From Arcobacteraceae bacterium (GTDB taxonomy: Bacteria > Campylobacterota > Campylobacteria > Campylobacterales > Arcobacteraceae), in assembly GCA_028687375.1 (NCBI GenBank), contig JAQUAG010000002.1:124001-188000 (forward strand): a stretch of 64,000 nucleotides of DNA, written 5' to 3'. A model generated the notes under the pieces. That model was given only the letters and a program-made list of their open reading frames with translations. It was not told where the DNA came from and did not search any database. Both the position numbers and the translations under genes were made by a program. Shown here one piece after another: positions 1-64,000 of this stretch; position 1 is the stretch's first letter, and every line of letters begins with the position of its first letter.

Positions 1-258
1 TAGTAACCAAAACCAAACAATAAACATCCCTAAAGAGATTAAAAAAGCATATCCTGCAAATCCTAGAAAAGTCTCCCAAGAAAATTTTAAATCGTGTTGT
101 AACATTCCAACATAACATTTTCCACCCGTAAAATCACCATTATACACACAAGCAAAAGTGGGTAATTTATTTCCTAAATCAAAGCCTATATATCCACCAT
201 ATACGATAAATAAAAAAGCAACTATTTGAAACCAAAAACGAAATCGTATTAGGTTCAT
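1..258 (-). CDS. membrane protein, N-terminal part only
   Basis: Reading the minus strand from the ATG at 258 gives 86 uninterrupted codons that run off the left edge, so only the N-terminus is present. It starts MNLIRFRFWFQIVAF and has two strongly hydrophobic segments (about residues 8-24 and 65-86) flanking a loop with two cysteines (CVYNGDFTGGKC). The layout is reminiscent of the first helices of NapH/NosR-type membrane iron-sulfur proteins, but no CxxCxxCxxxCP motif is visible in this part, so that identification is a guess. It lies 39 bp downstream of the TonB-receptor gene on the same strand and is probably the last visible member of that operon. The start has only a weak purine-rich ribosome-binding site. 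Confidence 0.6.
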   Translation of the reverse strand, partial: MNLIRFRFWFQIVAFLFIVYGGYIGFDLGNKLPTFACVYNGDFTGGKCYVGMLQHDLKFSWETFLGFAGYAFLISLGMFIVWFWLL

Positions 259-297
259 ATTATTTATTTTTCTTTTTAAATTGAGCAATTTTTCCCC

Positions 298-1998
298 TTA
301 AAACAGATAGTTGATACCAAATAGGTAAGTTCGTCCAGCAGATGGATATCCTATATGTACTTCATAAGCTTTATCCAATAGATTTTCTATTTCCGTATAA
401 AACTTCATATTTTTATATTTATATTCTATCTTGGAATTAGCTAAAAAATATCCTTGTAATACTTCTGTATTTGCACTATTATTAAAGCTATCACTTACAT
501 AGTATCCACCTAAATTGGCTTTAAAGTTTTGATACACAGCATAGATATCTGATTGAAATTTTTGTTTTGGTTTCGCAGGTAAATAAAGCCCAGTATCATC
601 ATTTTTAAATATCAGATAAAGGTAAGAAGCATCTATCTTAAAAATCTCATTTATTTTCCAATCAAGACTTGTTTCAAAACCTTTTCGTGTACTTGAAGTT
701 ACATTTTCATAACCATAAACACCATTTGCATCATATGAACCGCTTATTCCATCATCTATTTTGCTATAAAATATATTACCATTAAGATTAAAATCATCAT
801 TTATTTTAGAAGACAACCCTGCTTGATAATTTGTGGTTGATTCCATTTCTAAATTTGGATTACCTTTAACGGTACTACTTTCATAATATCTTTGTTTAAA
901 AGTTGGTGTTTTCGATGACTGAGTAATTTTAAAATTGTATTTTGTATCATTTAGATTATAACTCACGCCCAGTTCTGGATTTACCGAATTACCAAATGTA
1001 GAATGATTATTGAGTCTCATTCCTAAGTTGTACCCAAGATTGTTGTATTCAAATTGTTTCATTCCATACAAACCAATTAAATCTTCACTATGACTTCCTG
1101 AATTTGTAGCTTCTGCTGAACGATTTTCTCCATTTACACCAAGAACTGCTTTCCCAAAAATAGCCATATCCCCACTATATTTTAAGTCGCTTCCATAAGT
1201 AACTGTTTTTAAAAAAGTATCAAGATTTACATCTGGATTTGTATTCAAATCATCGTTTCTACTTGTGTATAATCTCCCTTCAAAACCATTATTTTTGAGC
1301 AACATTGATGTTCCAAATGATTCTTTTTCGTATCTTGCATTTGGAGTGGGACTAGTTATTTTTCCAGTAACTCCACCTTGGTCACTCAAATAATTTGAAG
1401 TTAGACTAAAATCATATTCTTTTGCTAGTAATGTATTAAAATCAAGTTTTGCAGAATTTATCTCACTATCACCATTCAGTCTATGACCATCTGTTTTATC
1501 ATGATTTACATCAAATGCCAAACCAAAACCATCAAAAGTTTTTCCAATATTTAAGCCAACTTTTTCAGTATTTAAAGAACCTTTTGCGATGTTGATTTTA
1601 TTTACATAAGATTTATTTGTTTTTTTTGAAGTGATGACTATCACCCCTCCACTTGTATTATCTCCATAAAGTGCAGCACCAGAACCTTTGATAATCTCTA
1701 TTTTTTCCAAATTTTCAGTTGATATTCCACCTAAACTCGCTGTTCCAGTTAAAGAATCAGTAAGTGGTCTTCCATCAAAAAGGACTAAAACTTCATTTGT
1801 AGTTGAACCTTGAAGACTAATAAAACTATCACTTGCTTTGATGCCAGGGAGTTTATTGAGTAAATCGACTAACATTTGAGTATTTAAACTTCGTATCTCT
1901 TTAGATGAAATAATCGTTGAACCATTATCTATTCCACTATCAGCATTAAGAAGTGTTGCTAAAAATAACGAAAGAAGAATTTTTTTATTTTTCGTCAA
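298..1998 (-). CDS. TonB-dependent outer membrane receptor (BtuB/CirA-like)
   Basis: A 566-residue outer membrane receptor. After a signal peptide (about residues 1-19) comes a plug domain with the usual landmarks: SSKEIRSLN, VLFDGRPLTD, and EIIKGSGAALYGDNTSGGVI near residues 100-120. A long beta-barrel region follows and ends with the aromatic C-terminus YLFGINYLF expected for Bam-dependent insertion. It is short for a TonB receptor, and I see no clear TonB box between the signal peptide and the plug. Its start overlaps the end of the DUF4198-like gene by 14 bp, so the two are translationally coupled. It belongs to the operon headed by the receptor at 2953-5139. The substrate is not readable from sequence; a metal chelate or corrinoid is likely from the family and the neighbours. 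Confidence 0.88.
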   Translation of the reverse strand: MTKNKKILLSLFLATLLNADSGIDNGSTIISSKEIRSLNTQMLVDLLNKLPGIKASDSFISLQGSTTNEVLVLFDGRPLTDSLTGTASLGGISTENLEKIEIIKGSGAALYGDNTSGGVIVITSKKTNKSYVNKINIAKGSLNTEKVGLNIGKTFDGFGLAFDVNHDKTDGHRLNGDSEINSAKLDFNTLLAKEYDFSLTSNYLSDQGGVTGKITSPTPNARYEKESFGTSMLLKNNGFEGRLYTSRNDDLNTNPDVNLDTFLKTVTYGSDLKYSGDMAIFGKAVLGVNGENRSAEATNSGSHSEDLIGLYGMKQFEYNNLGYNLGMRLNNHSTFGNSVNPELGVSYNLNDTKYNFKITQSSKTPTFKQRYYESSTVKGNPNLEMESTTNYQAGLSSKINDDFNLNGNIFYSKIDDGISGSYDANGVYGYENVTSSTRKGFETSLDWKINEIFKIDASYLYLIFKNDDTGLYLPAKPKQKFQSDIYAVYQNFKANLGGYYVSDSFNNSANTEVLQGYFLANSKIEYKYKNMKFYTEIENLLDKAYEVHIGYPSAGRTYLFGINYLF

Positions 1999-2941
1999 AC
2001 CAAATCTCCTTAGGCTCTTTTTTCTTTTTTCTTCGATAATAATAAATCCCCAATGAAAGCACCAAAGTAGTCCCTATAACTACATAAAAACCAGAAAGTT
2101 GCGATGAATACTCAAGTGGAGATGAGCTAAAAGTAAGTGGCATACTCATAGAATATTTGATTTTTGAGTATGGAGTTTCTAAATATTCTCCCGATTCATT
2201 CACATCATAAATTGCTTCAACAATCATCTTTTCAGAACTTTTTTTCCCTGTTGCTATTCCATCATAATTTGTTCTCGGAATTTCAAACGAGACTATTCCA
2301 TCTTTATCAGGCATCACTTCATTTACCCAACCAGTTTGCATAATAGCTTTCAGTGGTATATTTTTTTGTAAAGTACCTTTATAATAAATCTTAAATTGAG
2401 CGATATCTCCTGAATATAAACAACAATTTATTTGATGTTTTTTAATTGGTTTAAGCATCACAATTTCAAAATCAAGTTCTTTAAAAGGTGGTTTGTCATA
2501 ATAAGAACCAACAGTTTTTCCACGAATCTCTTTTACAATAGATTCTTTGATATCTGCATCTTTATTATAAATTCGTGTTGTTGTAGCATCAACTTTTAAG
2601 ATACCATTTTCAATATTTCTTTTTGTAAAAAATATATGATAGCTCCCTTTTTGTGGTGTTGCAACTTCAATAGAATCTTTTAAAATTTTCCCTTTTAAAA
2701 TAATGTCATCAAAATCTCTCACCCAAGCTTCTGAACCATTAATATCGTTTAATTGTTTTGATTTTTTAAAAGTACCATTTTTTACAGTAAGTTCTTTATA
2801 TCCTGCTTTTTTTTCACTTACACTAGTGCAACAACTAGCCTCACCCTCTTTCTTTTCTTCTAGCCATATTGAAGCATTTAAAAGAATTGGTAATAAAAGC
2901 ACTGTAAAAACAGTACTTTTAATTATATCTATGTATTTCAT
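1985..2941 (-). CDS. periplasmic DUF4198-like protein with C-terminal membrane anchor
   Basis: A 318-residue protein with an N-terminal signal sequence or anchor (about 7-24), an extracytoplasmic body, one transmembrane helix near residues 284-302 and a short, very basic cytoplasmic tail (YYRRKKKKEPKE). The body ends in an Ig-like segment with the pattern GWVNEVMPDKDGIVSFEIPR, which resembles the DUF4198 / NikL-like periplasmic components found beside nickel, cobalt and other metal transporters. Two cysteine pairs (EASCCTS near 37 and INCCLYS near 172) could bind a soft metal. It lies between two TonB-receptor genes in the same operon, which supports a role in passing on or sensing the imported substrate. 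The family assignment is tentative, and the metal is inferred from cysteine content and context only. Confidence 0.65.
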   Translation of the reverse strand: MKYIDIIKSTVFTVLLLPILLNASIWLEEKKEGEASCCTSVSEKKAGYKELTVKNGTFKKSKQLNDINGSEAWVRDFDDIILKGKILKDSIEVATPQKGSYHIFFTKRNIENGILKVDATTTRIYNKDADIKESIVKEIRGKTVGSYYDKPPFKELDFEIVMLKPIKKHQINCCLYSGDIAQFKIYYKGTLQKNIPLKAIMQTGWVNEVMPDKDGIVSFEIPRTNYDGIATGKKSSEKMIVEAIYDVNESGEYLETPYSKIKYSMSMPLTFSSSPLEYSSQLSGFYVVIGTTLVLSLGIYYYRRKKKKEPKEIWFDEK

Positions 2942-2952
2942 TGCAAAGCCAA

Positions 2953-5139
2953 TTAAAATTTAAATGCTAACTCGGCATAGAATGTTCTACCTGGTATTAA
3001 ACCTGATTGATAATATTCTGCATCAAGAAGATTATTAACAGAAAGAGATGCTTTTAACCAATTTTGTATTTGATAGGCAACTTTTGTATCAACTGTAAAA
3101 TGTGATTCGTAGCTACCTGGAACATCTTTTATAATATCAGAATTGTCATCTTTTGTTGTGAGACTATCAACATATTTTCCAACTATAGAAGTGTCTAATT
3201 TACCACTATTAAAATTCATTCCAACATTAAATTGTTTTTCAGGTGTATATGTAAGTTTTTTTCCAACCAATAATGGATTTGTGATATTTTCTGTAATTTC
3301 TGATTTATTGTAAGTATAGTTTCCAAAAAATTTAAATTTTTCATTTATTTTTTGAGCAATTTCAAATTCTATACCTTTAATTTCAGCTTTTCCAGCATTT
3401 CTTTTTTCATTCAATGTTGTGCTAACTGAAGTTGAATACATTAAATCAGTTAAATAATTTTCATAATAAGTTGATTTAATAAAAGTATTAGTGTCAAATG
3501 TATGTTCAAAACCAACTTCCCATGATGTTGTCGATTCTGGTTTTAAACCTGGGGCAGCTTTGTATAATAATGTACCAGAATACCAATCAGAATATAAATC
3601 ACTTAAACTTGGTGCTCTAAATGCTTGTCCTACAGATGTTCTGAATGTTGTATTTTTAGATTGCACATAAACTAATGAGGCTTTTGGACTAAATTGTGAT
3701 TCTTTTCTTGTATCATAATTTGTGATATTAGAAGTGGCAATATCATTAATCAATCCATCAGTTTCCCAAGTATCATATCTTCCACCTGCATATGCTACTA
3801 ATTTATCAGTTATATCGATAGTATCTTGAATAAAAATAGCTTTTGTTGTACTTTGTCCATTTGAATCATATGTTAAAGTTGATTTACTACTTTCATCCGT
3901 CCAGTTAGTAAGTGTATTTATTGTTTTATGCAATTCATTTTTATTTATATCTAATCCAGCAACAATAAAATGTTGTTCACCTAAAGGAAAACTTAATTGT
4001 ACCATTCCATATGTTTTTTGATTTGGAATATCTGTATATTTACCTTGACCACTAGTTGATGTTGAACCAGTTGAAATATACCAGTAATCAAAATCTGTGT
4101 AACCCACATCAACTTTTAATGCTAAATCATTTGTTATTTTATTCTCATAACCAACTGTATATTTTGATGCTTCTTCTCCATTTGGACCAAATAAAAAATT
4201 CGCTTCACTAATCGCTGATTTAGATGTCGTATCTAATTGTCCAGTTCCACTATAGAATGGATTTCCAGATGTATCCTTTAAATATGTATTAAAACTATTA
4301 AATTCTGTTTCATGCTCATGATGAGAATAACCAATATTAATATTTTGATTATCATCTATGTTGTAATTTAATTTAGTTCCAATATTATCTTGATACCAAG
4401 ATTTTTTTCCTTTATCACCGATAATATATACAGTTTTATCAGTGCTATCTGTAGTTTTAATTGCTCCAGTTACAGCAATACCACCAGTTCCAGTTGTAGG
4501 GGTTTTAATAACTAAATTTTGGATATACCCATCACTTTCTTTTTTATCATAATTTAATGAAATACCTAAATCTTGAGTAATTTTATCTCTATATGATAAA
4601 GATAAATTTTTGTAATTGTTACTCCCATAACCCGTTTTAATATTAAATTCTCGTTCTGTTGGTTTTTTTGTAATTACATTAATTACTCCACCCATAGCAT
4701 TTCCACCATAAAGAGAAGAAAATGGACCTTTGACAACCTCAATCTTTTCAATTTCATCAACTGGAATATTTGACCAATTAACACCACCAGAAAATGCATT
4801 GTTTAATGCTATACCATCAACCAATACAGCTGTTCTATAATATTGTGGTATTCCCCTTAAAGTTACTGAATTACTCCAACTACTTGGGGTGCCATCATCA
4901 TCAGAACGAACATTCACGCCAGATACATCTTGAATTGCTTGGTCAGCTCTTTGTACAGATTTTGAATTTATATCCTTTGCTGTTACAATAGATACACTTG
5001 CTGGGGATTCTGAAGTTGCTTGTTCTGTTTTTGTTGCAGTAACTGACATTTCTCCTAAATCAACCACTTCATCAGCATTTGCCATACCACAAACAGCGAT
5101 AGCAACCAAAGATAATTTTATACTTTTCATACTCTTCAT
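2953..5139 (-). CDS. TonB-dependent outer membrane receptor
   Basis: A 728-residue TonB-dependent receptor and the first gene of the minus-strand operon. It has a signal peptide (about 1-22, ending GMANA), a TonB-box-like DLGEMSVTAT at about 27-36, a plug with VDGIALNNAF and VVKGPFSSLYGGNAMGGVIN, and a barrel ending FYAELAFKF. The barrel has conserved receptor landmarks near the C-terminus (ASLSVNNLLDAEYY). The start at 5139 is preceded by a good AAGGAG at 5150-5155; an in-frame ATG nine bases further in (5130) is less well placed. The approximately 310-bp leader holds an unusual set of helices (see 5166-5288), so expression is probably controlled at the RNA level. The substrate is unknown; the neighbourhood (DUF4198, NosL, DsrE) suggests a metal or metal complex. 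Confidence 0.9.
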   Translation of the reverse strand: MKSMKSIKLSLVAIAVCGMANADEVVDLGEMSVTATKTEQATSESPASVSIVTAKDINSKSVQRADQAIQDVSGVNVRSDDDGTPSSWSNSVTLRGIPQYYRTAVLVDGIALNNAFSGGVNWSNIPVDEIEKIEVVKGPFSSLYGGNAMGGVINVITKKPTEREFNIKTGYGSNNYKNLSLSYRDKITQDLGISLNYDKKESDGYIQNLVIKTPTTGTGGIAVTGAIKTTDSTDKTVYIIGDKGKKSWYQDNIGTKLNYNIDDNQNINIGYSHHEHETEFNSFNTYLKDTSGNPFYSGTGQLDTTSKSAISEANFLFGPNGEEASKYTVGYENKITNDLALKVDVGYTDFDYWYISTGSTSTSGQGKYTDIPNQKTYGMVQLSFPLGEQHFIVAGLDINKNELHKTINTLTNWTDESSKSTLTYDSNGQSTTKAIFIQDTIDITDKLVAYAGGRYDTWETDGLINDIATSNITNYDTRKESQFSPKASLVYVQSKNTTFRTSVGQAFRAPSLSDLYSDWYSGTLLYKAAPGLKPESTTSWEVGFEHTFDTNTFIKSTYYENYLTDLMYSTSVSTTLNEKRNAGKAEIKGIEFEIAQKINEKFKFFGNYTYNKSEITENITNPLLVGKKLTYTPEKQFNVGMNFNSGKLDTSIVGKYVDSLTTKDDNSDIIKDVPGSYESHFTVDTKVAYQIQNWLKASLSVNNLLDAEYYQSGLIPGRTFYAELAFKF

Positions 5140-5165
5140 ATTTTATTTTCTCCTTAAATTTAAGA

Positions 5166-5288
5166 AGACACCAATCGTTTAATATCACTAAAGGAACAAT
5201 TAACTATAATAAAAAACGGTGTCTATGCACCTGATCCCTTGCTAACGGTCGCCAAACTTCAGGCAAGGGCTCGTAAAATATTTCACGA
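5166..5288 (-). promoter_or_regulatory. structured 5' leader of the TonB-receptor operon, candidate riboswitch
   Basis: This fills most of the 315-bp gap between the TonB operon and the divergent dsrE-like gene. On the minus (RNA) strand there is a palindrome TCGTGAAATATTTTACGA (5288-5271), then a stem CCCTTGC (5269-5263) with GCAAGGG (5242-5236). Its loop begins CCTGA (5263-5259), which can pair with TCAGG (5234-5230) just 3' of the stem, so an H-type pseudoknot is possible. A further stem pairs AGACACC (5224-5218) with GGTGTCT (5172-5166), ending shortly before the Shine-Dalgarno. GGTG (5231-5228) can instead pair with CACC (5221-5218), which competes with both the pseudoknot and the last stem. 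I could not match it to the cobalamin, TPP, SAM, FMN or fluoride consensus. The pairings are seen; the regulatory role is inferred. Confidence 0.5.
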
Positions 5289-5454
5289 ATAAAATCAGAT
5301 TTTTAATAATAGTATGTAAGTGTTAATTAAGTGTTAAATTTGGATACAAAAAGTAATCAATTACTCATCCCAAAATTATAAGCTTATTTCAAAATGCAAT
5401 TTAAAGTGACATTTGAATAAAATTCACTCAATCTAAAAAAAAGGAGATAACCAA

Positions 5455-5862
5455 ATGAAAAATTTGATTAAAATATGTTTTGTTGTTGCAGCACTTTCTG
5501 TTGCATCGTATGCTGCTGTGAAGGATGCATTATTTGCAAATGTCACTACAAATGAGGCTCATAGAGCAAATATGGCTATTAAAATGCCATTGATGATGAA
5601 AAAGATGGGTCATCCTGTGACTATTTATCTTAATGATAAAGGAGTTTATGTGGCTTCAAAGAATGCAAATCAAGAGTTACCTGAAGCACAAAAACATCTT
5701 GCTGAATTGATTAAATTGGGTGGGAAAGTTTTAGTGTGTCCGTTTTGTTTAAAACATTACAATATTGATCCAAAAGATTTAATGGATGGTGTTGAGATTT
5801 CTGATCCAAAAAAAGTTGAAGCTACTCTATTTGGTAAAAATGTACAAACTATAAGCTGGTAA
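5455..5862 (+). CDS. periplasmic DsrE/F-like protein
   Basis: A 135-residue protein with a signal peptide (about 1-20, ending ASYA) and a DsrE/DsrF-like alpha/beta fold: a helix-rich N-terminus, the strand PVTIYLNDKGVYVAS, and a late CPFCLKHY motif (C95, C98) followed by LMDGVEISDPKK. DsrE-like proteins carry persulfide or take part in thiol chemistry; the periplasmic location and CxxC make redox, sulfur or metal binding plausible here. Translation starts at an ATG behind AAAAAAAGGAGA. The NosL-like gene follows after 6 bp, so both are one transcription unit, divergent from the TonB operon. The exact substrate is unknown. Confidence 0.75.
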   Translation: MKNLIKICFVVAALSVASYAAVKDALFANVTTNEAHRANMAIKMPLMMKKMGHPVTIYLNDKGVYVASKNANQELPEAQKHLAELIKLGGKVLVCPFCLKHYNIDPKDLMDGVEISDPKKVEATLFGKNVQTISW

Positions 5863-5868
5863 AAGAGA

Positions 5869-6363
5869 GTGAGAAAGTTATTATTTCTATTCTTTCTCCT
5901 ATTGATTTCAGTAGATGCTCATGAGGGGATGTTTCAGAGTGTCGAAGAAAACAAAGCTACCATTTTACAAGAGGGGAAAAACAAGTCAGATTGCCCCGCT
6001 TGTGGGATGAACCTTTTTCAATACTACAAAACCACTCATGCTGTCAAATTCAAAGATGGAACCCATAGACAGTATTGCTCTATCTTTTGTATCATTGATG
6101 AAACTAAAAATGGATTTTTAAAAGATAAAAAACATCTTATTGATACAATTTTGGTTGTTGATGTCGCTACACTTAAGTATATCGATGTCAAAAAAGCTTT
6201 TTATGTTGTAGATAGTAAAAAACCACCAACGATGAGTGTGATAAGTACTTATGCTTTTGGTTCTAAAAAAGATGCTCAAAAGTTTCAAAAACAAAATGGT
6301 GGAAAAATCACCAATTACGATACAGCTTATAAACTCACTGCAAAATATATTTCAGAATATTAA
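5869..6363 (+). CDS. NosL-family copper-binding protein
   Basis: A 164-residue secreted protein (signal peptide about 1-17) with the NosL core DCPACGMNLFQYYKTTHAV. C42-x2-C45-G-M is the typical copper(I)-binding signature, and a second cysteine pair follows in QYCSIFC (C70, C74). NosL-type proteins deliver or bind copper, best known for nitrous oxide reductase; related proteins occur next to other copper-handling genes. I chose the GTG at 5869, six bases after the dsrE-like stop; purines just upstream (AAAAGAGA) serve as ribosome-binding site. The signal sequence here ends at DA rather than at a lipobox cysteine, unlike classical lipoprotein NosL. No nosZ is in the window, so a general periplasmic copper role is possible. 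Confidence 0.85.
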   Translation: MRKLLFLFFLLLISVDAHEGMFQSVEENKATILQEGKNKSDCPACGMNLFQYYKTTHAVKFKDGTHRQYCSIFCIIDETKNGFLKDKKHLIDTILVVDVATLKYIDVKKAFYVVDSKKPPTMSVISTYAFGSKKDAQKFQKQNGGKITNYDTAYKLTAKYISEY

Positions 6364-6415
6364 AAGCACTTTTCACTAAAGAGTATGGAGATATTGTATT
6401 GATACTATCTCGATA

Positions 6416-9400
6416 CTAAATCGTATCTAGCTCCATTTCAATATAGAATTTTGCTCCATATTCTCCATTTTTGACATATATTTTTCCACCAAGACTTTCA
6501 GTTACTATCTTATGGCAAATGTACAGTCCAAGTCCTGTCCCTTTACTCTTGTGTTTTGTTGTGAAATATGGTTCAAATACATTTTGGATAATATCATCAC
6601 TAATACCACCAGCGTTATCTTCTATTGTTATTATAAGATGATTGTCTGCTTCTAGAAACTTTATTTCAATTGTTGGTTGTTCGATTTTTCTCTCAATTAA
6701 AACATCTTTTGCATTGTTGATTAAGTTTGTGATAACTTGAGAAAATTCCCCTTTTGCCATAGTTTTAAAATATTCTTTTTGTGGTAAATCACACAAAATC
6801 TCTATGTAATGATTTTTTAAAGTTGCTTCCATAATAGAAAGTGTAACAGTAATGGTTTGATTTATAGATACTGTATGTTGTTCTTTGTCTCCACTTTCTT
6901 TTATAAAATCTCTAAAAGTATCGATTGTCTCAGAGAGATATTTTGTATTTTGAACTATCATCTCCATATTTGGTTCGATATCTTCATCTTTTAGGATTCC
7001 ATATTCATGTTTCATAGCAATACCACTAGCACAAGTGGAGATTACAGAGAGTGGTTGTCGCCATTGATGGGCAATATTTCCTATCATATTTCCCAAAGAT
7101 GCCATTTTTTCAGAGTAAAAAAGTTGATTTTCAATATTTTTAAGATGCGTTATATCAACAAAAGTGATAATATTATTCCCATCTTCCAAGGTATCATCAA
7201 AATTTATCTCAATATAAAAAATATGTTCCTCTTTTTTTATATCTAAAATTTTTACTTGCCTATTTTGATTCGTTTGATTTTTGATATATTCAAACCAATT
7301 CATCCCATCCATCTCTTTAAGAATATAATTTTTCCCTTTTTCATATACAAAGAAGTCACATATACACTGATGTTCAAGTTTAAACGCTTCAATATCTGGA
7401 TAATCAAAGAAAAGTAAAAATGTTCTATTTACCCGTTTTATCTCTATTCCATCAGTGATAATAATAAATGAGTTTTGTGAATCTAAAATTTTTTGATTGT
7501 TTAAAAGTTCCATTTGAGCTTGTTTTTTTGACAAATATTCTTTATAGACAAAAAACATAATAAAAGCTAAAACAATCATAACAACAATCATAACTTGATT
7601 CAACTCTTCTTCTCTATGTTTAATGAAACTATCGTCTTTAGAAACACTTACACAAGCTACTATTTCCCCTGATATTTTATTAATAATTGGAATGAAAATC
7701 GTAATCTCATTAACCTCTTTAAAATGGATAGTAAAAGGTGCTCCATATTTAATTTTTTTGGATATCTCTTCCAATTGTTCAGGTGTACCTTGAATAGAAA
7801 AATGTTTTGAATCTTTCACAATTAGTGAATCTAAAACAACTTTATCATATAAAAATCCCTTCACTGGGCTTTTTATATAATGTGTTCTTTCAGATTTAAA
7901 AACTTTTTCCTCCATCACTTTTTCACTAATCAAAAAGTTAACCCTTTTAACATCAAAATATTTAAAATAATTATCAATAAAACTTTTAACATCAAAGGAA
8001 ACTTCAACACTTCCCAAATGAGTTCCATTTTGAGCAAAAACAGGATATACATATCTAAAGCCATTATAAATTCTACCCTCTTCAAATCCATAAAAAGGTT
8101 TTAAAGTACGATTGACATACTCAACACTTTCCCTTATACCAACTAAACTATCTCCATAAAGCTCTTTTCTATGCATCCTTAAAAAACTTGTTGAGTCTGG
8201 CAAATGGAAATGGAATTGCCTAATATTGTATTTTTCACTCAATCTTTTATAGCTAATTTGAAGATTCTTGTATAACTCTTCTCTATCTCTTTTTTCAAAT
8301 AATTCTATCACTCTTGGTGTATCAATAACTTCATCGTAAACAAAATTTCCTATATCTCTATTTTTATCAAAGATAGAGTTATATTCAAGAAGTGATTGAG
8401 ATGTTATATTTTGATTGTAATTTTCCATATCTCCATCGTATTTAATTTTTAAAAGATTATAAATCCCAAAAGATAATGCAATATACACTACACATATATA
8501 AATCAATATACTATAAGAAGATGATTTTCCAATAATATTTTTCACCTCTCCTGTTATAGAAAGATAGATAATTAATAATAATGCAATAAGTGCAAATAAA
8601 AAATAAATATTATAGATGTAGTCTATATAATTTATAGCGTCTGCATCAATATTTTTTGTATTTTGAATAAGTAAGATGTGCCCTAATTGTTTACCATTTC
8701 CATCATCAATTAAAGAGTAATAACTTACTACACTTTGTAAATTATTATCAACAAAATAGTCATTATTTTTGAAATAATCTAAATATTTTTTCATATCAAC
8801 TGTTTTAAAATAGGCTAATATATTCTTTTTTAAATTTAAATTTGCTACATAATAATCACCGATAAATGTTTTAGTAACAGGATAAATTAACTGTTTTTTA
8901 TAAACTGGATCTGCCATAATTACTGAAGATATTTTTTTCTCTTCTAATTTTTGGGCAATTGAATTAAAATGGGTAATAACCTCCACAACACCCAAAAATT
9001 TTTTCCCATCAGTGTCAAATATTGGAACTATTGTTTTAAATGTTAAATCAAATTTTCCAACACTAATAGAATTAACGATATTTTGATTTTTTAAAGCATC
9101 TTGTAAATCTACCCTTACATTTGCAATATTGTCATTTTTAAGCGTTGTCCAGCTTCTATCAATTGAGATACCATCATTGGTAATAAGTTGAAACCAAACA
9201 TTTTTAAAATCTGTATTTTTTGCAAGTTGTTTTGAATAGTTTTGAAGAACATCTTTTGAAGATTTTTTATTTCTAAGAGCCTCAATAACATGTTCATTTT
9301 GAGCAAGTCCCAACCCTATAGTTGTTGTAGCATTTTGTTTCTCTTTAATAAGAGTCATTAAATAAACTTTAGCTGATAATATATTTTCTTTATAACTATC

Positions 9401-9520
9401 TTTTTTATACTCTTCAATATTATGTTGCTTAAGATATTCTATAACAACATAAAGTACCCCACTTAAAATAAAAAAAATTAATATAAGTATATTTTTATTT
9501 TTTAGAATATTTCTTCTCAT
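6416..9520 (-). CDS. large membrane histidine kinase with two extracytoplasmic sensors and a PAS domain
   Basis: A 1034-residue sensor kinase. It has a transmembrane segment (about 9-27), a first Cache-like periplasmic region (about 40-290), two transmembrane segments (about 298-318 and 336-358), and a second extracytoplasmic region (about 365-640) containing FHFHLPDSTSFLRMHRKELY, GFEEGRIYNGFRYVYP and GSVEVSF. A further transmembrane helix (about 642-660) and a PAS-like domain (about 680-790) follow, then a DHp domain with phospho-acceptor H818 in NIAHQWRQP and an HATPase_c domain (NLINNAKD, DNAGG, TGLGLY). That H-box is typical of Campylobacterota kinases. No response-regulator gene is adjacent, so it is an orphan kinase here. 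Two complete sensory modules in one chain is unusual and suggests an old fusion. Confidence 0.93.
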   Translation of the reverse strand: MRRNILKNKNILILIFFILSGVLYVVIEYLKQHNIEEYKKDSYKENILSAKVYLMTLIKEKQNATTTIGLGLAQNEHVIEALRNKKSSKDVLQNYSKQLAKNTDFKNVWFQLITNDGISIDRSWTTLKNDNIANVRVDLQDALKNQNIVNSISVGKFDLTFKTIVPIFDTDGKKFLGVVEVITHFNSIAQKLEEKKISSVIMADPVYKKQLIYPVTKTFIGDYYVANLNLKKNILAYFKTVDMKKYLDYFKNNDYFVDNNLQSVVSYYSLIDDGNGKQLGHILLIQNTKNIDADAINYIDYIYNIYFLFALIALLLIIYLSITGEVKNIIGKSSSYSILIYICVVYIALSFGIYNLLKIKYDGDMENYNQNITSQSLLEYNSIFDKNRDIGNFVYDEVIDTPRVIELFEKRDREELYKNLQISYKRLSEKYNIRQFHFHLPDSTSFLRMHRKELYGDSLVGIRESVEYVNRTLKPFYGFEEGRIYNGFRYVYPVFAQNGTHLGSVEVSFDVKSFIDNYFKYFDVKRVNFLISEKVMEEKVFKSERTHYIKSPVKGFLYDKVVLDSLIVKDSKHFSIQGTPEQLEEISKKIKYGAPFTIHFKEVNEITIFIPIINKISGEIVACVSVSKDDSFIKHREEELNQVMIVVMIVLAFIMFFVYKEYLSKKQAQMELLNNQKILDSQNSFIIITDGIEIKRVNRTFLLFFDYPDIEAFKLEHQCICDFFVYEKGKNYILKEMDGMNWFEYIKNQTNQNRQVKILDIKKEEHIFYIEINFDDTLEDGNNIITFVDITHLKNIENQLFYSEKMASLGNMIGNIAHQWRQPLSVISTCASGIAMKHEYGILKDEDIEPNMEMIVQNTKYLSETIDTFRDFIKESGDKEQHTVSINQTITVTLSIMEATLKNHYIEILCDLPQKEYFKTMAKGEFSQVITNLINNAKDVLIERKIEQPTIEIKFLEADNHLIITIEDNAGGISDDIIQNVFEPYFTTKHKSKGTGLGLYICHKIVTESLGGKIYVKNGEYGAKFYIEMELDTI

Positions 9521-9597
9521 CTAGTTTTCCCTTACAAGCATTTATTCTTTCTGACATTTATTCTATCAAAATAATCTTTTTTTAATCACAAAATAGC

Positions 9598-10479
9598 TTA
9601 ATTAAGAGTTTTATTATCATCTATTGGCTTTTTTGACTCATCTTTTATTTGTTCATCTAATTGATTTTTGTTTATATCATTTTTTTCATCACTAATAGAT
9701 TCTATTGCACCAATAGAGCTATTATTTTCCTCTATTGTAGTATTGTTTTCGTCTATTTCTGGTTTCATAATCTCTGTAAATTCAGGTATAACTATCCCTC
9801 TTCTTTGCATTATTTTATAAAGATGAGCTGATTTTTTCAGTACAAATTTTTGATTACCAATTGGATTGTAAATAATAGGATTTGGTAATACTGAAGCTAA
9901 CTTTGCTGCTTCCATTGCTGTTAAATTTTTTGCACTTTTTTTGAAGTAAAATTTTGCAGCTGCTTCAATACCAAATATCCCATCTCCCCATTCAGCAACA
10001 TTAAGATAAATTTCAATAATTCTTCTTTTAGAAAGAGTATGTTCAATTCTATAAGTGATGATAGCTTCTTTGAGTTTTCGTATTGGATTTTTACTTGGCG
10101 TTAAGTAGAGATTTTTTGAAAGTTGCTGTGAAACAGTACTTCCACCAGCTGTAAATTTACCAGCTTTTAGATTCTTTTCAAATGCATCTTCAAGCCCTTG
10201 TGTATCAAATCCATCATGCTTCCAAAATTTATCATCTTCACTAATTAAAACAGCTTTGATAACATAAGGGGAGATTTGTTTAAGATTAACCCATTTTTGC
10301 TTGATTTGCTTATCAAGTCCATCTTCTTTCCATTGTTCCATTCTATATTGCATAAAAGATGATGGAATTGGATTTGTTTTTTTTAGATCACTAACATCTG
10401 GATAAATTGCATATCTTCCTACATCTACAAGAAGAAATAATATCACAGCTACGAAACTATATTTTAAAGTTTTTTTCAA
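9598..10479 (-). CDS. mtgA: monofunctional peptidoglycan glycosyltransferase
   Basis: A GT51-family enzyme that polymerises lipid II into glycan strands at the periplasmic face of the inner membrane. There is one N-terminal transmembrane helix (about 8-24). The catalytic motifs are intact: EDDKFWKHDGFD with the first catalytic Glu, AGGSTVSQQLSKNLYL, RKLKEAIITYRIE, KRRIIEIYLNVAEWG with the second Glu, and GIEAAAKFYF. There is no transpeptidase domain, as expected for MtgA. An odd point is a tail of about 60 residues after the catalytic domain (about 233-293) made largely of Glu, Asp, Asn, Ser and Lys. It is low complexity, and most MtgA proteins stop near residue 230-240. The gene stands alone, with about 77 bp to the kinase gene downstream. 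Confidence 0.95.
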   Translation of the reverse strand: MKKTLKYSFVAVILFLLVDVGRYAIYPDVSDLKKTNPIPSSFMQYRMEQWKEDGLDKQIKQKWVNLKQISPYVIKAVLISEDDKFWKHDGFDTQGLEDAFEKNLKAGKFTAGGSTVSQQLSKNLYLTPSKNPIRKLKEAIITYRIEHTLSKRRIIEIYLNVAEWGDGIFGIEAAAKFYFKKSAKNLTAMEAAKLASVLPNPIIYNPIGNQKFVLKKSAHLYKIMQRRGIVIPEFTEIMKPEIDENNTTIEENNSSIGAIESISDEKNDINKNQLDEQIKDESKKPIDDNKTLN

Positions 10480-10601
10480 TTTTGAACCTTTTATTTTATC
10501 TCTTTTAAATTGGGATATTAGCTAAATAACACTTATGAAATAAACCGAACATTAGTAACTTTATAGTAAAATACTTGTTCATTAAAAAATTAGGAACATA
10601 A

Positions 10602-11222
10602 ATGGACTTTATCAACATAAACATACTCTTTTATATCATCGCATATCTTGTAGGTTCTATCCCATTTGGACTTATTTTAGCAAAAAAGTTTGCAGGGGTA
10701 AATGTACAAGAAGCTGGAAGTAAAAGTATTGGTGCTACAAATGTTTTACGAGTAGTAAAAGAGACAAATCCATCTTTAGCAAAAAAATTAGGAATTGCAA
10801 CTGTACTCCTTGATGCTATCAAAGGAACTCTTGTTTTAGTAGCTGGAATAATAGTTGGATTACCAGCTGAAACACTTTGGGGAATTGCTGTTTTAGCTGT
10901 TCTTGGACATTGTTATAGTATCTATTTAGGATTTGAGGGTGGGAAAGGTGTTGCTACTGGACTTGGTGTATTTATAGTTCTTATCCCAATCCCTACAATT
11001 ATTGGGGCAGTAATCTGGGGATTTTGTGCAAAAGTACTTAAAATTTCTTCACTTTCTTCACTTCTTGGACTTGCTGGAGTTGTTATTGGTGCTATTTTCT
11101 TAAATGATGGTGTTGGTGTTGATTCAAATGCACCTGTTTATTTAATAGCTTTTATAATCTTCTATAAACATATTCCAAATATTGTAAGACTTGTAAAAGG
11201 TGAAGAGAAAAAAGTTGCTTAA
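10602..11222 (+). CDS. plsY: glycerol-3-phosphate acyltransferase PlsY
   Basis: A 206-residue polytopic inner-membrane enzyme that transfers acyl groups from acyl-phosphate to glycerol-3-phosphate, the first step of phospholipid synthesis. The three PlsY motifs are visible: GSIPFGLILAKKF near the N-terminus, AGSKSIGATNVLRV, and GHCYSIYLGFEGGKGVATGLG. About five hydrophobic segments are present. The start ATG follows a purine-rich stretch (TTAGGAACATAA). folB begins inside the 3' end of the gene, giving translational coupling. The order plsY-folB is, to my knowledge, common in Campylobacterota. Confidence 0.96.
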   Translation: MDFININILFYIIAYLVGSIPFGLILAKKFAGVNVQEAGSKSIGATNVLRVVKETNPSLAKKLGIATVLLDAIKGTLVLVAGIIVGLPAETLWGIAVLAVLGHCYSIYLGFEGGKGVATGLGVFIVLIPIPTIIGAVIWGFCAKVLKISSLSSLLGLAGVVIGAIFLNDGVGVDSNAPVYLIAFIIFYKHIPNIVRLVKGEEKKVA

Positions 11223-11535
11223 AGTCACTATTGAGAATCTTACCTTTGAGTGTATCATAGGAATTTTAGAAAGTGAAAGGATAAATACTCAAAAAGTAGT
11301 TATTAACCTCTCATTTGAATACTTTTTTGATGAAGAGAAAAAAGAGTTTATCGACTACTCAAAAGTTGCCTCTTTTGTTGAAAAAACTATGATAGAAGAA
11401 AAGTTCTTACTTATTGAAGATGCTATTTTATTTTTACGAAAAAAACTTAAAAGTGATTATCCTATGAAAAACCTATGGATAAAAATCTCAAAACCAGAGA
11501 TTATGCCAAATTGTATCGTGAGTGTAGAAGAGTAA
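11200..11535 (+). CDS. folB: dihydroneopterin aldolase
   Basis: A FolB-family protein of 111 residues (or 106 if translation begins at the TTG at 11215, giving MLKVTIENL). FolB converts dihydroneopterin to hydroxymethyl-dihydropterin in folate synthesis. The family pattern IENLTFECIIGILESER, the Asp/Glu-rich middle and the late KISKPEIMPNC strand match the T-fold aldolase. Both candidate starts lie inside plsY. The TTG has GAAGAG at a good distance upstream, while the GTG at 11200 has a weaker site, so I slightly favour the TTG but give the longer form. The gene is convergent with tatD, with 31 bp between the stop codons. Confidence 0.88.
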   Translation: MKRKKLLKVTIENLTFECIIGILESERINTQKVVINLSFEYFFDEEKKEFIDYSKVASFVEKTMIEEKFLLIEDAILFLRKKLKSDYPMKNLWIKISKPEIMPNCIVSVEE

Positions 11536-11566
11536 AAATCAAAGAGTTAACTCTTGATTTTTTAAT

Positions 11567-12343
11567 TTATAAGTTTCCAAATAATCTTTTAGCATTTAAA
11601 GTTGTAAGTTCTTCAACATCTTCAACACTCATATCTAAAATCTCCCCTATTTTACTTGCTACATATTTTGTATAAAGTGGCTCATTTCGTTTCCCTCTAA
11701 AAGGTTCAGGGGTAAGATATGGAGCATCTGTTTCAAGGACTAACTTATCAAGTGGAATCTTTGGTAATACATTGACAAGTTTTTTTGCATTTTTAAATGT
11801 TACAACTCCACCTATTCCAAAGTAAAAATTTTCTTTTGCAAGGCTAAGAAGCTGTTCATCTGCATTAAAACAATGCAATACCCCACCAACCTCTTTTGCA
11901 TTGTGTTCTAAAAGAATCGCTTTACTATCATTTGAAGCATCTCGAATATGAATAATCAAAGGTTTTTTGTATCTTTTTGCTAACTTTATTTGAGCGATGA
12001 AGATCTTTTTTTGAAGTTCGATATTAACAATCTTTTCAGCATCATCTTCTGAAAGTCTATAATAATCAAGCCCACATTCTCCAACTGCAACACATTTTGG
12101 ATGATTGATATAACTTTCTAGAGTTTTTTCACAATATTCTTCTATATGATAAGGATGTACTCCAACACTAAAATAAATTTGTGGGTATTTTTCAGCTAGT
12201 GCAACAGCTTTTGGAAGATCATTTATATCTGCTGCTGGGATTATTATGTGAGAGATGCCATCCTCTTTTGAGGTGACGATAAGGTTATCTACATCATCTT
12301 GAAATGCATCTGCATCAAGATGACAATGTGTGTCTATAATGAT
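11567..12343 (-). CDS. tatD: TatD-family metal-dependent hydrolase with a non-canonical start codon
   Basis: A TIM-barrel metallohydrolase of about 258 residues (TatD/YcfH family, DNase-like). All landmarks are present when the frame is read from 12343: IIDTHCHLDADAF (metal HxH), GVHPYHIEEY, AVGECGLDYYRL with the catalytic Glu, LIIHIRDASNDS, LHCFNADEQ and LVLETDAPYLTPEP. The first ATG in frame is at 11959, which would remove half the barrel. The frame is open only back to the TAG at 12353-12355 of the preceding gene, and between that stop and the conserved IIDTH lie only GAA TTT CCA ATC ATT ATA. An AGGAA sits about seven bases before the ATC at 12341-12343, exactly where an ATG would be expected. 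I infer initiation at ATC (or the next codon, ATT). Confidence 0.85.
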   Translation of the reverse strand: MIIDTHCHLDADAFQDDVDNLIVTSKEDGISHIIIPAADINDLPKAVALAEKYPQIYFSVGVHPYHIEEYCEKTLESYINHPKCVAVGECGLDYYRLSEDDAEKIVNIELQKKIFIAQIKLAKRYKKPLIIHIRDASNDSKAILLEHNAKEVGGVLHCFNADEQLLSLAKENFYFGIGGVVTFKNAKKLVNVLPKIPLDKLVLETDAPYLTPEPFRGKRNEPLYTKYVASKIGEILDMSVEDVEELTTLNAKRLFGNL

Positions 12344-12352
12344 TGGAAATTC

Positions 12353-12658
12353 CTATAAAGACATTCTTTTTTTGACTTCAGCCAAAAGATTTGGTAAATC
12401 AGAAAGATTTTCCCTTTTAATCCAAGCTTTTATACCAAAATTTTTAAAAGCATCAAAATCACTAGGATCATCAATAACAGCTATTGATGTATAGTTTTCT
12501 TTACAAATAGTAAGTTTTTTTTCTTCATAATCAAATATTGTATTGATATCTAAAATAACTACATCAGCACTTCCGTCCTCACATCCACTATGGATAAAAG
12601 AAACATCATAACCCTCTGTGTATTTTTCATCTAAATCTTCAAATGTTACTATTTTCAT
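12353..12658 (-). CDS. small receiver-like protein of unknown function
   Basis: A 101-residue protein I do not recognise. Its alternation of short strands and helices (DVVILDINTIFDY, YTSIAVIDDPSDFDAFKNFG, IKAWIKRENLSDLPNLLAEV) is reminiscent of the second half of a response-regulator receiver or a related flavodoxin-like fold. The usual Asp cluster and conserved Lys cannot be assigned with confidence, and it is too short for a full receiver domain. It starts with a good AACGGAGAAAAGT ribosome-binding site. The tatD frame continues directly after its TAG stop, so the two genes are probably cotranscribed and coupled. No function can be claimed. Confidence 0.6.
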   Translation of the reverse strand: MKIVTFEDLDEKYTEGYDVSFIHSGCEDGSADVVILDINTIFDYEEKKLTICKENYTSIAVIDDPSDFDAFKNFGIKAWIKRENLSDLPNLLAEVKKRMSL

Positions 12659-12697
12659 ACTTTTCTCCGTTTTTATTATTTTTTTCAGTTACTGCAA

Positions 12698-12703
12698 ATT
12701 ATA
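12698..12703 (-). promoter_or_regulatory. predicted -10 element for the 12658-tatD unit
   Basis: On the minus strand TATAAT lies about 40 bp before the ATG at 12658, in a T/A-rich region typical of Campylobacterota sigma-70 promoters. These often lack a recognisable -35 box, and I see no good TTGACA here. Confidence 0.4.
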
Positions 12704-12720
12704 CATAATTTTTAATAAAT

Positions 12721-13767
12721 TTAATCAATTTGAGAAAGTTTTTGGTTGATATATCTTTTAACTGCTTGATAATCTATCGTTTCTTTAAAATCATCGAAAT
12801 AAGCACCACTTGCATTTGGATGCCCTCCACCATTTGCTAATTTTTGAGCCATGAGTGAAACATCAACATTCCCAGCAGCCCTAAATCCTGCATTTCCCCT
12901 TTTATTAATATTAATAAAAAAGTCAAAATCTGGATTTTCTTTCAAAAATGTATTGGCAGAAATTGAGATGCTAAAAAGATTGTAAGTTAAAAGTCCCTTA
13001 TGCTCTTTATAGTAAACAGTCAAATCATCTTTTTTATGTTCTAAAAGATAAACTAAATATTTTGCACTTAGATTATCAATTGTATTATTTTTTCCATCAA
13101 GAATCAAATACTCTTTTTTAAGATGATGTGCATCATCATCAAGTAAAATATGCCCGTTCTCTTTTGTAATATATTCACAAGCTTTTAGAAGTAAATGGTG
13201 CCTAAAATCTCTATTTTCATCTGGAAAAAGTGTAGCATTTATCTCATTTGCATTAGTAACTATTCTCATAGCAACTTTTCCAAATTCAAAATAAGGGTCA
13301 AACTCACACCAAATATCAACATCATCAATCGCTTCAATTAAAAGTTTAAACTCTGGGGTGCAAAGAGGAGGAAAACTTTCATAGTTTTCCATAAAATAAT
13401 CAAAAACAATTTTTGTAGCACTTCTTTTTGTATCTAAAAAGTACCACTCATATTTTAAAGCACTAGGCTCACCTGTAATATGATGGTCTAAGAGTTGTAA
13501 TTTAATATTTTTTCCATTTTTGTTAAGATTTTCAATTGATTTTGTAAGATTCTTTGATTCATCCACAGTCAAATTAAGATCACTAATCAAGAAAAAAATA
13601 TCTATTTGCGAAGATTCTTCTATCTCTTTTAAAATTGTTTTTATTGTAGATTTAACCTCTACTCCATAGTTTGCATTATAAAAATTACCATTTGGATATA
13701 TTTTTTTAGAGATAAGTTGACATCCATAACCATCTAAATCTGTATGTGACATATGAAAAAGTTTCAT
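12721..13767 (-). CDS. DHH-family phosphoesterase
   Basis: A 348-residue DHH/DHHA1 protein. The metal-binding motifs are clear: MSHTDLDGYG near the start (motif I), FLISDLNL (motif II), LLDHHITGE (the DHH itself) and a later EAIDDVDIW (motif IV). The C-terminal DHHA1 part ends with GGGHPNASGA, the substrate-binding glycine-rich motif. Members hydrolyse phosphodiester bonds in short oligonucleotides, pAp or cyclic dinucleotide products (NrnA type); which substrate is used here cannot be told from sequence. The start codon overlaps the stop of the Rrf2-regulator gene by four bases (ATGA), so the two are one operon. Confidence 0.88.
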   Translation of the reverse strand: MKLFHMSHTDLDGYGCQLISKKIYPNGNFYNANYGVEVKSTIKTILKEIEESSQIDIFFLISDLNLTVDESKNLTKSIENLNKNGKNIKLQLLDHHITGEPSALKYEWYFLDTKRSATKIVFDYFMENYESFPPLCTPEFKLLIEAIDDVDIWCEFDPYFEFGKVAMRIVTNANEINATLFPDENRDFRHHLLLKACEYITKENGHILLDDDAHHLKKEYLILDGKNNTIDNLSAKYLVYLLEHKKDDLTVYYKEHKGLLTYNLFSISISANTFLKENPDFDFFININKRGNAGFRAAGNVDVSLMAQKLANGGGHPNASGAYFDDFKETIDYQAVKRYINQKLSQID

Positions 13768-14165
13768 GACATAATATCCTTAAGGGTAATTTTTTCGAAA
13801 AAGCTATCTATTTTAATTTGTAATTTATTCAATGTTGGCCAAAGGCTACAATTTTGTCCTTTGTTACTTGGACAATCATCAACAGTTGATGAGCATTCAA
13901 ACACAGCGATAGATTTATCTTCTGAAATAGTTGTAATCTTCAATAATGTAATATCTTCAGGAGCCAAAGCAAGAACAAATCCTCCATTTATACCTTTATA
14001 TGAAGTTAAAATATCACTTTTTGAAAAGCTTTGTAGTATCTTAGCTAGATATGGCTTAGGGATATTTAACTCTCTAGAAAGAAGATCGACATTTTTAGGC
14101 GTTTCACTTTTGGCAATAGAGACAAGTGCAAGTATGGCATATTCGGTTTTTTTAGTTAATAACAT
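13764..14165 (-). CDS. Rrf2-family transcriptional regulator, probable iron-sulfur sensor
   Basis: A 133-residue regulator with the Rrf2 winged-helix domain: TKKTEYAILALVSIAK at the start and ELNIPKPYLAKILQSF as the recognition helix, followed by YKGINGGFVLA (wing). Three cysteines, C91, C98 and C106 (FECSSTVDDCPSNKGQNC), sit where IscR and NsrR carry their Fe-S ligands, with similar spacing, so an iron-sulfur cluster is likely. The gene overlaps the DHH gene by four bases. It is divergent from modE, and both may share control from the 145-bp region between them. The target genes are unknown. Confidence 0.9.
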   Translation of the reverse strand: MLLTKKTEYAILALVSIAKSETPKNVDLLSRELNIPKPYLAKILQSFSKSDILTSYKGINGGFVLALAPEDITLLKITTISEDKSIAVFECSSTVDDCPSNKGQNCSLWPTLNKLQIKIDSFFEKITLKDIMS

Positions 14166-14237
14166 TCCAGAAGTGTATCTTAAAAGCTTTAATCACGACT
14201 AAAAAACTAATAGTAATGAAAAAAAAACATCATTTAT

Positions 14238-14261
14238 CATTATATATTAAGCTACATAACG
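14238..14261. promoter_or_regulatory. ModE-like operator, upstream box 1
   Basis: The sequence is CATTATATA, spacer TTAAGC, TACATAACG: two half-sites facing each other six bases apart. It matches the E. coli ModE pattern CGTTATATA-N-TATATAACG with one difference in each half. Its centre is 60 bp before the modE start codon. It shares the exact 9-6-9 architecture with the box before mop at 19995-20018, which supports a real operator. It also covers the region from which the Rrf2 gene is transcribed on the other strand. Confidence 0.65.
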
Positions 14262-14277
14262 GTACAGTTCTTGCAAC

Positions 14278-14301
14278 CGTTATGTAGTCTTGTTTATAAG
14301 G
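14278..14301. promoter_or_regulatory. ModE-like operator, upstream box 2 overlapping the modE ribosome-binding site
   Basis: The sequence is CGTTATGTA, spacer GTCTTG, TTTATAAGG. The left half matches the ModE half-site in eight of nine positions and the right half in seven of nine, again with a six-base spacer. Its centre is 40 bp from that of box 1, close to four helical turns, so dimers could bind on the same face. The right half runs into the AAGGAG of modE. The striking 11-bp inverted repeat at 14252-14262/14277-14287 is simply the right half of box 1 with the left half of box 2. Confidence 0.5.
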
Positions 14302-14309
14302 AGAAAATT

Positions 14310-15089
14310 ATGCAATTTATATCACCGCTAAGTTTGTTTGATGGGGAAAGCTCATTTTTACTAGAGAAAAGGATAGCACTTTTAAAAGCTATAAATGAAG
14401 TTGGAAGCTTAAGCAAAGCAGCTTCTTTGGTTCCTTTAAGCTATAAAGGTGCTTGGGATATGATAGATAATATGAATAATCTCTGCCCTACTCCAGTAGT
14501 AGAAAAAGAAACAGGAGGAATTGGTGGAGGGGGAACAAAGCTTACCTCTTATGGAGAAAATTTGGTAAGAACTTATGAAGTTATACAAAAAGAACATCAA
14601 AAGTTTTTAGAAACAATATCGCATATCACAGATTTTGATAGTGGTAATTTAAAATTATTTCGGAGGTTTAATATGCAAATAAGTGCGAGAAATCAACTTG
14701 TTGGAATTGTGGAGCTGATAGAACAGGGGAAGATTAATGCTTCTATTTATATCAAACTAAAAAGTGGTTACACAATGGTAAGCGTTATTACAAATGGTGC
14801 CGTTGAAAATCTAAATTTACAAGTTGGTGATGAAGTTGTAACGATATTCAAATCAAGTGCTGTACTTCTTACAACAGATACAAGTTTAAATATTAGCGCA
14901 AGGAATAAACTAACTGGTGTAATAGAAACTATCCATTTTGGAGAGGTTAATAGTGAAGTTGTTGTAAATATAGGTGGTGACTTGATAGCTTCAGTTATAA
15001 CAAAAAATGCAACTGGAAATCTTGATATCAAAATTGGTGATAGTGTAACGGCTGTTATTAAATCTAGTGATGTGATGATTGGGAAGTAA
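14310..15089 (+). CDS. modE: molybdate-responsive transcriptional regulator ModE
   Basis: A 259-residue ModE of full-length type. An N-terminal winged helix (about 15-85: IALLKAINEVGSLSKAASLV, LSYKGAWDMIDNMN, GGGGTKLTSYG) is followed by two tandem Mop/TOBE domains (about 120-187 and 194-259), each opening with SARN and carrying the paired KIG/QVGD element that binds molybdate. I chose the ATG at 14310, behind ATAAGGAGAAAATT; a TTG at 14271 in the same frame lies inside the operator region and has no ribosome-binding site. modE is the first gene of the mod operon, with two ModE-like boxes immediately upstream, so autoregulation is likely. Confidence 0.95.
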   Translation: MQFISPLSLFDGESSFLLEKRIALLKAINEVGSLSKAASLVPLSYKGAWDMIDNMNNLCPTPVVEKETGGIGGGGTKLTSYGENLVRTYEVIQKEHQKFLETISHITDFDSGNLKLFRRFNMQISARNQLVGIVELIEQGKINASIYIKLKSGYTMVSVITNGAVENLNLQVGDEVVTIFKSSAVLLTTDTSLNISARNKLTGVIETIHFGEVNSEVVVNIGGDLIASVITKNATGNLDIKIGDSVTAVIKSSDVMIGK

Positions 15090-15140
15090 CTTTAATAAGT
15101 TAAGAATTAAGAGTTAAAAATTTAAAAAAAAGGATATTGA

Positions 15141-15884
15141 ATGAAAAAATTATTAAGTACAGTGTTAATCGTATGTGGTTTAAGTGGGAGTTTATGGGCT
15201 GAGACTATTAAAGTTTTTGCAGCATCAAGTACAAAGTTGGCTATGAGTGAAGTTGTTCAAAACTTTAAAGCACAAAATCCTGCTGATGATATTTTGATAA
15301 CTTTTAGTGCAACAGGGAAAGCGTATGCACAGTTTTCAAATGGTTTTGATTATGATATTTTTATGGCAGCAGATAGCAAATATCCAGCTAAAATAGTTAG
15401 TGATGGAAATGCTATCACAACTCCAGAAATTTACGCTTTAGGTGCAGTTGCACTTTATAGTAACGATCCTCAATTAATCAAAATGGGGATGAATGCTTTA
15501 AAAAGTGATAAAGTAAAACATATCTCAATTGCAAATCCAAAAATGGCTCCTTATGGTGTAGCTGCAACTGAGATTGTCAAAAATTATGGACTTAGTGATG
15601 TTGCTTCTTCTAAACTTGTTCTTGGAGATAATATCGCACAATCTGTACAATTCGTAGATAGTGGTGCAGCTGATATAGGACTTGTGGCATTTTCTCTTAT
15701 AAAATCAAGCAAAAATAGTAGTAATTATGCGATGATAGATAGTTCAAAATATGCACCACTTGAACAAGCATTTGTTTTAACAAAATATGCAAAAGGGAAA
15801 CCACTTGCTACAAAATTTGCTTCTTTTATAACTTCAAAAGCTTCAAAAGATGTATTTAAAAAATATGGATTTGAAACAAAATAG
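15141..15884 (+). CDS. modA: molybdate ABC transporter, substrate-binding protein
   Basis: A 247-residue periplasmic binding protein with signal peptide (about 1-20, ending SLWA). Mature ModA features are present: IKVFAASSTKLAMSEV at the N-terminus with the oxyanion-binding serines, FSATGKAYAQF, DYDIFMAADSKYP, IANPKMAPYG and ADIGLVAFS. It captures molybdate (and possibly tungstate) for ModBC. It starts behind AAAAAAAGGATATTGA, 51 bp after modE. modD follows without a gap, so modA, modD and the later genes form one operon. Confidence 0.96.
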   Translation: MKKLLSTVLIVCGLSGSLWAETIKVFAASSTKLAMSEVVQNFKAQNPADDILITFSATGKAYAQFSNGFDYDIFMAADSKYPAKIVSDGNAITTPEIYALGAVALYSNDPQLIKMGMNALKSDKVKHISIANPKMAPYGVAATEIVKNYGLSDVASSKLVLGDNIAQSVQFVDSGAADIGLVAFSLIKSSKNSSNYAMIDSSKYAPLEQAFVLTKYAKGKPLATKFASFITSKASKDVFKKYGFETK

Positions 15885-16712
15885 ATGGATGTTTCACGAT
15901 TAATTGCTGAGGATATTGGCTTTTTAGATATCACTACTTTTGGACTAGGTATCTCCACATATAAAGGAGTTATGGAATTTAGTTCAAAAGAGGAGTGTAT
16001 GGTATGTGGTATAAAATATGTAAAAGAGATTTTAACAAATCTTGAATTGGAATATAGTTGTTTTGTAGAAGATGGTGAGCTAGTACAAGAAAATCATCTT
16101 CTTATCACTTGCTTTGGAGATGCTGGAAAGCTTCATAAAGCTTGGAAAGTTGCACAAAATATTTTAGAATTTCTTTGTGGTATCGCTACTTATACCTATA
16201 AAATATCTCAAAAAGCAAAAAAGATAAATCCAAATATTGAGATAGCAACAACAAGAAAAACATTTCCAAACACAAAAGAGATGATGATTGATGCTGTATT
16301 GTGTGGTGGTGGGATAATACATCGTATGGGGCTTTATGACTCTATACTTATTTTTGAAAACCATTTAGAATTTCTCAAAGACCCAAATGATTTAGAAAAA
16401 AGTTTTCAAACTTTAAAAAATAAATTTAGTGAGAAAAAGATTGTGGTAGAAATAGATAATTTATTTAAGGCAAATTACTTTACCTCATTGGGCGCTGATA
16501 TTTTACAATGTGAAAAGATGAATTTTCAAGAACTTGAACAATGTGTCTTTTTAAAAAATAAGTATCCACATCTTATAATATCAGCAACAGGTGGAATAAG
16601 TTTAGAAAATATTGAAGAGTATGTAAAAACTGGTGTTGATTTGATAGTAACATCTTCACCATACCATGCGAAACCATCTGATATAAAAGTAAAGATAAAG
16701 GCGATGAGATGA
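15885..16712 (+). CDS. modD: ModD, quinolinate phosphoribosyltransferase-like protein of mod operons
   Basis: A 275-residue protein of the NadC fold in its ModD branch. EDIGFLDITTFGLGI at the start corresponds to the NadC EDxGxGD(I/L)T motif; later ARTRKTxPG is replaced by ATTRKTFPNTK, and GGGIIHRMGLYDSILI and ISATGGISLENIEEY match NadC positions. ModD is restricted to molybdenum operons; its reaction is not settled. The start codon directly follows the modA stop (TAGATG), so it depends on coupling. The 3' end overlaps the next start by four bases. Confidence 0.92.
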   Translation: MDVSRLIAEDIGFLDITTFGLGISTYKGVMEFSSKEECMVCGIKYVKEILTNLELEYSCFVEDGELVQENHLLITCFGDAGKLHKAWKVAQNILEFLCGIATYTYKISQKAKKINPNIEIATTRKTFPNTKEMMIDAVLCGGGIIHRMGLYDSILIFENHLEFLKDPNDLEKSFQTLKNKFSEKKIVVEIDNLFKANYFTSLGADILQCEKMNFQELEQCVFLKNKYPHLIISATGGISLENIEEYVKTGVDLIVTSSPYHAKPSDIKVKIKAMR

Positions 16713-17104
16713 ATATTTTAAATGGAACTATTCAAAAAATAACGAAAATAGATAGTTTAGTGCTCCTTGAAATAGCAGTTGGTCAATATACTTTTAGCTC
16801 ACTAGTGCTTGAAAGTAACGATAGTAATGAATATACGATTCTAGATAATGTAAATATTATTTTTAAAGAAACCGAAGTGATGATTGCTACAAAAGAATCG
16901 ATAGTAAGTGCTAGAAACTCTTTTATTTCGCCTATTTTAGATATAGAGATGGGTAAACTCCTTTGCAATATCACTTTTAATTTTGATATCTATAAGATAA
17001 ATTCTATTATCACAAAAAGTGCAATTCAAGAGTTGCAATGTAACATCAATGATAACTTCAAATGGTTTATAAAATCAAATGAGGTTATTGTGCAAAAAAT
17101 TTAA
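16709..17104 (+). CDS. degenerate di-TOBE (Mop-like) protein
   Basis: A 131-residue protein made of two Mop/TOBE-like repeats. The first (about 1-62) opens with LNGTIQKITKIDSLVLLEIAV and ends VMIATK. The second (about 66-131) opens with SARNSFISPILDIEMG and has SIITKSAIQELQCNIND, matching the SARN...VITN...L pattern of the ModE and Mop domains, and ends EVIVQKI. Conservation is weaker than in the mop gene at 19498-19911. Its place between modD and modB, overlapping modD by four bases, suggests a molybdate chaperone, buffer or accessory to the transporter; this is inferred. Confidence 0.75.
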   Translation: MNILNGTIQKITKIDSLVLLEIAVGQYTFSSLVLESNDSNEYTILDNVNIIFKETEVMIATKESIVSARNSFISPILDIEMGKLLCNITFNFDIYKINSIITKSAIQELQCNINDNFKWFIKSNEVIVQKI

Positions 17105-17114
17105 AGGTTAAAAA

Positions 17115-17795
17115 ATGGATGAAGTATTTTTTCAAACAATGGGTTTAACTTTTAAACTCGCATTGATTACAACAATTATTTTACTTTTTATTGGGATTCC
17201 ATTGGGATATTTTTTATCTCAAACAAAATCAAAATTTAAACCAATTATTGAAGCTTTTGTCTCTATGCCTTTAGTACTACCCCCTTCTGTTTTAGGATTT
17301 TACCTACTTTTAGCATTTAGTCCACAAAATAGTTTTGGAAAATTTCTAGAAAGTAATTTTGATATTCGACTTGTTTTTAGTTTTGAAGGGCTTGTAATTG
17401 CTTCAATCATCTTTAGTATGCCATTTATGGTGCATCCTATTCAAAGTGGATTTTCAGCTCTTTCAAAATCTTTAAAAGAAGCCTCGTTCACTTTAGGTAA
17501 AAGCTTTTTTCAAACACTTTTTTATGTAATGTTACCAAATATTAAATCTTCACTTTTAACAGCATCTGTTATCACATTTGCCCATACAGTTGGGGAATTT
17601 GGAGTTGTTTTAATGATAGGTGGAAATATTCAAGGGGAAACCAAAGTTGCAAGTATTGCCATCTATGATGAAGTTGAATCGCTCAATTATGCTTTAGCAA
17701 ATCAATATGCTTTTACACTATTTATTGTTTCATTTTTGATTTTATTTTTAGTATATGGGATCAATAAAAGTATGATAAAAAGTGAGTTAAGATGA
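17115..17795 (+). CDS. modB: molybdate ABC transporter, permease
   Basis: A 226-residue inner-membrane permease with about five to six transmembrane segments. The EAA loop that docks on ModC is clear (KEASFTLGKSFFQTLFYVML), followed by HTVGEFGVVLMIGGNIQGET, a ModB hallmark. PLVLPPSVLGFYLL is another conserved ModB stretch. It starts at an ATG behind AAAGGTTAAAAA, ten bases after the di-TOBE gene, and overlaps modC by four bases (ATGA). Confidence 0.96.
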   Translation: MDEVFFQTMGLTFKLALITTIILLFIGIPLGYFLSQTKSKFKPIIEAFVSMPLVLPPSVLGFYLLLAFSPQNSFGKFLESNFDIRLVFSFEGLVIASIIFSMPFMVHPIQSGFSALSKSLKEASFTLGKSFFQTLFYVMLPNIKSSLLTASVITFAHTVGEFGVVLMIGGNIQGETKVASIAIYDEVESLNYALANQYAFTLFIVSFLILFLVYGINKSMIKSELR

Positions 17796-18664
17796 TAAAA
17801 ATAAACATAAAAAAAGAGCTAAATACGAGTGATGGTAAGATTATTCTAGCGATTGATAAAGAGATACAAAACGGTGATTTTTTAACTCTTTTTGGAAAAA
17901 GTGGAAGTGGGAAAACTACCCTACTTCGTATCATCGCTGGACTTGAAACCCCTGATAGTGGTGAGATTATAGTTGATGATGAGATTTGGTTTAGTAGTAG
18001 TAAAAAGATAAATCTTCCACCTCAAAAAAGAGTTGTTGGATTTGTTTTTCAAGATTATGCCCTATTTCCAAATATGAGTGTAAGAAAAAATCTTGAATTT
18101 GCCCTTCCAGACAAAAAAGAAAAAAAGAAAGTTGATGAGATTTTAGAAATTATGGAGCTTTCAAATTTAGCCAATGCTAAACCAGACAACTTAAGTGGTG
18201 GACAAAAACAAAGGGTTGCTGTTGCTCGTACTTTGATGAGAAACCCTAAAATTCTCCTCCTTGATGAACCTCTTTCAGCTCTTGATATGGAGATGAGACT
18301 CAAACTTCAAGATGAACTTTTGGAGATTCATAAACGATTCAGTATCACTTCTGTTTTAGTAAGTCACGATATCAGCGAAGTTTTTAGACTTTCTAATAGA
18401 GTTTTTAAAATAGCTCTTGGAGAGATTACAGATGATGGAACACCAACAAAAGTATTTTCAGACCAAAATTTAAGTGGAAAATTTAAAGTAACTGGGGAGA
18501 TTTTAAGTATCACAAAAAGTGATATTTTATATGTTATTGAAGTTTTAGCAAATAATGAAATAGTAAAAATTACAGCTGTTAAAAGTGATATTGAAAATCT
18601 TAAAATTGGGGATAAAGTGTTACTTTCTAGTAAAGCATTTAATCCAATAGTAACAAAAATCTAA
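17792..18664 (+). CDS. modC: molybdate ABC transporter, ATP-binding protein
   Basis: A 290-residue ATPase energising ModB. It has Walker A GKSGSGKTTLL, Q-loop VGFVFQDYALFP, signature LSGGQKQRVAVAR, Walker B ILLLDEPLSALD and H-loop LVSHDISE. After the ATPase domain (about 1-230) there is one TOBE-type domain at the C-terminus (KFKVTGEILSITKSD onward). E. coli ModC is longer and carries a complete C-terminal Mop domain; here the tail is about 65 residues. The separate di-TOBE protein two genes upstream may make up for this. Confidence 0.96.
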   Translation: MIKINIKKELNTSDGKIILAIDKEIQNGDFLTLFGKSGSGKTTLLRIIAGLETPDSGEIIVDDEIWFSSSKKINLPPQKRVVGFVFQDYALFPNMSVRKNLEFALPDKKEKKKVDEILEIMELSNLANAKPDNLSGGQKQRVAVARTLMRNPKILLLDEPLSALDMEMRLKLQDELLEIHKRFSITSVLVSHDISEVFRLSNRVFKIALGEITDDGTPTKVFSDQNLSGKFKVTGEILSITKSDILYVIEVLANNEIVKITAVKSDIENLKIGDKVLLSSKAFNPIVTKI

Positions 18665-18668
18665 AACA

Positions 18669-19466
18669 ATGAGGAATTTTTTTAGTTTTAGTTCTGGTGC
18701 CATTATAGGCTCACTTGGTGGGCTTATAGGATTAGGTGGTGCAGAATTTAGACTACCACTATTGGTAGGTTTTTTTGGCTTCGCTACCCTTAATGCAGTA
18801 ATAATAAATAAAGTTATTTCGTTGTCAGTTGTGTTCTTTTCATTATTATTTAGAAGTCATACTATAGGATTTGATGAGATACTTCCACATACTTTTACTA
18901 TTATAAATATTTTAATAGGAAGTTTATTTGGTGCTTATATTGGTGCAAATTATGCAATGAAGATTAAACAAGAATTTTTAAATAAAATTATTTTGATTTT
19001 ACTCATCATTTTGGCACTTTCAATGCTTTTTGGACATAACTATCTTATATCAGGAAATCCTTTATTTGAAAATAAAATTGTATTGTTTGTTTCAGGTGTA
19101 ATAGCTGGAGTTTTAATAGGGATTATCGCTGCTGTTTTAGGTGTTGCTGGGGGAGAGTTTATAATACCAACTTTAATCTTATTATTTGGAATGGATCCAA
19201 AATTGGCTGGTAGTATCTCCCTTTGTATTAGTTTGCCAACTATGTTAATGGCATTTTCAAGATATTCTAAAAGTGAACAATTCAAACAAATTATAAATGA
19301 AAAAGTTTTTATGATTTATATGATTTTTGGCTCATTAATAGGTGCTTTTCTTGGCTCATTGTTGCTTCAATATGTCAATTCACAATATATTGCTTTAATC
19401 TTAGGTTGTATCCTATTCATTTCAGCATGGAAAGTTTTTAAAGTTCAACACCTAAAAAATAGTTAA
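18669..19466 (+). CDS. TauE/SafE-family membrane permease at the end of the mod operon
   Basis: A 265-residue polytopic membrane protein with about eight hydrophobic segments and two inverted repeats typical of TauE/SafE: GAIIGSLGGLIGLGGAEFRLPLL in the first half and GVLIGIIAAVLGVAGGEFIIPTL in the second. The family moves sulfite, sulfoacetate and other small organic or inorganic anions. It begins four bases after the modC stop and ends at the operon terminator, so it is cotranscribed with the molybdate transporter. I infer export or import of an oxyanion related to molybdate metabolism, such as sulfate, sulfite or tungstate; the substrate is unknown. Confidence 0.88.
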   Translation: MRNFFSFSSGAIIGSLGGLIGLGGAEFRLPLLVGFFGFATLNAVIINKVISLSVVFFSLLFRSHTIGFDEILPHTFTIINILIGSLFGAYIGANYAMKIKQEFLNKIILILLIILALSMLFGHNYLISGNPLFENKIVLFVSGVIAGVLIGIIAAVLGVAGGEFIIPTLILLFGMDPKLAGSISLCISLPTMLMAFSRYSKSEQFKQIINEKVFMIYMIFGSLIGAFLGSLLLQYVNSQYIALILGCILFISAWKVFKVQHLKNS

Positions 19467-19490
19467 TTTCAAGAGAACTTGAAATTAACT
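19461..19490. terminator. bidirectional hairpin between the mod operon and mop
   Basis: A perfect 13-bp inverted repeat, AGTTAATTTCAAG (19461-19473) and CTTGAAATTAACT (19478-19490), with a four-base loop AGAA. It includes the stop codon of the TauE-type gene and lies just before the stop of the convergent mop gene. The arms are AT-rich and there is no long U-tract, so it works more as a stable hairpin shared by both strands. Confidence 0.7.
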
Positions 19491-19497
19491 AGAATCA

Positions 19498-19911
19498 CTA
19501 TGCTATTAAAATAACACTTGATGCTTTAAAGATAGAGTAAATAGTATCCCCTACGTTTATAGCTAAATCTGCAACTGATTCATTTGTAACAACTGCACAA
19601 ATTGCACTATTACCAATTGTAATTTTCACTTCACTATTTACTGCACCTTTTATAACATCTGTTACACTACCTTGTATATTGTTTCTAGCAGATGCTTTAA
19701 TTTTTTCTTTGCTTAAGATAACAGAAGATGCTTTTACAATAGCACCAACAGTATCTCCAATATTTAGACCTAAAGACTCTTTCCCTTCATTTGTAACAGT
19801 TGCGCTAATATGAACAGAATCTGAAACCTCAACTTTCACTTCACTCATAACTGTACCTGTAATTACCTCAACAATTTTGCCAGATAATTGATTTCTTGCA
19901 CTAGTTTTCAT
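19498..19911 (-). CDS. mop: molbindin, di-Mop molybdate-binding protein
   Basis: A 137-residue cytoplasmic protein of two nearly equal Mop domains (about 1-66 and 70-137), each opening with SARNQLSGKIVEVITG or SARNNIQGSVTDVIKG and continuing MSEVKVEV/NSEVKITI, then VVTNES or TVTNEG and ending KASSVIL. These domains bind molybdate or tungstate oxyanions at subunit interfaces, as in ModE and molbindins, and serve storage or homeostasis. The gene is convergent with the mod operon. A ModE-like operator lies 84 bp upstream of its start, so it probably belongs to the same regulon. Confidence 0.93.
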   Translation of the reverse strand: MKTSARNQLSGKIVEVITGTVMSEVKVEVSDSVHISATVTNEGKESLGLNIGDTVGAIVKASSVILSKEKIKASARNNIQGSVTDVIKGAVNSEVKITIGNSAICAVVTNESVADLAINVGDTIYSIFKASSVILIA

Positions 19912-19994
19912 TGCAAACTCCTTATAATAAAATTAAATCCTTTAGCATTTCACCTCTAAAAGACTTAAGTTTGATATAATTCCTTATTCAAATA

Positions 19995-20018
19995 CGTTAT
20001 ATACTTAACTATATAATG
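19995..20018. promoter_or_regulatory. ModE-like operator upstream of mop
   Basis: The sequence is CGTTATATA, spacer CTTAAC, TATATAATG. It is a 9-6-9 palindrome matching the E. coli ModE consensus in 17 of 18 half-site positions. It lies 84 bp before the mop start codon on the minus strand and about 165 bp before the start of the small gene at 20184 on the other strand. Confidence 0.72.
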
Positions 20019-20183
20019 ATACATTTTTATCCCTTAGAAGTATTGTAAAAAACTAAATATTTTGTGAATAAATCATTATTCTTAAATGAAATTTTTAACC
20101 TTTTAATAACTAAAATTCAAAAATCATTTATGTTATATTAATGTTATTGCTCTACAATGAAAGTATCAAAAAAAGGAGAAAAA

Positions 20184-20399
20184 ATGAATAAATTATTATT
20201 AGCAATGGGATCGTTTGCAGCTGGTGCAGTTGTAGGTGTATTAGCGTACAAAAACAAGGATAAAATAGAGGAAAAAGGGAAAGAGATAGCTGAAAATATT
20301 AAAGAGCTTGAGGGGAAATTTGTAGATGAAATTAAATCACTTAAAACAACTATAAATGAAAAATTAGCTAAAAAAACAGCAAATGAGGAGTTAGCATAG
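20184..20399 (+). CDS. small YtxH-like membrane protein
   Basis: A 71-residue protein with one N-terminal transmembrane segment (LLLAMGSFAAGAVVGVLAY) followed by a charged helix rich in Lys and Glu (KNKDKIEEKGKEIAENIKEL). This is the layout of YtxH-domain proteins, whose function is not firmly known and which are often linked to stress. I start at the ATG at 20184, behind AAAAAAAGGAGAAAAA; an upstream ATG at 20157 would read through that ribosome-binding site. It is followed after 23 bp by another small membrane protein and probably cotranscribed. Confidence 0.7.
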   Translation: MNKLLLAMGSFAAGAVVGVLAYKNKDKIEEKGKEIAENIKELEGKFVDEIKSLKTTINEKLAKKTANEELA

Positions 20400-20422
20400 A
20401 GTTTTCTCTATGTTAAAACTTT

Positions 20423-20641
20423 ATGGACTTAGCTACAACTAACTTACTTTTAACTGGAATTTTTGTCCTTTTATTGGTTATCACCTTTATCATTATTTTT
20501 GTAGGATTACACTTTTTTAAGCTTATTGAAGAGATGAGAACAACAATCAAAACAGTAGATAATGACTATAACAATCTTAGAAACAATCTTTTAGGTGTTT
20601 TTAAAAATGCTTTTTCACTTTTAAATTTATTTAAAAAATAA
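20423..20641 (+). CDS. small membrane protein (DUF948-like)
   Basis: A 72-residue protein with one long hydrophobic segment (about 7-30, LLLTGIFVLLLVITFIIIF) followed by an amphipathic stretch FFKLIEEMRTTIKTVDNDYN. The arrangement resembles DUF948-type small proteins that often accompany YtxH-like proteins; here it follows one directly. The ribosome-binding site is poor, so translation may be coupled to the gene before it. No function can be assigned. Confidence 0.55.
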   Translation: MDLATTNLLLTGIFVLLLVITFIIIFVGLHFFKLIEEMRTTIKTVDNDYNNLRNNLLGVFKNAFSLLNLFKK

Positions 20642-20678
20642 TTTAAAACTTCCAAAAACAATTTTATCTTGTAGTTAC

Positions 20679-20709
20679 TTATCGTCCGAAGATACACTAA
20701 GGACGATAA
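20679..20709. terminator. hairpin between convergent genes
   Basis: A perfect 9-bp inverted repeat, TTATCGTCC (20679-20687) and GGACGATAA (20701-20709), with a 13-base loop. It lies between the small membrane gene and the convergent TraF-like gene. No good U-tract follows on either side, so terminator activity is likely but not certain. Confidence 0.5.
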
Positions 20710-20715
20710 ATATTA

Positions 20716-22230
20716 TTAGAGAGCTTGATCTAGCTCTTTTTGAGCTTTTTGACTATCTTGTTGAATTCTATTTTGTTCCTCTGGGCTTAAAGTTTTGATA
20801 GGTTCACCATTATTGATAACATCATCTTGTTTCACTTCAGGTACAATTTCTTCAATAGGTGCTGGTTTTCTATTGTATCCATCACCCCATCTTGAGATTA
20901 AAGAAAAATTCACATTTGCATATTTAGGGATTTCATTCCCATCGTATGTTCCTGTTTTTTGCGAAGCTTGAGCGGAAAGGTCAAACTGTAACCATTTTAA
21001 ACCAAACCCAAGTCCAGCTGTATATATCATCCCCTCATCTATTGACTCTGATGCTATATTTTTCATAGCTCCAACTCGAAGAGCAAACCAAGAAGCTGGA
21101 TGGAACTCCATACCACCACCAACATATTGTGACTTCATCCCCTCATAGCTTGTATCACTTTGTTGTAAATCAGCATCAATTGCAAACTCTACATTGTCAT
21201 TCCATACAGGTAAACTCATTCCAGCTCTAAAAAATGAATCCAGTTTAAACTCTTCTACCCTTCCACTTCCATCAGCAGTAGTTTTAAAAGATGGTGAATT
21301 AATATTTTTTCCCACAAGAGCTAATATAAGCCCCGTATTGTACTCTTTATAAGCTACCCCTAAATCTACACCATATCCTGAATATGTTTTTTTATTTTTA
21401 TCATATTCATCACCGATATCATTACTATCACTATCTATTTTCATATCAGTTGAAAATGTCTGAACAGACATCGGTTTAATTGAAATCCCCAAACTTAAAA
21501 GTCCATTTTCTTTCTCAATAGGATAAGCAAAACTTACAGGCACTTCTGTTTGAATCATGCTACTTATATTAAGGTATGTTGATGAATCACCATCAGCAGT
21601 TGGATCACCTTCAAGTGCATATTGTAAAGAGTTTGATTTGTATGAATTTTCAGTTGATATAATATAATTATCATTAATAGGATCATATTGATAATAACTA
21701 CTTGTAGCCTCATCTTTAACTATGATATCTAATTTTGATTTATCTATAACCATTTTTGCTCGTATATCAGCGTTTCCATAAACACCTATTCCAAAATATC
21801 TTGAAAATTGTCCTGTTAGTGATATAGATGGTAACACTTGAAGCCCATTTGCATTTGGTATCTTATTAAGTACCTCTATTGCATCTTGAATATTTTGTTT
21901 ATCTGCTGATAGATTACTACCAGAATTTGGCGCATTAGCTGCAATTCTATCTATAGTATCTGATAAATCTAAACTATTTAACTGATCAACAGTATCAACT
22001 AATTTATTTTCTCTTATCCCAATACCAGCATTTATACTGATTTCAGAGGTGTAATCAGCCATTCCAAGAAGTGCTGGATTATAATATGTAGCCATACTTC
22101 CTCTACTACTAGCAACTCCTGCACCACCCATACCAGTAGCTTTAAATCCCATTGGTTTCATCTCATAGGCATTGAGTGAAGTTAAACTTAAAACAGTAAA
22201 CATACTTAAACTTATCTTTTTGTAACTCAT
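20716..22230 (-). CDS. TraF-like/FadL-like outer membrane protein
   Basis: A 504-residue secreted protein. After a signal peptide (ending SLNA, about residue 20) comes YEMKPMGFKATGMGGAGVAS followed by ATYYNPALLGM, the opening seen in the TraF_2 (so-called conjugal transfer TraF) and FadL-like families of outer membrane proteins. The body is rich in alternating hydrophobic and aromatic residues and predicts as beta-barrel (GLGFGLKWLQFDLSAQ and similar). The last 50 residues are charged and proline-rich, ending EEQNRIQQDSQKAQKEL. I start at the ATG at 22230, behind AAAAGGATACAAA. It is divergent from the barrel/lipoprotein pair at 22333-27843. I infer no connection with conjugation; no other transfer genes are present. 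Confidence 0.75.
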   Translation of the reverse strand: MSYKKISLSMFTVLSLTSLNAYEMKPMGFKATGMGGAGVASSRGSMATYYNPALLGMADYTSEISINAGIGIRENKLVDTVDQLNSLDLSDTIDRIAANAPNSGSNLSADKQNIQDAIEVLNKIPNANGLQVLPSISLTGQFSRYFGIGVYGNADIRAKMVIDKSKLDIIVKDEATSSYYQYDPINDNYIISTENSYKSNSLQYALEGDPTADGDSSTYLNISSMIQTEVPVSFAYPIEKENGLLSLGISIKPMSVQTFSTDMKIDSDSNDIGDEYDKNKKTYSGYGVDLGVAYKEYNTGLILALVGKNINSPSFKTTADGSGRVEEFKLDSFFRAGMSLPVWNDNVEFAIDADLQQSDTSYEGMKSQYVGGGMEFHPASWFALRVGAMKNIASESIDEGMIYTAGLGFGLKWLQFDLSAQASQKTGTYDGNEIPKYANVNFSLISRWGDGYNRKPAPIEEIVPEVKQDDVINNGEPIKTLSPEEQNRIQQDSQKAQKELDQAL

Positions 22231-22332
22231 TTTGTATCCTTTTAAAATATGATTAACAATTGTACATAGCTTTAACTTTACTTTAACTTTATGAGTGATA
22301 CGATTGTTATAAATCAATTTTAAAGGAAACTC

Positions 22333-23208
22333 ATGAAAAAAATAGTACTTTCACTTACGGCTTCACTTTCGTTGTTATCGTCTCTTTATGGAGATGAGAA
22401 TGCTACAATTATCCCAGAAAAAACTTATTATGGTTACAACTATATAGGTTTCGGTATGGAAACAGCAACTTACCAAGAAAGTGGTATAAAAGCTGATGGG
22501 AAAAGTTTTAAGTCATCAGCTACCTCAACAAGTCCTGTGTATGTCTCTGGTGGTTTAATTAAAATGAATAAATATTTTGATTTTTCTATAGATGCTGCTT
22601 CAACTCTTATGTCGACACAAACAGATGAAAAATGGCAAGAAGATGGGTATGTTGTCCAAGAAAATAAATTTGACACCGTACAAAGTGATTTAAAATTTTT
22701 ACTTCAATATAAAATTAATAACAATCATAGAATCGCATTTGGTCCAAACTACAACCTATTTTCTATGAAAAGACACACTTATATCAATCCAGCTGATGGT
22801 AGTGATAAACTTATCAATGGAAATCCAATAGGACTGAATCAGGAAGATATCGCAACCCTTAATATGATGATAGGGTATGTTTATGAATATGCTCCATTTT
22901 CAAATGGTGGCATGAGACTTAAAACAGCTGCTATGTATGGAAAACCTGTTTGGAATAAAGCAACCAATACAAGTACAAAGGATATAGAATTTAGTTCAAC
23001 AAAAGGTTCAACAATTGATGTAGATGGATATGTTGGATTTGAACTTACTAAAGGTCTTGAAATGGGTCTATTTGGGCGATATTCACTCAAGAAAAAAGAC
23101 AGTATAGATAATGAAACAATTGGTGCTGATACAATTACTTGGCCTGAAAATGAACTTGAAACTTTTAGATACGGTGTAAGCTTCGTATGGAACTTTGATG
23201 CAAAATAA
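22333..23208 (+). CDS. outer membrane beta-barrel protein, unknown function
   Basis: A 291-residue protein with a signal peptide (about 1-20). It alternates polar and hydrophobic residues throughout (FDFSIDAASTLMS, VGFELTKGLEMGLFGRYSL) and ends in an aromatic-rich strand RYGVSFVWNF followed by DAK, as in small outer membrane barrels. I do not recognise the family. It precedes the giant lipoprotein by nine bases and is certainly cotranscribed with it, so the two products probably work together at the outer membrane. The start follows TTTAAAGGAAACTC. Confidence 0.7.
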   Translation: MKKIVLSLTASLSLLSSLYGDENATIIPEKTYYGYNYIGFGMETATYQESGIKADGKSFKSSATSTSPVYVSGGLIKMNKYFDFSIDAASTLMSTQTDEKWQEDGYVVQENKFDTVQSDLKFLLQYKINNNHRIAFGPNYNLFSMKRHTYINPADGSDKLINGNPIGLNQEDIATLNMMIGYVYEYAPFSNGGMRLKTAAMYGKPVWNKATNTSTKDIEFSSTKGSTIDVDGYVGFELTKGLEMGLFGRYSLKKKDSIDNETIGADTITWPENELETFRYGVSFVWNFDAK

Positions 23209-23217
23209 GGAGCTACT

Positions 23218-26200
23218 ATGAAAACGAAAATAACTAATCATACAAGATATATAAAAGGAACTGCTCTTTCATTAATCACAGCAACATTTCTTTTAAGTGG
23301 ATGTGGAAGTAGTGGAATCGATGATGTATATGATAGGAGTGGAGAAGGAACTACAACTCAAGCGGATTACACTGTACAAGTTGTAGATGATGCTGTTCTT
23401 GGTTCTAAAGTGATGGCAAATGAATGTACTGGATATGAAGAAAAAGGTGATGGATGGTACACGTTAACTGGATGTAGTAGCAGACCAAAAGCTATTATCG
23501 CTGATGGTGGGTATATTGATTTTGGGGATACAAATGTATCGATGGGATTTCCATTGATGATAAACACAAATATGATTGCTCAATCAACTTCATATACTGC
23601 AACACCACTTACAACGCTTTTAGCAACAGTGAACGACTATGCTGAATTAGAAAAATTACAACAAGCATTGCGATTTACTACTATTCAAGATATGTTTAAA
23701 GATGATAATAATACAAGAGATTTACAAAGAACCCTTAATAGCTTTTTTGTTGAAGCGCAAGATAATGGTGTAGATATCAATAATTTTGCTGATTTTACAA
23801 AAGACTTTAGGGATATGGTAGTTCAAACTACAGGAGCCACTAGTGGATTAGAAGCTATTAAACAAGCCAAAACAAAATTAAAAGATGATTTTGACTCTCA
23901 TCCAGATAAATATATGAATAAATATGGTGTTGTATTTAGTGGGTTTGTGACAAATACAGATTATACTGGTACAGGGGGAAGTGAAGCACTCTTAAAAAAT
24001 ATTGGAAATAAATTTAGAGGAAATGAAAATCAAGTAATATTTAGTGGATTTATTTTTGATGATATCATAGGGTCTTCTAATGATAACTATGATCAAAATG
24101 CAACTATCACTATTAGAAATCTAAACACAAATACACTTTTAGGCCTCAATGACAATAACGACACAGAGATAAAAGCTGATGCATATGGAAAATATACTGT
24201 TAAGATTGATAAATCAAAAATTGTACCTGCTAACGCTTACTTATTAAAAGGGATTATCACTAATGTAGATAATGAAGATGTTGAACTTCAATCTATCCTT
24301 ACTGGAAATGAGTTATTAGCGAAATTTAAAACAAATCTTAATACGGCTGATATTCCAGATCTTACTATTTCAAATGTAACAACAGCAAAAGTTGCTATCT
24401 TAGATAAACAAGGTGTTATTCTTACTAATCCAAGTGACGTATTAGCAGCTAAAAAAACCCTTGAAACTACGAATCAAGCAACATTACTTGATGTAGCTAC
24501 TGGTATTAAAACTCTTATTGATGGAAGTGCTACAACTCTTAATAATCAAAATACCTATGACTATATTAAAACCACTATAAATAATGATGGTACATTTGTT
24601 AAACCTACTGATATGACTGCAGATTTTGGGACTTTTAAAACAAAAATTGAGGCAAATAAAACTCTTGTAACTCAACTTACATCTACAAAATATGAAAAGT
24701 TTATAATAGAGGCAAATAAAATTAGTGGAAAAAGATTAATTATTACAGTTGCTGGGGATAGTTTCCCAACAACTATTCAACTCTTTTCAAATAATTCATA
24801 TACAAGAGAATCAAAAGATAATAATCTTAACCCAATCTTTAATATAGGGAAATGGGCTGTAAATGAGAATGGAGATTTAATTCTCACAAATATAGCAGAT
24901 AATAGTATTTCAACTATTACTTTAGATAAACTAGAGATAGCAAAAGCAACATATAATACAGCTGGTCAATTTACTGGAACAACAACAAATCCAAAAGGTT
25001 CAATCACTAAAAATTCTCTATCTCAACTTTTAGAAGTTACAACTTTAGTCGATATTGACCTTACAAAATATTCAGCTCCTATGGTTGAGTTTACAGCTGA
25101 TAATCTTAAAAACAAAAGATTGTACGAAGTTTATCCATCAAATGGGGCATATGAAGATGCAGTATATATTTTCAATGCAACTGGTAACAGTGTTCAATAC
25201 TCAACTGATGTACAATCAAACATAGGAACACAAACAGAAATATCTACAACAAATGGTATTTTAACTGTTGGAAATGATACTTTCAAAATTAAAAAAGCAT
25301 ATCCAACGAAGCTTATTGTTACTAAAAATGAAAATACAGATGAAGATATTGAACTCTTTTATAGTGCTGTAAATGCTGCTGCTGCTGCTCAAATCAAAAC
25401 TTACGACAATGATACCTATAAAATAGCAAGGTTTACAACTAGTGATTGGGATATTGACTCTACAAATAATAATGGTTCATACAATACCGCAAATATAACT
25501 TCAACACCATTTATACTCAGAGCTGTACCAATAGGTAATGATTCAACAAATTATACTCAATCAAAAGCTGGTATTGTCTCTGATACTTTCCTTAGTACTC
25601 AAATGATAGGTACAAAAACTGAACTTGCAATTACAAAAAATCTAGGCGATAGTTCAAGACAAAGAGCAAAGACAAGTACAAGATATGTACTTCCAAATTT
25701 TGATGTAAATGGAACTTCTGGACTACTTCTTGTCGAAGTGCAACTAAGATACAATAAAGTAGTTTACAATCTAAAAGTAAGAGATGCAGCAGGGGTTGAT
25801 CATAATATCTTAGAGACGCCAGTAACAATACTAGAGGAGAATACACTCAATAAAAAATATTCAGTGATGACAGTGTTACTTGATAATCAAGTAGCTATTA
25901 GAGTATTTGATGGTATTAGTTCGTACTATCAATATATTGACCTTCAAAATTTATGGAGTAGTAAACCAAATGATTTAAAATATTTCAAATACCCAACAGC
26001 ATTGAAAAATAGTGTTAATACAGCTTTCCTTGATGATGATGGAACTGGAACACTTTATAAAGGGAAGATGAACACACCAATCGAAGCAAAAGTTTCTAAT
26101 TTTGAAATAATTAATGGTAAATTGGATAACAATTATATTGGTGGTTATTCTTCTGTTTGTACTGTTAAAGATAGAGATACTACACCAGATAATTTTAATT

Positions 26201-27843
26201 TTACTGCAGTCACAAACAGCAACACATCGACTGAATTTATATCAAATAGTATAACAGTTGCTGGTATCAATGCAGCTGCAGCTATTAGCATCACAAATGG
26301 ATACTACAGTCTTGATGGTGGTAGCACTTGGACAAATGAAACAAGTACTGTTTCAAGTGGACAAACTGTAAAAGTGAAAATAACTTCTTCAAGTGCAAAT
26401 AGTACAACAACTACAGCAACACTTAATATAGGTGGTGTATCGAAAGGATTTAGTGTAACTACAAAAGCTGCTACAGAAGCAACTACACCTACAAATTCGA
26501 CAGAATTGATAACATCACTAGTGACTGAGATATTAACAAACAATTCAGAGACAAATTTTGAATCATGGGGAGCGACACCAACTCTTGATCAGTATAATTC
26601 ACTCAATGGCACAACGATAAGTTTCTTATCAGAAGGCTTTGGAGATGCTTGGTATGAAACTTCTTCTAATTGGGAAAATTATGGATTTAGTACAGTTACT
26701 CTAAATCCAGCTCCTACAGCAACTTCACCATCTGGAGCAATCAATTTTATAGAAACTGAAATACATAAGGTGATGATTGATGGTGCATGGGCAACATATA
26801 GCACTCCAAAAAACAAATCAAATAAATTAAATTACATATCAAATGGTAAATATAACATTTACGATGATACAAATCAAACAGCTCAAGAGGAGATAAAATT
26901 TGTAAAAGAATTTTCAAGTTCAGAACTCAATAATTTAGATCTTAATGTAACTTTTGATAGCAATGATAAAGCAGCTATGATTCTTACAAAAGCGTTAGTT
27001 ACTTATTATGACTGGAATGAAGCTCAAAAAGATTGGAGTTCCACAACACCTACTACATATAGTAGCTTGGAATCTTTTATATCGGCACATAATGGTAGTG
27101 GCTATTTTGCGACAAAAGATGGATACAATAATGTTGGAATAGGTTTTGCAAGTGGTTCAACGGGAACAAATGGAACGCTTGTAGAGTTTAATTATGGAAC
27201 AAATCCAGTGAGTACTACAAATGCAGGAACTTGGTCTATTGCAAATGGTATTTTGGATTTAAATATTACAATTTCTGGATATAACTATATTCCAGCATTT
27301 ACAATGAAAGATAATGTTGTTTGGAGAGGTGAAAAACGATTAGCTGGAAATCTTCAAGCTGGGGTTTTATTTAATACTACCGCTTTAAGTAAACTTGTAA
27401 ATAAATATATTGAAACACCAACTGAAACATCAGCACAGTTTACAGAAAATATGATAGCTGGTCATACATTCTATGAAGTGTATTTTGATACAAATAGCGA
27501 TTATGATACAAGCAGCAATAAAAATATTGGTAAATTTGTTATGAATACAGATGGTACATTTACAGCTACAGGTCTTCTTGGAGATGACACCGGTCATATA
27601 GCAACTGGAACTTGGTCTATTGTAGATGGAAAACTCAATACAACAGTAAATCAGTATGATGGAAATGCAACAACTTATGCAGGAAGTAATACAATTCAAT
27701 TACTAAACCCTGACTATACTAGAACTTCATGGGTAAATCTTAATGATCCAAATGAAACTGATATAAATTACTATTTTACAGATTTAGCAAAAGCAAATAT
27801 CTTTGGATACACTACAGACGTAAACGATGTGACTATCCCTTAA
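23218..27843 (+). CDS. giant 1541-residue lipoprotein with repeated modules
   Basis: A very large surface-type protein. The N-terminus has a signal sequence ending in the lipobox LLSGCGSSG (Cys about residue 29), so it should be lipid-anchored. An N-terminal segment TVQVVDDAVLGSKVMANECTG with paired cysteines and TPLTTLLATVND recalls modules found in other large bacterial surface proteins. At least three diverged copies of a module opening with a phrase like F-x-x-x-x-I/L-x-x-K-x-LYEVY occur near residues 493, 622 and 1406 (for example EFTADNLKNKRLYEVYP, QFTENMIAGHTFYEVYF); each is followed by a GTWSI- or GKWAV-type strand. The composition is high in Asn, Thr and Ser. It is coupled to the barrel protein before it. 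The function is unknown: adhesion, ligand capture or biofilm are guesses. A hairpin terminator follows. Confidence 0.8.
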   Translation: MKTKITNHTRYIKGTALSLITATFLLSGCGSSGIDDVYDRSGEGTTTQADYTVQVVDDAVLGSKVMANECTGYEEKGDGWYTLTGCSSRPKAIIADGGYIDFGDTNVSMGFPLMINTNMIAQSTSYTATPLTTLLATVNDYAELEKLQQALRFTTIQDMFKDDNNTRDLQRTLNSFFVEAQDNGVDINNFADFTKDFRDMVVQTTGATSGLEAIKQAKTKLKDDFDSHPDKYMNKYGVVFSGFVTNTDYTGTGGSEALLKNIGNKFRGNENQVIFSGFIFDDIIGSSNDNYDQNATITIRNLNTNTLLGLNDNNDTEIKADAYGKYTVKIDKSKIVPANAYLLKGIITNVDNEDVELQSILTGNELLAKFKTNLNTADIPDLTISNVTTAKVAILDKQGVILTNPSDVLAAKKTLETTNQATLLDVATGIKTLIDGSATTLNNQNTYDYIKTTINNDGTFVKPTDMTADFGTFKTKIEANKTLVTQLTSTKYEKFIIEANKISGKRLIITVAGDSFPTTIQLFSNNSYTRESKDNNLNPIFNIGKWAVNENGDLILTNIADNSISTITLDKLEIAKATYNTAGQFTGTTTNPKGSITKNSLSQLLEVTTLVDIDLTKYSAPMVEFTADNLKNKRLYEVYPSNGAYEDAVYIFNATGNSVQYSTDVQSNIGTQTEISTTNGILTVGNDTFKIKKAYPTKLIVTKNENTDEDIELFYSAVNAAAAAQIKTYDNDTYKIARFTTSDWDIDSTNNNGSYNTANITSTPFILRAVPIGNDSTNYTQSKAGIVSDTFLSTQMIGTKTELAITKNLGDSSRQRAKTSTRYVLPNFDVNGTSGLLLVEVQLRYNKVVYNLKVRDAAGVDHNILETPVTILEENTLNKKYSVMTVLLDNQVAIRVFDGISSYYQYIDLQNLWSSKPNDLKYFKYPTALKNSVNTAFLDDDGTGTLYKGKMNTPIEAKVSNFEIINGKLDNNYIGGYSSVCTVKDRDTTPDNFNFTAVTNSNTSTEFISNSITVAGINAAAAISITNGYYSLDGGSTWTNETSTVSSGQTVKVKITSSSANSTTTTATLNIGGVSKGFSVTTKAATEATTPTNSTELITSLVTEILTNNSETNFESWGATPTLDQYNSLNGTTISFLSEGFGDAWYETSSNWENYGFSTVTLNPAPTATSPSGAINFIETEIHKVMIDGAWATYSTPKNKSNKLNYISNGKYNIYDDTNQTAQEEIKFVKEFSSSELNNLDLNVTFDSNDKAAMILTKALVTYYDWNEAQKDWSSTTPTTYSSLESFISAHNGSGYFATKDGYNNVGIGFASGSTGTNGTLVEFNYGTNPVSTTNAGTWSIANGILDLNITISGYNYIPAFTMKDNVVWRGEKRLAGNLQAGVLFNTTALSKLVNKYIETPTETSAQFTENMIAGHTFYEVYFDTNSDYDTSSNKNIGKFVMNTDGTFTATGLLGDDTGHIATGTWSIVDGKLNTTVNQYDGNATTYAGSNTIQLLNPDYTRTSWVNLNDPNETDINYYFTDLAKANIFGYTTDVNDVTIP

Positions 27844-27850
27844 TCTCATA

Positions 27851-27882
27851 AAACATTTCTACCATCTTTGGTGGAAATGTTT
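27851..27882 (+). terminator. rho-independent-like terminator after the giant lipoprotein gene
   Basis: Inverted repeat AAACATTTCTACCA (27851-27864) and TGGTGGAAATGTTT (27869-27882) with loop TCTT. There is one T-G position in the stem; it starts eight bases after the stop codon and is followed by ATCAATTT. It closes the barrel/lipoprotein unit. Confidence 0.7.
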
Positions 27883-27971
27883 ATCAATTTGTAATCATTC
27901 ATTAAATTAAACTTTGTATTACATCATTTTAGTTAAAATAACTTGTTTTTAAAAAATATAAGGAATACAAT

Positions 27972-29273
27972 TTGCTACGATTTGCCCCAAGTCCAACAGG
28001 TGATATGCATATAGGAAACTTACGGGTTGCTATACTTAATCACATCATCTCAAAACAAAAAAAAGAAGATTTAATAATCAGAATAGAAGACACAGATTCG
28101 ATGCGAAATATTGAGGGAAAAGATAAAGAGATACTTGAAATCCTCAATCTTTTTGCTATAGATTACAAACAAGTAACACTTCAAAGTAGTTATCTTAAAT
28201 ACCACCAACAAATAGCTATGCAACTACTTATTGATAAAAAAGCATTCAATTGTTTTTGTAGTGATGAAGCACTTGAAAGGGATAGAGAACAACTCAAAAG
28301 TGAAGGAAAACCATACAGATATAGTAACTTTTGTGAAAATCTAAGTGATGAAACAGTAATGAACTGTGATGCTCCATCAACTGTGAGACTCAAAAAACCT
28401 ACACACGATATCTCTTTTAAAGATGTTGTAAAGGGTGAGTTTACTTATAAACCTTTTGATGTTGATAGCTTTGTGATTTTACGAACAGATAAAACTCCAA
28501 CTTACAATTTTGCTTGTGCTGTTGATGATATGCTTATGGATATAAGTACAGTTATACGAGGGGAAGACCACCTTTCAAATACACCAAAACAGATCCATAT
28601 ACGAGAACAAATTGGGTATACAAAAGAGATAGAGTATATCCATTTACCTGTAATTACAAACAAAGAGACTGGGAAAAAGATGTCTAAAAGGGATGATGCT
28701 TCTAGTGTTAAATGGCTTATCAGTGAGGGTTATCTTCCATCAGCTATTGCTAACTACCTTGTTCTTTTGGGATATAATCCACCTGTTGAGATATTTACTT
28801 TAGAAGAGGCAATAGAGTGGTTTGATATAAGTAAAATCTCAAAAAGTTCAGCAAAATTTGATATGGAAAAACTAAGGTTTATCAATAGAGAGCATATCAA
28901 ACGACTTGATAATATGAGACTTTCTAAAATTTTAGGATATGCTGATGAAGATATAGGTAACTTAGCTAAAATCTATATGGAAGAGTCAAATACAATTAAT
29001 GATTTAAAATCAAAAATTAGCTCTATTTTTGGCGAAAAGAAAGCTTTAGAGGGATTTGAAAATGAGCTAAAACTTATCAATGAATCACTTTCAAATGCAC
29101 CTTTTATGGATGACTTTGAAGAATTGAAAAAATATGTAACAACTCAAACTTCTCTCAAAGGAAAATCACTTTTTATGCCACTAAGATATGCTCTAACAGG
29201 TGCAGAGCATGGTCCAAATTTGAGTGAAATATACCCATATATCAAAAATTATTTAGGAGAAATTATAAAATGA
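27972..29273 (+). CDS. gltX: glutamyl-tRNA synthetase (second-type GltX of Campylobacterota)
   Basis: A 433-residue class I synthetase. It has [16 protein letters not shown] with the HIGH-type motif (HIGN), the zinc-region-like [26 protein letters not shown], and KMSKR in [13 protein letters not shown]. Campylobacterota carry two GluRS paralogues; this short form is the type that in Helicobacter charges tRNA-Gln with glutamate. Whether it does so here cannot be read from sequence. The start is a TTG behind AAGGAATACAA; there is no ATG in a suitable position because the conserved LRFAPSPTG follows at once. The yggT-like gene overlaps its end by four bases. Confidence 0.93.
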
Positions 29274-29548
29274 TAGATTCTTTACTTTTAGCTTTTGGCT
29301 CGATTGTTCTTACAATCATATCACTGTACAAGTGGGTTATTATCATATCTGCCCTACTTTCATGGGTACAACCTGATCCTTATAATCCAATAGTACAAAT
29401 GCTCTATAGATTAACAGAACCTGTTTATGCGATGTTACGACGATATGTTCCAACTGTAGTTGGTGGGATGGATTTAGCACCGCTTATTATTATTTTTATA
29501 TTACAGTTTTTAGAGATATTTTTAGGCTCACTTTTTAGGGTTTACTAA
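29270..29548 (+). CDS. YggT family membrane protein
   Basis: A 92-residue membrane protein with two YggT-type hydrophobic stretches. The conserved phrase [22 protein letters not shown] lies between them, and [15 protein letters not shown] follows. YggT proteins are linked to cell division or osmotic protection; their role is not well established. It overlaps gltX by four bases and pldA by one, so the three form an operon. Confidence 0.9.
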
Positions 29549-30552
29549 TGAGAAAGAAACTATTTTTACTTTTTATTAGTAGTTTATGTTTGTTTGGAAG
29601 TGACTCAAATACGACAAAGAACACTCTAGAATCAAGCTTTATCGGTGATTTATTTAATGAAGTAAGTTCAACTCTTGATGCAAATATTACGGATAAAGTA
29701 AAATTAGAAAATCTCAAAAACTACATCTCATCACTTGATTTTGATGATAAAGTTGACAATAGTAAGTACAAATTTAATCTCATGGGATACAATGAAAACT
29801 ATATATTTCTAGGTGGATACAGCCCAACTAAACTCTATGAAAAACAATGGAGTGATGCTGTTCATAGTACAAATAGGTATGAAAGAGATAAAAATGAAGC
29901 TCAATTTCAAATAAGTTTTAAAGTTCCTCTTTATAAAAATTTCTTGCACTCAAAAGGTGACCTTTTTACAGCTTACACACAAAACTCTTATTGGCAAGTT
30001 TACAATACACAATATTCTTCACCATTTAGGGAAACGAACTACCAACCTGAACTTTTTGTAGAGTGGCAAAACGATAAAAAATTTGGTGATTCTAAACTTA
30101 TAAAAAGTAAATTTTCACTCATCCACCAATCAAATGGGCAAGATGTTGGACAATCAAGAAGTTGGAATCGAACTGAAGTATCATTTCTCTTTCAACATGG
30201 AAGTATTTACTATGGTCTAAATGCTTGGAATAGATGGGATGAAGACCCAAAAACAGATATAAATGCAACAATAGGTGATGACAATCCTAACCTAGAGGAA
30301 TATATAGGGAAACAAAAATACTTTGTAAAATACAAAGGTGATAAGATATCTCTTACTTTAGCACATCAAAATGATATTTTTAACTATGATATCAATCGAG
30401 GAAATACAAAAATTGATTTTTCTTTCCCATCACCAAATAAAAACTTTGACTTTTTTATACGATATTTTAATGGTTATGGAGAAAGTTTAATAGACTATGA
30501 TAAAAAAATAAACAGAATAAATTTTGGTATTTTAATCTCTGATTGGATTTAA
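29548..30552 (+). CDS. pldA: outer membrane phospholipase A
   Basis: A 334-residue OMPLA-family protein with a signal peptide (about 1-17). The catalytic region is intact: LIHQSNGQ contains the active-site His and Ser, and the later SRSWNRTEVSF contains the Asn of the triad plus calcium-site residues. The RYERDKNEAQFQISFKVPL stretch and PELFVEW are typical. It hydrolyses phospholipids in the outer membrane. It overlaps yggT by one base. Confidence 0.92.
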   Translation: MRKKLFLLFISSLCLFGSDSNTTKNTLESSFIGDLFNEVSSTLDANITDKVKLENLKNYISSLDFDDKVDNSKYKFNLMGYNENYIFLGGYSPTKLYEKQWSDAVHSTNRYERDKNEAQFQISFKVPLYKNFLHSKGDLFTAYTQNSYWQVYNTQYSSPFRETNYQPELFVEWQNDKKFGDSKLIKSKFSLIHQSNGQDVGQSRSWNRTEVSFLFQHGSIYYGLNAWNRWDEDPKTDINATIGDDNPNLEEYIGKQKYFVKYKGDKISLTLAHQNDIFNYDINRGNTKIDFSFPSPNKNFDFFIRYFNGYGESLIDYDKKINRINFGILISDWI

Positions 30553-30566
30553 AAGTGGAGGAAAAG

Positions 30567-31754
30567 ATGATAGAAGACAGCACCTATAGTATAAAAAAAA
30601 TAAAACTTCTAAGACTTGTAATAATACTAAGCCTTGCATATTCATTTGGACTTGCTGTGGTTGATTATTTTCATATTACACCTAAAATAGAGTATAGAGT
30701 AGAAGTGATGTCATTTTATGCTATTTGCAACACTATTTTACTCCTTTGGATAAGTAAAGCAAGTCACTTTAATAAAGCTATTTTGTATGCTGTTCTCTTT
30801 TTGGCTTTAATTGTTTTTAGTATCACTATGGTTATCTATCCATTTAGTGAAATACGAGTAATGTGGTATTTTTTCACTATTATGATTGCTTATTATGTTG
30901 GTGGGAGGAAAGTTGGACATACAACAGCTATAGCCTCTTTAGTAATAATTTATTGGCTTGCATTTGAATATGGTTTGGACTTTAGTGCTACTGCAAATGC
31001 AAGTATCATTATTGGGATATTGTTTGTCTCACAACTTTCAAACTACTTTGTTACCATCTTAGATGAAAATGAAAAAGAACTATACAACTATCAACATCAT
31101 CTTCAAGATATGGTAGATAATGCAGTTAAAGTGATTGAAGAACTCAATATTGAAATAACAGACACTCAAAAAGAAGTTGTTTTTACAATGGGTGCAATTG
31201 GGGAAAGTAGAAGTAAAGAGACAGGAAACCACGTAAAAAGAGTTGCTGAATATTCAAAAATATTAGCTCTTGCATATGGAGTAAAAGAGGAGGAAGCTGA
31301 ATTGTTAAAAATGGCAAGTCCGATGCATGATATAGGGAAAGTGGGAATACCAGATAGTATTTTAAAAAAACCTGCAAGACTTACAGTTGAAGAGTTTGAA
31401 ATTATGAAGGGTCATGCAGAACTTGGATATGAGATGCTGAAATATTCAAAAAGAGAGATTTTACAAACAGCTGCCATAGTAGCAAATCAACATCATGAAA
31501 GATGGGATGGGAAAGGTTATCCAAAAGGATTAAGTGGAGAAGGTATCCATCTTTATGGAAGAATTACAGCAATAGCAGATGTATTTGATGCATTAGGAAG
31601 TGAAAGAGTTTATAAACCTTCTTGGAGTGATGATGAGATATTTGCATTATTCAAAGAGGAAAGAGGAAAACAATTTGATCCAAAATTGGTAGATTTATTC
31701 TTTGAAAATTTTTCTAAGTTGGATGAAGTAAGGAAACATTTTGCAGATGTTTAA
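30567..31754 (+). CDS. membrane-bound HD-GYP protein, probable c-di-GMP phosphodiesterase
   Basis: A 395-residue protein: an N-terminal membrane module with about five to six helices (about 15-165), a short coiled linker (HHLQDMVDNAVKVIEEL), then a C-terminal HD-GYP domain. Motifs are complete: ETGNHVKRVAEYS, ASPMHDIGKVGIPDS (HD), GHAELGYEML, HHERWDGKGYPKGLSGEGI (HHExxDGxGYP) and RITAIADVFDAL. I start at the ATG at 30567, behind GTGGAGGAAAAG; a TTG at 30543 would run through that site. It sits between pldA and slt and overlaps slt by eight bases, so it is probably in the same transcript. It is not paired with a receiver domain; the membrane part may be the sensor. Confidence 0.92.
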   Translation: MIEDSTYSIKKIKLLRLVIILSLAYSFGLAVVDYFHITPKIEYRVEVMSFYAICNTILLLWISKASHFNKAILYAVLFLALIVFSITMVIYPFSEIRVMWYFFTIMIAYYVGGRKVGHTTAIASLVIIYWLAFEYGLDFSATANASIIIGILFVSQLSNYFVTILDENEKELYNYQHHLQDMVDNAVKVIEELNIEITDTQKEVVFTMGAIGESRSKETGNHVKRVAEYSKILALAYGVKEEEAELLKMASPMHDIGKVGIPDSILKKPARLTVEEFEIMKGHAELGYEMLKYSKREILQTAAIVANQHHERWDGKGYPKGLSGEGIHLYGRITAIADVFDALGSERVYKPSWSDDEIFALFKEERGKQFDPKLVDLFFENFSKLDEVRKHFADV

Positions 31755-33405
31755 ACTTATTTTTATTTTCTTTATATTTATTGTAAATCTTCATGCTGAA
31801 GAGCGTATCACAAAAGAATGGCTTAATGAAAAACCTAAAAATTATGTCAAAGATTTTTATTTATGGAGATATATGGAACAAAATAAAAACAATGACAATG
31901 ATATTATTTGGGCTTTGAGTGAAGCGAATAATGCAAATCATAAAATCTTTTTTAAATATACTAAGCCATCAAAAAAAGACCCTTCGAATATTGTAGTAAA
32001 CTGCCTAAATCTCACTACAAGCGAACTTATCAAAACAGATGGTGAATGTATTAATATAGGTTTGAGTATCTTAGAAGCTACTAATTTAAGGGGTGAACAA
32101 CTCTCCGTTGTGATTGACAAGATAAAAAAAGAATATCAAAACAAAAATGAAAAACTAAATATTATCAATTCAAAAGACCCTTTTGAATCACTTATAAATA
32201 GTTCATCAAATGAGGTATTTTTTGGAACATTTAATGAAGTTGGAGAGAACTTTAGAATTCAATATTTTAACGCTCAATTACCACAAAAACTTGTCTCTAA
32301 ACTTCAAGATGACAAACAAAAATTTAAAAAGATGATAAAAACTATCATCACGACCCCACAAATAACGACAATACAACAATCTCTTTTTGATGTTGATACA
32401 AAAAATTTAGCTTATCAAGATATCTTTTTTCTTGCTATGAATGCAATCAAACATGATAGAAAAAATGTAGCTTTAAAATACCTTGAAAATGCAAAAGCCA
32501 AAGCTTATTTTAAATTCGATCAGGACAATGTTTCTTTTTGGCAATATAAACTTACAAATGATAAAAAATATGTAGATGAGTTGGGAGCTAGTTGGGATAT
32601 TAATATCTACTCTGTTTTGGCAAAAGAGGAACTTAATATCACAATTGATAATGCATTTTTTGATTTTAATGTAACTGAAAATAATAATTCCACTTTTGAT
32701 CCGCAAGATCCTTTTTTATGGCGATCTGTTTTGGATGACATCAAAGTTGATTTTAATGAGACAAAACTTGAAAAATACAAATCTATATTTAATACAAAAG
32801 AAACATTAGGTCATCTTACAGTTTTGGAAGAGAAATATAACAAACAACGTGTTGGATATTTTCCAAATCCATTTGAAGAGTATATAAAAGATTATTCTCT
32901 CCATAGACAAGCTCTCATCAACGCCCTTGCAAGGCAAGAAAGTCGATTTGTTCAAGCTTCTTTATCTTCTTCATATGCCATGGGTGTGATGCAAATTATG
33001 CCATTTTTAAGTGAAGTAATTGCCAAAGAACTCAATGAACCATATGATATTTTTATGCAACTTGACCCAAAAACAAATATCAGATATGCAAATCATCATC
33101 TAAATTATCTTGAAAGCAAACTTGCAAATGTACTTTTTGTAGCTTATGCTTACAATGGTGGAATTGGATTTACAAATAGAATGTTACAAAGTGGATTGTT
33201 TAAACAAGGTCCTTATGAACCATTTTTAAGTATGGAACTTATTAATTACGATGAATCAAAAGTCTATGGGAAAAAAGTACTTTTAAACTATTTGATGTAC
33301 TACAATCACCAAAGTAAAGAGAAAATAAAACTCTCTACTCTCCTTGAAACGATAAAGTCACCTTACCTTGATTTGGGTTTGAGTACTCCAGTAAAAGAGA
33401 ATTAG
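31747..33405 (+). CDS. slt: soluble lytic murein transglycosylase
   Basis: A periplasmic Slt-type enzyme of 552 residues that cleaves glycan strands to 1,6-anhydro-muropeptides. A signal peptide (about 1-18) is followed by a helical superhelix-like region and a C-terminal SLT domain (about 395-535): ALARQESRF with the catalytic Glu, SYAMGVMQIMP, NIRYANHHLNYL, and VAYAYNGG. I start at the ATG at 31747, six bases inside an alternative TTG and overlapping the HD-GYP gene. The stop codon lies in the loop of a terminator hairpin, and the last 71 bases overlap the convergent lipoprotein gene. Confidence 0.94.
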   Translation: MFKLIFIFFIFIVNLHAEERITKEWLNEKPKNYVKDFYLWRYMEQNKNNDNDIIWALSEANNANHKIFFKYTKPSKKDPSNIVVNCLNLTTSELIKTDGECINIGLSILEATNLRGEQLSVVIDKIKKEYQNKNEKLNIINSKDPFESLINSSSNEVFFGTFNEVGENFRIQYFNAQLPQKLVSKLQDDKQKFKKMIKTIITTPQITTIQQSLFDVDTKNLAYQDIFFLAMNAIKHDRKNVALKYLENAKAKAYFKFDQDNVSFWQYKLTNDKKYVDELGASWDINIYSVLAKEELNITIDNAFFDFNVTENNNSTFDPQDPFLWRSVLDDIKVDFNETKLEKYKSIFNTKETLGHLTVLEEKYNKQRVGYFPNPFEEYIKDYSLHRQALINALARQESRFVQASLSSSYAMGVMQIMPFLSEVIAKELNEPYDIFMQLDPKTNIRYANHHLNYLESKLANVLFVAYAYNGGIGFTNRMLQSGLFKQGPYEPFLSMELINYDESKVYGKKVLLNYLMYYNHQSKEKIKLSTLLETIKSPYLDLGLSTPVKEN

Positions 33406-33829
33406 TATTCTCTTTTTTATTAAACGAAACAATATAATATTTCGCGTAAGGATTTTTTAGCGGAATATGTTCCCATAAATAGTGTGTTGTTTGTAACTCT
33501 TCACTTCTATTGATATCTTCACCGTTTAACGTTAATTTATACTTTGTATTATTTAAAAACTTATCTTTCGCATCTTCATTATCTTCAGTGATATAAACAC
33601 CAACTAAAAAGTTTTGGAAAGCATCATCATACTTACTACTATCTGTTGCGTTCAAATAGGTGGCATTTAGGATAGCCTTAGTTTCAAAAGAGCTAACAAT
33701 ATCCCCTACTTTACTATATTCAAGCCCTTTTTCATAGAGTAAATCACTTTTAAAAATACTTGTGGCTGATTTACTAGAGCACCCAACACTAAACAATAAA
33801 AAAACTGTAAAAACTGATCTTTTCAACAT
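33335..33829 (-). CDS. small lipoprotein of unknown function
   Basis: A 164-residue protein with a lipobox LLFSVGCSSK (Cys about residue 17), so it should be lipid-anchored. The mature part has a predicted helix-repeat opening (LLYEKGLEYSKVGDIVSSFETKA, reminiscent of a TPR) and a C-terminal strand-rich half ending NQGKVTLSFQG. I do not recognise the family. Its 3' end overlaps the convergent slt gene by 71 bp and contains the slt terminator. It starts behind GTGAAGTAAT. Confidence 0.7.
   Translation of the reverse strand: MLKRSVFTVFLLFSVGCSSKSATSIFKSDLLYEKGLEYSKVGDIVSSFETKAILNATYLNATDSSKYDDAFQNFLVGVYITEDNEDAKDKFLNNTKYKLTLNGEDINRSEELQTTHYLWEHIPLKNPYAKYYIVSFNKKENTNSLLLEYSNPNQGKVTLSFQGE
33393..33419 (+). 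terminator. slt terminator inside a convergent gene
   Basis: A perfect 10-bp inverted repeat AAAAGAGAAT (33393-33402) and ATTCTCTTTT (33407-33416) with loop TAGT, followed by two more T. The loop is the stop codon of slt. The whole structure lies within the coding region of the lipoprotein gene on the other strand. Confidence 0.85.
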
Positions 33830-33916
33830 ATTACTTCACCAATAAACCTCATTAAATTTACCCCCATTATAGTATAAGTTAGATAAAATACTCAAAATCA
33901 AAGAGTAAGGAAATCT

Positions 33917-34768
33917 ATGGAAAATATTATAAAAGCGATACAAGAAGCAACTATTGAAATAAGACATCTTATAGAAACAGGTGATACTGGAAAAAGCGAG
34001 AACCAAAATAGTACGGGAGATACTCAACTCAAACTTGATATCGCTAGTGATATTATCATAGAAAATCATTTTAAAAAATTATCAAATGTGAAAGCAATCG
34101 TAAGTGAAGAGCAAGAGCATATTGTTCCAGTAAATGAAAATGGGGAATTTTTAATAGCATACGATCCACTAGATGGAAGTAGCTTAGTAGATGTAAATCT
34201 TTCTGTTGGTTCAATTTACGGAATTTATAAAAATGAATTTAGTGGAAAAAATATCGTAGCATCTGTATATGTTGTTTTTGGTCCTAGAGTTGAGCTCGTT
34301 TATTGTGATGGGAAAACTGTTAAGATGTATAGACTTCAAGATGGTGTATTTAACTATATTCAAGATATCAAACTAAAAGAAAAAGGAAACCTAAAAGCTC
34401 CAGGATCTACGCAACAATGTTGGCATGATCACCATAAAGTGATGGTTGATGGCTTTTTTGAGGACGGATATAGATTGAGATATAGTGGCGGAATGGTTCC
34501 TGATTTACATCAAATTTTACTCAAAGGTGGGGGATTATTTTCTTATCCTTCAACTTCAGATCTTCCAAAAGGGAAACTAAGACAACTCTTCGAAGTGTTC
34601 CCATTTGCTCTTACTTATAAATGTGCTGGTGGTGGAGCGATTGATGGACATCAAGATTTACTTCTAGTTGAAACAACACATATCCATGATACAACCCCAT
34701 GTTTTTTTGGAAGTAATAACGAGATAAATAAAGTTTTAGAAGTTTACGAACCTCATGCAACAAAATGA
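33917..34768 (+). CDS. fbp: fructose-1,6-bisphosphatase, class I
   Basis: A 283-residue Fbp of the short type seen in Campylobacterota. Motifs are AIVSEEQEH (metal Glu), [24 protein letters not shown] (the DPLDGSS signature), [20 protein letters not shown] and [13 protein letters not shown]. It dephosphorylates fructose-1,6-bisphosphate in gluconeogenesis. It has a good start behind AGAGTAAGGAAATCT and overlaps the next small gene by 14 bases. Confidence 0.95.
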
Positions 34769-34961
34769 CACTACAACTCTAGATAAATGGGAAGAAGCTC
34801 TTGAAGTCCAAATAGAGCTTCTTACACAATGTCAAGAGGAAAAATCACTTACAAGTTGTATGCAATGTCAGTATGTTCTTGAGTGTTTAACTAGAAAAGA
34901 ATATATAAAAGCTGTTTATGAAAGTATGAATAAAGGAACTGGTGGAGGATTTGAGTTTTAA
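34755..34961 (+). CDS. small cysteine-containing protein of unknown function
   Basis: A 68-residue protein beginning inside the end of fbp. It has four cysteines, one in LLTQCQEE and three in [11 protein letters not shown] (CxxC and then C), which could bind a metal, and ends with GGGFEF. I do not recognise the family and assign no function. The overlap with fbp implies coupled translation. Confidence 0.6.
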
Positions 34962-34982
34962 ACTCGCTTTCCTATCCACTCT

Positions 34983-35846
34983 TTATGAGTTTCTTAATTC
35001 CATATATTCAGTAGGTATCAAATAATCCTTAGCTTTTATAAGCTCATCATAAAATCCATATTCAAATCCAAGACTATATAATTTATCAAGAGCTTCATAT
35101 TGAAGCTCACTTAACTCAATCGAATCATCATTTGCATAAAGCCCAAGATATGTTTGTAATGTATCATGGTCTACCCTTACTAAATCTCTTTCTATTAACA
35201 TTTTAGATAGAAGTAATTTGTTGTCATTTGCAACACGAACGGCATGAATGAGTGTATTTTCATATTCAATTGCTTTATTTAATGGGATACTTCTTCGTAA
35301 ACACATCCCACCAAGTGGAAGTGGAAGTTTATCTCCAGCTAACTCTTGCCAAATATCCCAAATCTCTTTTTCCACTTCAAGTTCATTATCGTAAGTTAAA
35401 ATTGACTCATGAATTAAAACTCCAGCATCAACAACACCATCAATTACAGCTTGTTCTATCTCTAAAAAGTTCATATAAGTTATTCTTGCTTTTGGGTATT
35501 TGATTTTAAATAAAAGTGCATTTGTAGTGTATTGTCCACTCAAAGCTACTTTAAAATTTGGTTTAAGTACCTTATCTTTTAGTTTTACCAGTTTTGGTCC
35601 GTATCCATCTCCAAAACTAACAGCTGTTTTTAAAAGAGCAAAATCTTTTTTTACAAAAGGATACAAAGCAAAACTAATTGCACAAATATCGTATATCCCT
35701 TTGAGTGTTGCTTGATTTAATGTTTCGATATCAAGTGCAATATTGTCAAATTTTGTATTTTTTAAATCCACCCATCCAAATTTGATGGCATAATACATAA
35801 ATATATCATCAGCGTCTGGTGAATGAGCTACAACTATTTTATTCAA
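34983..35846 (-). CDS. mqnD: 1,4-dihydroxy-6-naphthoate synthase (futalosine pathway)
   Basis: A 287-residue MqnD of the periplasmic-binding-protein-like fold. It opens with IVVAHSPDADDIFMYYAIKF, the MqnD signature, and has DICAISFALYPFV, VSFGDGYGPKLV, VDAGVLIHESILTY and LPLPLGGMCLRR. It converts cyclic dehypoxanthinyl futalosine to 1,4-dihydroxy-6-naphthoate for menaquinone, the quinone route of Campylobacterota. No other mqn genes are nearby. It is divergent from the gene at 35942. Confidence 0.94.
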   Translation of the reverse strand: MNKIVVAHSPDADDIFMYYAIKFGWVDLKNTKFDNIALDIETLNQATLKGIYDICAISFALYPFVKKDFALLKTAVSFGDGYGPKLVKLKDKVLKPNFKVALSGQYTTNALLFKIKYPKARITYMNFLEIEQAVIDGVVDAGVLIHESILTYDNELEVEKEIWDIWQELAGDKLPLPLGGMCLRRSIPLNKAIEYENTLIHAVRVANDNKLLLSKMLIERDLVRVDHDTLQTYLGLYANDDSIELSELQYEALDKLYSLGFEYGFYDELIKAKDYLIPTEYMELRNS

Positions 35847-35941
35847 TTTTAAATCCTTCTTTTAGTATCTTTTGATTTTATCAAATAATTGTTTAACCAC
35901 CACTTGGATACAATACCCAATCATTTTCAAAAGGATATATT

Positions 35942-36259
35942 ATTTTACATAGTCACTTTTTACAACAACAAATAGCACTTGAAAAAGATAAAAATTCAAT
36001 CTATAACTCTTTACCTATCGACATTCGTACAACACTTGATGATATGGCATATGGAATTGCGATGAAAGAAAATCTTGAGCCATTTATTATCAAACAAAGA
36101 ATGGTAAGTAAACTTAATATGCTTCATGAAGAAAAAGCACATTATCTAATAGAAAATATGGCGATTTTAATTCATAAATCAACACAAGAGAGTGAAGAGA
36201 TTAGTGATAAAAATGTTTCAAAAGAATTTGTCTCTTTTATGATAAGTCTCTTTTACTAA
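35942..36259 (+). CDS. unknown protein with apparent ATT start
   Basis: A helical protein of about 105 residues that I do not recognise. The frame reads LHSHFLQQQIALEK, then SIYNSLPIDIRTTLDDMAYGIA, and ends SKEFVSFMISLFY. The first ATG in frame is at 36044, but it has no ribosome-binding site. The frame is open upstream, and its sequence there looks like protein. An AAAAGGA sits six bases before the ATT at 35942 (and three before another ATT at 35939), so initiation at an ATT is inferred. If that is wrong, the protein is 71 residues from 36044. The two genes that follow (36271 and purU) are closely spaced on the same strand. Confidence 0.5.
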   Translation: MLHSHFLQQQIALEKDKNSIYNSLPIDIRTTLDDMAYGIAMKENLEPFIIKQRMVSKLNMLHEEKAHYLIENMAILIHKSTQESEEISDKNVSKEFVSFMISLFY

Positions 36260-36270
36260 ATGGCAAAAAT

Positions 36271-36789
36271 ATGGTTGTAGATACAATATCCCTTAAAACT
36301 GAAGCACTTTTGCTTTTTTGTAGAGACTTAATAAATACCTACAATCAAGAGAACCAAAATCAAAATTCAGTTTTTATAGCAGATGAATATCTCAAAGAAT
36401 TTATAAAATCCCATATTGATAATCTTCAAAAAGGGATAAATGCAATTTTACAACCAAATGATTATTATATAAGAAATATGAAAGTAACTAGAATACGACT
36501 TATTATAAAATTTTACAATCAAATCAACAAAATGCTCTCAAATTATCTTAAAGAGGATAATAGATTTAGCCCAGCTATGCTACTTTTTTCGATGTTAGCT
36601 ACTTGGTTCAAAGAGCTTGGTTATGAAAAGAATTCAAAAGAATTTATTTTTTTTAGTATCTATCCTTATAGTGAAATTTATGATATGTTACTTTTAAACG
36701 TGAAAGATTTAGAATATAAAAAGCTAAATATCAATATGATACAAATCGCAGAAAATGTGATAATAAGATTAAATAAGGAACCAATTTGA
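36271..36789 (+). CDS. conserved-looking hypothetical protein
   Basis: A 172-residue, mostly helical protein without signal peptide or transmembrane segment (SLKTEALLLFCRDLINTYNQ, KVTRIRLIIKFYNQINKML, EYKKLNINMIQIAENVIIRL). I do not recognise a family. It is 11 bp after the gene at 35942 and overlaps purU by four bases, so it is probably in the same operon. Confidence 0.6.
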   Translation: MVVDTISLKTEALLLFCRDLINTYNQENQNQNSVFIADEYLKEFIKSHIDNLQKGINAILQPNDYYIRNMKVTRIRLIIKFYNQINKMLSNYLKEDNRFSPAMLLFSMLATWFKELGYEKNSKEFIFFSIYPYSEIYDMLLLNVKDLEYKKLNINMIQIAENVIIRLNKEPI

Positions 36790-37622
36790 GCAGTGAATAC
36801 AGACTTTTAATAGACACAACAGATGAAAAAGGTTTGGTCTATAATATTTCAAAAATACTTTTTAACTACAATTTAAATATAGAAACAAACTCCGAATACG
36901 TTGATAAAGATGTAAATAAATTTTTTATGAGAACAGTTATTAGTGGAGAGTTTGATAAAGCTGCGTTATTAGCAGATATCAAAGCTGTTCTTCCACAAGA
37001 TGCTGCAATTAAACTTTCTAAAAATACAAAAAAAGATATTGTTATACTTGCTACGAAAGAAGCACATTGTTTGGGTGATATTCTTATAAGATATATAAGT
37101 GGTGAACTTCATGGAAATATCAAAGCAGTTATAGCAAATCACGATACACTAAAAGATCTCGTAGAAAAATTTAATATCCCTTTTGTGTCCATTTCACATG
37201 AAGGTTTAGATAGGGAAGCTCATGAAAAGATGATGATTCAAGCGATTGACACTTTTCATCCTGAAATCATCGTTTTAGCAAAATATATGAGAATACTCAA
37301 TCCTCCATTTGTTAATCATTTTAAAGATAAAATCTTAAATATTCACCATAGCTTTTTACCAGCATTTATAGGGGCAAATCCTTATAAACAAGCTTGGGAG
37401 AGAGGTGTGAAAATCATAGGAGCAACAGCTCATTATGTGACAAGTGACCTTGATGAAGGTCCAATTATCTCTCAAGATATCGTACGAGTTGATCATACAT
37501 ATTCGTGGGAAGATATGAGAGATGCGGGACGAAATGTAGAGAAAGTTGTCCTTTCAAATGCTTTAAATTTACTTTTAAATGATAAAGTATTTGTTTATGG
37601 AAATAAAACGGTTGTGTTGTAA
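36786..37622 (+). CDS. purU: formyltetrahydrofolate deformylase
   Basis: A 278-residue PurU. An N-terminal ACT domain (YRLLIDTTDEKGLVYNISKIL, about 4-75) is followed by a formyltransferase-fold domain with IVLAKYMRILNP, ILNIHHSFLPAFIGANPYKQ (catalytic His region) and GATAHYVTSDLDEGPIISQD. It hydrolyses 10-formyl-THF to formate and THF, balancing one-carbon pools. The start is a TTG (36786) behind AAGGAACCAA, overlapping the previous stop. Confidence 0.95.
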   Translation: MSSEYRLLIDTTDEKGLVYNISKILFNYNLNIETNSEYVDKDVNKFFMRTVISGEFDKAALLADIKAVLPQDAAIKLSKNTKKDIVILATKEAHCLGDILIRYISGELHGNIKAVIANHDTLKDLVEKFNIPFVSISHEGLDREAHEKMMIQAIDTFHPEIIVLAKYMRILNPPFVNHFKDKILNIHHSFLPAFIGANPYKQAWERGVKIIGATAHYVTSDLDEGPIISQDIVRVDHTYSWEDMRDAGRNVEKVVLSNALNLLLNDKVFVYGNKTVVL

Positions 37623-37633
37623 AAGGTAGTAAG

Positions 37634-38107
37634 ATGTTTCATATAGTTTTATTAGAACCAAGAATGCCAGGAAATGTAGGGACAATAGGAAGGCTTGCTT
37701 ATGCTACTGGTTCAGTTCTTCATCTTATTAAACCTTACGGGTTTGGTGATATTACTGAAAAAGAGGTAAGAAGAGCTGGACTTGATTATTGGGAACATCT
37801 TGAAGTATATGAGTATGATAATATAGATGCCTTTTGGGAAAAGCACCCTTTTTCAGATAGACATTTTTTAGCTACAACAAAAACTGAACAGGCATATTTT
37901 GATGTACAATATCTTCTTAATGATTATTTTTATTTTGGAAGAGAAGATGCTGGATTACCAGAAGATTTACTTGATCAAAGTATAGAAACTTGTATCACTA
38001 TCCCTATGGTAAATGAAGCGAGAAGTTTAAATATAGCAAATAGTGTTTCGGTTATTATTTATGATGCTATCAGACAAAATTTTAAAGTTTTTAAAGCTAA
38101 TAACTAA
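37634..38107 (+). CDS. trmL: tRNA (cytidine/uridine-34-2'-O)-methyltransferase
   Basis: A 157-residue SPOUT methyltransferase. The knotted-fold motifs are present: LLEPRMPGNVGTIGRLAYAT at the N-terminus, FGREDAGLPEDLL, and CITIPMVNEARSLNIANSVS at the C-terminus. TrmL methylates the wobble base of tRNA-Leu isoacceptors. It starts 11 bp after purU behind AAAAGGTAGTAAG. A hairpin terminator overlaps its stop codon. Confidence 0.93.
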   Translation: MFHIVLLEPRMPGNVGTIGRLAYATGSVLHLIKPYGFGDITEKEVRRAGLDYWEHLEVYEYDNIDAFWEKHPFSDRHFLATTKTEQAYFDVQYLLNDYFYFGREDAGLPEDLLDQSIETCITIPMVNEARSLNIANSVSVIIYDAIRQNFKVFKANN

Positions 38108-38118
38108 AAACTTTAAAA
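38080..38118. terminator. bidirectional terminator between trmL and aroE
   Basis: A perfect 14-bp inverted repeat TTTTAAAGTTTTTA (38080-38093) and TAAAAACTTTAAAA (38105-38118) with an 11-base loop, spanning the trmL stop and ending two bases before the aroE stop. The A/T runs on both sides can give U-tracts for either strand. Confidence 0.75.
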
Positions 38119-38119
38119 C

Positions 38120-38917
38120 CTAATCAATCTTTTTTAAACCCTCTCTCATTGATTGAATCAGTTTTTGATTAGCTTTTGTATTGGTAAATAATTCAAAAGC
38201 GATAACACCTTGAAATAAAAGCATATCTTCCCCGTCTTTGTAAATTTTAAAATGTTTTTTTGCAAGTTCTAAAAAAGGTGTCATCTTTCCATAGATACAA
38301 TCAACAGCATATTTACTATCTTTTATCAAAGATTCTAAAAGTTCAAGTGGAGCAGGATAGTTTTGATCACTTAGCCCTGCACTTGTAGAGTTCACTATCA
38401 AATCAAATCTTTTTTCTTTTGGAAAATTATCAAAATTATAAAACTCACAACCAAATCCAATGAAAAAATCTTTGCTATTTTCACTTCTATTTAGAACAGT
38501 TACATCAAAATTTTTCTCTTTTAATATCACAGCAATAGATTTAGCAGTTCCCCCTGCTCCCAAAATAAGGATAGAGTTCACATCTTCAAATTTTTCTATT
38601 GACTTATAAAATCCAAAAGCATCTGTGTTGTACCCTTTTATTTTTCCATCGTCATTTATATAAGTATTCACTGCACCTATTTTTTTTGCAAGTGGATCTA
38701 AACTATCTGCATATCTATAAGCATACTCTTTATGTGGCACTGTGATATTTGCACCACTAAATCCACCCTCAAGAAAAACTTTTTTGATATCATCTCCATT
38801 TTCTAAATGTGTTTTAGAATATTCCCCATCAAATCCAAGTGTTTTAAACCCTGCATTATGCATTTGAGGAGATTTTGAATGAGATACTGGATTTCCAAAA
38901 ATTGTAAATTTTTTCAT
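38120..38917 (-). CDS. aroE: shikimate dehydrogenase
   Basis: A 265-residue AroE. The substrate-binding domain has FGNPVSHSKSPQMHNAGF and ANITVPHKEYAY (catalytic Lys), NTDAFGFYKS follows (Asp), and the NADP domain has ILILGAGGTAKSIAV and DLIVNSTSAGLS. It reduces 3-dehydroshikimate in aromatic amino acid synthesis. It is the last gene of a minus-strand operon with hemB, a small membrane gene and the ABC-F gene. Confidence 0.95.
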   Translation of the reverse strand: MKKFTIFGNPVSHSKSPQMHNAGFKTLGFDGEYSKTHLENGDDIKKVFLEGGFSGANITVPHKEYAYRYADSLDPLAKKIGAVNTYINDDGKIKGYNTDAFGFYKSIEKFEDVNSILILGAGGTAKSIAVILKEKNFDVTVLNRSENSKDFFIGFGCEFYNFDNFPKEKRFDLIVNSTSAGLSDQNYPAPLELLESLIKDSKYAVDCIYGKMTPFLELAKKHFKIYKDGEDMLLFQGVIAFELFTNTKANQKLIQSMREGLKKID

Positions 38918-38933
38918 TCTTTTATCTTGGAAC

Positions 38934-39905
38934 CTATTGTTTACTTAAAAGTTCACAAGCTTCTTTTGCATGATACGTGATAATGATATCAGCCCCTGCT
39001 CTTTTAAAACTCAATAAAGTTTCCATCATAACTCTTTCATAGTCAATAATTCCAGCAATTTTTGCTGCTTGAAGCATCGCATATTCTCCACTTACATTGT
39101 AAACTGCAAGTGGTAATTTTGAACTATTTCTAATATCTCTAATAATATCAAGATAAGCAAGTGCTGGTTTTACCATAAGGATATCAGCACCTTGTCGCTC
39201 ATCTTCAAGTGATTCTTCGATAGCTTCAAGTCTATTTGCAGGGTCCATTTGATACATTTTTCTATCACCCTTACTTGGAGCAGATTCAGCAACATCTCTA
39301 AACGGTCCATAATAAGCACTTGCAAATTTTGTACTATAAGCCATAATTGGAAGATTTTCATATCCATTACTATCAAGTGCATCTCTTAAAGCTTCAATTA
39401 TCCCATCCATCATACCACTTGGTGCTATCATATCAACACCAGCTTTTGCATGAATAAGTGCTTGTTGCGCTGAAATAACCAAAGTTGCATCATTATTCAC
39501 TGTAGCATTTTCATCTAAAATACCACAATGCCCATGGTCAGTATATTCACAAAAACAAAGGTCAGTTACTACAAACATATCTGGGAACTCTTTTTTAATA
39601 GCTTTGATAGTTCTACTTATAATGCTATTTTCACATAAACATTCACTTCCAATACTATCTTTCACATCAGGAATAGCAAATAAGATGATGCTATTAAGCC
39701 CAATTGTTCTTATATAAGCACACTCTTTAAGTATCTCATCAATTGACATCTGAAATACACCAGGCATTGAGCTTATCTCATTTTTGATACCAGTTCCCTC
39801 TTTTACAAAAAGTGGATAGATAAAATCATTTTTTGTAAGTATCGTTTCTTTTACAAGGTTTCTTAGGGTTTCATTTACCCTTTTTCTTCTAAATCTTTTA
39901 AACAT
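38934..39905 (-). CDS. hemB: delta-aminolevulinic acid dehydratase
   Basis: A 323-residue HemB (porphobilinogen synthase). The zinc-type active site is present: [19 protein letters not shown] carries the three Cys ligands. The two Schiff-base lysine regions are [16 protein letters not shown] and [13 protein letters not shown]. It joins two 5-aminolevulinate molecules in tetrapyrrole synthesis. It begins eight bp after the small membrane gene, and aroE follows after 16 bp. Confidence 0.96.
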
Positions 39906-39913
39906 TTTTTCTC

Positions 39914-40204
39914 CTACCAGTATGTATTGATATCAAAATATCTATGTGGTCTATCTTTATCCCCACCTGTTCTTAGTTTTTCAAATCCTTGATTTACGTT
40001 TGAAAAATCTGTTTGTGTTGATGAAGTATAAAGAACTCCAACAACCATAAGCACTATAAAAATAAAAAAGAAAATGTATGTAGCAATCTCTTGTGTCATC
40101 CACAAAAGTTTCCCATTCGCTTGTAATATATTTAGCATAGTTCTCTTCATCGCAAACAAAAGAAGATAAATAACTAAGATTATTAAAAAAGTGGTTTTTT
40201 CCAT
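39914..40204 (-). CDS. small membrane protein, unknown function
   Basis: A 96-residue protein with two hydrophobic segments (about 4-22 [15 protein letters not shown] and 44-63 [16 protein letters not shown]) and a hydrophilic tail ending [13 protein letters not shown] do not recognise a family. It lies between the ABC-F gene (nine bp) and hemB (eight bp), so it is cotranscribed. Confidence 0.7.
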
Positions 40205-40213
40205 ATTTTTTAA

Positions 40214-41812
40214 TTATGCTTTATTTTTCGCTTTAAAATCATTATATTCTTCATAGCTTCCTTCAAAGTCAACTATTGAACCATCTTCTTGGATTTCGAT
40301 AATTCTATTTGCAAAAACATCAAGAAGTTCTCTATCATGAGATACACAAATAACACTTCCTTCATATGAAAGTAAAGCTTCCCCAAGGGCAATAATAGCT
40401 TCAAGGTCAAGGTGATTTGTCGGCTCATCTAAAAGTAAAAAGTTTCGTCTTTCTAACATTATTTTAGAAAGCATCATTCTATGTTTTTCCCCACCTGAAC
40501 AGTTTTTGATAGATTTCTCTTGCTCTTGTCCATTAAATAACATTCTTCCAAGACAGTTTCTAATCTCACTAATATCAGCTTCTCTATCAAAATCTCTAAG
40601 CCAATCATATAAAGTACTATCACCTTGAATTAAATCAGTTGCATTTTGTGGAAAATAACTAACATTTACAGTTGCTCCCCATTTTACTTCACCACTATCA
40701 GGTTTGATATTTTCCATTAAAATTTCACAAAGTGTAGTTTTTCCAACTCCATTTGCTCCAATAAGTGCTATTTTGTCTTTTTTCTCCAACATCAAACTAA
40801 TATCTTTTAAAACAACATTATCTCCATAACTTTTTGAGATATTTTTAAGTTCTAAAATCTCTTTACTAATTGGTTTTTCTTGTCTAAATACTATAGATGG
40901 GTCTCTTCTTGAACTTACTTCAATAGCTTGAATATCAAGTTTTTCTAATTGTTTTGCTCTACTTGTTGCTTGTTTTGCTTTTGAAGCATTTGCACTAAAT
41001 CTTCTAACAAACGCTTCAAGGTCAGCTTTCTCTTTTTGTTTTTTATCAAAATCTGTTTGAGCTTGTTTTGCTAAAACTGTTGAAGCGATATACCAATCAT
41101 CATAAGTTCCTGTAAATTCTCTAATTTTTTTGAAGTCAACATCTAAAATATTTGTACAAACAGCATTTAAGAAGTGTCTATCATGTGAGATAACGACCAT
41201 TGTCCCTTCGTGATGTTGCAATTGATTTTCAAGCCAACTAATAGTTTCAATATCTAAGTTATTCGTAGGCTCATCAAGAAATAATACATCAGGTCTTGGA
41301 AAAAGTACTTGCGCAAGAAGAATTTTAAACTTATCCCCACCAGTTAGTGTACTCATAAGTTCATGATGAGTTGCTGCTGGAAATCCAAGAGATTCTAAAA
41401 TCTTAGTAATTTTTACATCATACTCATAAGTTGGATCCTCTTCACAACATACCATCTCTAATTCACCAAGCTTTTCACCAATCTCATCAGTGTACTCTTC
41501 TAGATACAATCTCTCTTTCTCTTTGATTGCGTCAAATAATCTTTTATTTCCAGCTAGAACAGCATCTGCTAGTGTAAATTCATCAAAAGCAAATTGATTT
41601 TGACTAAGAGTTCCCACTTTTTTACCAGATTGAACTTGCACTTCACCCTCTGTAATCTCCTCTTGTCCACTTAACATTTTTAAAAATGTTGTTTTACCTG
41701 CACCATTAGCTCCAATAAGTCCATATCTTTTCCCAGCATCAAGTGAAAGGTTTATATCTTGAAACAAAACTCTTGGTCCAAAAGCTTTTTTTAGTTTTAC
41801 AATTTTTACCAT
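40214..41812 (-). CDS. ABC-F ATPase, YbiT-like translation factor
   Basis: A 532-residue protein of two ATPase domains without membrane segments. It has Walker A GANGAGKTTF and GANGVGKTTL, Walker B LFLDEPTNNLDIET and LLLDEPTNHLDLEA, and H-loops VVISHDRHF and VCVSHDREL. The linker (about 240-310) is rich in Lys and Ala: KKQKEKADLEAFVRRFSANA. The first signature motif is LTGGDKFK rather than LSGGxxxR; the second is CSGGEKHRMML. Length and linker fit the YbiT branch of ABC-F proteins, which bind the ribosomal E site. It heads the operon ABC-F, small membrane gene, hemB, aroE. Confidence 0.92.
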   Translation of the reverse strand: MVKIVKLKKAFGPRVLFQDINLSLDAGKRYGLIGANGAGKTTFLKMLSGQEEITEGEVQVQSGKKVGTLSQNQFAFDEFTLADAVLAGNKRLFDAIKEKERLYLEEYTDEIGEKLGELEMVCCEEDPTYEYDVKITKILESLGFPAATHHELMSTLTGGDKFKILLAQVLFPRPDVLFLDEPTNNLDIETISWLENQLQHHEGTMVVISHDRHFLNAVCTNILDVDFKKIREFTGTYDDWYIASTVLAKQAQTDFDKKQKEKADLEAFVRRFSANASKAKQATSRAKQLEKLDIQAIEVSSRRDPSIVFRQEKPISKEILELKNISKSYGDNVVLKDISLMLEKKDKIALIGANGVGKTTLCEILMENIKPDSGEVKWGATVNVSYFPQNATDLIQGDSTLYDWLRDFDREADISEIRNCLGRMLFNGQEQEKSIKNCSGGEKHRMMLSKIMLERRNFLLLDEPTNHLDLEAIIALGEALLSYEGSVICVSHDRELLDVFANRIIEIQEDGSIVDFEGSYEEYNDFKAKNKA

Positions 41813-41874
41813 CTTTAAATCCTCATATTAGTTATAAGTCGCGATTGTACCTAAAATAAAATAATAAGCATCTA

Positions 41875-42678
41875 ATGAATATAATCTACTCTATGTTAAA
41901 AAAGAAAACAATCCTCCAACAAAAGCTAGATTTTGAAGTTGAAAAACGAAACTGTTTTGATGAACTTTGTCACGAAAGACCAGATCCAATTATGATTGCT
42001 AAAAAATACAATGATGAATATATTGGATTGATTTGTGCATTATTTGCTTATGGAAATGTAAAGTTGATTGTAAAGTTTTTAGATTCATTAAATTTTGATT
42101 TGCTCAATTGCGATGAGACAACTATCAAAAAAGAGTTAGAGGGGAAATATTATCGATTTCAAACAAATGATGATATTGTAGCTATTTTTATAGCTTTAGG
42201 AAAACTCAAAAAAGAGACAACTTTAGAGAAACTTTTTTTATTAGGATACAAAAAAAACAGTGATGTTTTAGAGGGTATTGATACAATTATCACTAAGGTC
42301 AAAGAACTTCATCCATATAGTAGTAAGGGGTATGATTTTTTCTTTGGAACACCTTTTAAAAGAGATAAAAACAATACAATAAAACATCAAGGCAATTCAC
42401 CATATAAAAGATACAATATGTTTTTAAGATGGATGGTAAGAGATGACAATATCGACTTAGGTCTTTGGAAAGAGAATGTAAGCAGTAAAGATTTAATCCT
42501 ACCACTCGATACTCATACTTTTAAAATAAGCCAAAATTTGGGACTTCTTAAAAGAACTATTTATGACCTAGAATCAGCTATTTTAATCACAAGAGAATTG
42601 CAAAGATTTGATAAAAATGACCCTATAAAATACGATTTTGCCCTATATCGTATTGGGCAAGAAAAGCTTGTTTTATAA
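41875..42678 (+). CDS. TIGR02757 family protein
   Basis: A 267-residue protein of the TIGR02757 family, of unknown function. Typical stretches are CHERPDPIMIAKKY, ALFAYGNVKLIVKFLDSL, YFRF-like YYRFQTNDDIVAIF, FLRWMVRDDNIDLGLW and LPLDTHTFKISQNLGLL. The helical pattern and the late LDTHTFKI phrase suggest similarity to HhH DNA-glycosylase-like folds, without a clear catalytic motif. The second in-frame ATG (41893) could also be the start. It is convergent with mltA with three bases between the stops. Confidence 0.85.
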   Translation: MNIIYSMLKKKTILQQKLDFEVEKRNCFDELCHERPDPIMIAKKYNDEYIGLICALFAYGNVKLIVKFLDSLNFDLLNCDETTIKKELEGKYYRFQTNDDIVAIFIALGKLKKETTLEKLFLLGYKKNSDVLEGIDTIITKVKELHPYSSKGYDFFFGTPFKRDKNNTIKHQGNSPYKRYNMFLRWMVRDDNIDLGLWKENVSSKDLILPLDTHTFKISQNLGLLKRTIYDLESAILITRELQRFDKNDPIKYDFALYRIGQEKLVL

Positions 42679-42681
42679 AGT

Positions 42682-43788
42682 CTATTGTTTTGGTAGTAAA
42701 AGATAGAGTTCCCCTCTCTCCTTCATAGCACCAGCTAATTTTTCAGCATCTTCACCAAAACCACAAAAATAATCAGCTCGAATCTCCCCTTTTATAGCAC
42801 CACCTGTATCTGCTGCTATTACTAATCGATTGATTTTTTCATTTGTAAGGGGATTGTTTGTTTTTAAAAATACTGGATATCCAAGAGGGATAACACTTCT
42901 ATCAACTGCGATATTTCTTTTCCCCACTAGCTCTACACCAAGTGAACCTGTTGCACTTTGGTTTGATTCTTGAAAAAAGATATAGCTCTCATTTACATTA
43001 AGCATATCATCCATTTTAGATTGATTTTGGAAAAGCCACTGTTCAATAGTTTGCAATGAAACTTCCTCTTTGCGTAGATATCCTTCTGTAATAAATTTTT
43101 TTCCAATTGAAGAATATTGTCTCCCATTTTGATTATCATAGCTTATATTTATAATCTCACCACTATCTAATTGCACCCGTCCACTCCCTTGTACATGTAA
43201 GAAAAAAAGCTTTATTTTATCATCAACATAACAAATAGCCTCCAAATCATCCCTCTTTTCTATCTCTTCCCTTGTATCATAGGGAACTACCTTATTACCC
43301 AAGAGCTTCCCTTTTAAAAGGTTTCCTTGAAGTTGAGGATAGATTAAAGAGAAGTCAACAATAACTAAGTCATTTGGTGTTTTGTATATTGGATATTTGT
43401 ATTTATCTGTTTTTACCCTACTTCCATACAAAAGAGGTTCATAATATCCAGTAATTAATCCAATATCATTGTTTGTATTGTCATACAGTTTGTAAGGTTG
43501 AAAATTATTTATAAAAAAAGATTTTGAATCATTTACATCTTTAGAGAGGTTACAGATATTAACAAGTGATGATTGAGGGTTCATACAATCTTTTTTAAAA
43601 ACCATCAATGCTTCATCTAAATTGTCAGTTTGAAACTCTTTTAATTCACTCCATTCTACTTTTTTGAGATTGCCTTGTGAAATATGTTTAAAATCTTGAT
43701 ATTGAAGATTTTTTGTACAGCCACTTATTAAAAAAGAAACTACCAAAAAAATAATAATAAAATGAATCTTCCTAAAACTTATCATCAA
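42682..43788 (-). CDS. mltA: membrane-bound lytic murein transglycosylase A
   Basis: A 368-residue MltA-type lipoprotein with lipobox FLISGCTKN (Cys about residue 24). It has LITGYYEPLLYGSR, YPIYKTPNDLV, CYVDDKIKLFFLHVQGSGRV and a C-terminal 3D domain: LVIAADTGGAIKGEIRADYF with the conserved Asp residues, then FCGFGEDAEKLAGAM. It cleaves peptidoglycan at the outer membrane. A second transglycosylase, slt, lies 10 kb away. Confidence 0.94.
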   Translation of the reverse strand: MMISFRKIHFIIIFLVVSFLISGCTKNLQYQDFKHISQGNLKKVEWSELKEFQTDNLDEALMVFKKDCMNPQSSLVNICNLSKDVNDSKSFFINNFQPYKLYDNTNNDIGLITGYYEPLLYGSRVKTDKYKYPIYKTPNDLVIVDFSLIYPQLQGNLLKGKLLGNKVVPYDTREEIEKRDDLEAICYVDDKIKLFFLHVQGSGRVQLDSGEIINISYDNQNGRQYSSIGKKFITEGYLRKEEVSLQTIEQWLFQNQSKMDDMLNVNESYIFFQESNQSATGSLGVELVGKRNIAVDRSVIPLGYPVFLKTNNPLTNEKINRLVIAADTGGAIKGEIRADYFCGFGEDAEKLAGAMKERGELYLLLPKQ

Positions 43789-43836
43789 AAACTCCTAAAT
43801 ATTTCAAAATCTAAACGCAATTGTATCTATCCTTAG

Positions 43837-43858
43837 TCTAAAAAGATATCTTTTTAGA
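43837..43858. promoter_or_regulatory. perfect 22-bp palindrome, candidate operator
   Basis: TCTAAAAAGAT followed directly by its exact reverse complement. It lies between mltA (minus) and the binding-protein gene (plus), and AGATAAAAT right after it could be a -10 region for the latter. A perfect uninterrupted palindrome overlapping a promoter suggests an operator for a dimeric regulator. No regulator gene is next to it, and the protein is unknown. Confidence 0.5.
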
Positions 43859-43899
43859 TAAAATTCGAAAAACGTATCAAATTTTTATAAGGATATCAT

Positions 43900-44856
43900 A
43901 TGTATATTTTAAAATATATTTTTACTATTGTGTCGATTGGTTTTTTATCTTTTATTCAAGCAGGAGAGATAAAGAAAGTTGTCTATATAGTTTCAGATAC
44001 ATCCATTCCATTTTGGAAAATTATGGAAAATGGTGTTAAAGAGAATGGTTTGCAATTAGGATATAAAATTGATGTTTATAACTCTAATAATAATCGAAAA
44101 ACAGAACTAGAAGCAACTGTAAAAGCTATAAAAGAAAAAGTTTCAGGGATAATAATTTCTCCTACTAGCTCTTCATCATGCGTTACAATACTAAAACTAG
44201 CAACTAAAGCTCATATTCCTGTAGTTATCAGTGATATTGGAACAGATAGTGGAGAGTACATCTCCTACATCTCCTCTAATAATAATGAGGGTGCTTATAA
44301 TCTTGGAAAGATTCTAGTACAAAAAATGATAGCACTCAATATAAAAAATGGAAAAGTTGGTATTATTGCGATTCCCCAAACAAGAATCAATGGACAAGCA
44401 AGAACAACTGGATTTCTCAAAGCTCTTAATGAAGCTTCTATCAAAAGTGTAGGTATCAAGCAACAAATCACATTTTCTTATCAAGAAACTTACAATTATA
44501 CTAAAGAGTTTATCATAAAAAATCCAGACTTAAAAGCAATATGGTTACAAGGTTCAGATAAATATGAAGGCGCATTGAATGCTATTAATGATGCTGGGAA
44601 GAAAGATAAAATTCTTTTAGTCTCTTTCGATGCTGAACCTATATTTTTAGACCTTATCTCAAAAGATATTTTAGTAGGTGCAGCAATGCAACAACCGTAT
44701 CTTATGGGTGCAAAAGCGATAACAACACTTAATAAATATCTTAGTGGTGAAAAAGTTGAAAAAAATATCCAACTGCCAATATTGGCTATCTCTAAAGAAA
44801 ATATAAAACAAAATCTACCAATCATACAAAAGTATGTATTTGGCATAACAAAATAA
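43900..44856 (+). CDS. periplasmic binding protein of the sugar-binding (Peripla_BP_4) type
   Basis: A 318-residue secreted protein (signal peptide about 1-21, ending QAG). The two-lobed type I fold is visible: VVYIVSDTSIPFWKIMENGV, AIKEKVSGIIISPTSSSS, IPVVISDIGTDSGEY, SSNNNEGAYNLGKIL, KVGIIAIPQTRINGQARTTGF and ILLVSFDAEP. No ABC-transporter genes are adjacent; a histidine kinase gene follows after 12 bp. As in TorT or LuxP, it probably presents a ligand to the kinase rather than to a transporter. The ligand is unknown. Confidence 0.87.
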   Translation: MYILKYIFTIVSIGFLSFIQAGEIKKVVYIVSDTSIPFWKIMENGVKENGLQLGYKIDVYNSNNNRKTELEATVKAIKEKVSGIIISPTSSSSCVTILKLATKAHIPVVISDIGTDSGEYISYISSNNNEGAYNLGKILVQKMIALNIKNGKVGIIAIPQTRINGQARTTGFLKALNEASIKSVGIKQQITFSYQETYNYTKEFIIKNPDLKAIWLQGSDKYEGALNAINDAGKKDKILLVSFDAEPIFLDLISKDILVGAAMQQPYLMGAKAITTLNKYLSGEKVEKNIQLPILAISKENIKQNLPIIQKYVFGITK

Positions 44857-44868
44857 AGGCTTATAAAA

Positions 44869-47079
44869 ATGGACAAATACTTTTATAAAAACTCTCTCTA
44901 CGCTACTGTTACATACCTTATAATCTCAATTGTAACAATTATAATGTCACTTCATGCCTCTTATGCTTATATCACAACAAAAGAAAATATAACACAAGAT
45001 ATGGAAAAAAACACCAATCAAACAATTATCGCTTTACAAAAAAATATTGCAAACTTTATAGAAACATATTCTATCAATGAATACAATATCCTTATCCAAA
45101 ATGAATTAGAAAAAAGAGGAATGTTTGCTATTGTTGTTGAAGATTACAAAATGGGTGAAATAGTAGGAGAACAAAGCTATATCAGTGGTAAGATTAAAAG
45201 TATTCATGGGGCAATTGTTGATTTTGAGGGGAGAGATAAAGAACAAATAAAAGAATTAGAAAACTGTTTTTACTCTAAAAATCATATGATTTATAATCAT
45301 GATAAAAAAATAATTGGTAAAATCACCCTTTATACCTCTGATACACATCTCAAAAATGAACTTTTCAAAATCGTAAAAACTTCAATTTTCAATCTTTTTA
45401 TCCTTTCATTTACTTTAGTTATCACGCTTATTATTACTCTTCGATTTTTTATACTTAAACCAATTGTAAATATCACAAATTCAATCAGTAAACATGATGA
45501 ATACGGATTACCAAAAGAACTTATTCCAGCTCGTGGTCCAAGTGAAATTGCTTTTCTCGGAGATACTATGAATAGTATGGTTAAAACTATAAAAAAATCA
45601 ATAGAAAAAGAAAAACTCTTCAAAGAAGAAATTTTAAATGAAAAAAATAAATTGAAATCTATATTTGAAAATATTCCTGATTTACTTTGGTTTAAAGATT
45701 CAAATGGTGTTTATATAACTTGCAATAAGCGATTTGAAGACTTTTTTGGTGCAACAAAAGAGGAGATTATTGGAAAAACAGATTATGAATTTGTAGATAA
45801 AGAATTAGCTAATTTCTTTAGAAGAAATGACCAAAATGCACTGAATTCAACTACTCCTATATCAAATTTTGAAGAGGTTACGTTTGCAAATGATCATCAT
45901 AAAGAGTATCTTCATACGATAAAATCAAGAATCATTGATTTAAATAATAATAAGATAATTGGTGTTTTAGGTATAGGAAGAGATATCACTAATATAAGAG
46001 ATAAAGAGTTAGAAATTATTAAACAAAAAGAGGAATTTGAAACTATATTTAATACTTCAAAAGATGGTATAGCTATTCTTGATTTGAATTCAAACTATTT
46101 AGATTTTAATGATGCATATTTAGAGATGACTGGGTTTACAAGAGAAGAATTACTTACAAAATCATCTCTTGACCTTACAATTCAAGAAGATAAAGAAAGA
46201 AGTAAAAAATCTATTGAAGATGTAATAAAATATGGTTTTGTAAAAAACTTTGAAAAATCATATTTATTAAAAGATAATAAAATCATCACAATTAATATGA
46301 GCTTGGCTTTAATGCCTGATAAAAATAGAATTATTGTTTCAACGAAAGATGTGACTGCAAATAAATTATTTGAATCTCAAGCAAAACTAGCTTCAATGGG
46401 TGAAATGATAGGAAATATTGCCCATCAATGGAGACAACCACTAAGTATCATAAGCACATTAGCTAGTAGTATAGAATTTAAACAAGATTATGGAAATCTT
46501 AAAGAGGGAGAGATAGCCTCTAGTATGAGTCAGATTGTTTTAGAAACACAATATCTCTCTAAAACAATCGATGATTTTAGAAACTTTATAAAAGATAATG
46601 ATATTCAAAGTACCATCAATATTACGACATTATTTGAAAAAACACTTTCGATTGTGGGACCTAGTTTAAAAAATAATTATATTGAAATTATCAAACAAAT
46701 CGATTCAACTATTGAGATTAAGTGTTATGAAAATCAACTTATGCAAGCTTTTATCAATATTATCAATAATGCAAAAGATGCAATCATAGTAAATGAAAAC
46801 ATTGATTCAAAATATTTGTTTATTGAAGTAAATAAAATAGATGGCAAATGTTATATTGTTATCAAAGATAATGGTGGAGGGATAGATCAAAAAATAATAG
46901 ATCGTATCTTTGAACCATACTTTACGACCAAACACCAATCTCAAGGAACAGGGCTTGGTCTTTCTTTAACTAATAAGATTATTACAGAGATGCATCATGG
47001 AACAATAACCGCTTCAAATAGTACTTTTTTCTATGAAAATAAAGAATATACTGGAGCTTGTTTTACTATTATTTTATAA
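44869..47079 (+). CDS. membrane histidine kinase with HAMP and two PAS domains
   Basis: A 736-residue kinase: transmembrane helix (about 10-31), extracytoplasmic sensor (about 33-165), second helix (about 167-192), a HAMP-like region (about 193-250), PAS 1 (about 260-378: IPDLLWFKDSNGVYI, GATKEEIIGKTDYEF), PAS 2 (about 388-500: KDGIAILDLNSNYLDFNDAY, GFTREELL), and a DHp domain with H519 in NIAHQWRQP. The HATPase_c domain has NIINNAKDA, DNGGG and GTGLGLSL. It follows the binding-protein gene by 12 bp, so the pair is probably one sensory unit. No response regulator is encoded next to it. Confidence 0.94.
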   Translation: MDKYFYKNSLYATVTYLIISIVTIIMSLHASYAYITTKENITQDMEKNTNQTIIALQKNIANFIETYSINEYNILIQNELEKRGMFAIVVEDYKMGEIVGEQSYISGKIKSIHGAIVDFEGRDKEQIKELENCFYSKNHMIYNHDKKIIGKITLYTSDTHLKNELFKIVKTSIFNLFILSFTLVITLIITLRFFILKPIVNITNSISKHDEYGLPKELIPARGPSEIAFLGDTMNSMVKTIKKSIEKEKLFKEEILNEKNKLKSIFENIPDLLWFKDSNGVYITCNKRFEDFFGATKEEIIGKTDYEFVDKELANFFRRNDQNALNSTTPISNFEEVTFANDHHKEYLHTIKSRIIDLNNNKIIGVLGIGRDITNIRDKELEIIKQKEEFETIFNTSKDGIAILDLNSNYLDFNDAYLEMTGFTREELLTKSSLDLTIQEDKERSKKSIEDVIKYGFVKNFEKSYLLKDNKIITINMSLALMPDKNRIIVSTKDVTANKLFESQAKLASMGEMIGNIAHQWRQPLSIISTLASSIEFKQDYGNLKEGEIASSMSQIVLETQYLSKTIDDFRNFIKDNDIQSTINITTLFEKTLSIVGPSLKNNYIEIIKQIDSTIEIKCYENQLMQAFINIINNAKDAIIVNENIDSKYLFIEVNKIDGKCYIVIKDNGGGIDQKIIDRIFEPYFTTKHQSQGTGLGLSLTNKIITEMHHGTITASNSTFFYENKEYTGACFTIIL

Positions 47080-47159
47080 GATATTAGTATGCAATTAAAT
47101 AATGAAGATTTAAATATTTTTCGATACTATAACTTTATTATTAATATTTAGGATTTAGA

Positions 47160-47552
47160 ATGACAAAAGAAGAATTAGAAAACAACTTTGAATTAACAAT
47201 TATAAAAGAGTTAAATGCATCAAAAGTAAGTGCAGAAGAGCACTCTTCTGATGTGATTACTAACTTAGACAATATCATCTCATTACTTGATGAAGGTGAA
47301 GCTTCTCATAATATCAAAGCGCTTCTTTTTAATATCATAGACGATATGCAATATCAAGACTTAAATAGACAAAAAATAGAAAGAGTTATGAATTTAATTA
47401 TCGAAAAACACAGTATTTGTGAAGAGATACTGCATAGAGAAAATATAAAACTTTCCCCATCAGCTAAACATATTGATCATGAAGATGGTGATTGTATGAG
47501 TGATGATGAACTAGCAAATATGATAGCTCAAATGAATGCAGGTACCTTATAA
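47160..47552 (+). CDS. CheZ-like protein, putative CheY-P phosphatase
   Basis: A 130-residue, all-helical protein. The stretch IIDDMQYQDLNRQKIERVMN resembles the CheZ active-site helix (in E. coli FQDLTGQVIKRM). The catalytic Asp and Gln spaced by four fall at D67 and Q71 (DLNRQ). The C-terminus MSDDELANMIAQMNAG is acidic and amphipathic, like the CheY-binding tail of CheZ. It is shorter than E. coli CheZ, but remote CheZ homologues exist in Campylobacterota. It is 80 bp after a kinase gene, in the same direction. The function is inferred from the motif. Confidence 0.65.
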   Translation: MTKEELENNFELTIIKELNASKVSAEEHSSDVITNLDNIISLLDEGEASHNIKALLFNIIDDMQYQDLNRQKIERVMNLIIEKHSICEEILHRENIKLSPSAKHIDHEDGDCMSDDELANMIAQMNAGTL

Positions 47553-47566
47553 AGTTTACTTTATAA
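47547..47566. terminator. short hairpin between the CheZ-like gene and the TauE-type gene
   Basis: A perfect 8-bp inverted repeat TTATAAAG (47547-47554) and CTTTATAA (47559-47566) with loop TTTA at the junction of two convergent genes. It is AT-rich and weak. Confidence 0.4.
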
Positions 47567-48296
47567 ACATTTTATAAACCATACCAATTAAAATTAAACT
47601 ATTTAAAATCAACAAATATTTTTTATAGTTTTTGATATGGACAATTTGTTTCATTTTAATACCAATAAAAACCCCAATCAAAGAGCTAATCCCAACTATT
47701 AATCCCTCATAATAAAGCATCTCTCCAATAACACTTAAAGATATAAATCCAGCAATTGAACTAAAAATAACAAAAAATAGTCCTAAAGATGAAGCATCTT
47801 TAAGATTATAAAATAAGTATCCAACTAAAAGAGGTGTAAGCATAACACTTCCACCAACTCCAATACTCATAGCAATAGCACCTATAAGAAACCCTATCAA
47901 AAAAAGCAAAGCTTTATTTTGTGATTTTTTTGTTTCATTTCCAAGAGGAGAAGATGTTCCAATTTGATAGATTGAAAAAATAATAATCATTAAAAAAAAG
48001 TTTTCTAAAAATTCATTTGAAACAATTGCGTGGATAAAACCATTTTGAAATCCACCTACAAATCCACCAAAACCTATAACTAAACCATCTTTTAAGAGAT
48101 TTTTATTTTGTTTGTAGTTTAAAAATGTCCCATAAGTTGAACTAAAAACCATTTGTAAAATAGAGATAGAAACAGCCTCTTTCATCACAAAGCCTACATT
48201 TAAAAGCATTGGAACTAAAAGCATCCCTCCACCTACTCCAAAAAAGCCAGAGACAAACCCAGTAATGATTCCAAAAATTGATAATTCTATAACCAC
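47556..48296 (-). CDS. TauE/SafE-family membrane permease
   Basis: A 246-residue membrane protein with seven to eight hydrophobic segments and two similar half-motifs: GIITGFVSGFFGVGGGMLLVPML at the start and GFLIGAIAMSIGVGGSVMLTPLL in the second half. This is the TauE/SafE family, which moves sulfite, sulfonates or other anions. It is the last gene of the ubiX-to-cysE operon, seven bases after cysE. Adjacency to serine acetyltransferase (cysteine synthesis) fits a sulfur-compound role; this is inferred. It is a different gene from the one at 18669. Confidence 0.88.
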   Translation of the reverse strand: MVIELSIFGIITGFVSGFFGVGGGMLLVPMLLNVGFVMKEAVSISILQMVFSSTYGTFLNYKQNKNLLKDGLVIGFGGFVGGFQNGFIHAIVSNEFLENFFLMIIIFSIYQIGTSSPLGNETKKSQNKALLFLIGFLIGAIAMSIGVGGSVMLTPLLVGYLFYNLKDASSLGLFFVIFSSIAGFISLSVIGEMLYYEGLIVGISSLIGVFIGIKMKQIVHIKNYKKYLLILNSLILIGMVYKMFIK

Positions 48297-48303
48297 AATA
48301 ATT

Positions 48304-49020
48304 TTATTTATTCATAGAATCGATGAAGTTAGCATAAATATCTTCAAGCTCACCATCTTCTTTACTTACATCAATTCCATCTTGTTCTTTTATCGCATAT
48401 TCAAGGACAGCAACTCTTTTCATAAGATAAACTATCATCTCTTTTGAAATATCTGGAAAATCATCATTAGAAAATTTAGTCTCATCAATCTGTGTAACTG
48501 CTTTTCTTTTTACAATTCTAGCAGGAACACCAACCGCTGTACTAAATGATGGAACATCTTTTATAACAACAGAGTTTGCTCCTATTTTACAATTTTCCCC
48601 TATTGTGATATTTCCAAGTATTTTAGCTCCTCCTCCTATAACACAACCACTTCCAATTGTAGGATGTCGCTTCCCTTTACTTAAACTTACCCCTCCAAGA
48701 GTTACTTGTTGATAAATAAGTACATCATCTCCAATAATAGAAGTTTCACCAATAACCACACCAAAACCATGATCAATAAATACCCTTCTACCAATCTGTG
48801 CTGCTGGATGGATGTCAATAGAGGTCAAAAATTGAGCAATTCCAGATATTATTCTTGCAATGACTTTGAAACCATTTTGATAAAATTTGTGTGCTATTCT
48901 GTAATGGATAACTGCCCAAACACCTGGATAGTTAAAAAATAACTCAAAAGACGAATGTAATGCTGGGTCATTTTTCTTTGGAAGTAAAAAATCTTCTTTT
49001 AATATTGATAATAAACCCAT
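48304..49020 (-). CDS. cysE: serine O-acetyltransferase
   Basis: A 238-residue CysE. The N-terminal helical part has DPALHSSFELFFNYPGVWAV and HYRIAHKFY. The left-handed beta-helix has DIHPAAQIGRRVFIDHGFGV (catalytic Asp/His) and GVSLSKGKRHPTIGSGCVIG, and a tail follows SFSTAVGVPARIVKRK. It acetylates serine for cysteine synthesis. It overlaps speA by one base. The C-terminus is about 60 residues longer than the shortest homologues and acidic at the end. Confidence 0.94.
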   Translation of the reverse strand: MGLLSILKEDFLLPKKNDPALHSSFELFFNYPGVWAVIHYRIAHKFYQNGFKVIARIISGIAQFLTSIDIHPAAQIGRRVFIDHGFGVVIGETSIIGDDVLIYQQVTLGGVSLSKGKRHPTIGSGCVIGGGAKILGNITIGENCKIGANSVVIKDVPSFSTAVGVPARIVKRKAVTQIDETKFSNDDFPDISKEMIVYLMKRVAVLEYAIKEQDGIDVSKEDGELEDIYANFIDSMNK

Positions 49021-50879
49021 TATTTTTGTGAACTCATTCCAATTTTAAGATATCCATTATCTTTTAAAAACTTTTTCAAAGTAAAAAGAAGACTATCATC
49101 TCTTAGTTTTGAAAATAGTTTTTGTTGAAGATTAAACATATGATAATCCAAATCTTCCAAAATATCATGAATATTTTGAGATGGAAGAAAATCTTTGAGT
49201 ACTGCTTTTCCATTTTCAAATACCACATTTACTTCAGAAGGAGATGCAAATAGATTGTGTTTCATCCCAAGAACATCTTGATATGCACCTACTAGGAAAA
49301 ACCCCAAAAAGTACTCCTCTTTTTTCAAATCCACATCATGTAGATAAAGTGGTTTTTTTGGATTAAATGGCATCTCACCATCACTATCACAAGTTATATC
49401 CCAAAGTGTTGCACTTCTTGTTGCTGGTATATCAAGATGTGTTAAAGGCATCACTGGAAACTCTTGATCAATTCCCCAAAAATCAGGAAGAGATTGGAAG
49501 ATAGAAAAATTTAAAAGATACTTCTCTTGAATTTTAGCTTCAATTTTTACAAGCTCTGTATAATCCTCAACGGACAATAACGATATTGTTTTTTTAATAA
49601 TTAAGTGTGTTAAAATTTCTCCATTACTTCTATCTTGTAAATCAACATAACCTAAACTAAATAGCGTAAGAAGGGACTCAAGATGTTCTAGTGCATCATG
49701 CATATATTCCCGTGCTGTTTTCACATTGATAGAGTTGTATAAGTCATAAAGCTCTTTAATAAGTGGTGGGTCAATTAATGAATTATCTTCACTTGATTCT
49801 TTTAATTTTAAATTCTCTAGTTCATATTCAGATGAGAAAAGTTCAAGGACAGGAGTTACTAAAACAGTTGAAGGTGCAGCTATAAATCTACCTGATTCTG
49901 TAAAAATATTTGGCTCTTTTACCCCTTTTTGTTTTGTAATCTCTTTGAGTGTAAAAACAACATCATTACTAAATTCTTCCAAAGAATAATGTTTTTCTTT
50001 TTCAAATTGGCTATATTCAATCCCAAGTCCACCACCAATATTAATATTTTTAAGATTCGTTGCACCCATATTTACAAGCTCTGCATAGATGTGCCCTGAT
50101 TCTTTAAGTGCTTTTTTAAGTGGCATAATAGAGGTCATTGATGAACCGATATGAAAGTGAATCATAGAAAGGTACTGAACCATATCATTTTTAGATAAAT
50201 CATCATACGCTTCAAGGATTTCAGTTGAACTAAGACCAAATTTAGAGTCAATTCCTCCACTTTTTGCCCAAATCCCACTTCCACCACTATGAAGTCTTAC
50301 ACGTAGCCCAATATTTGGGCAAAACTCACCGTTAAACTCATGATAAACTTCGATAATTTTATCAAGTTCATTGATACCTTCAAGGGTGATAGTGATGTTA
50401 TATCCCATTTTAACAGCAATAAATCCTAATACAATCATCTCTTTATCTTTAAATCCATTTACAGTAATAGGAGCATCAAGATTATTATAACTCATAGCAA
50501 GGATAAGTTCTGCCTTACTTCCAGCTTCTAACCCATATTGATACTTTTTACTCCCCTCTACCATAGGAAGGACAAAGTTTGGAAACTGATTTACTTTCAA
50601 AGGAAAAACGGCATTAAAACTTCCTTGATAGCTATATGATTTTATAGAATTATTAAAGGTGGTATATAGTGTATCAATCTGTTTAAGTGTAAGGTGTGGA
50701 AACCTTATAATTAGGGGTCCTTTGTTCCCACCATCACTTCGTACTTTTTTAACAATATCAATAAGGCTAGGCTTCTCTCCATTATTAACTTTTACCACTC
50801 CATCTTCTATTAAAAAATTGTTATCTCCCCAAATATCAATCCCATAATTGTTTACACTAATACTTTTTTTTGCTTTCAT
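49020..50879 (-). CDS. speA: biosynthetic arginine decarboxylase
   Basis: A 619-residue PLP-dependent fold-III enzyme making agmatine from arginine. It opens with YGIDIWGDNNFLI, has the PLP lysine in AVFPLKVNQFPNFV, the glycine-rich FHIGSSMTSI and NIGGGLGIEYSQF, and near the C-terminus ITCDSDGEMPF with the active-site Cys-Asp, then FLVGAYQDVLGMKHNLF. This matches SpeA of Campylobacterota. It overlaps cysE and hisS by one base each. Confidence 0.95.
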   Translation of the reverse strand: MKAKKSISVNNYGIDIWGDNNFLIEDGVVKVNNGEKPSLIDIVKKVRSDGGNKGPLIIRFPHLTLKQIDTLYTTFNNSIKSYSYQGSFNAVFPLKVNQFPNFVLPMVEGSKKYQYGLEAGSKAELILAMSYNNLDAPITVNGFKDKEMIVLGFIAVKMGYNITITLEGINELDKIIEVYHEFNGEFCPNIGLRVRLHSGGSGIWAKSGGIDSKFGLSSTEILEAYDDLSKNDMVQYLSMIHFHIGSSMTSIMPLKKALKESGHIYAELVNMGATNLKNINIGGGLGIEYSQFEKEKHYSLEEFSNDVVFTLKEITKQKGVKEPNIFTESGRFIAAPSTVLVTPVLELFSSEYELENLKLKESSEDNSLIDPPLIKELYDLYNSINVKTAREYMHDALEHLESLLTLFSLGYVDLQDRSNGEILTHLIIKKTISLLSVEDYTELVKIEAKIQEKYLLNFSIFQSLPDFWGIDQEFPVMPLTHLDIPATRSATLWDITCDSDGEMPFNPKKPLYLHDVDLKKEEYFLGFFLVGAYQDVLGMKHNLFASPSEVNVVFENGKAVLKDFLPSQNIHDILEDLDYHMFNLQQKLFSKLRDDSLLFTLKKFLKDNGYLKIGMSSQK

Positions 50880-52090
50880 TAAAACTCCCCTATTGGTATA
50901 ATAATCTCTTCATTTGTTTGGCTATTTTTAACCCAAACTGTCCCATCTGTTAACTCTTTATCCCCTATTAAGGCTATAACAGTTGCATTTTGTTTTTTAC
51001 TATTTTCAATATGCTTTGTAAATCCTCTTACTTTATAGTCTGTTACAACTTTTGAGATTTTTCGTTTATTTGCAACTAAAGAGAAAACTTTATCTATAGC
51101 CTCTTCACACATTGCACCTATATAAACTATCTCTTCACTTTCCTCTTTTACTTTGATAAGTTCAAGAAGTCTTTCTATCCCTATAGCAAACCCAACAGCA
51201 GGAGTAGCTCGACCACCTAAAAATTCAGTCAATCTATCATATCTTCCACCACCAGCTATGGCACTTTGACTTCCTATCTCATTACTTACAAATTCGAACG
51301 CTGTTTTGGTGTAATAATCAAGCCCTCGCACCAAATTTGTATCAACTTCGTAAGCTACACCGTTTTCATCAAGTATTTTTTTGAGTTTAATAAAATCAGC
51401 ATCACACTCTACACAAAGATTATCTGTGATTTTAGGGGCATTTTGAAGTTCTTTTTTACAACTTTCATTTTTACAATCAAGGACTCGAATAGGATTTGTT
51501 CCTATTCTTCTATCACAATCTTCGCAAAGATGAAGATTTTCTAAATGTGCTACAAGATTTTCTTTATATGGTGGCATACACTCTTTGCAACCAAGTGAAT
51601 TAATAAGAAGTTTATACCCTATTCCAACGCTCTGAAGTATTTCACAAATCATCAAAATAATATTTGCATCTTCGTAAACACTAGCTTCTCCAAAAGATTC
51701 ACATCCAAACTGATGAAATTCTCTTAGCCTTCCTTTTTGAGGTCTTTCATATCGAAACATTGGTCCATAATAAAAATATTTTCTAGTTCCCCCTGCACGG
51801 TCAAGTTTATTTTGGATAAACATTCGCACAACCCCAGCAGTTCCTTCAGGTCTTAAACATACATCATTTTCACCTTTATCGATAAATTGATACATCTCTT
51901 TTCCAACGATATCACTACTTTCCCCTACACTTCTTTTAAAAAGTGCAGTTTCCTCTAAGATTGGTGTTTCAAGATACCCAAATCCATATCGTGATGCTAT
52001 CTTTGAAGCATTGACTATAAAATAGTTAAAGAGTTCCCCCTCTTTCTCTTTTATATCTTTCATACCTCGTAAACTTTGTATATTATCCAT
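50879..52090 (-). CDS. hisS: histidyl-tRNA synthetase
   Basis: A 403-residue class II synthetase. Motifs are LRGMKDIKEKEGELF, YGYLETPILEE-like FGYLETPILEETALFKRSVG, motif 2 YGPMFRYERPQKGRLREFHQ, LVRGLDYYTKTAFEFVS, and motif 3 TPAVGFAIGIERL. An anticodon-binding domain follows. Cysteine pairs in the insertion (LCEDCDRR, DCKNESC, LCVECD) may bind zinc. It overlaps tmk by eight bases and speA by one. Confidence 0.96.
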   Translation of the reverse strand: MDNIQSLRGMKDIKEKEGELFNYFIVNASKIASRYGFGYLETPILEETALFKRSVGESSDIVGKEMYQFIDKGENDVCLRPEGTAGVVRMFIQNKLDRAGGTRKYFYYGPMFRYERPQKGRLREFHQFGCESFGEASVYEDANIILMICEILQSVGIGYKLLINSLGCKECMPPYKENLVAHLENLHLCEDCDRRIGTNPIRVLDCKNESCKKELQNAPKITDNLCVECDADFIKLKKILDENGVAYEVDTNLVRGLDYYTKTAFEFVSNEIGSQSAIAGGGRYDRLTEFLGGRATPAVGFAIGIERLLELIKVKEESEEIVYIGAMCEEAIDKVFSLVANKRKISKVVTDYKVRGFTKHIENSKKQNATVIALIGDKELTDGTVWVKNSQTNEEIIIPIGEF

Positions 52091-52649
52091 TAATAAATTC
52101 CTCTATTTTTTTTGCTATATCTTCTATTGGAGTTGAAGCATCAACTATTAAATTGTCAATGTTTAAATCCCCTATAATTGTTTTCATTTTTGATTGGATT
52201 TCTAAAAGATACCCTATTCCACGGCTTTCTATCCCATCATTTTCTTTTCCAGCCAATCTTCTTGAAAGCTCCTGAGGTGAAAGCTCAAGCATTATTACTT
52301 TATCTGGGAATATACCATCAAGTGCTATTTTATTAAGCTCCATTGTCATTTCAATAGGAAAATCCTTTGCATAAGCCATTCCAGAGATAAAACTTCTGTC
52401 ACTGATAATTGTTTTCCCTCTATTTGGCTTTACAACCTCTTCTAGATGTTCTGCTCTATCTGCTAAAAACAAAAACATCTCAGCTATTTTTGATTTTGCC
52501 CTCGCATTTAAAACCATATCTCGTAGCTCTAATCCTATTTTTGTTCCACCTGGCTCTTTTGTAAAAACTGCATCTGGATAGTTCTTTTTTAGAATATCAA
52601 GTTGTGTTGATTTTCCAGCCGTATCGATACCTTCAATTACTATATACAT
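52083..52649 (-). CDS. tmk: thymidylate kinase
   Basis: A 188-residue Tmk phosphorylating dTMP. The P-loop is YIVIEGIDTAGKSTQLDIL (with TAGKST), DR in IISDRSFISGMAYAKDF is the conserved DRx motif, FLFLADRAEHLEEV follows, and the lid region is RRLAGKENDGIESRG. It overlaps coaD by ten bases and hisS by eight. Confidence 0.95.
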   Translation of the reverse strand: MYIVIEGIDTAGKSTQLDILKKNYPDAVFTKEPGGTKIGLELRDMVLNARAKSKIAEMFLFLADRAEHLEEVVKPNRGKTIISDRSFISGMAYAKDFPIEMTMELNKIALDGIFPDKVIMLELSPQELSRRLAGKENDGIESRGIGYLLEIQSKMKTIIGDLNIDNLIVDASTPIEDIAKKIEEFING

Positions 52650-53134
52650 TGCTTTATATCCTCTAAAATTTCACTAGGAACAAGATGACTTACACAACCT
52701 TGAAATCTCAAAACTTCCCTTACAACCGATGAGCTTACAAAAGCATTTTGAAGTGTTGGCATAAAATACATCGTATCGATATCTTTATCTAAAGAGTTAT
52801 TCGCATATCCCATTTGAAGTTCATATTCAAAATCACTTACGGCTCTTAAACCTCTAATAATGATATTTACATCTTCACTTTTAGCAAAATCAACAAGTAA
52901 AGTATTAAAAGATTTTGCCTTGACATTCATCCCTTGTGTTGCTTTTTCTACTAGTTGTACCCTTGTGTCTGTATCAAACATAGGATTTTTTGTATTTGAA
53001 TTTGCAACAGCTACTATAACTTCATCAAAAACCTGTAGAGCCCTTTTTATAATATCCATATGACCATTCGTAATAGGATCAAATGTCCCACTATAAATCG
53101 CCCTCTTTCTATCTTCTTTCAAATTTAACTCCAT
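52640..53134 (-). CDS. coaD: phosphopantetheine adenylyltransferase
   Basis: A 164-residue CoaD of the nucleotidyltransferase fold. It has AIYSGTFDPITNGHMDIIKRA with the TxGH motif, VDFAKSEDVNIIIRGLRAVSDF and FVSSSVVREVLRFQG (the ISSS-like motif). It makes dephospho-CoA. It overlaps ubiX by ten bases. Confidence 0.95.
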   Translation of the reverse strand: MELNLKEDRKRAIYSGTFDPITNGHMDIIKRALQVFDEVIVAVANSNTKNPMFDTDTRVQLVEKATQGMNVKAKSFNTLLVDFAKSEDVNIIIRGLRAVSDFEYELQMGYANNSLDKDIDTMYFMPTLQNAFVSSSVVREVLRFQGCVSHLVPSEILEDIKQCI

Positions 53135-53667
53135 CTTTTGTATAAATTGTGTTCGATTTTCAAAGTATCAAACCATTTTCCAATGATAAAGTTCTCCATC
53201 TCATCTAAAGTTTGTTGATTTGAATAATACCCTAACATCGGTGGCGAAATGATTACACCTAAGTTTGACAGTTTCGTCATATTTTCTAAATGAATTGTAT
53301 TAAATGGCATCTCTCTTGGAGCAAGTACCACTGTTCTTTTCTCTTTAAGCATTACTGAAAAAGCTCTAGTAATTAGGGTATCAGATATCCCTACACTACA
53401 TTTTGCCAAAGTATTCATGCTACAAGGTAAAATAATCATCGCATCAGTTTGAAAAGAACCAGATGCTATGCAAGCACCAATACTTTCATCATCATAAAAT
53501 AAAATATTCTTATTGTTTGGTAAAGGATTATTCTCTTCATATTTGAGAGCTGTTTTTGCACTATTTGAAATAACACAAAAAACTTCAATATTCTGCGGAA
53601 GTAAATTTAAAAATTTTAAACCCAAGCCTACTCCACTAGCACCAGTAATTCCAACAATCAATTTCAT
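53125..53667 (-). CDS. ubiX: flavin prenyltransferase UbiX
   Basis: A 180-residue flavoprotein. It has IVGITGASGVGLGLKFL at the N-terminus, ISNSAKTALKYE, GSFQTDAMIILPCSMNTLAK, LIRAxxVxLKE-like LITRAFSVMLKEKRTVVLAPREMPFN, and a C-terminal YYSNQQTLDEMENFIIGKWFD. UbiX prenylates FMN for the UbiD decarboxylase; in Campylobacterota that may serve menaquinone or other decarboxylations. It is the first gene of a seven-gene operon down to 47556, in which neighbours overlap by one to ten bases except for the seven-base gap before the last gene. Confidence 0.94.
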   Translation of the reverse strand: MKLIVGITGASGVGLGLKFLNLLPQNIEVFCVISNSAKTALKYEENNPLPNNKNILFYDDESIGACIASGSFQTDAMIILPCSMNTLAKCSVGISDTLITRAFSVMLKEKRTVVLAPREMPFNTIHLENMTKLSNLGVIISPPMLGYYSNQQTLDEMENFIIGKWFDTLKIEHNLYKRWS

Positions 53668-53902
53668 TTCATATCCTTATAAGAATTATGATTTTAGCAA
53701 AAAAGCACTTTAGAAAAACAATTAGAGGAGAAAAAACTACTTTTTTCCAAAAAAATCCTAAAAAACAACAAATTCAAAGATAAAGAAGAAAAATCAAAAT
53801 GTTTAGAAAAAGAGTATTATTTTTGCATTTCTTAATTTTAGTTTAAGCTAGTTAGTATATCATTCTGTATAATATTTAAATAAATAAATATACGAATTTA
53901 AG

Positions 53903-53908
53903 TATAAT
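53903..53908 (+). promoter_or_regulatory. predicted -10 element of the resolvase-like gene
   Basis: TATAAT 40 bp before the start codon at 53948, in an extremely A/T-rich region. The 280-bp space between ubiX and this gene otherwise holds no recognisable element apart from a 15-codon ORF at 53799-53846 that I do not believe. Confidence 0.45.
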
Positions 53909-53947
53909 TATTTTTTAGTTTATACAAAATATATAAGGAAAATAAAA

Positions 53948-54580
53948 ATGGAAAAAATAATAAGTTTTATAAGAATTAATAAGAATAATGAAGAATATAC
54001 TCAAAATCAAGCAATAGGAATTGCAAAGTATCTACATCAAAATAATTTACAACTCAACAACAATGTTGAAATTGAGATTAATGTTCCAGAAGATGAAGAG
54101 CGAATTGCTACACTATTAACTGATTGTAAAAGAGGTTGTACGATTTTAGTTTATGATTTAAATGTATTTGGAAGAACTATCTCATCTATTTTAGAGATGT
54201 TAAAAAATCTTCTCAATGGTGGGGTAAGAATAGTAAGCATCAATCAAAATCTTGATCTTGAAAGTAAAGATGATATGCTTACCAAAATGATATTAGGGAT
54301 TATTTCGATGACGATTTCTCTTGAAAAAGATTTGATGAGTATTAGAACAAAAGAGGCTTTAACAGCTAAAAAACTTGATGGAATGAGCCTTGGTAAACCA
54401 AAAGGAACAATCCAAAAATCAAAATTTGACAAAAAACGAGATAAAATTGAAGAGCTACTTTCTGTAGGATTAAGTGTAAGAAAAATTGCTAAATTACTTG
54501 GATACAACAATCACATTGGTCTAAATAATTATGTGAAAAAAAGAAATATCAGAGAGATTGACGATAAAATTGCAAGCTAA
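53948..54580 (+). CDS. resolvase-like protein lacking the catalytic serine
   Basis: A 210-residue protein with the serine-recombinase fold: ISFIRINKNNEEYTQNQA at the start, ILVYDLNVFGRTISSILEMLK in the middle, LTKMILGIISMTISLEKDLMSIRTKEAL for the E-helix region, and KPKGTIQKSKFDKK. A helix-turn-helix closes it (LLSVGLSVRKIAKLLGYNNH, about 163-185). Where resolvases have R-V-S (catalytic Ser10) it has R-I-N (N11), and in the DRLGR motif it has NVFGR, so one catalytic Arg is Val (V73); R76 is kept. It is probably unable to cut DNA and may bind DNA as a regulator. It stands alone, with a terminator after it and no att-like repeats seen. Confidence 0.82.
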   Translation: MEKIISFIRINKNNEEYTQNQAIGIAKYLHQNNLQLNNNVEIEINVPEDEERIATLLTDCKRGCTILVYDLNVFGRTISSILEMLKNLLNGGVRIVSINQNLDLESKDDMLTKMILGIISMTISLEKDLMSIRTKEALTAKKLDGMSLGKPKGTIQKSKFDKKRDKIEELLSVGLSVRKIAKLLGYNNHIGLNNYVKKRNIREIDDKIAS

Positions 54581-54603
54581 GAAAAGATAAGAACTACCTA
54601 TAA

Positions 54604-54644
54604 ATTTTAGATTGGGGTGCATTGAAGCACCCAAAATCTAAAAT
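54604..54644. terminator. bidirectional terminator between the resolvase-like gene and alr
   Basis: The stem pairs ATTTTAGATT-G-GGGTGC (54604-54620) with GCACCC-AA-AATCTAAAAT (54627-54644) and has loop ATTGAA. There is one small internal loop. It is followed by A/T-rich sequence on both sides and lies between convergent genes. Confidence 0.75.
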
Positions 54645-54683
54645 CTGCCAAAAATGAAAACCACTAAAAATAAAATAAACTCC

Positions 54684-55703
54684 CTAAACGATTTCCCTAC
54701 TAATATTCGCATTTTGTCCTGTAAGTATCTCATAAGTGATCGTATTATGAATTTCAGCTAATCTAGTAACATCATCGAAAATACAAATCTCATCAGCTGA
54801 ACCCTCTACTACAATATTATCCATAGAAACTCTTCCTAAAACTTGTTTTCCATCAGCTGTTTCATACGCTTTCCCTCCAAGTCTTCTAAAACCATCTCCA
54901 TAGCCAACACTATAAGTAGATACTTCAATATCTTCAGTAGCCGTATATGTACCACCATAACCAACACTTTGACCTTTTTTTAAAATTCTTGTAGCTATTT
55001 TTTTTGCATAAAGTGATAGCACAGGTTTAAGTTTTGGAAATCCAAGTACTTCATTTGCATCAAGATAACCATAGCTAGCTATTCCTACCCTTGCAAAATC
55101 TTCATCGAAATTTTTATGTCTAAAAAGTGCTGCTGAGTTACAACTGTGAACTAAAATTTTAGGAACATTTAGTTTTTCACATATATTTTTCATTTCCTCT
55201 TTTAAGCCCTTAAAAATGGTGTCTTGATAGAAAAAATCGCTACTCAATTCATCTGCACTTTTATGATGTGTAAAAATCCCACAAACATTTAATTTTCTCT
55301 CTAAAGCCCTTAAAATAGCCACTTCAAGCTCATTATGTGCTATTCCATTTCTATGCATACCTGTATCGATTTTGATATGAATATTTGTATTTTCACATAG
55401 CAGTTCAAGGTCGTTTAAGCTATTGACTGCTACGTGAAAAGTATGTGAAAAAGTATCTATTTTAGTATCAGCTAATATTAAGATAGTGTCAAATAAATGT
55501 TCTATTGTAATAGCCTCTTTATATGTCTGAACTACTGCTTTTCTAAGCCCAAATTCATTTGCCAATGTAGCAATTTGAAGTAATCCATGACCATAAGCAT
55601 TATCTTTTAACACTATAGCAATTTTCTCTTTTCCACCTGCATGATTTGCACAAGTTTCAAGATTGTAAAATAAATTTTGTTTATTTAATTTAATATAAGA
55701 CAT
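54684..55703 (-). CDS. alr: alanine racemase
   Basis: A 339-residue PLP fold-III racemase supplying D-alanine for peptidoglycan. The PLP lysine is in [27 protein letters not shown] follows, [13 protein letters not shown] and [10 protein letters not shown] carry conserved residues, and [12 protein letters not shown] and [14 protein letters not shown] lie in the C-terminal domain (catalytic Tyr region). It starts two bases after the end of uvrC on the same strand. Confidence 0.95.
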
Positions 55704-55705
55704 TT

Positions 55706-57517
55706 TTACTCTTTTTGTTGAAAATATTGAAGCAGGATAGTAGCATCTTTTTCATTTAAGACCTCTTTGAGTTCTTCAAATGAAGCTACTTTTATCGCTT
55801 CAAAAGTTCCAAAGTAAAGGAGAAGTTTTTGCACCTTAGCTTTCCCTATCCCTTTGATATCAAGAAGTGATATTTGCTTATCCTCTTTTCTTTTTTGTTT
55901 TTTATGAAAACCTATAGCAGTTCTATGCACTTCATCTCGAAGTCTTTGGATAAACTGCAATCTTTTATCGGATGGTTCTAGTCTAAATACCTCATCTTTA
56001 GTATATAAAATATCTCTAGCACCTCCTTTTGATCTATTGGCTTTTGCATCTATTTTTTCTTTTGCTATCCCTATCACATCTATAGAAACTCCAACACTTT
56101 CTAAAATATTATAAGCAAGGGTAAGAAGTGTTTTTCCACCATCTATTATCCAAACATCTGGAGGTGGATTTTCTACAAATCTTTCAACTCTTCTAGTTAA
56201 CATCTCTTTCATCTGAGCATATTCATCACGAGCATCAAGATTGTATAGTCTATAATCCTCTCTTGTAAAATTATCATTATCCCATACAACCATTGAACCA
56301 ACTGTTGCTTGTCCCATAATATGTGAGTTATCAAAACACTCAAATCTATATGACACTTTGTATAAGTTAAATAGTTCTTTTATAGTTATATAAATATCTT
56401 TTTTTATATAGTTACTATCTATCTTTAAAAGTTCTTCACAGTTTCTTAAAGCCATAAAAGTCAAATCTTTTTTCTTCCCTATTTTTGGTAAGTTTATAGC
56501 TATCTTTTTACCAAATCTTGAACTTATAAAGTTCTCTAACTCCTCACTATTTTCAAGTTCTATAGGCAAAATTATCTCATTTGGAACTGTTGGAATCTCA
56601 TTTGCATAATAATTCACTATCGCTGTTTTATAAATATCCTCTAACTCTGTTATCTCTGTGGTATTGATAAAATTATGGGATGCTGAGATAAGTTTTCCAT
56701 CTCGTATAAACATCTTGACCACAACTCCCCTAAGCCCATCGATTTCTACAGCAAAGAGGTCTATATTTTCAAAATTCGCAAAATCAAGGGTAGATTTGAG
56801 TTCAGATTTTTCAATCGTTTTGATTCTATCACGAAGTACCATAGCCTCCTCAAAACGAAAATCCCCACTCAATTTTTCCATCTTTATCTTTACATCTTCC
56901 ACTAATTTTGTTTTATTGTATATATAATAAAGAGCTTTATCGATGATTTTCTGATACTCCTCCTTAGAAACCTTCTCTTCACAAGGAGCTAAACACTTCT
57001 GTATCTGATAAAACAAACAAGCTTTACCACTTTTGATACAACTTTTCTTTTGAACAAGTGGCAAAATCTCATAGATACTATCGAGCATATCCCTAGCCCC
57101 AGTACTAAATGGACCAAAGTACTTTATCCCTTTTCCTTTAAGAACTTTTCTAGTTATCTCAAGTCGTGGGAAAGTTTCTGTTGTGTCGATATAGATATAT
57201 GGATAAGTCTTATCATCCCTTAAGAGGATATTGAACTTTGGTTTGAGTTGTTTGATAAGGGAGTTTTCCAAAATCAAAGCATCGTTTTCATTTGGAACGA
57301 TAATATACTCCAAATTTGCCACTTCACTTATCATTTTACTAATACGATATGAGAGCTGACTTGAAGGTGCTAAAACGGGAGTAAATTGAAAATAGCTCTT
57401 CACCCTATTTTTAAGATTTTTCGCTTTTCCTATATATAAAAGCCGATTGTTTTTATCAAAGTATTGATACACCCCAGCATTTGATGGGAGGTTTTGTAGT
57501 TTTTCTTCTAAAGTCAT
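55706..57517 (-). CDS. uvrC: excinuclease ABC subunit C
   Basis: A 603-residue UvrC. It has an N-terminal GIY-YIG nuclease ([24 protein letters not shown], about 14-90), a cysteine region ([20 protein letters not shown], about 151-171), a UvrB-interacting stretch (about 195-230), an RNase H-like nuclease ([47 protein letters not shown]) and a C-terminal helix-hairpin-helix ([18 protein letters not shown]). It incises DNA on both sides of lesions in nucleotide excision repair. Confidence 0.96.
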
Positions 57518-57717
57518 TTTGGGATTATAGTGTTTTGTTGTTTAAAGGGAATTTTTACTTTGGTTGTCTGCATTTTAAATGCATGAAAAAAAAATTTCAT
57601 TTATATAATTTTCATCATTACTAACTTTAAAGTAAATTTTAGATATAAATTTGTGGACTATGCGAATTATTTCTCCCAAAATTCACTTGTCATTATTCTA
57701 ATAATTGGAGTCTAAAA

Positions 57718-58260
57718 ATGATTCAAAAAGAAACTAACAATAACTAGAAAGTAATATTAAGTAGTACAATTGGAATGATTCTTGTTTCTACAATAAGTTC
57801 TTTCTCTACTTTATATATAACTAAATTACAAATTGAATCCAATCAAGAATTAACAAAAGATAAAATTGATTCTGACTTTAATACTTTAAAATTTAACAAT
57901 GAATATAAAGAAAAAATGGAAAGATTTTCTGAATACATTAACTCAACACTTATTACAGATGATATTTACGATTTATTATTAAATCCAGACAAAGTAAAGG
58001 AGTTAAAACCATTAGATAAAATTGCTAAAATTAATAAATCATACTCTAATTTAATACCGTATATTAATGAAAACAAAATAGTAGATTTTGATTCGATAAA
58101 TCAATCTTTAATTACTAAACTACTTTCAATATATCTAGATTTATATAAAAAAGCAGATATGAACTCAACAAAAGTTGAAGAATATAACAAAATACGCTTA
58201 AAATTAATACAAAATTTAAAAAGAGATATTATTCAAACACCAATTCAAAAAATAATATAG
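57718..58260 (+). pseudogene. small membrane protein gene interrupted by an amber codon
   Basis: From the ATG at 57718, after TAATTGGAGTCTAAAA, the frame reads MIQKETNNN and then TAG (57745-57747). It continues in the same frame as KVILSSTIGMILVSTISSFS, a transmembrane helix, followed by a coiled, charged domain of about 140 residues ending TPIQKII. The good ribosome-binding site and the continuous membrane helix across the stop suggest a W codon (TGG) mutated to TAG at codon 10. A product from the ATG at 57775 (161 residues) would keep most of the helix, but there is no ribosome-binding site there. I do not recognise the family. It lies in a short variable patch with a toxin-antitoxin pair. 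Confidence 0.55.
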
Positions 58261-58363
58261 GAATAAAGCTACTCTATAATTATTGTACTTTTTTATACTC
58301 GATACAGTAATTATTATCTCCACTATTTTCATTTATAGATATACACTTTAAAAATTGTTTCTC

Positions 58364-58392
58364 TTGACATACCGTACGATATTAAGTACAAT
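58364..58392 (+). promoter_or_regulatory. promoter of the yefM-yoeB pair
   Basis: TTGACA (58364-58369), 17-base spacer, TACAAT (58387-58392), 27 bp before the antitoxin start. This is the best canonical sigma-70 promoter in the window. CCGTACG and AAGTACA within it could be part of the toxin-antitoxin operator, whose core in E. coli yefM is TGTACA. Confidence 0.6.
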
Positions 58393-58418
58393 TTACAAAA
58401 TAAATCAAAAGGTATCTT

Positions 58419-58664
58419 ATGACAAAAATTATGACGGTTAGTCAAGTTCGAGCAGATATTTACAATGTAATGGATGAAACAGCACAGACTCATGAGCCGA
58501 TACTTATTACTGGAAAAAGAAACAATGTTGTTATGCTTTCACAAGAAGATTGGAATGCTGTTCAAGAGACATTGTATTTAAACTCTATACCAAATATGGT
58601 CTCTTCAATACAAGAATCAATGCAATCAAGTGATAGCGAATTTAGTGAAACTATTGAATGGTAG
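58419..58664 (+). CDS. yefM: YefM-like antitoxin (Phd/YefM family)
   Basis: An 81-residue antitoxin. The N-terminal DNA-binding part is MTVSQVRADIYNVMDETAQT and ITGKRNNVVMLSQEDWNAVQETLYL, the Phd/YefM signature. The C-terminal acidic part (MQSSDSEFSETIEW) would wrap the toxin. It overlaps the toxin gene by seven bases. Antitoxin first, toxin second, is the standard order. Confidence 0.93.
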   Translation: MTKIMTVSQVRADIYNVMDETAQTHEPILITGKRNNVVMLSQEDWNAVQETLYLNSIPNMVSSIQESMQSSDSEFSETIEW

Positions 58665-58927
58665 AGTACAAAATACTTTATAGTAAATTTGCATTGATAG
58701 ATGCCAAAAAATTATCGAGTGCACATTTAGATACAAAAGCGAAAGAATTAATCGAAATACTCAAAAAAAATCCATTTGAAAATCCACCACCTTATGAGAA
58801 ATTAGTTGGCAATTTAAGTGGTGCTTATTCAAGAAGAATCAATATAAAACATAGAATCGTATATGATGTAAGGGAAGTTGATAAGGTAGTAAGAATTCAC
58901 AGGATGTGGTCACACTATGGGGAGTAA
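58658..58927 (+). CDS. yoeB: YoeB/Txe-like mRNA interferase toxin
   Basis: An 89-residue RelE-superfamily toxin that cleaves mRNA on the ribosome. It has DAKKLSSAHLDTKAKELIEIL, NPFENPPPYEKLVGNLSGAYSRRINIKHRIVYDV (with YoeB-typical PPYEKL, YSRRIN and HRIVY) and IHRMWSHYGE at the C-terminus, where the catalytic His and Tyr reside. All expected catalytic residues are present, so it should be active. The next gene overlaps its end by 11 bp. Confidence 0.94.
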   Translation: MVEYKILYSKFALIDAKKLSSAHLDTKAKELIEILKKNPFENPPPYEKLVGNLSGAYSRRINIKHRIVYDVREVDKVVRIHRMWSHYGE

Positions 58928-59546
58928 AATCAAAAATATGAATAAAATCCTCTGGATACTCACCTTTTTTACAGTTCTTCTTTGGTCTGCAGTTGCTCCA
59001 AAAGATTATTTCACTTGGTTTTTAGAAGTTGCTCCAGCCCTGATTGGTGGGATGTTTCTCCTTGCAACTTACAAAACATTTAAACTAACCCCTATTTTGT
59101 ATTTTTTTATTTTGCTTCATTGTATCGTCTTGATGATTGGAGGACATTACACTTATGCGGAAGTGCCACTCTTTGATACCATCAAAGATATTTTTGGCAG
59201 TGAAAGAAACAACTATGACAAAGTGGGGCATTTTTTTCAAGGGTTTGTTCCTGCATTATTAGCTAGAGAGATATTGATACGAAAACAAATCGTCAATGGA
59301 AACAAATGGCTTATTTATATTATTCTTGCGATAATTTTGTCATTTAGTGCTTTTTATGAGCTTGTAGAATGGTGGGTTGCTCTTGCAAGTGGTGAAGGTG
59401 CTGAAGCATTTTTGGGAACTCAAGGTTATGTTTGGGATACCCAATCAGATATGGGCTTTGCTCTACTTGGTGGAATTATCTCACTACTCATACTTTCAAA
59501 AATCCACGATAAACAACTTAAAAATTTAAAATCAACTACGGAGTAA
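58917..59546 (+). CDS. DUF2238 (YjdF-like) membrane protein
   Basis: A 209-residue inner-membrane protein with five to six hydrophobic segments. DUF2238 marks are GGHYTYAEVPLFDTIKD, NNYDKVGHFFQGFVPALLARE, FYELVEWWVALASGE and FLGTQGYVWDTQSDM. The function is unknown. The start is uncertain: the ATG at 58917 overlaps yoeB by 11 bases, while the ATG at 58938 (MNKILWIL) gives a cleaner signal-like N-terminus behind GGGGAG. It runs directly out of the toxin gene, so it may be cotranscribed with the toxin-antitoxin pair. Confidence 0.85.
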   Translation: MGSKIKNMNKILWILTFFTVLLWSAVAPKDYFTWFLEVAPALIGGMFLLATYKTFKLTPILYFFILLHCIVLMIGGHYTYAEVPLFDTIKDIFGSERNNYDKVGHFFQGFVPALLAREILIRKQIVNGNKWLIYIILAIILSFSAFYELVEWWVALASGEGAEAFLGTQGYVWDTQSDMGFALLGGIISLLILSKIHDKQLKNLKSTTE

Positions 59547-59549
59547 AAT

Positions 59550-59891
59550 ATGAGAAAAATCTTTTTAATACTATTCATTCTAACACTAGAGATATTTGCT
59601 GGGACTAGAATGTGTGATAGCGGAGAGGTTATCAAACTTTTAAAAGATGACAACAAAGGGAGCAGGCATCAAAGATTTATCCTCAAATTAGCAAACGATA
59701 AAACTCTCCTTATCGCTCATAATATTGACTTAGCACCAAAAATAGAGATACTACAAAAAGGTGATATTGTAAAATTTTGTGGTGAATTTGAGCCAAATAA
59801 GAAAGGTGGTGTTGTACACTGGACACATCATGACCCAAGAGGGAAACATATAGGTGGTTGGTTAGAGCACAACAAACGAAAATATGAGTAA
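59550..59891 (+). CDS. DUF3465 secreted protein
   Basis: A 113-residue secreted protein (signal peptide about 1-17, ending IFAG). It has [26 protein letters not shown] and [23 protein letters not shown], the DUF3465 pattern, an OB-fold-like domain with conserved histidines. The function is unknown; the histidines suggest metal or nucleic-acid binding. It starts three bases after the DUF2238 stop behind ACGGAGTAAAAT, so it is in the same operon. Confidence 0.88.
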
Positions 59892-59967
59892 ACCTTTCCC
59901 AATTCACTAAAAATACCAATTTGTAATCTATTGATGTTACAATGAAATCAATTTAAAGGAGCCAATC

Positions 59968-61326
59968 ATGGATGTAAAAGCGATAGACCTCTATCTTCAA
60001 AAACTTAAAAAAGATGGCTCTGGGGAGCTTAACGATACTCCTATTATCGATGATTCTGATATTGCTGAGTATTTAGAAGATGTTAAAAGGGAGGATGAAA
60101 ATAAATTTTACATATATCTAAATAGTCTTCCGATGGATATTCGAGCTCAAACATTTATAGAGCTTCCTACCGCTTTTCAAATTGATTTGATTTTGACTTA
60201 CGATGCAAAAGGTTTGGCTGATATCATTGAAGCTCTTGAGAGTGATGATGCAACTGACTTATTTCTTGCTATTTCAAAAGTAAGTAAAACAAAAGAGGAA
60301 GAGGTTTTTGCTCTTTTAGATGATAAAACGCAAAGAACTATCGAAAAACTCATCCAATATGACAAAGACAAAGCTGGTTCTTTGATGCAAACAGAGATTT
60401 TTAAAGTCTCTCATACAAGAAGCGTTGCTTATGCTATTGAAAAACTCTCCCGTCTTAAAAAAAATGGTATTGGAAGAGTTTCATCTCTTTTTATTACTGA
60501 TGCGGTTGGGAAACTTCTTCAGGTAATCTCTATGGATGATTTGATACTTTTAAATCCAAATGATGTTTTTACGCAGGTTATCAGCAACAAAGAAGCCCCT
60601 TATAGTATCGCTTCCCATGATTCTGTCGATGAAGTGATTAGTATGATTGAAAAATACGACCTCACCTCATTGGCGGTTGTTGATAGGACAGGTCATCTTA
60701 TCGGGAGAATCACCCATGATGATGTTTTGGATATTATGCAAACAAAAGCAACACAACAAATCTATAATCTCAACCATCTTGATGCAGATGAAGAGCTTCA
60801 TGGAAGTTTTGCCAAAACAGGAAAAACAAGGGCAGTTTGGCTCAGTATCAACCTTATTAATGCCATAGCAGCCTCTTTAGTGATAGGATTATTTGAAGAT
60901 ACTCTCCACCAAATAGTAGCCCTTGCGGTACTTATGCCAATAGTTGCCAATATGGCAGGAACCGCTTCGATGCAAACCGTAACGGTGATAGTGCGACAAT
61001 TAGCTCTAGGGGAGATATCCTACAATGATATCAAACATATTTTACAAAAAGAGATTGGTATTGCTATGCTTAACGGTCTATTTTTAGGAATTTTAACAGC
61101 TGTTATATCTCAGTTTCGATTTGGAGATATTTTAATCTCAACTTCAATTGGAGCATCGATGATGATTAGTTTCATTTTTGCTGGACTACTTGGTACTACG
61201 ATACCATTACTCCTTAAAAAACTATCAGTTGATCCAGCAGTTGCGAGTTCTGTTTTAGTTTTGACTATGACTGATATTATCGCTTTTTTTAGCTTTTTAT
61301 GGCTTGCTGAGATGATTATTTTATAA
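59968..61326 (+). CDS. mgtE: magnesium transporter MgtE
   Basis: A 452-residue MgtE. It has an N domain (about 20-130: YLNSLPMDIRAQTFIELP, ADIIEALESDDATDLF), two CBS domains (about 135-265: HTRSVAYAIEKLSRL, VISMDDLILLNPND, SLAVVDRTGHLIGRITHDDVLD) and five transmembrane helices at the C-terminus with ALAVLMPIVANMAGTASMQT (pore motif) and LLKKLSVDPAVASSVLV. The cytosolic domains sense Mg and gate the channel. It has its own start behind TTTAAAGGAGCCAATC. Confidence 0.95.
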   Translation: MDVKAIDLYLQKLKKDGSGELNDTPIIDDSDIAEYLEDVKREDENKFYIYLNSLPMDIRAQTFIELPTAFQIDLILTYDAKGLADIIEALESDDATDLFLAISKVSKTKEEEVFALLDDKTQRTIEKLIQYDKDKAGSLMQTEIFKVSHTRSVAYAIEKLSRLKKNGIGRVSSLFITDAVGKLLQVISMDDLILLNPNDVFTQVISNKEAPYSIASHDSVDEVISMIEKYDLTSLAVVDRTGHLIGRITHDDVLDIMQTKATQQIYNLNHLDADEELHGSFAKTGKTRAVWLSINLINAIAASLVIGLFEDTLHQIVALAVLMPIVANMAGTASMQTVTVIVRQLALGEISYNDIKHILQKEIGIAMLNGLFLGILTAVISQFRFGDILISTSIGASMMISFIFAGLLGTTIPLLLKKLSVDPAVASSVLVLTMTDIIAFFSFLWLAEMIIL

Positions 61327-61328
61327 AA

Positions 61329-61368
61329 AAGGTTGTTAAGTGATAAAATCACACTAAGTTGTAACCTT
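61329..61368 (+). terminator. possible terminator after mgtE
   Basis: The arms AAGGTT (61329-61334) and AACCTT (61363-61368) enclose a small inner stem GTGAT/ATCAC with loop AAA, followed by ATTATTATAA. The hairpin is imperfect. Confidence 0.45.
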
Positions 61369-61408
61369 ATTATTATAAAATTCTAAAATAACTTATCGGA
61401 GGTAAACG

Positions 61409-63163
61409 ATGAATATTATGATTATGATATTTGTTCCATTGTTATTTGCTTTAACACTTCCGTTAAATAGTGTACGAGTAAGAAATCTTTTGACATATTT
61501 TTATATTTTATTTCTCTCTTTTTTAGCTATTAGTAACTTTTCTTTAACAGAAACGACAACTTTAAATCTTGATGAGATATATCACTACACTTTTAAAGCT
61601 TTAGATGTGGTATTACTTTTATTTTTTGCATTTGTTGGGTTGAAGTACAAAAGTAAAATGGTTACTATTTTGGCGATTGTTCAGCTTGTTTTGTATCTTT
61701 TCATCCAAACTTTTACCCCTACACTTCTTTCAAACGATATCATGTCAGATAAAATCTCTTCAACTATGCTCCTCGTGATAAATATAGTTGGTGGAATTAT
61801 CATCATCTATGCTTTGAAATATATAGAGAGTGAAGAGTTTAAAGATTGCAAGAAAAATATGTTTATTGCGATATTATTTTTCTTTTTGGCTGTTATGAAC
61901 CTCATCGTAACTACAAATAATTTAGAGATATTTTTCTTAGCATTTGAGCTTACAACCCTTTGCTCTTATTTGCTTATAAGATACAGGGAAGATGAGATAT
62001 CTATTCAAAATGCACTTCAAGCTTTGTGGATGAACCAAATAGGTGGAGTTGCTATATTGATTGCGATACTTTTATCTCTTTATTATTACAACACACTTTA
62101 TTTGGATTTGCTTTTATTGTTGGTTGATGGGAAATTTATCTTGCCTCTTTCATTTTTAGTGATAGCTTCATTTGTAAAAGGTGCATCTATCCCTTTTGAA
62201 AAATGGCTACTTGGTGCGATGGTTGCTCCTACTCCTGTGAGTGCCATTTTACATAGTGCAACGATGGTAAAAATAGCTCCCTATTTGATACTCAAAATCG
62301 CCCCTGCATTTTCTCCACTTTTAGCTTTGATTGTTACATTTTCTGGAAGTTTTGTATTTATGTCGGCGTCACTTATGGCTTTAAGTCGTGATTATTTCAA
62401 AGAGATTTTAGGACTTTCAACGATTGCACTTCTTGTACTTATGATAGCAATAGCTAGTATTGGAACTCCAATGGCAGTTAATATTGCACTTATTTTGATT
62501 GTTTTTCATGCTATTTCAAAAGCACTTTTATTTTTACAAGCTGGGATTTTAGAAAAAGTTTATCATTTGAAATATCTTCAAGATATAGATTATCTCACTT
62601 CCAAATCCCCTTTAATAGTGTTTTTTATCCTTGTTGGTTTTGGTTCTTTAACTTTACCACCATTTGGAGCTTTTTTAGCGAAATTTGCTTCGATTGAACT
62701 GCTAGCAAACCTTGGAAAAGAGAATATCTTTTACCTTTTTAGTTTAGTGTTTCTCTTAATTGGTTCAGTATTTTTAACACTCCTCTATTTTAAAGTTGTC
62801 ACAAAACTTTTACCGAAAAATAAAACGATGATGGTTGAAAAAATAGCTATCCCAACAACTTATAAACTCACCTCTTTTACTTTGGTATTTTTACTTATTG
62901 TGGGGATTTTCTTTAGCTTTAGATTTAATATTTTAGATTTTTATGAGATAGTTATTCCAGCTATTTTGATATTTATCATTCCCCTACTTTTTTATCTTTT
63001 AAACTTTTCAAATATAAAAAGAACAAACGAATACAATTGTGGAGAGAAAGATGAACTAGCGTTATCAGCTTATTATTTTGAAATAACTCCTAAAGTGCAA
63101 AAAGCCATTTTTTATATCTCAATATGTTTGATTATCTCTATTATACTTGGAGGTTTAGTATGA
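61409..63163 (+). CDS. hydrogenase-4/complex-I-like membrane subunit (HyfB/NuoL-type)
   Basis: A 584-residue antiporter-like membrane protein with about 14 to 16 hydrophobic segments. The Proton_antipo_M core is clear: FFLAFELTTLCSYLLIRYRE (conserved Glu), WMNQIGGVAILIAILLSLY, ASFVKGASIPFEKWLLGAMV with the family Lys, APTPVSAILHSATMVKIAPY, and GFGSLTLPPFGAFLAKFASI. The C-terminal NEYNCGEKDELALSAYYFE resembles the Hyf/Hyc/Ech B subunits rather than NuoL. It begins a new operon behind TTATCGGAGGTAAACG and overlaps the next gene by four bases. It should pump protons or sodium as part of a group-4 [NiFe] hydrogenase or related complex. Confidence 0.88.
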   Translation: MNIMIMIFVPLLFALTLPLNSVRVRNLLTYFYILFLSFLAISNFSLTETTTLNLDEIYHYTFKALDVVLLLFFAFVGLKYKSKMVTILAIVQLVLYLFIQTFTPTLLSNDIMSDKISSTMLLVINIVGGIIIIYALKYIESEEFKDCKKNMFIAILFFFLAVMNLIVTTNNLEIFFLAFELTTLCSYLLIRYREDEISIQNALQALWMNQIGGVAILIAILLSLYYYNTLYLDLLLLLVDGKFILPLSFLVIASFVKGASIPFEKWLLGAMVAPTPVSAILHSATMVKIAPYLILKIAPAFSPLLALIVTFSGSFVFMSASLMALSRDYFKEILGLSTIALLVLMIAIASIGTPMAVNIALILIVFHAISKALLFLQAGILEKVYHLKYLQDIDYLTSKSPLIVFFILVGFGSLTLPPFGAFLAKFASIELLANLGKENIFYLFSLVFLLIGSVFLTLLYFKVVTKLLPKNKTMMVEKIAIPTTYKLTSFTLVFLLIVGIFFSFRFNILDFYEIVIPAILIFIIPLLFYLLNFSNIKRTNEYNCGEKDELALSAYYFEITPKVQKAIFYISICLIISIILGGLV

Positions 63164-63984
63164 TTGAATATCTTTTAATAGCACTCACTCCACTTTTTGG
63201 AGGGCTAATTTATGGAGTTCAGCGAGTTGTAAAAGCTAGGATGCAAAATAGAGTTGGACCTCCTATTTTACAGCCATTTTACGATATGTTTAAACTCCTT
63301 GATAAAGAAGTGATGATTATCAACAATTACCACATCATCTTTGCTATTATGCACCTTCTTACACTTTGGATAGTGGTTGCTTTTGTAATTTTGGGAAAAA
63401 GTTTACTCTATGTGATATTTTTACATCTGTTATCTTCTATTTTTGTTGTACTTGCTGGGTATAGTGTAAAGTCTATCTATTCACATATGGGGTCAAATCG
63501 AGAGTTACTTTCGATTGTTGCTTATGAGCCTATTTTGATACTTGTTGCTGTTGGTTTTTATATGGTAAATGGGAGTTTTGATATTGAGACTATTCGTTCA
63601 AATCCAAGTACAATTGCAAGTATGATAGCTTTATTTGTAGCTTTTTTACTCACAATGCCCATAAAACTAAAACTCTCTCCATTTGATGCGACAGAAGCTC
63701 ATCAAGAGATAGTTGGTGGAGTTGAGGTTGAGTATAGTGGAGTATTTTTTGAGATACTTTATATGGCAAAATGGATTGAATATGTTTTTATATATTTACT
63801 TTTGATTCTTTTTGCTGGGGATAATTACTTTATCGCTTTTGGTTTGTTTGCGATAGTTTTTTTAGCCCTTAATCTAGTAGATAATGCAACAGCAAGGGTG
63901 CGAATAGATAGTTTAGTCAAAATTGTTTTAGGATTTGGACTCTTTTTAAGTATCGTAAATCTTATAGGACTTCATTATGTTTGA
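63160..63984 (+). CDS. hydrogenase-4/complex-I-like subunit (HyfC/NuoH-type)
   Basis: A 274-residue membrane subunit of the NuoH/HyfC/EchB family, which couples electron transfer to ion translocation. It has VQRVVKARMQNRVGPPILQP with the NuoH-like RxxGP motif, SHMGSNRELLSIVAYEPILIL, LSPFDATEAHQEIVGGVEVEY (glutamate-rich loop at the quinone or hydrogenase interface) and ATARVRIDSLVKIVLGFGLF. About seven to eight hydrophobic segments are present. The start ATG at 63160 lies behind TTGGAGGTTTAGT and overlaps the previous stop (ATGA). Confidence 0.9.
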   Translation: MIEYLLIALTPLFGGLIYGVQRVVKARMQNRVGPPILQPFYDMFKLLDKEVMIINNYHIIFAIMHLLTLWIVVAFVILGKSLLYVIFLHLLSSIFVVLAGYSVKSIYSHMGSNRELLSIVAYEPILILVAVGFYMVNGSFDIETIRSNPSTIASMIALFVAFLLTMPIKLKLSPFDATEAHQEIVGGVEVEYSGVFFEILYMAKWIEYVFIYLLLILFAGDNYFIAFGLFAIVFLALNLVDNATARVRIDSLVKIVLGFGLFLSIVNLIGLHYV

Positions 63985-64000
63985 GTTTAAAAAATTTAGA
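63977..64000 (+). CDS. start of the next gene of the hydrogenase-like operon, partial
   Basis: An ATG at 63977, overlapping the end of the HyfC-like gene by eight bases, opens a frame MFEFKKFR that runs off the right edge. Eight codons cannot identify it; the position and overlap fit a further hyf/ech-type subunit. Confidence 0.4.

Follow-up and report, generated by a model that had tools for sequence, protein, structure and literature searches.

A conserved structured leader of TonB-receptor operons in Campylobacterota and its predicted countertranscript

The stretch of 64,000 nucleotides analysed here, referred to as the window, contains a TonB-receptor operon whose mRNA carries a 5' leader (5140..5303, minus strand) that is conserved in locus L002 and 19 further homologues. 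Comparison of these 20 homologous leaders was conclusive and settles, on comparative sequence grounds, that the leader is a real, conserved and structured regulatory RNA. As to its mode of action, we consider it highly probable that a cis-encoded countertranscript gates TonB operons which are switched on by a two-component system. The best reading of the comparative evidence is a predicted antisense RNA of about 55-80 nt, encoded in cis on the opposite strand of the leader.

The leader and its helices

The whole element extended from about 5303 to 5137 on the minus strand of the window, with promoter and operator sequences reaching up to 5337. It lies in the region named in a preliminary description of this DNA, but is longer than was proposed there. 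A BLAST search with the leader revealed the second copy, L002, which belongs to another species of the same genus, is 86% identical across the leader region and stands 5' of a TonB receptor only 22% identical to that of the window. Covariance models were built stepwise (R1 from two sequences, R2 from four and R3 from ten) and recovered leaders in additional genomes. The copies used, including the window, numbered 21: nine from the family of the window (Arcobacteraceae) and 12 from the family containing Sulfurimonas. Conservation of a structured RNA before TonB operons, as had been anticipated, was observed in 20 of the 21 leaders, which directly preceded a TonB receptor. These receptors formed several groups, with between-group identities down to 21%. 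The remaining leader (L090/L057) stood before a membrane cytochrome operon; in L090 (3792-7246), the sole copy without a TonB receptor, the leader was followed by genes for two membrane cytochrome c proteins and a thioredoxin-like protein.

In the alignment of the 21 leaders, 88% of the cells paired and 20 of 21 pairs were changed on both sides. The covariation score was 0.589, against 0.231 after shuffling and at most 0.148 with slid partners; this score is partly built in, since the sequences had been aligned to fit the model, and the shuffle tests overstate significance since the leaders are related sequences. For helix P3, covariation was already plain among four sequences aligned by MAFFT without fitting to the model. 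The covariation on which the preliminary description had staked its structured RNA was thereby recovered in homologous leaders, being strong in both P3 and P4. Taken alone, the fold energy of the window leader was weak evidence for a structured RNA: the 151-nt sequence had a folding energy of -34.1 kcal/mol and a z of -2.0, a value reached by 4 of 200 shuffles, and this single-sequence fold was insufficient to settle the structure because it was only moderately better than the shuffles.

P3 (5236..5269, minus strand) is the hairpin predicted to be the kissing target. Its stem, already recognised earlier as CCCTTGC (5269-5263) paired with GCAAGGG (5242-5236), was present on the minus strand and covaried strongly, all 11 pairs of its consensus stem being changed on both sides. 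Its cap, GU[UUGGCG]AC, is located at 5257-5248. Among the 21 leaders, the cap GUUUGGCGAC was nearly invariant and the stem sequence was free to vary; 20 of them kept the cap complete or almost complete, and it was lost in L002/L080.

The second helix of the preliminary description, AGACACC (5224-5218) with GGTGTCT (5172-5166) near the Shine-Dalgarno, also stood up well. It constitutes P4 (5166..5224, minus strand), a long AT-rich hairpin just 5' of the ribosome-binding site, and covaried strongly (both-sided changes in six of six pairs). The 3' strand of P4 is found 11 nt 5' of the Shine-Dalgarno AAGGAG (5155-5150), which can itself be hidden by hairpin P5, CTTCTTAAATTTAAGGAG (5150..5167, minus strand). 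P5 occurred in variant forms in L016 and L017 and was weak in other leaders; 79% of its cells paired. The competing helices that had been proposed around the ribosome-binding site were accordingly found there. Further upstream, a three-way junction (5229..5300, minus strand) was displayed by the window and L002 only, with the same fold in both: P1, made of ATCTGAT (5300-5294) and ATCAGGT (5235-5229), is the closing helix around P2 (about 5289-5270) and P3. P1 and P2 were not evident in L016/L017. A pseudoknot had also been suggested between loop bases CCTGA of P3 and TCAGG just outside it, but this pairing was not conserved and the closest homologue, L002, had no matching loop; in the window, TCAGG belongs to the 3' strand of P1, paired with ATCTGAT once the transcript starts near 5303.

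Searches beyond these copies were less productive. In a phylum-wide sample, the sole match outside the two families was L100, without leader architecture; this match, together with L064, L071, L075, L077 and L078, which also lacked that architecture, was judged to be due to chance. The pattern CCCTTGC-N-GCAAGGGAT returned, in 399 genomes, only four matches beyond the window and L002, all judged chance, and a pattern scan of genome contigs gave mostly chance matches and three real ones (L038, L046 and L054). Distant blastn comparison with phages and plasmids yielded no relevant match. With Rfam 15, nothing reached the gathering threshold in the 64-kb window and nothing meaningful was obtained for the leader at relaxed thresholds; the earlier statement that the element matches no known class, riboswitches in particular, therefore holds for the Rfam covariance models. 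Several other candidates were discarded for the window leader. Leader-peptide attenuation was rejected as there is no ATG 5' of the receptor start, and the GGCGAC repeats, read as a leader peptide (VWRL...WRL), lack a start codon. No terminator was found that could serve as an intrinsic attenuator, and sigma54 and CsrA sites were dismissed by inspection for wrong spacing or motif.

Putative opposite-strand promoter and predicted antisense RNA

Between its two strands, P4 contains a conserved block that reads, on the opposite strand, as a sigma70 -10 box. In the window this is TATAAT (5205..5210, plus strand), at an offset conserved in the 21 homologues; every homologue kept such a box, and in nearly every case a G followed it after 6-7 nt. 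In most copies the hexamer occupied positions -12 to -7 relative to the first G of GGUG, being one base further off in the window, L002 and L082, and three bases in L098. The mean matrix score over the 21 copies was 1.59 bits, with shifted copies counting against it, compared to an average of -1.34 for 1000 best-offset shuffles (never above 0.04) and to 0.36 for the top-scoring hexamer on the sense strand of this block. Variants encountered among the copies (TATAAT, TAAAAT, TACAAT, TAGAAT, TATGAT and TATCAT) are, by their sequence, the substitutions expected of a -10 box. No -35 box accompanied this putative antisense promoter; promoters of Campylobacterota are generally devoid of one. An opposite-strand promoter, such as a countertranscript requires, was in this way recognised in the 21 homologues at the sequence level.

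The predicted antisense RNA of the window (5218..5275, plus strand) would start at G 5218 and end between about 5275 and 5300. From the predicted +1 G onwards, nearly all copies displayed a GGUG-N5-8-YRCC hairpin and then the P3 complement, whose loop is CGCCAA. In the window, these correspond to the 5' hairpin H1, GGUG-UCUAUG-CACC (5218..5231, plus strand), and to hairpin H2, or P3' (5236..5269, plus strand). The antisense 5' end is identical in sequence to the 3' strand of P4; this identity and the two-sided conservation are directly apparent from the sequences. No clear terminator marked the 3' end in the window, and among the relatives T-runs followed H2 only in L083, L084, L092 and L095. 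In the predicted folds, the complementary loops are UUGGCG on the mRNA and CGCCAA on the antisense RNA, and they include the YUNR U-turn that, when present in one loop, is typical of loop-loop-initiated antisense binding (PMC4485353).

The strand on which each helix folds was examined through its wobble pairs, since a G.U pair becomes an A.C mismatch when the complementary strand is read. Over the 21 copies, 83 of the 84 cells of H1 paired when read as antisense and 68 of 84 when read as sense. The non-Watson-Crick cells of P3 were G.U for 16 on the antisense strand and for 7 on the sense strand, which is suggestive, not decisive, if considered alone. P4 extends in part beyond the antisense RNA and showed, on the sense strand, six G.U versus two A.C. 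Because of this asymmetry, P3 and H1 appear to behave as parts of the antisense RNA and P4 as part of the mRNA. The same figures for H1 bear on the alternative GGTG/CACC pairing that had been put forward as excluding both main helices: the pairing itself is possible, but it corresponds to the 5' hairpin of the predicted antisense RNA.

These results also bear on the initial interpretation of the element as a riboswitch. A new riboswitch class would imply that P3 and its constant loop bind the imported substrate or a metal, thereby shifting P4 versus the upstream GGTG/CACC hairpin and controlling translation, and it would be in keeping with a 5' UTR before uptake operons, competing helices, strong covariation and the absence of an Rfam match. 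Yet a metabolite aptamer is expected to keep an internal sequence core, and no conserved ligand-binding core was found on the sense strand of the 21 leaders. Conservation consisted of one 10-nt hairpin cap, without conserved junction or internal loop, plus segments that double as antisense promoter and start. Moreover, many relatives had the GGTG/CACC hairpin disrupted on the sense strand and intact on the antisense strand, the antisense -10 box would be left unexplained, and the cap also turned up upstream of replication genes and within a toxin-like ORF, for which a common ligand is unlikely. Given a P3 stem that is free to change, next to a constant UUGGCG loop and a constant opposite-strand -10 box and start site, the riboswitch interpretation is probably wrong, and we regard a new class as quite unlikely.

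Probable sense promoter and proposed circuit

A probable -10 region of the sense promoter (5309..5316, minus strand) would place the transcription start at about 5301-5304. The promoter TTAACA-17-TACTAT of the window was not above chance alone; ATACT/TACTAT-like boxes were present at the sense promoter in several homologues. The 11-bp direct repeat TTAACA-N5-TTAACA (5321..5337, minus strand) is a probable operator of the OmpR/PhoB type; each of the 21 leaders agrees with it at 11 or 12 of the 12 positions, where 8.3 were expected by shuffling. Genes for OmpR-type response regulators and/or kinases adjoined the receptor in L085, L086 and L087, and the activator of the leader promoter is likely to be an OmpR/PhoB-type response regulator. 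The conserved direct repeats and promoter-like blocks could also be read as a regulatory region acting at the DNA level only, made of operators and promoters among which the inverted repeats would be incidental. The stems, however, changed freely with their pairing kept, which an operator would not require, and such an explanation seems extremely unlikely.

In the countertranscript model, an OmpR-type response regulator would turn on the sense promoter via the TTAACA-N5-TTAACA repeats, and the opposite-strand promoter inside P4 would produce a short pppGGUG RNA with the two hairpins for which there is comparative support. We infer kissing, P4 displacement and repression as the subsequent events. 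By analogy with plasmid systems that have the same loop, the antisense CGCCAA loop would kiss the UUGGCG U-turn loop of P3. As follows from complementarity, the antisense 5' end would pair with GACACC and displace P4, since it repeats the sequence of that helix's 3' strand. Loss of P4 might then leave the Shine-Dalgarno hidden or expression otherwise stopped, and the operon may be expressed only when mRNA outnumbers antisense RNA. Predictions of Shine-Dalgarno accessibility with the antisense RNA bound were mixed: accessibility fell in 9, rose in 5 and barely changed in 7 of the 21 copies; it fell in most copies from the window family and not in most copies from the Sulfurimonas family.

A particular arrangement was recorded in L091 (3278-5911), where two tandem TonB receptors each have their own leader. 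The first leader (L091a) has lost the antisense 5' hairpin and has a damaged P3 stem, and the second (L091b) is intact, so control in trans is possible at this locus.

Related RNAs, mobile elements and operon context

The predicted RNA shares several traits with known countertranscripts. CopA/CopT of IncFII plasmids (RF00042) likewise displays two hairpins, the second with loop CGCCAA, and complementarity to the leader 5' of the controlled gene. In contrast to CopA, the TonB RNA would control a chromosomal TonB operon and not plasmid replication, its stems are shorter, and the sense promoter of the leader carries a two-component-type operator. The window RNA did not match the Rfam CopA model, and the antisense RNA of mobile-element relative L063 matched it below the gathering threshold (E 0.016, 24.6 bits versus 60). 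Similarly, the predicted antisense RNA of L086 matched the streptococcal RNA Spy779816 (RF02589) below gathering (E 0.031), both having the hairpin loop AGUCGCCAAACU; CGCCAA-type loops are common to these two weak matches. Most likely, the predicted RNA resembles a CopA-type countertranscript in its working, yet is not a member of the Rfam CopA family.

The TonB leaders have the same target loop, 5'-UUGGCG-3', as the Inc RNA (RNAI) system of ColIb-P9 and I-complex plasmids; according to the title of reference 19 in PMC10724649, the antisense Inc RNA of ColIb-P9 binds the target loop 5'-rUUGGCG-3'. Antisense binding competes there with a leader structure needed for translation, as is proposed here, but neither a leader peptide nor a conserved pseudoknot partner (CGCC) was found in the TonB leaders. 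Countertranscripts of pT181, pIP501 and pMV158 likewise pair with the leader near the Rep start, and in pMV158 the 5' tail of the countertranscript is what matters; in contrast to these three, no intrinsic terminator or attenuator was detected in the TonB leader. Cis-antisense RNAs acting on a TonB-receptor operon, as in the present proposal, are exemplified by RNA-alpha and RNA-beta of the iron-transport operon of Vibrio anguillarum plasmid pJM1. They differ from the RNA predicted here in their length of several hundred nt, in their location at another place in the operon and in lacking a kissing-hairpin design.

Intergenic GTTTGGCGAC sites in five genomes were mostly located in hairpins. UUGGCG hairpins stood, in both orientations, 44-126 nt before genes of integrated or mobile elements (L062, L074, L109, L114, L063 and L101), a set composed of several intergenic cap sites and three further model matches. 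Four of these genes contained replication domains: Phage_rep_org_N twice, Lin1244_N, and an inovirus-like Phage_GPA/G2P. The hairpins, which had no Rfam match above gathering, are probably copy-control antisense RNAs. Antisense RNA control is common for replication genes of mobile elements and for small toxin genes. A 24-codon ORF 5' of kdsA was noticed in L072 and L076 (about 1440-1560); it reads MKKFHLKLTFIVWRLKVNFELKGI in L072 and is palindromic around the UUGGCG cap. With its opposite-strand TATAAT and two hairpins, this locus resembles a type I toxin-antitoxin pair and might be related to Helicobacter AapA/IsoA.

A constant loop on a variable stem, found before several unrelated genes, might also point to a host RNA-binding protein that reads the UUGGCG cap in unrelated transcripts, in the manner of an iron-responsive element. 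Such a protein-binding hairpin would leave the antisense promoter, H1 and the strand asymmetry unexplained, and in mobile elements the cap points either way with respect to the replication gene; we find this very unlikely. Returning to the countertranscript, it is conceivable, if rather doubtful, that a plasmid copy-control circuit, a kissing countertranscript with UUGGCG/CGCCAA loops, was domesticated in Campylobacterota and travels as a cassette with an OmpR-type operator, placed before many unrelated TonB receptors. Cross-talk in trans among the antisense RNAs, linking nutrient uptake with mobile elements, might occur because nearly all of the leader copies have their loops in common with the replication leaders of mobile elements and the toxin-like gene.

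Literature searches on the motif, on TonB leaders in Sulfurimonas and Arcobacter, and on DccR boxes returned nothing relevant, and no paper was found linking countertranscript-type control to TonB operons in Campylobacterota; this regulatory RNA arrangement is apparently new for these bacteria. Receptors of the outer membrane are expensive for the cell and give phages and bacteriocins a way in. If the proposal is true, a copy-control-style antisense RNA would set a sharp threshold atop the two-component switch, and plasmid RNA logic would prove reusable for chromosomal genes. The signature, a GU-UUGGCG-AC cap together with an opposite-strand -10 box, can be searched for to detect more such RNAs.

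The operon behind the leader starts with the TonB-dependent receptor (2953..5139, minus strand; Pfam Plug 1.3e-26, TonB_dep_Rec_b-barrel 6.1e-51), followed by a gene for a secreted or membrane-anchored protein without Pfam or NCBIfam match (1985..2941, minus strand) and by a second TonB-dependent receptor (298..1998, minus strand; Plug 1.6e-17). The operon genes past the window edge (L099, 5589-9259) code for a NapH-like 4Fe-4S protein, for a double-cubane-cluster reductase scoring 328.3 bits with NF040772 (cut-off 350), for the ATPase that activates this reductase and for a membrane protein of the DsbD_2 type. In several relatives, ExbB, ExbD-like and TonB-like genes were added to the operon. 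On the other side of the leader, the window contains a divergent gene pair (5455-6363) coding for a DsrE-like secreted protein and a NosL-domain protein, which suggests copper or sulfur chemistry near the operon.
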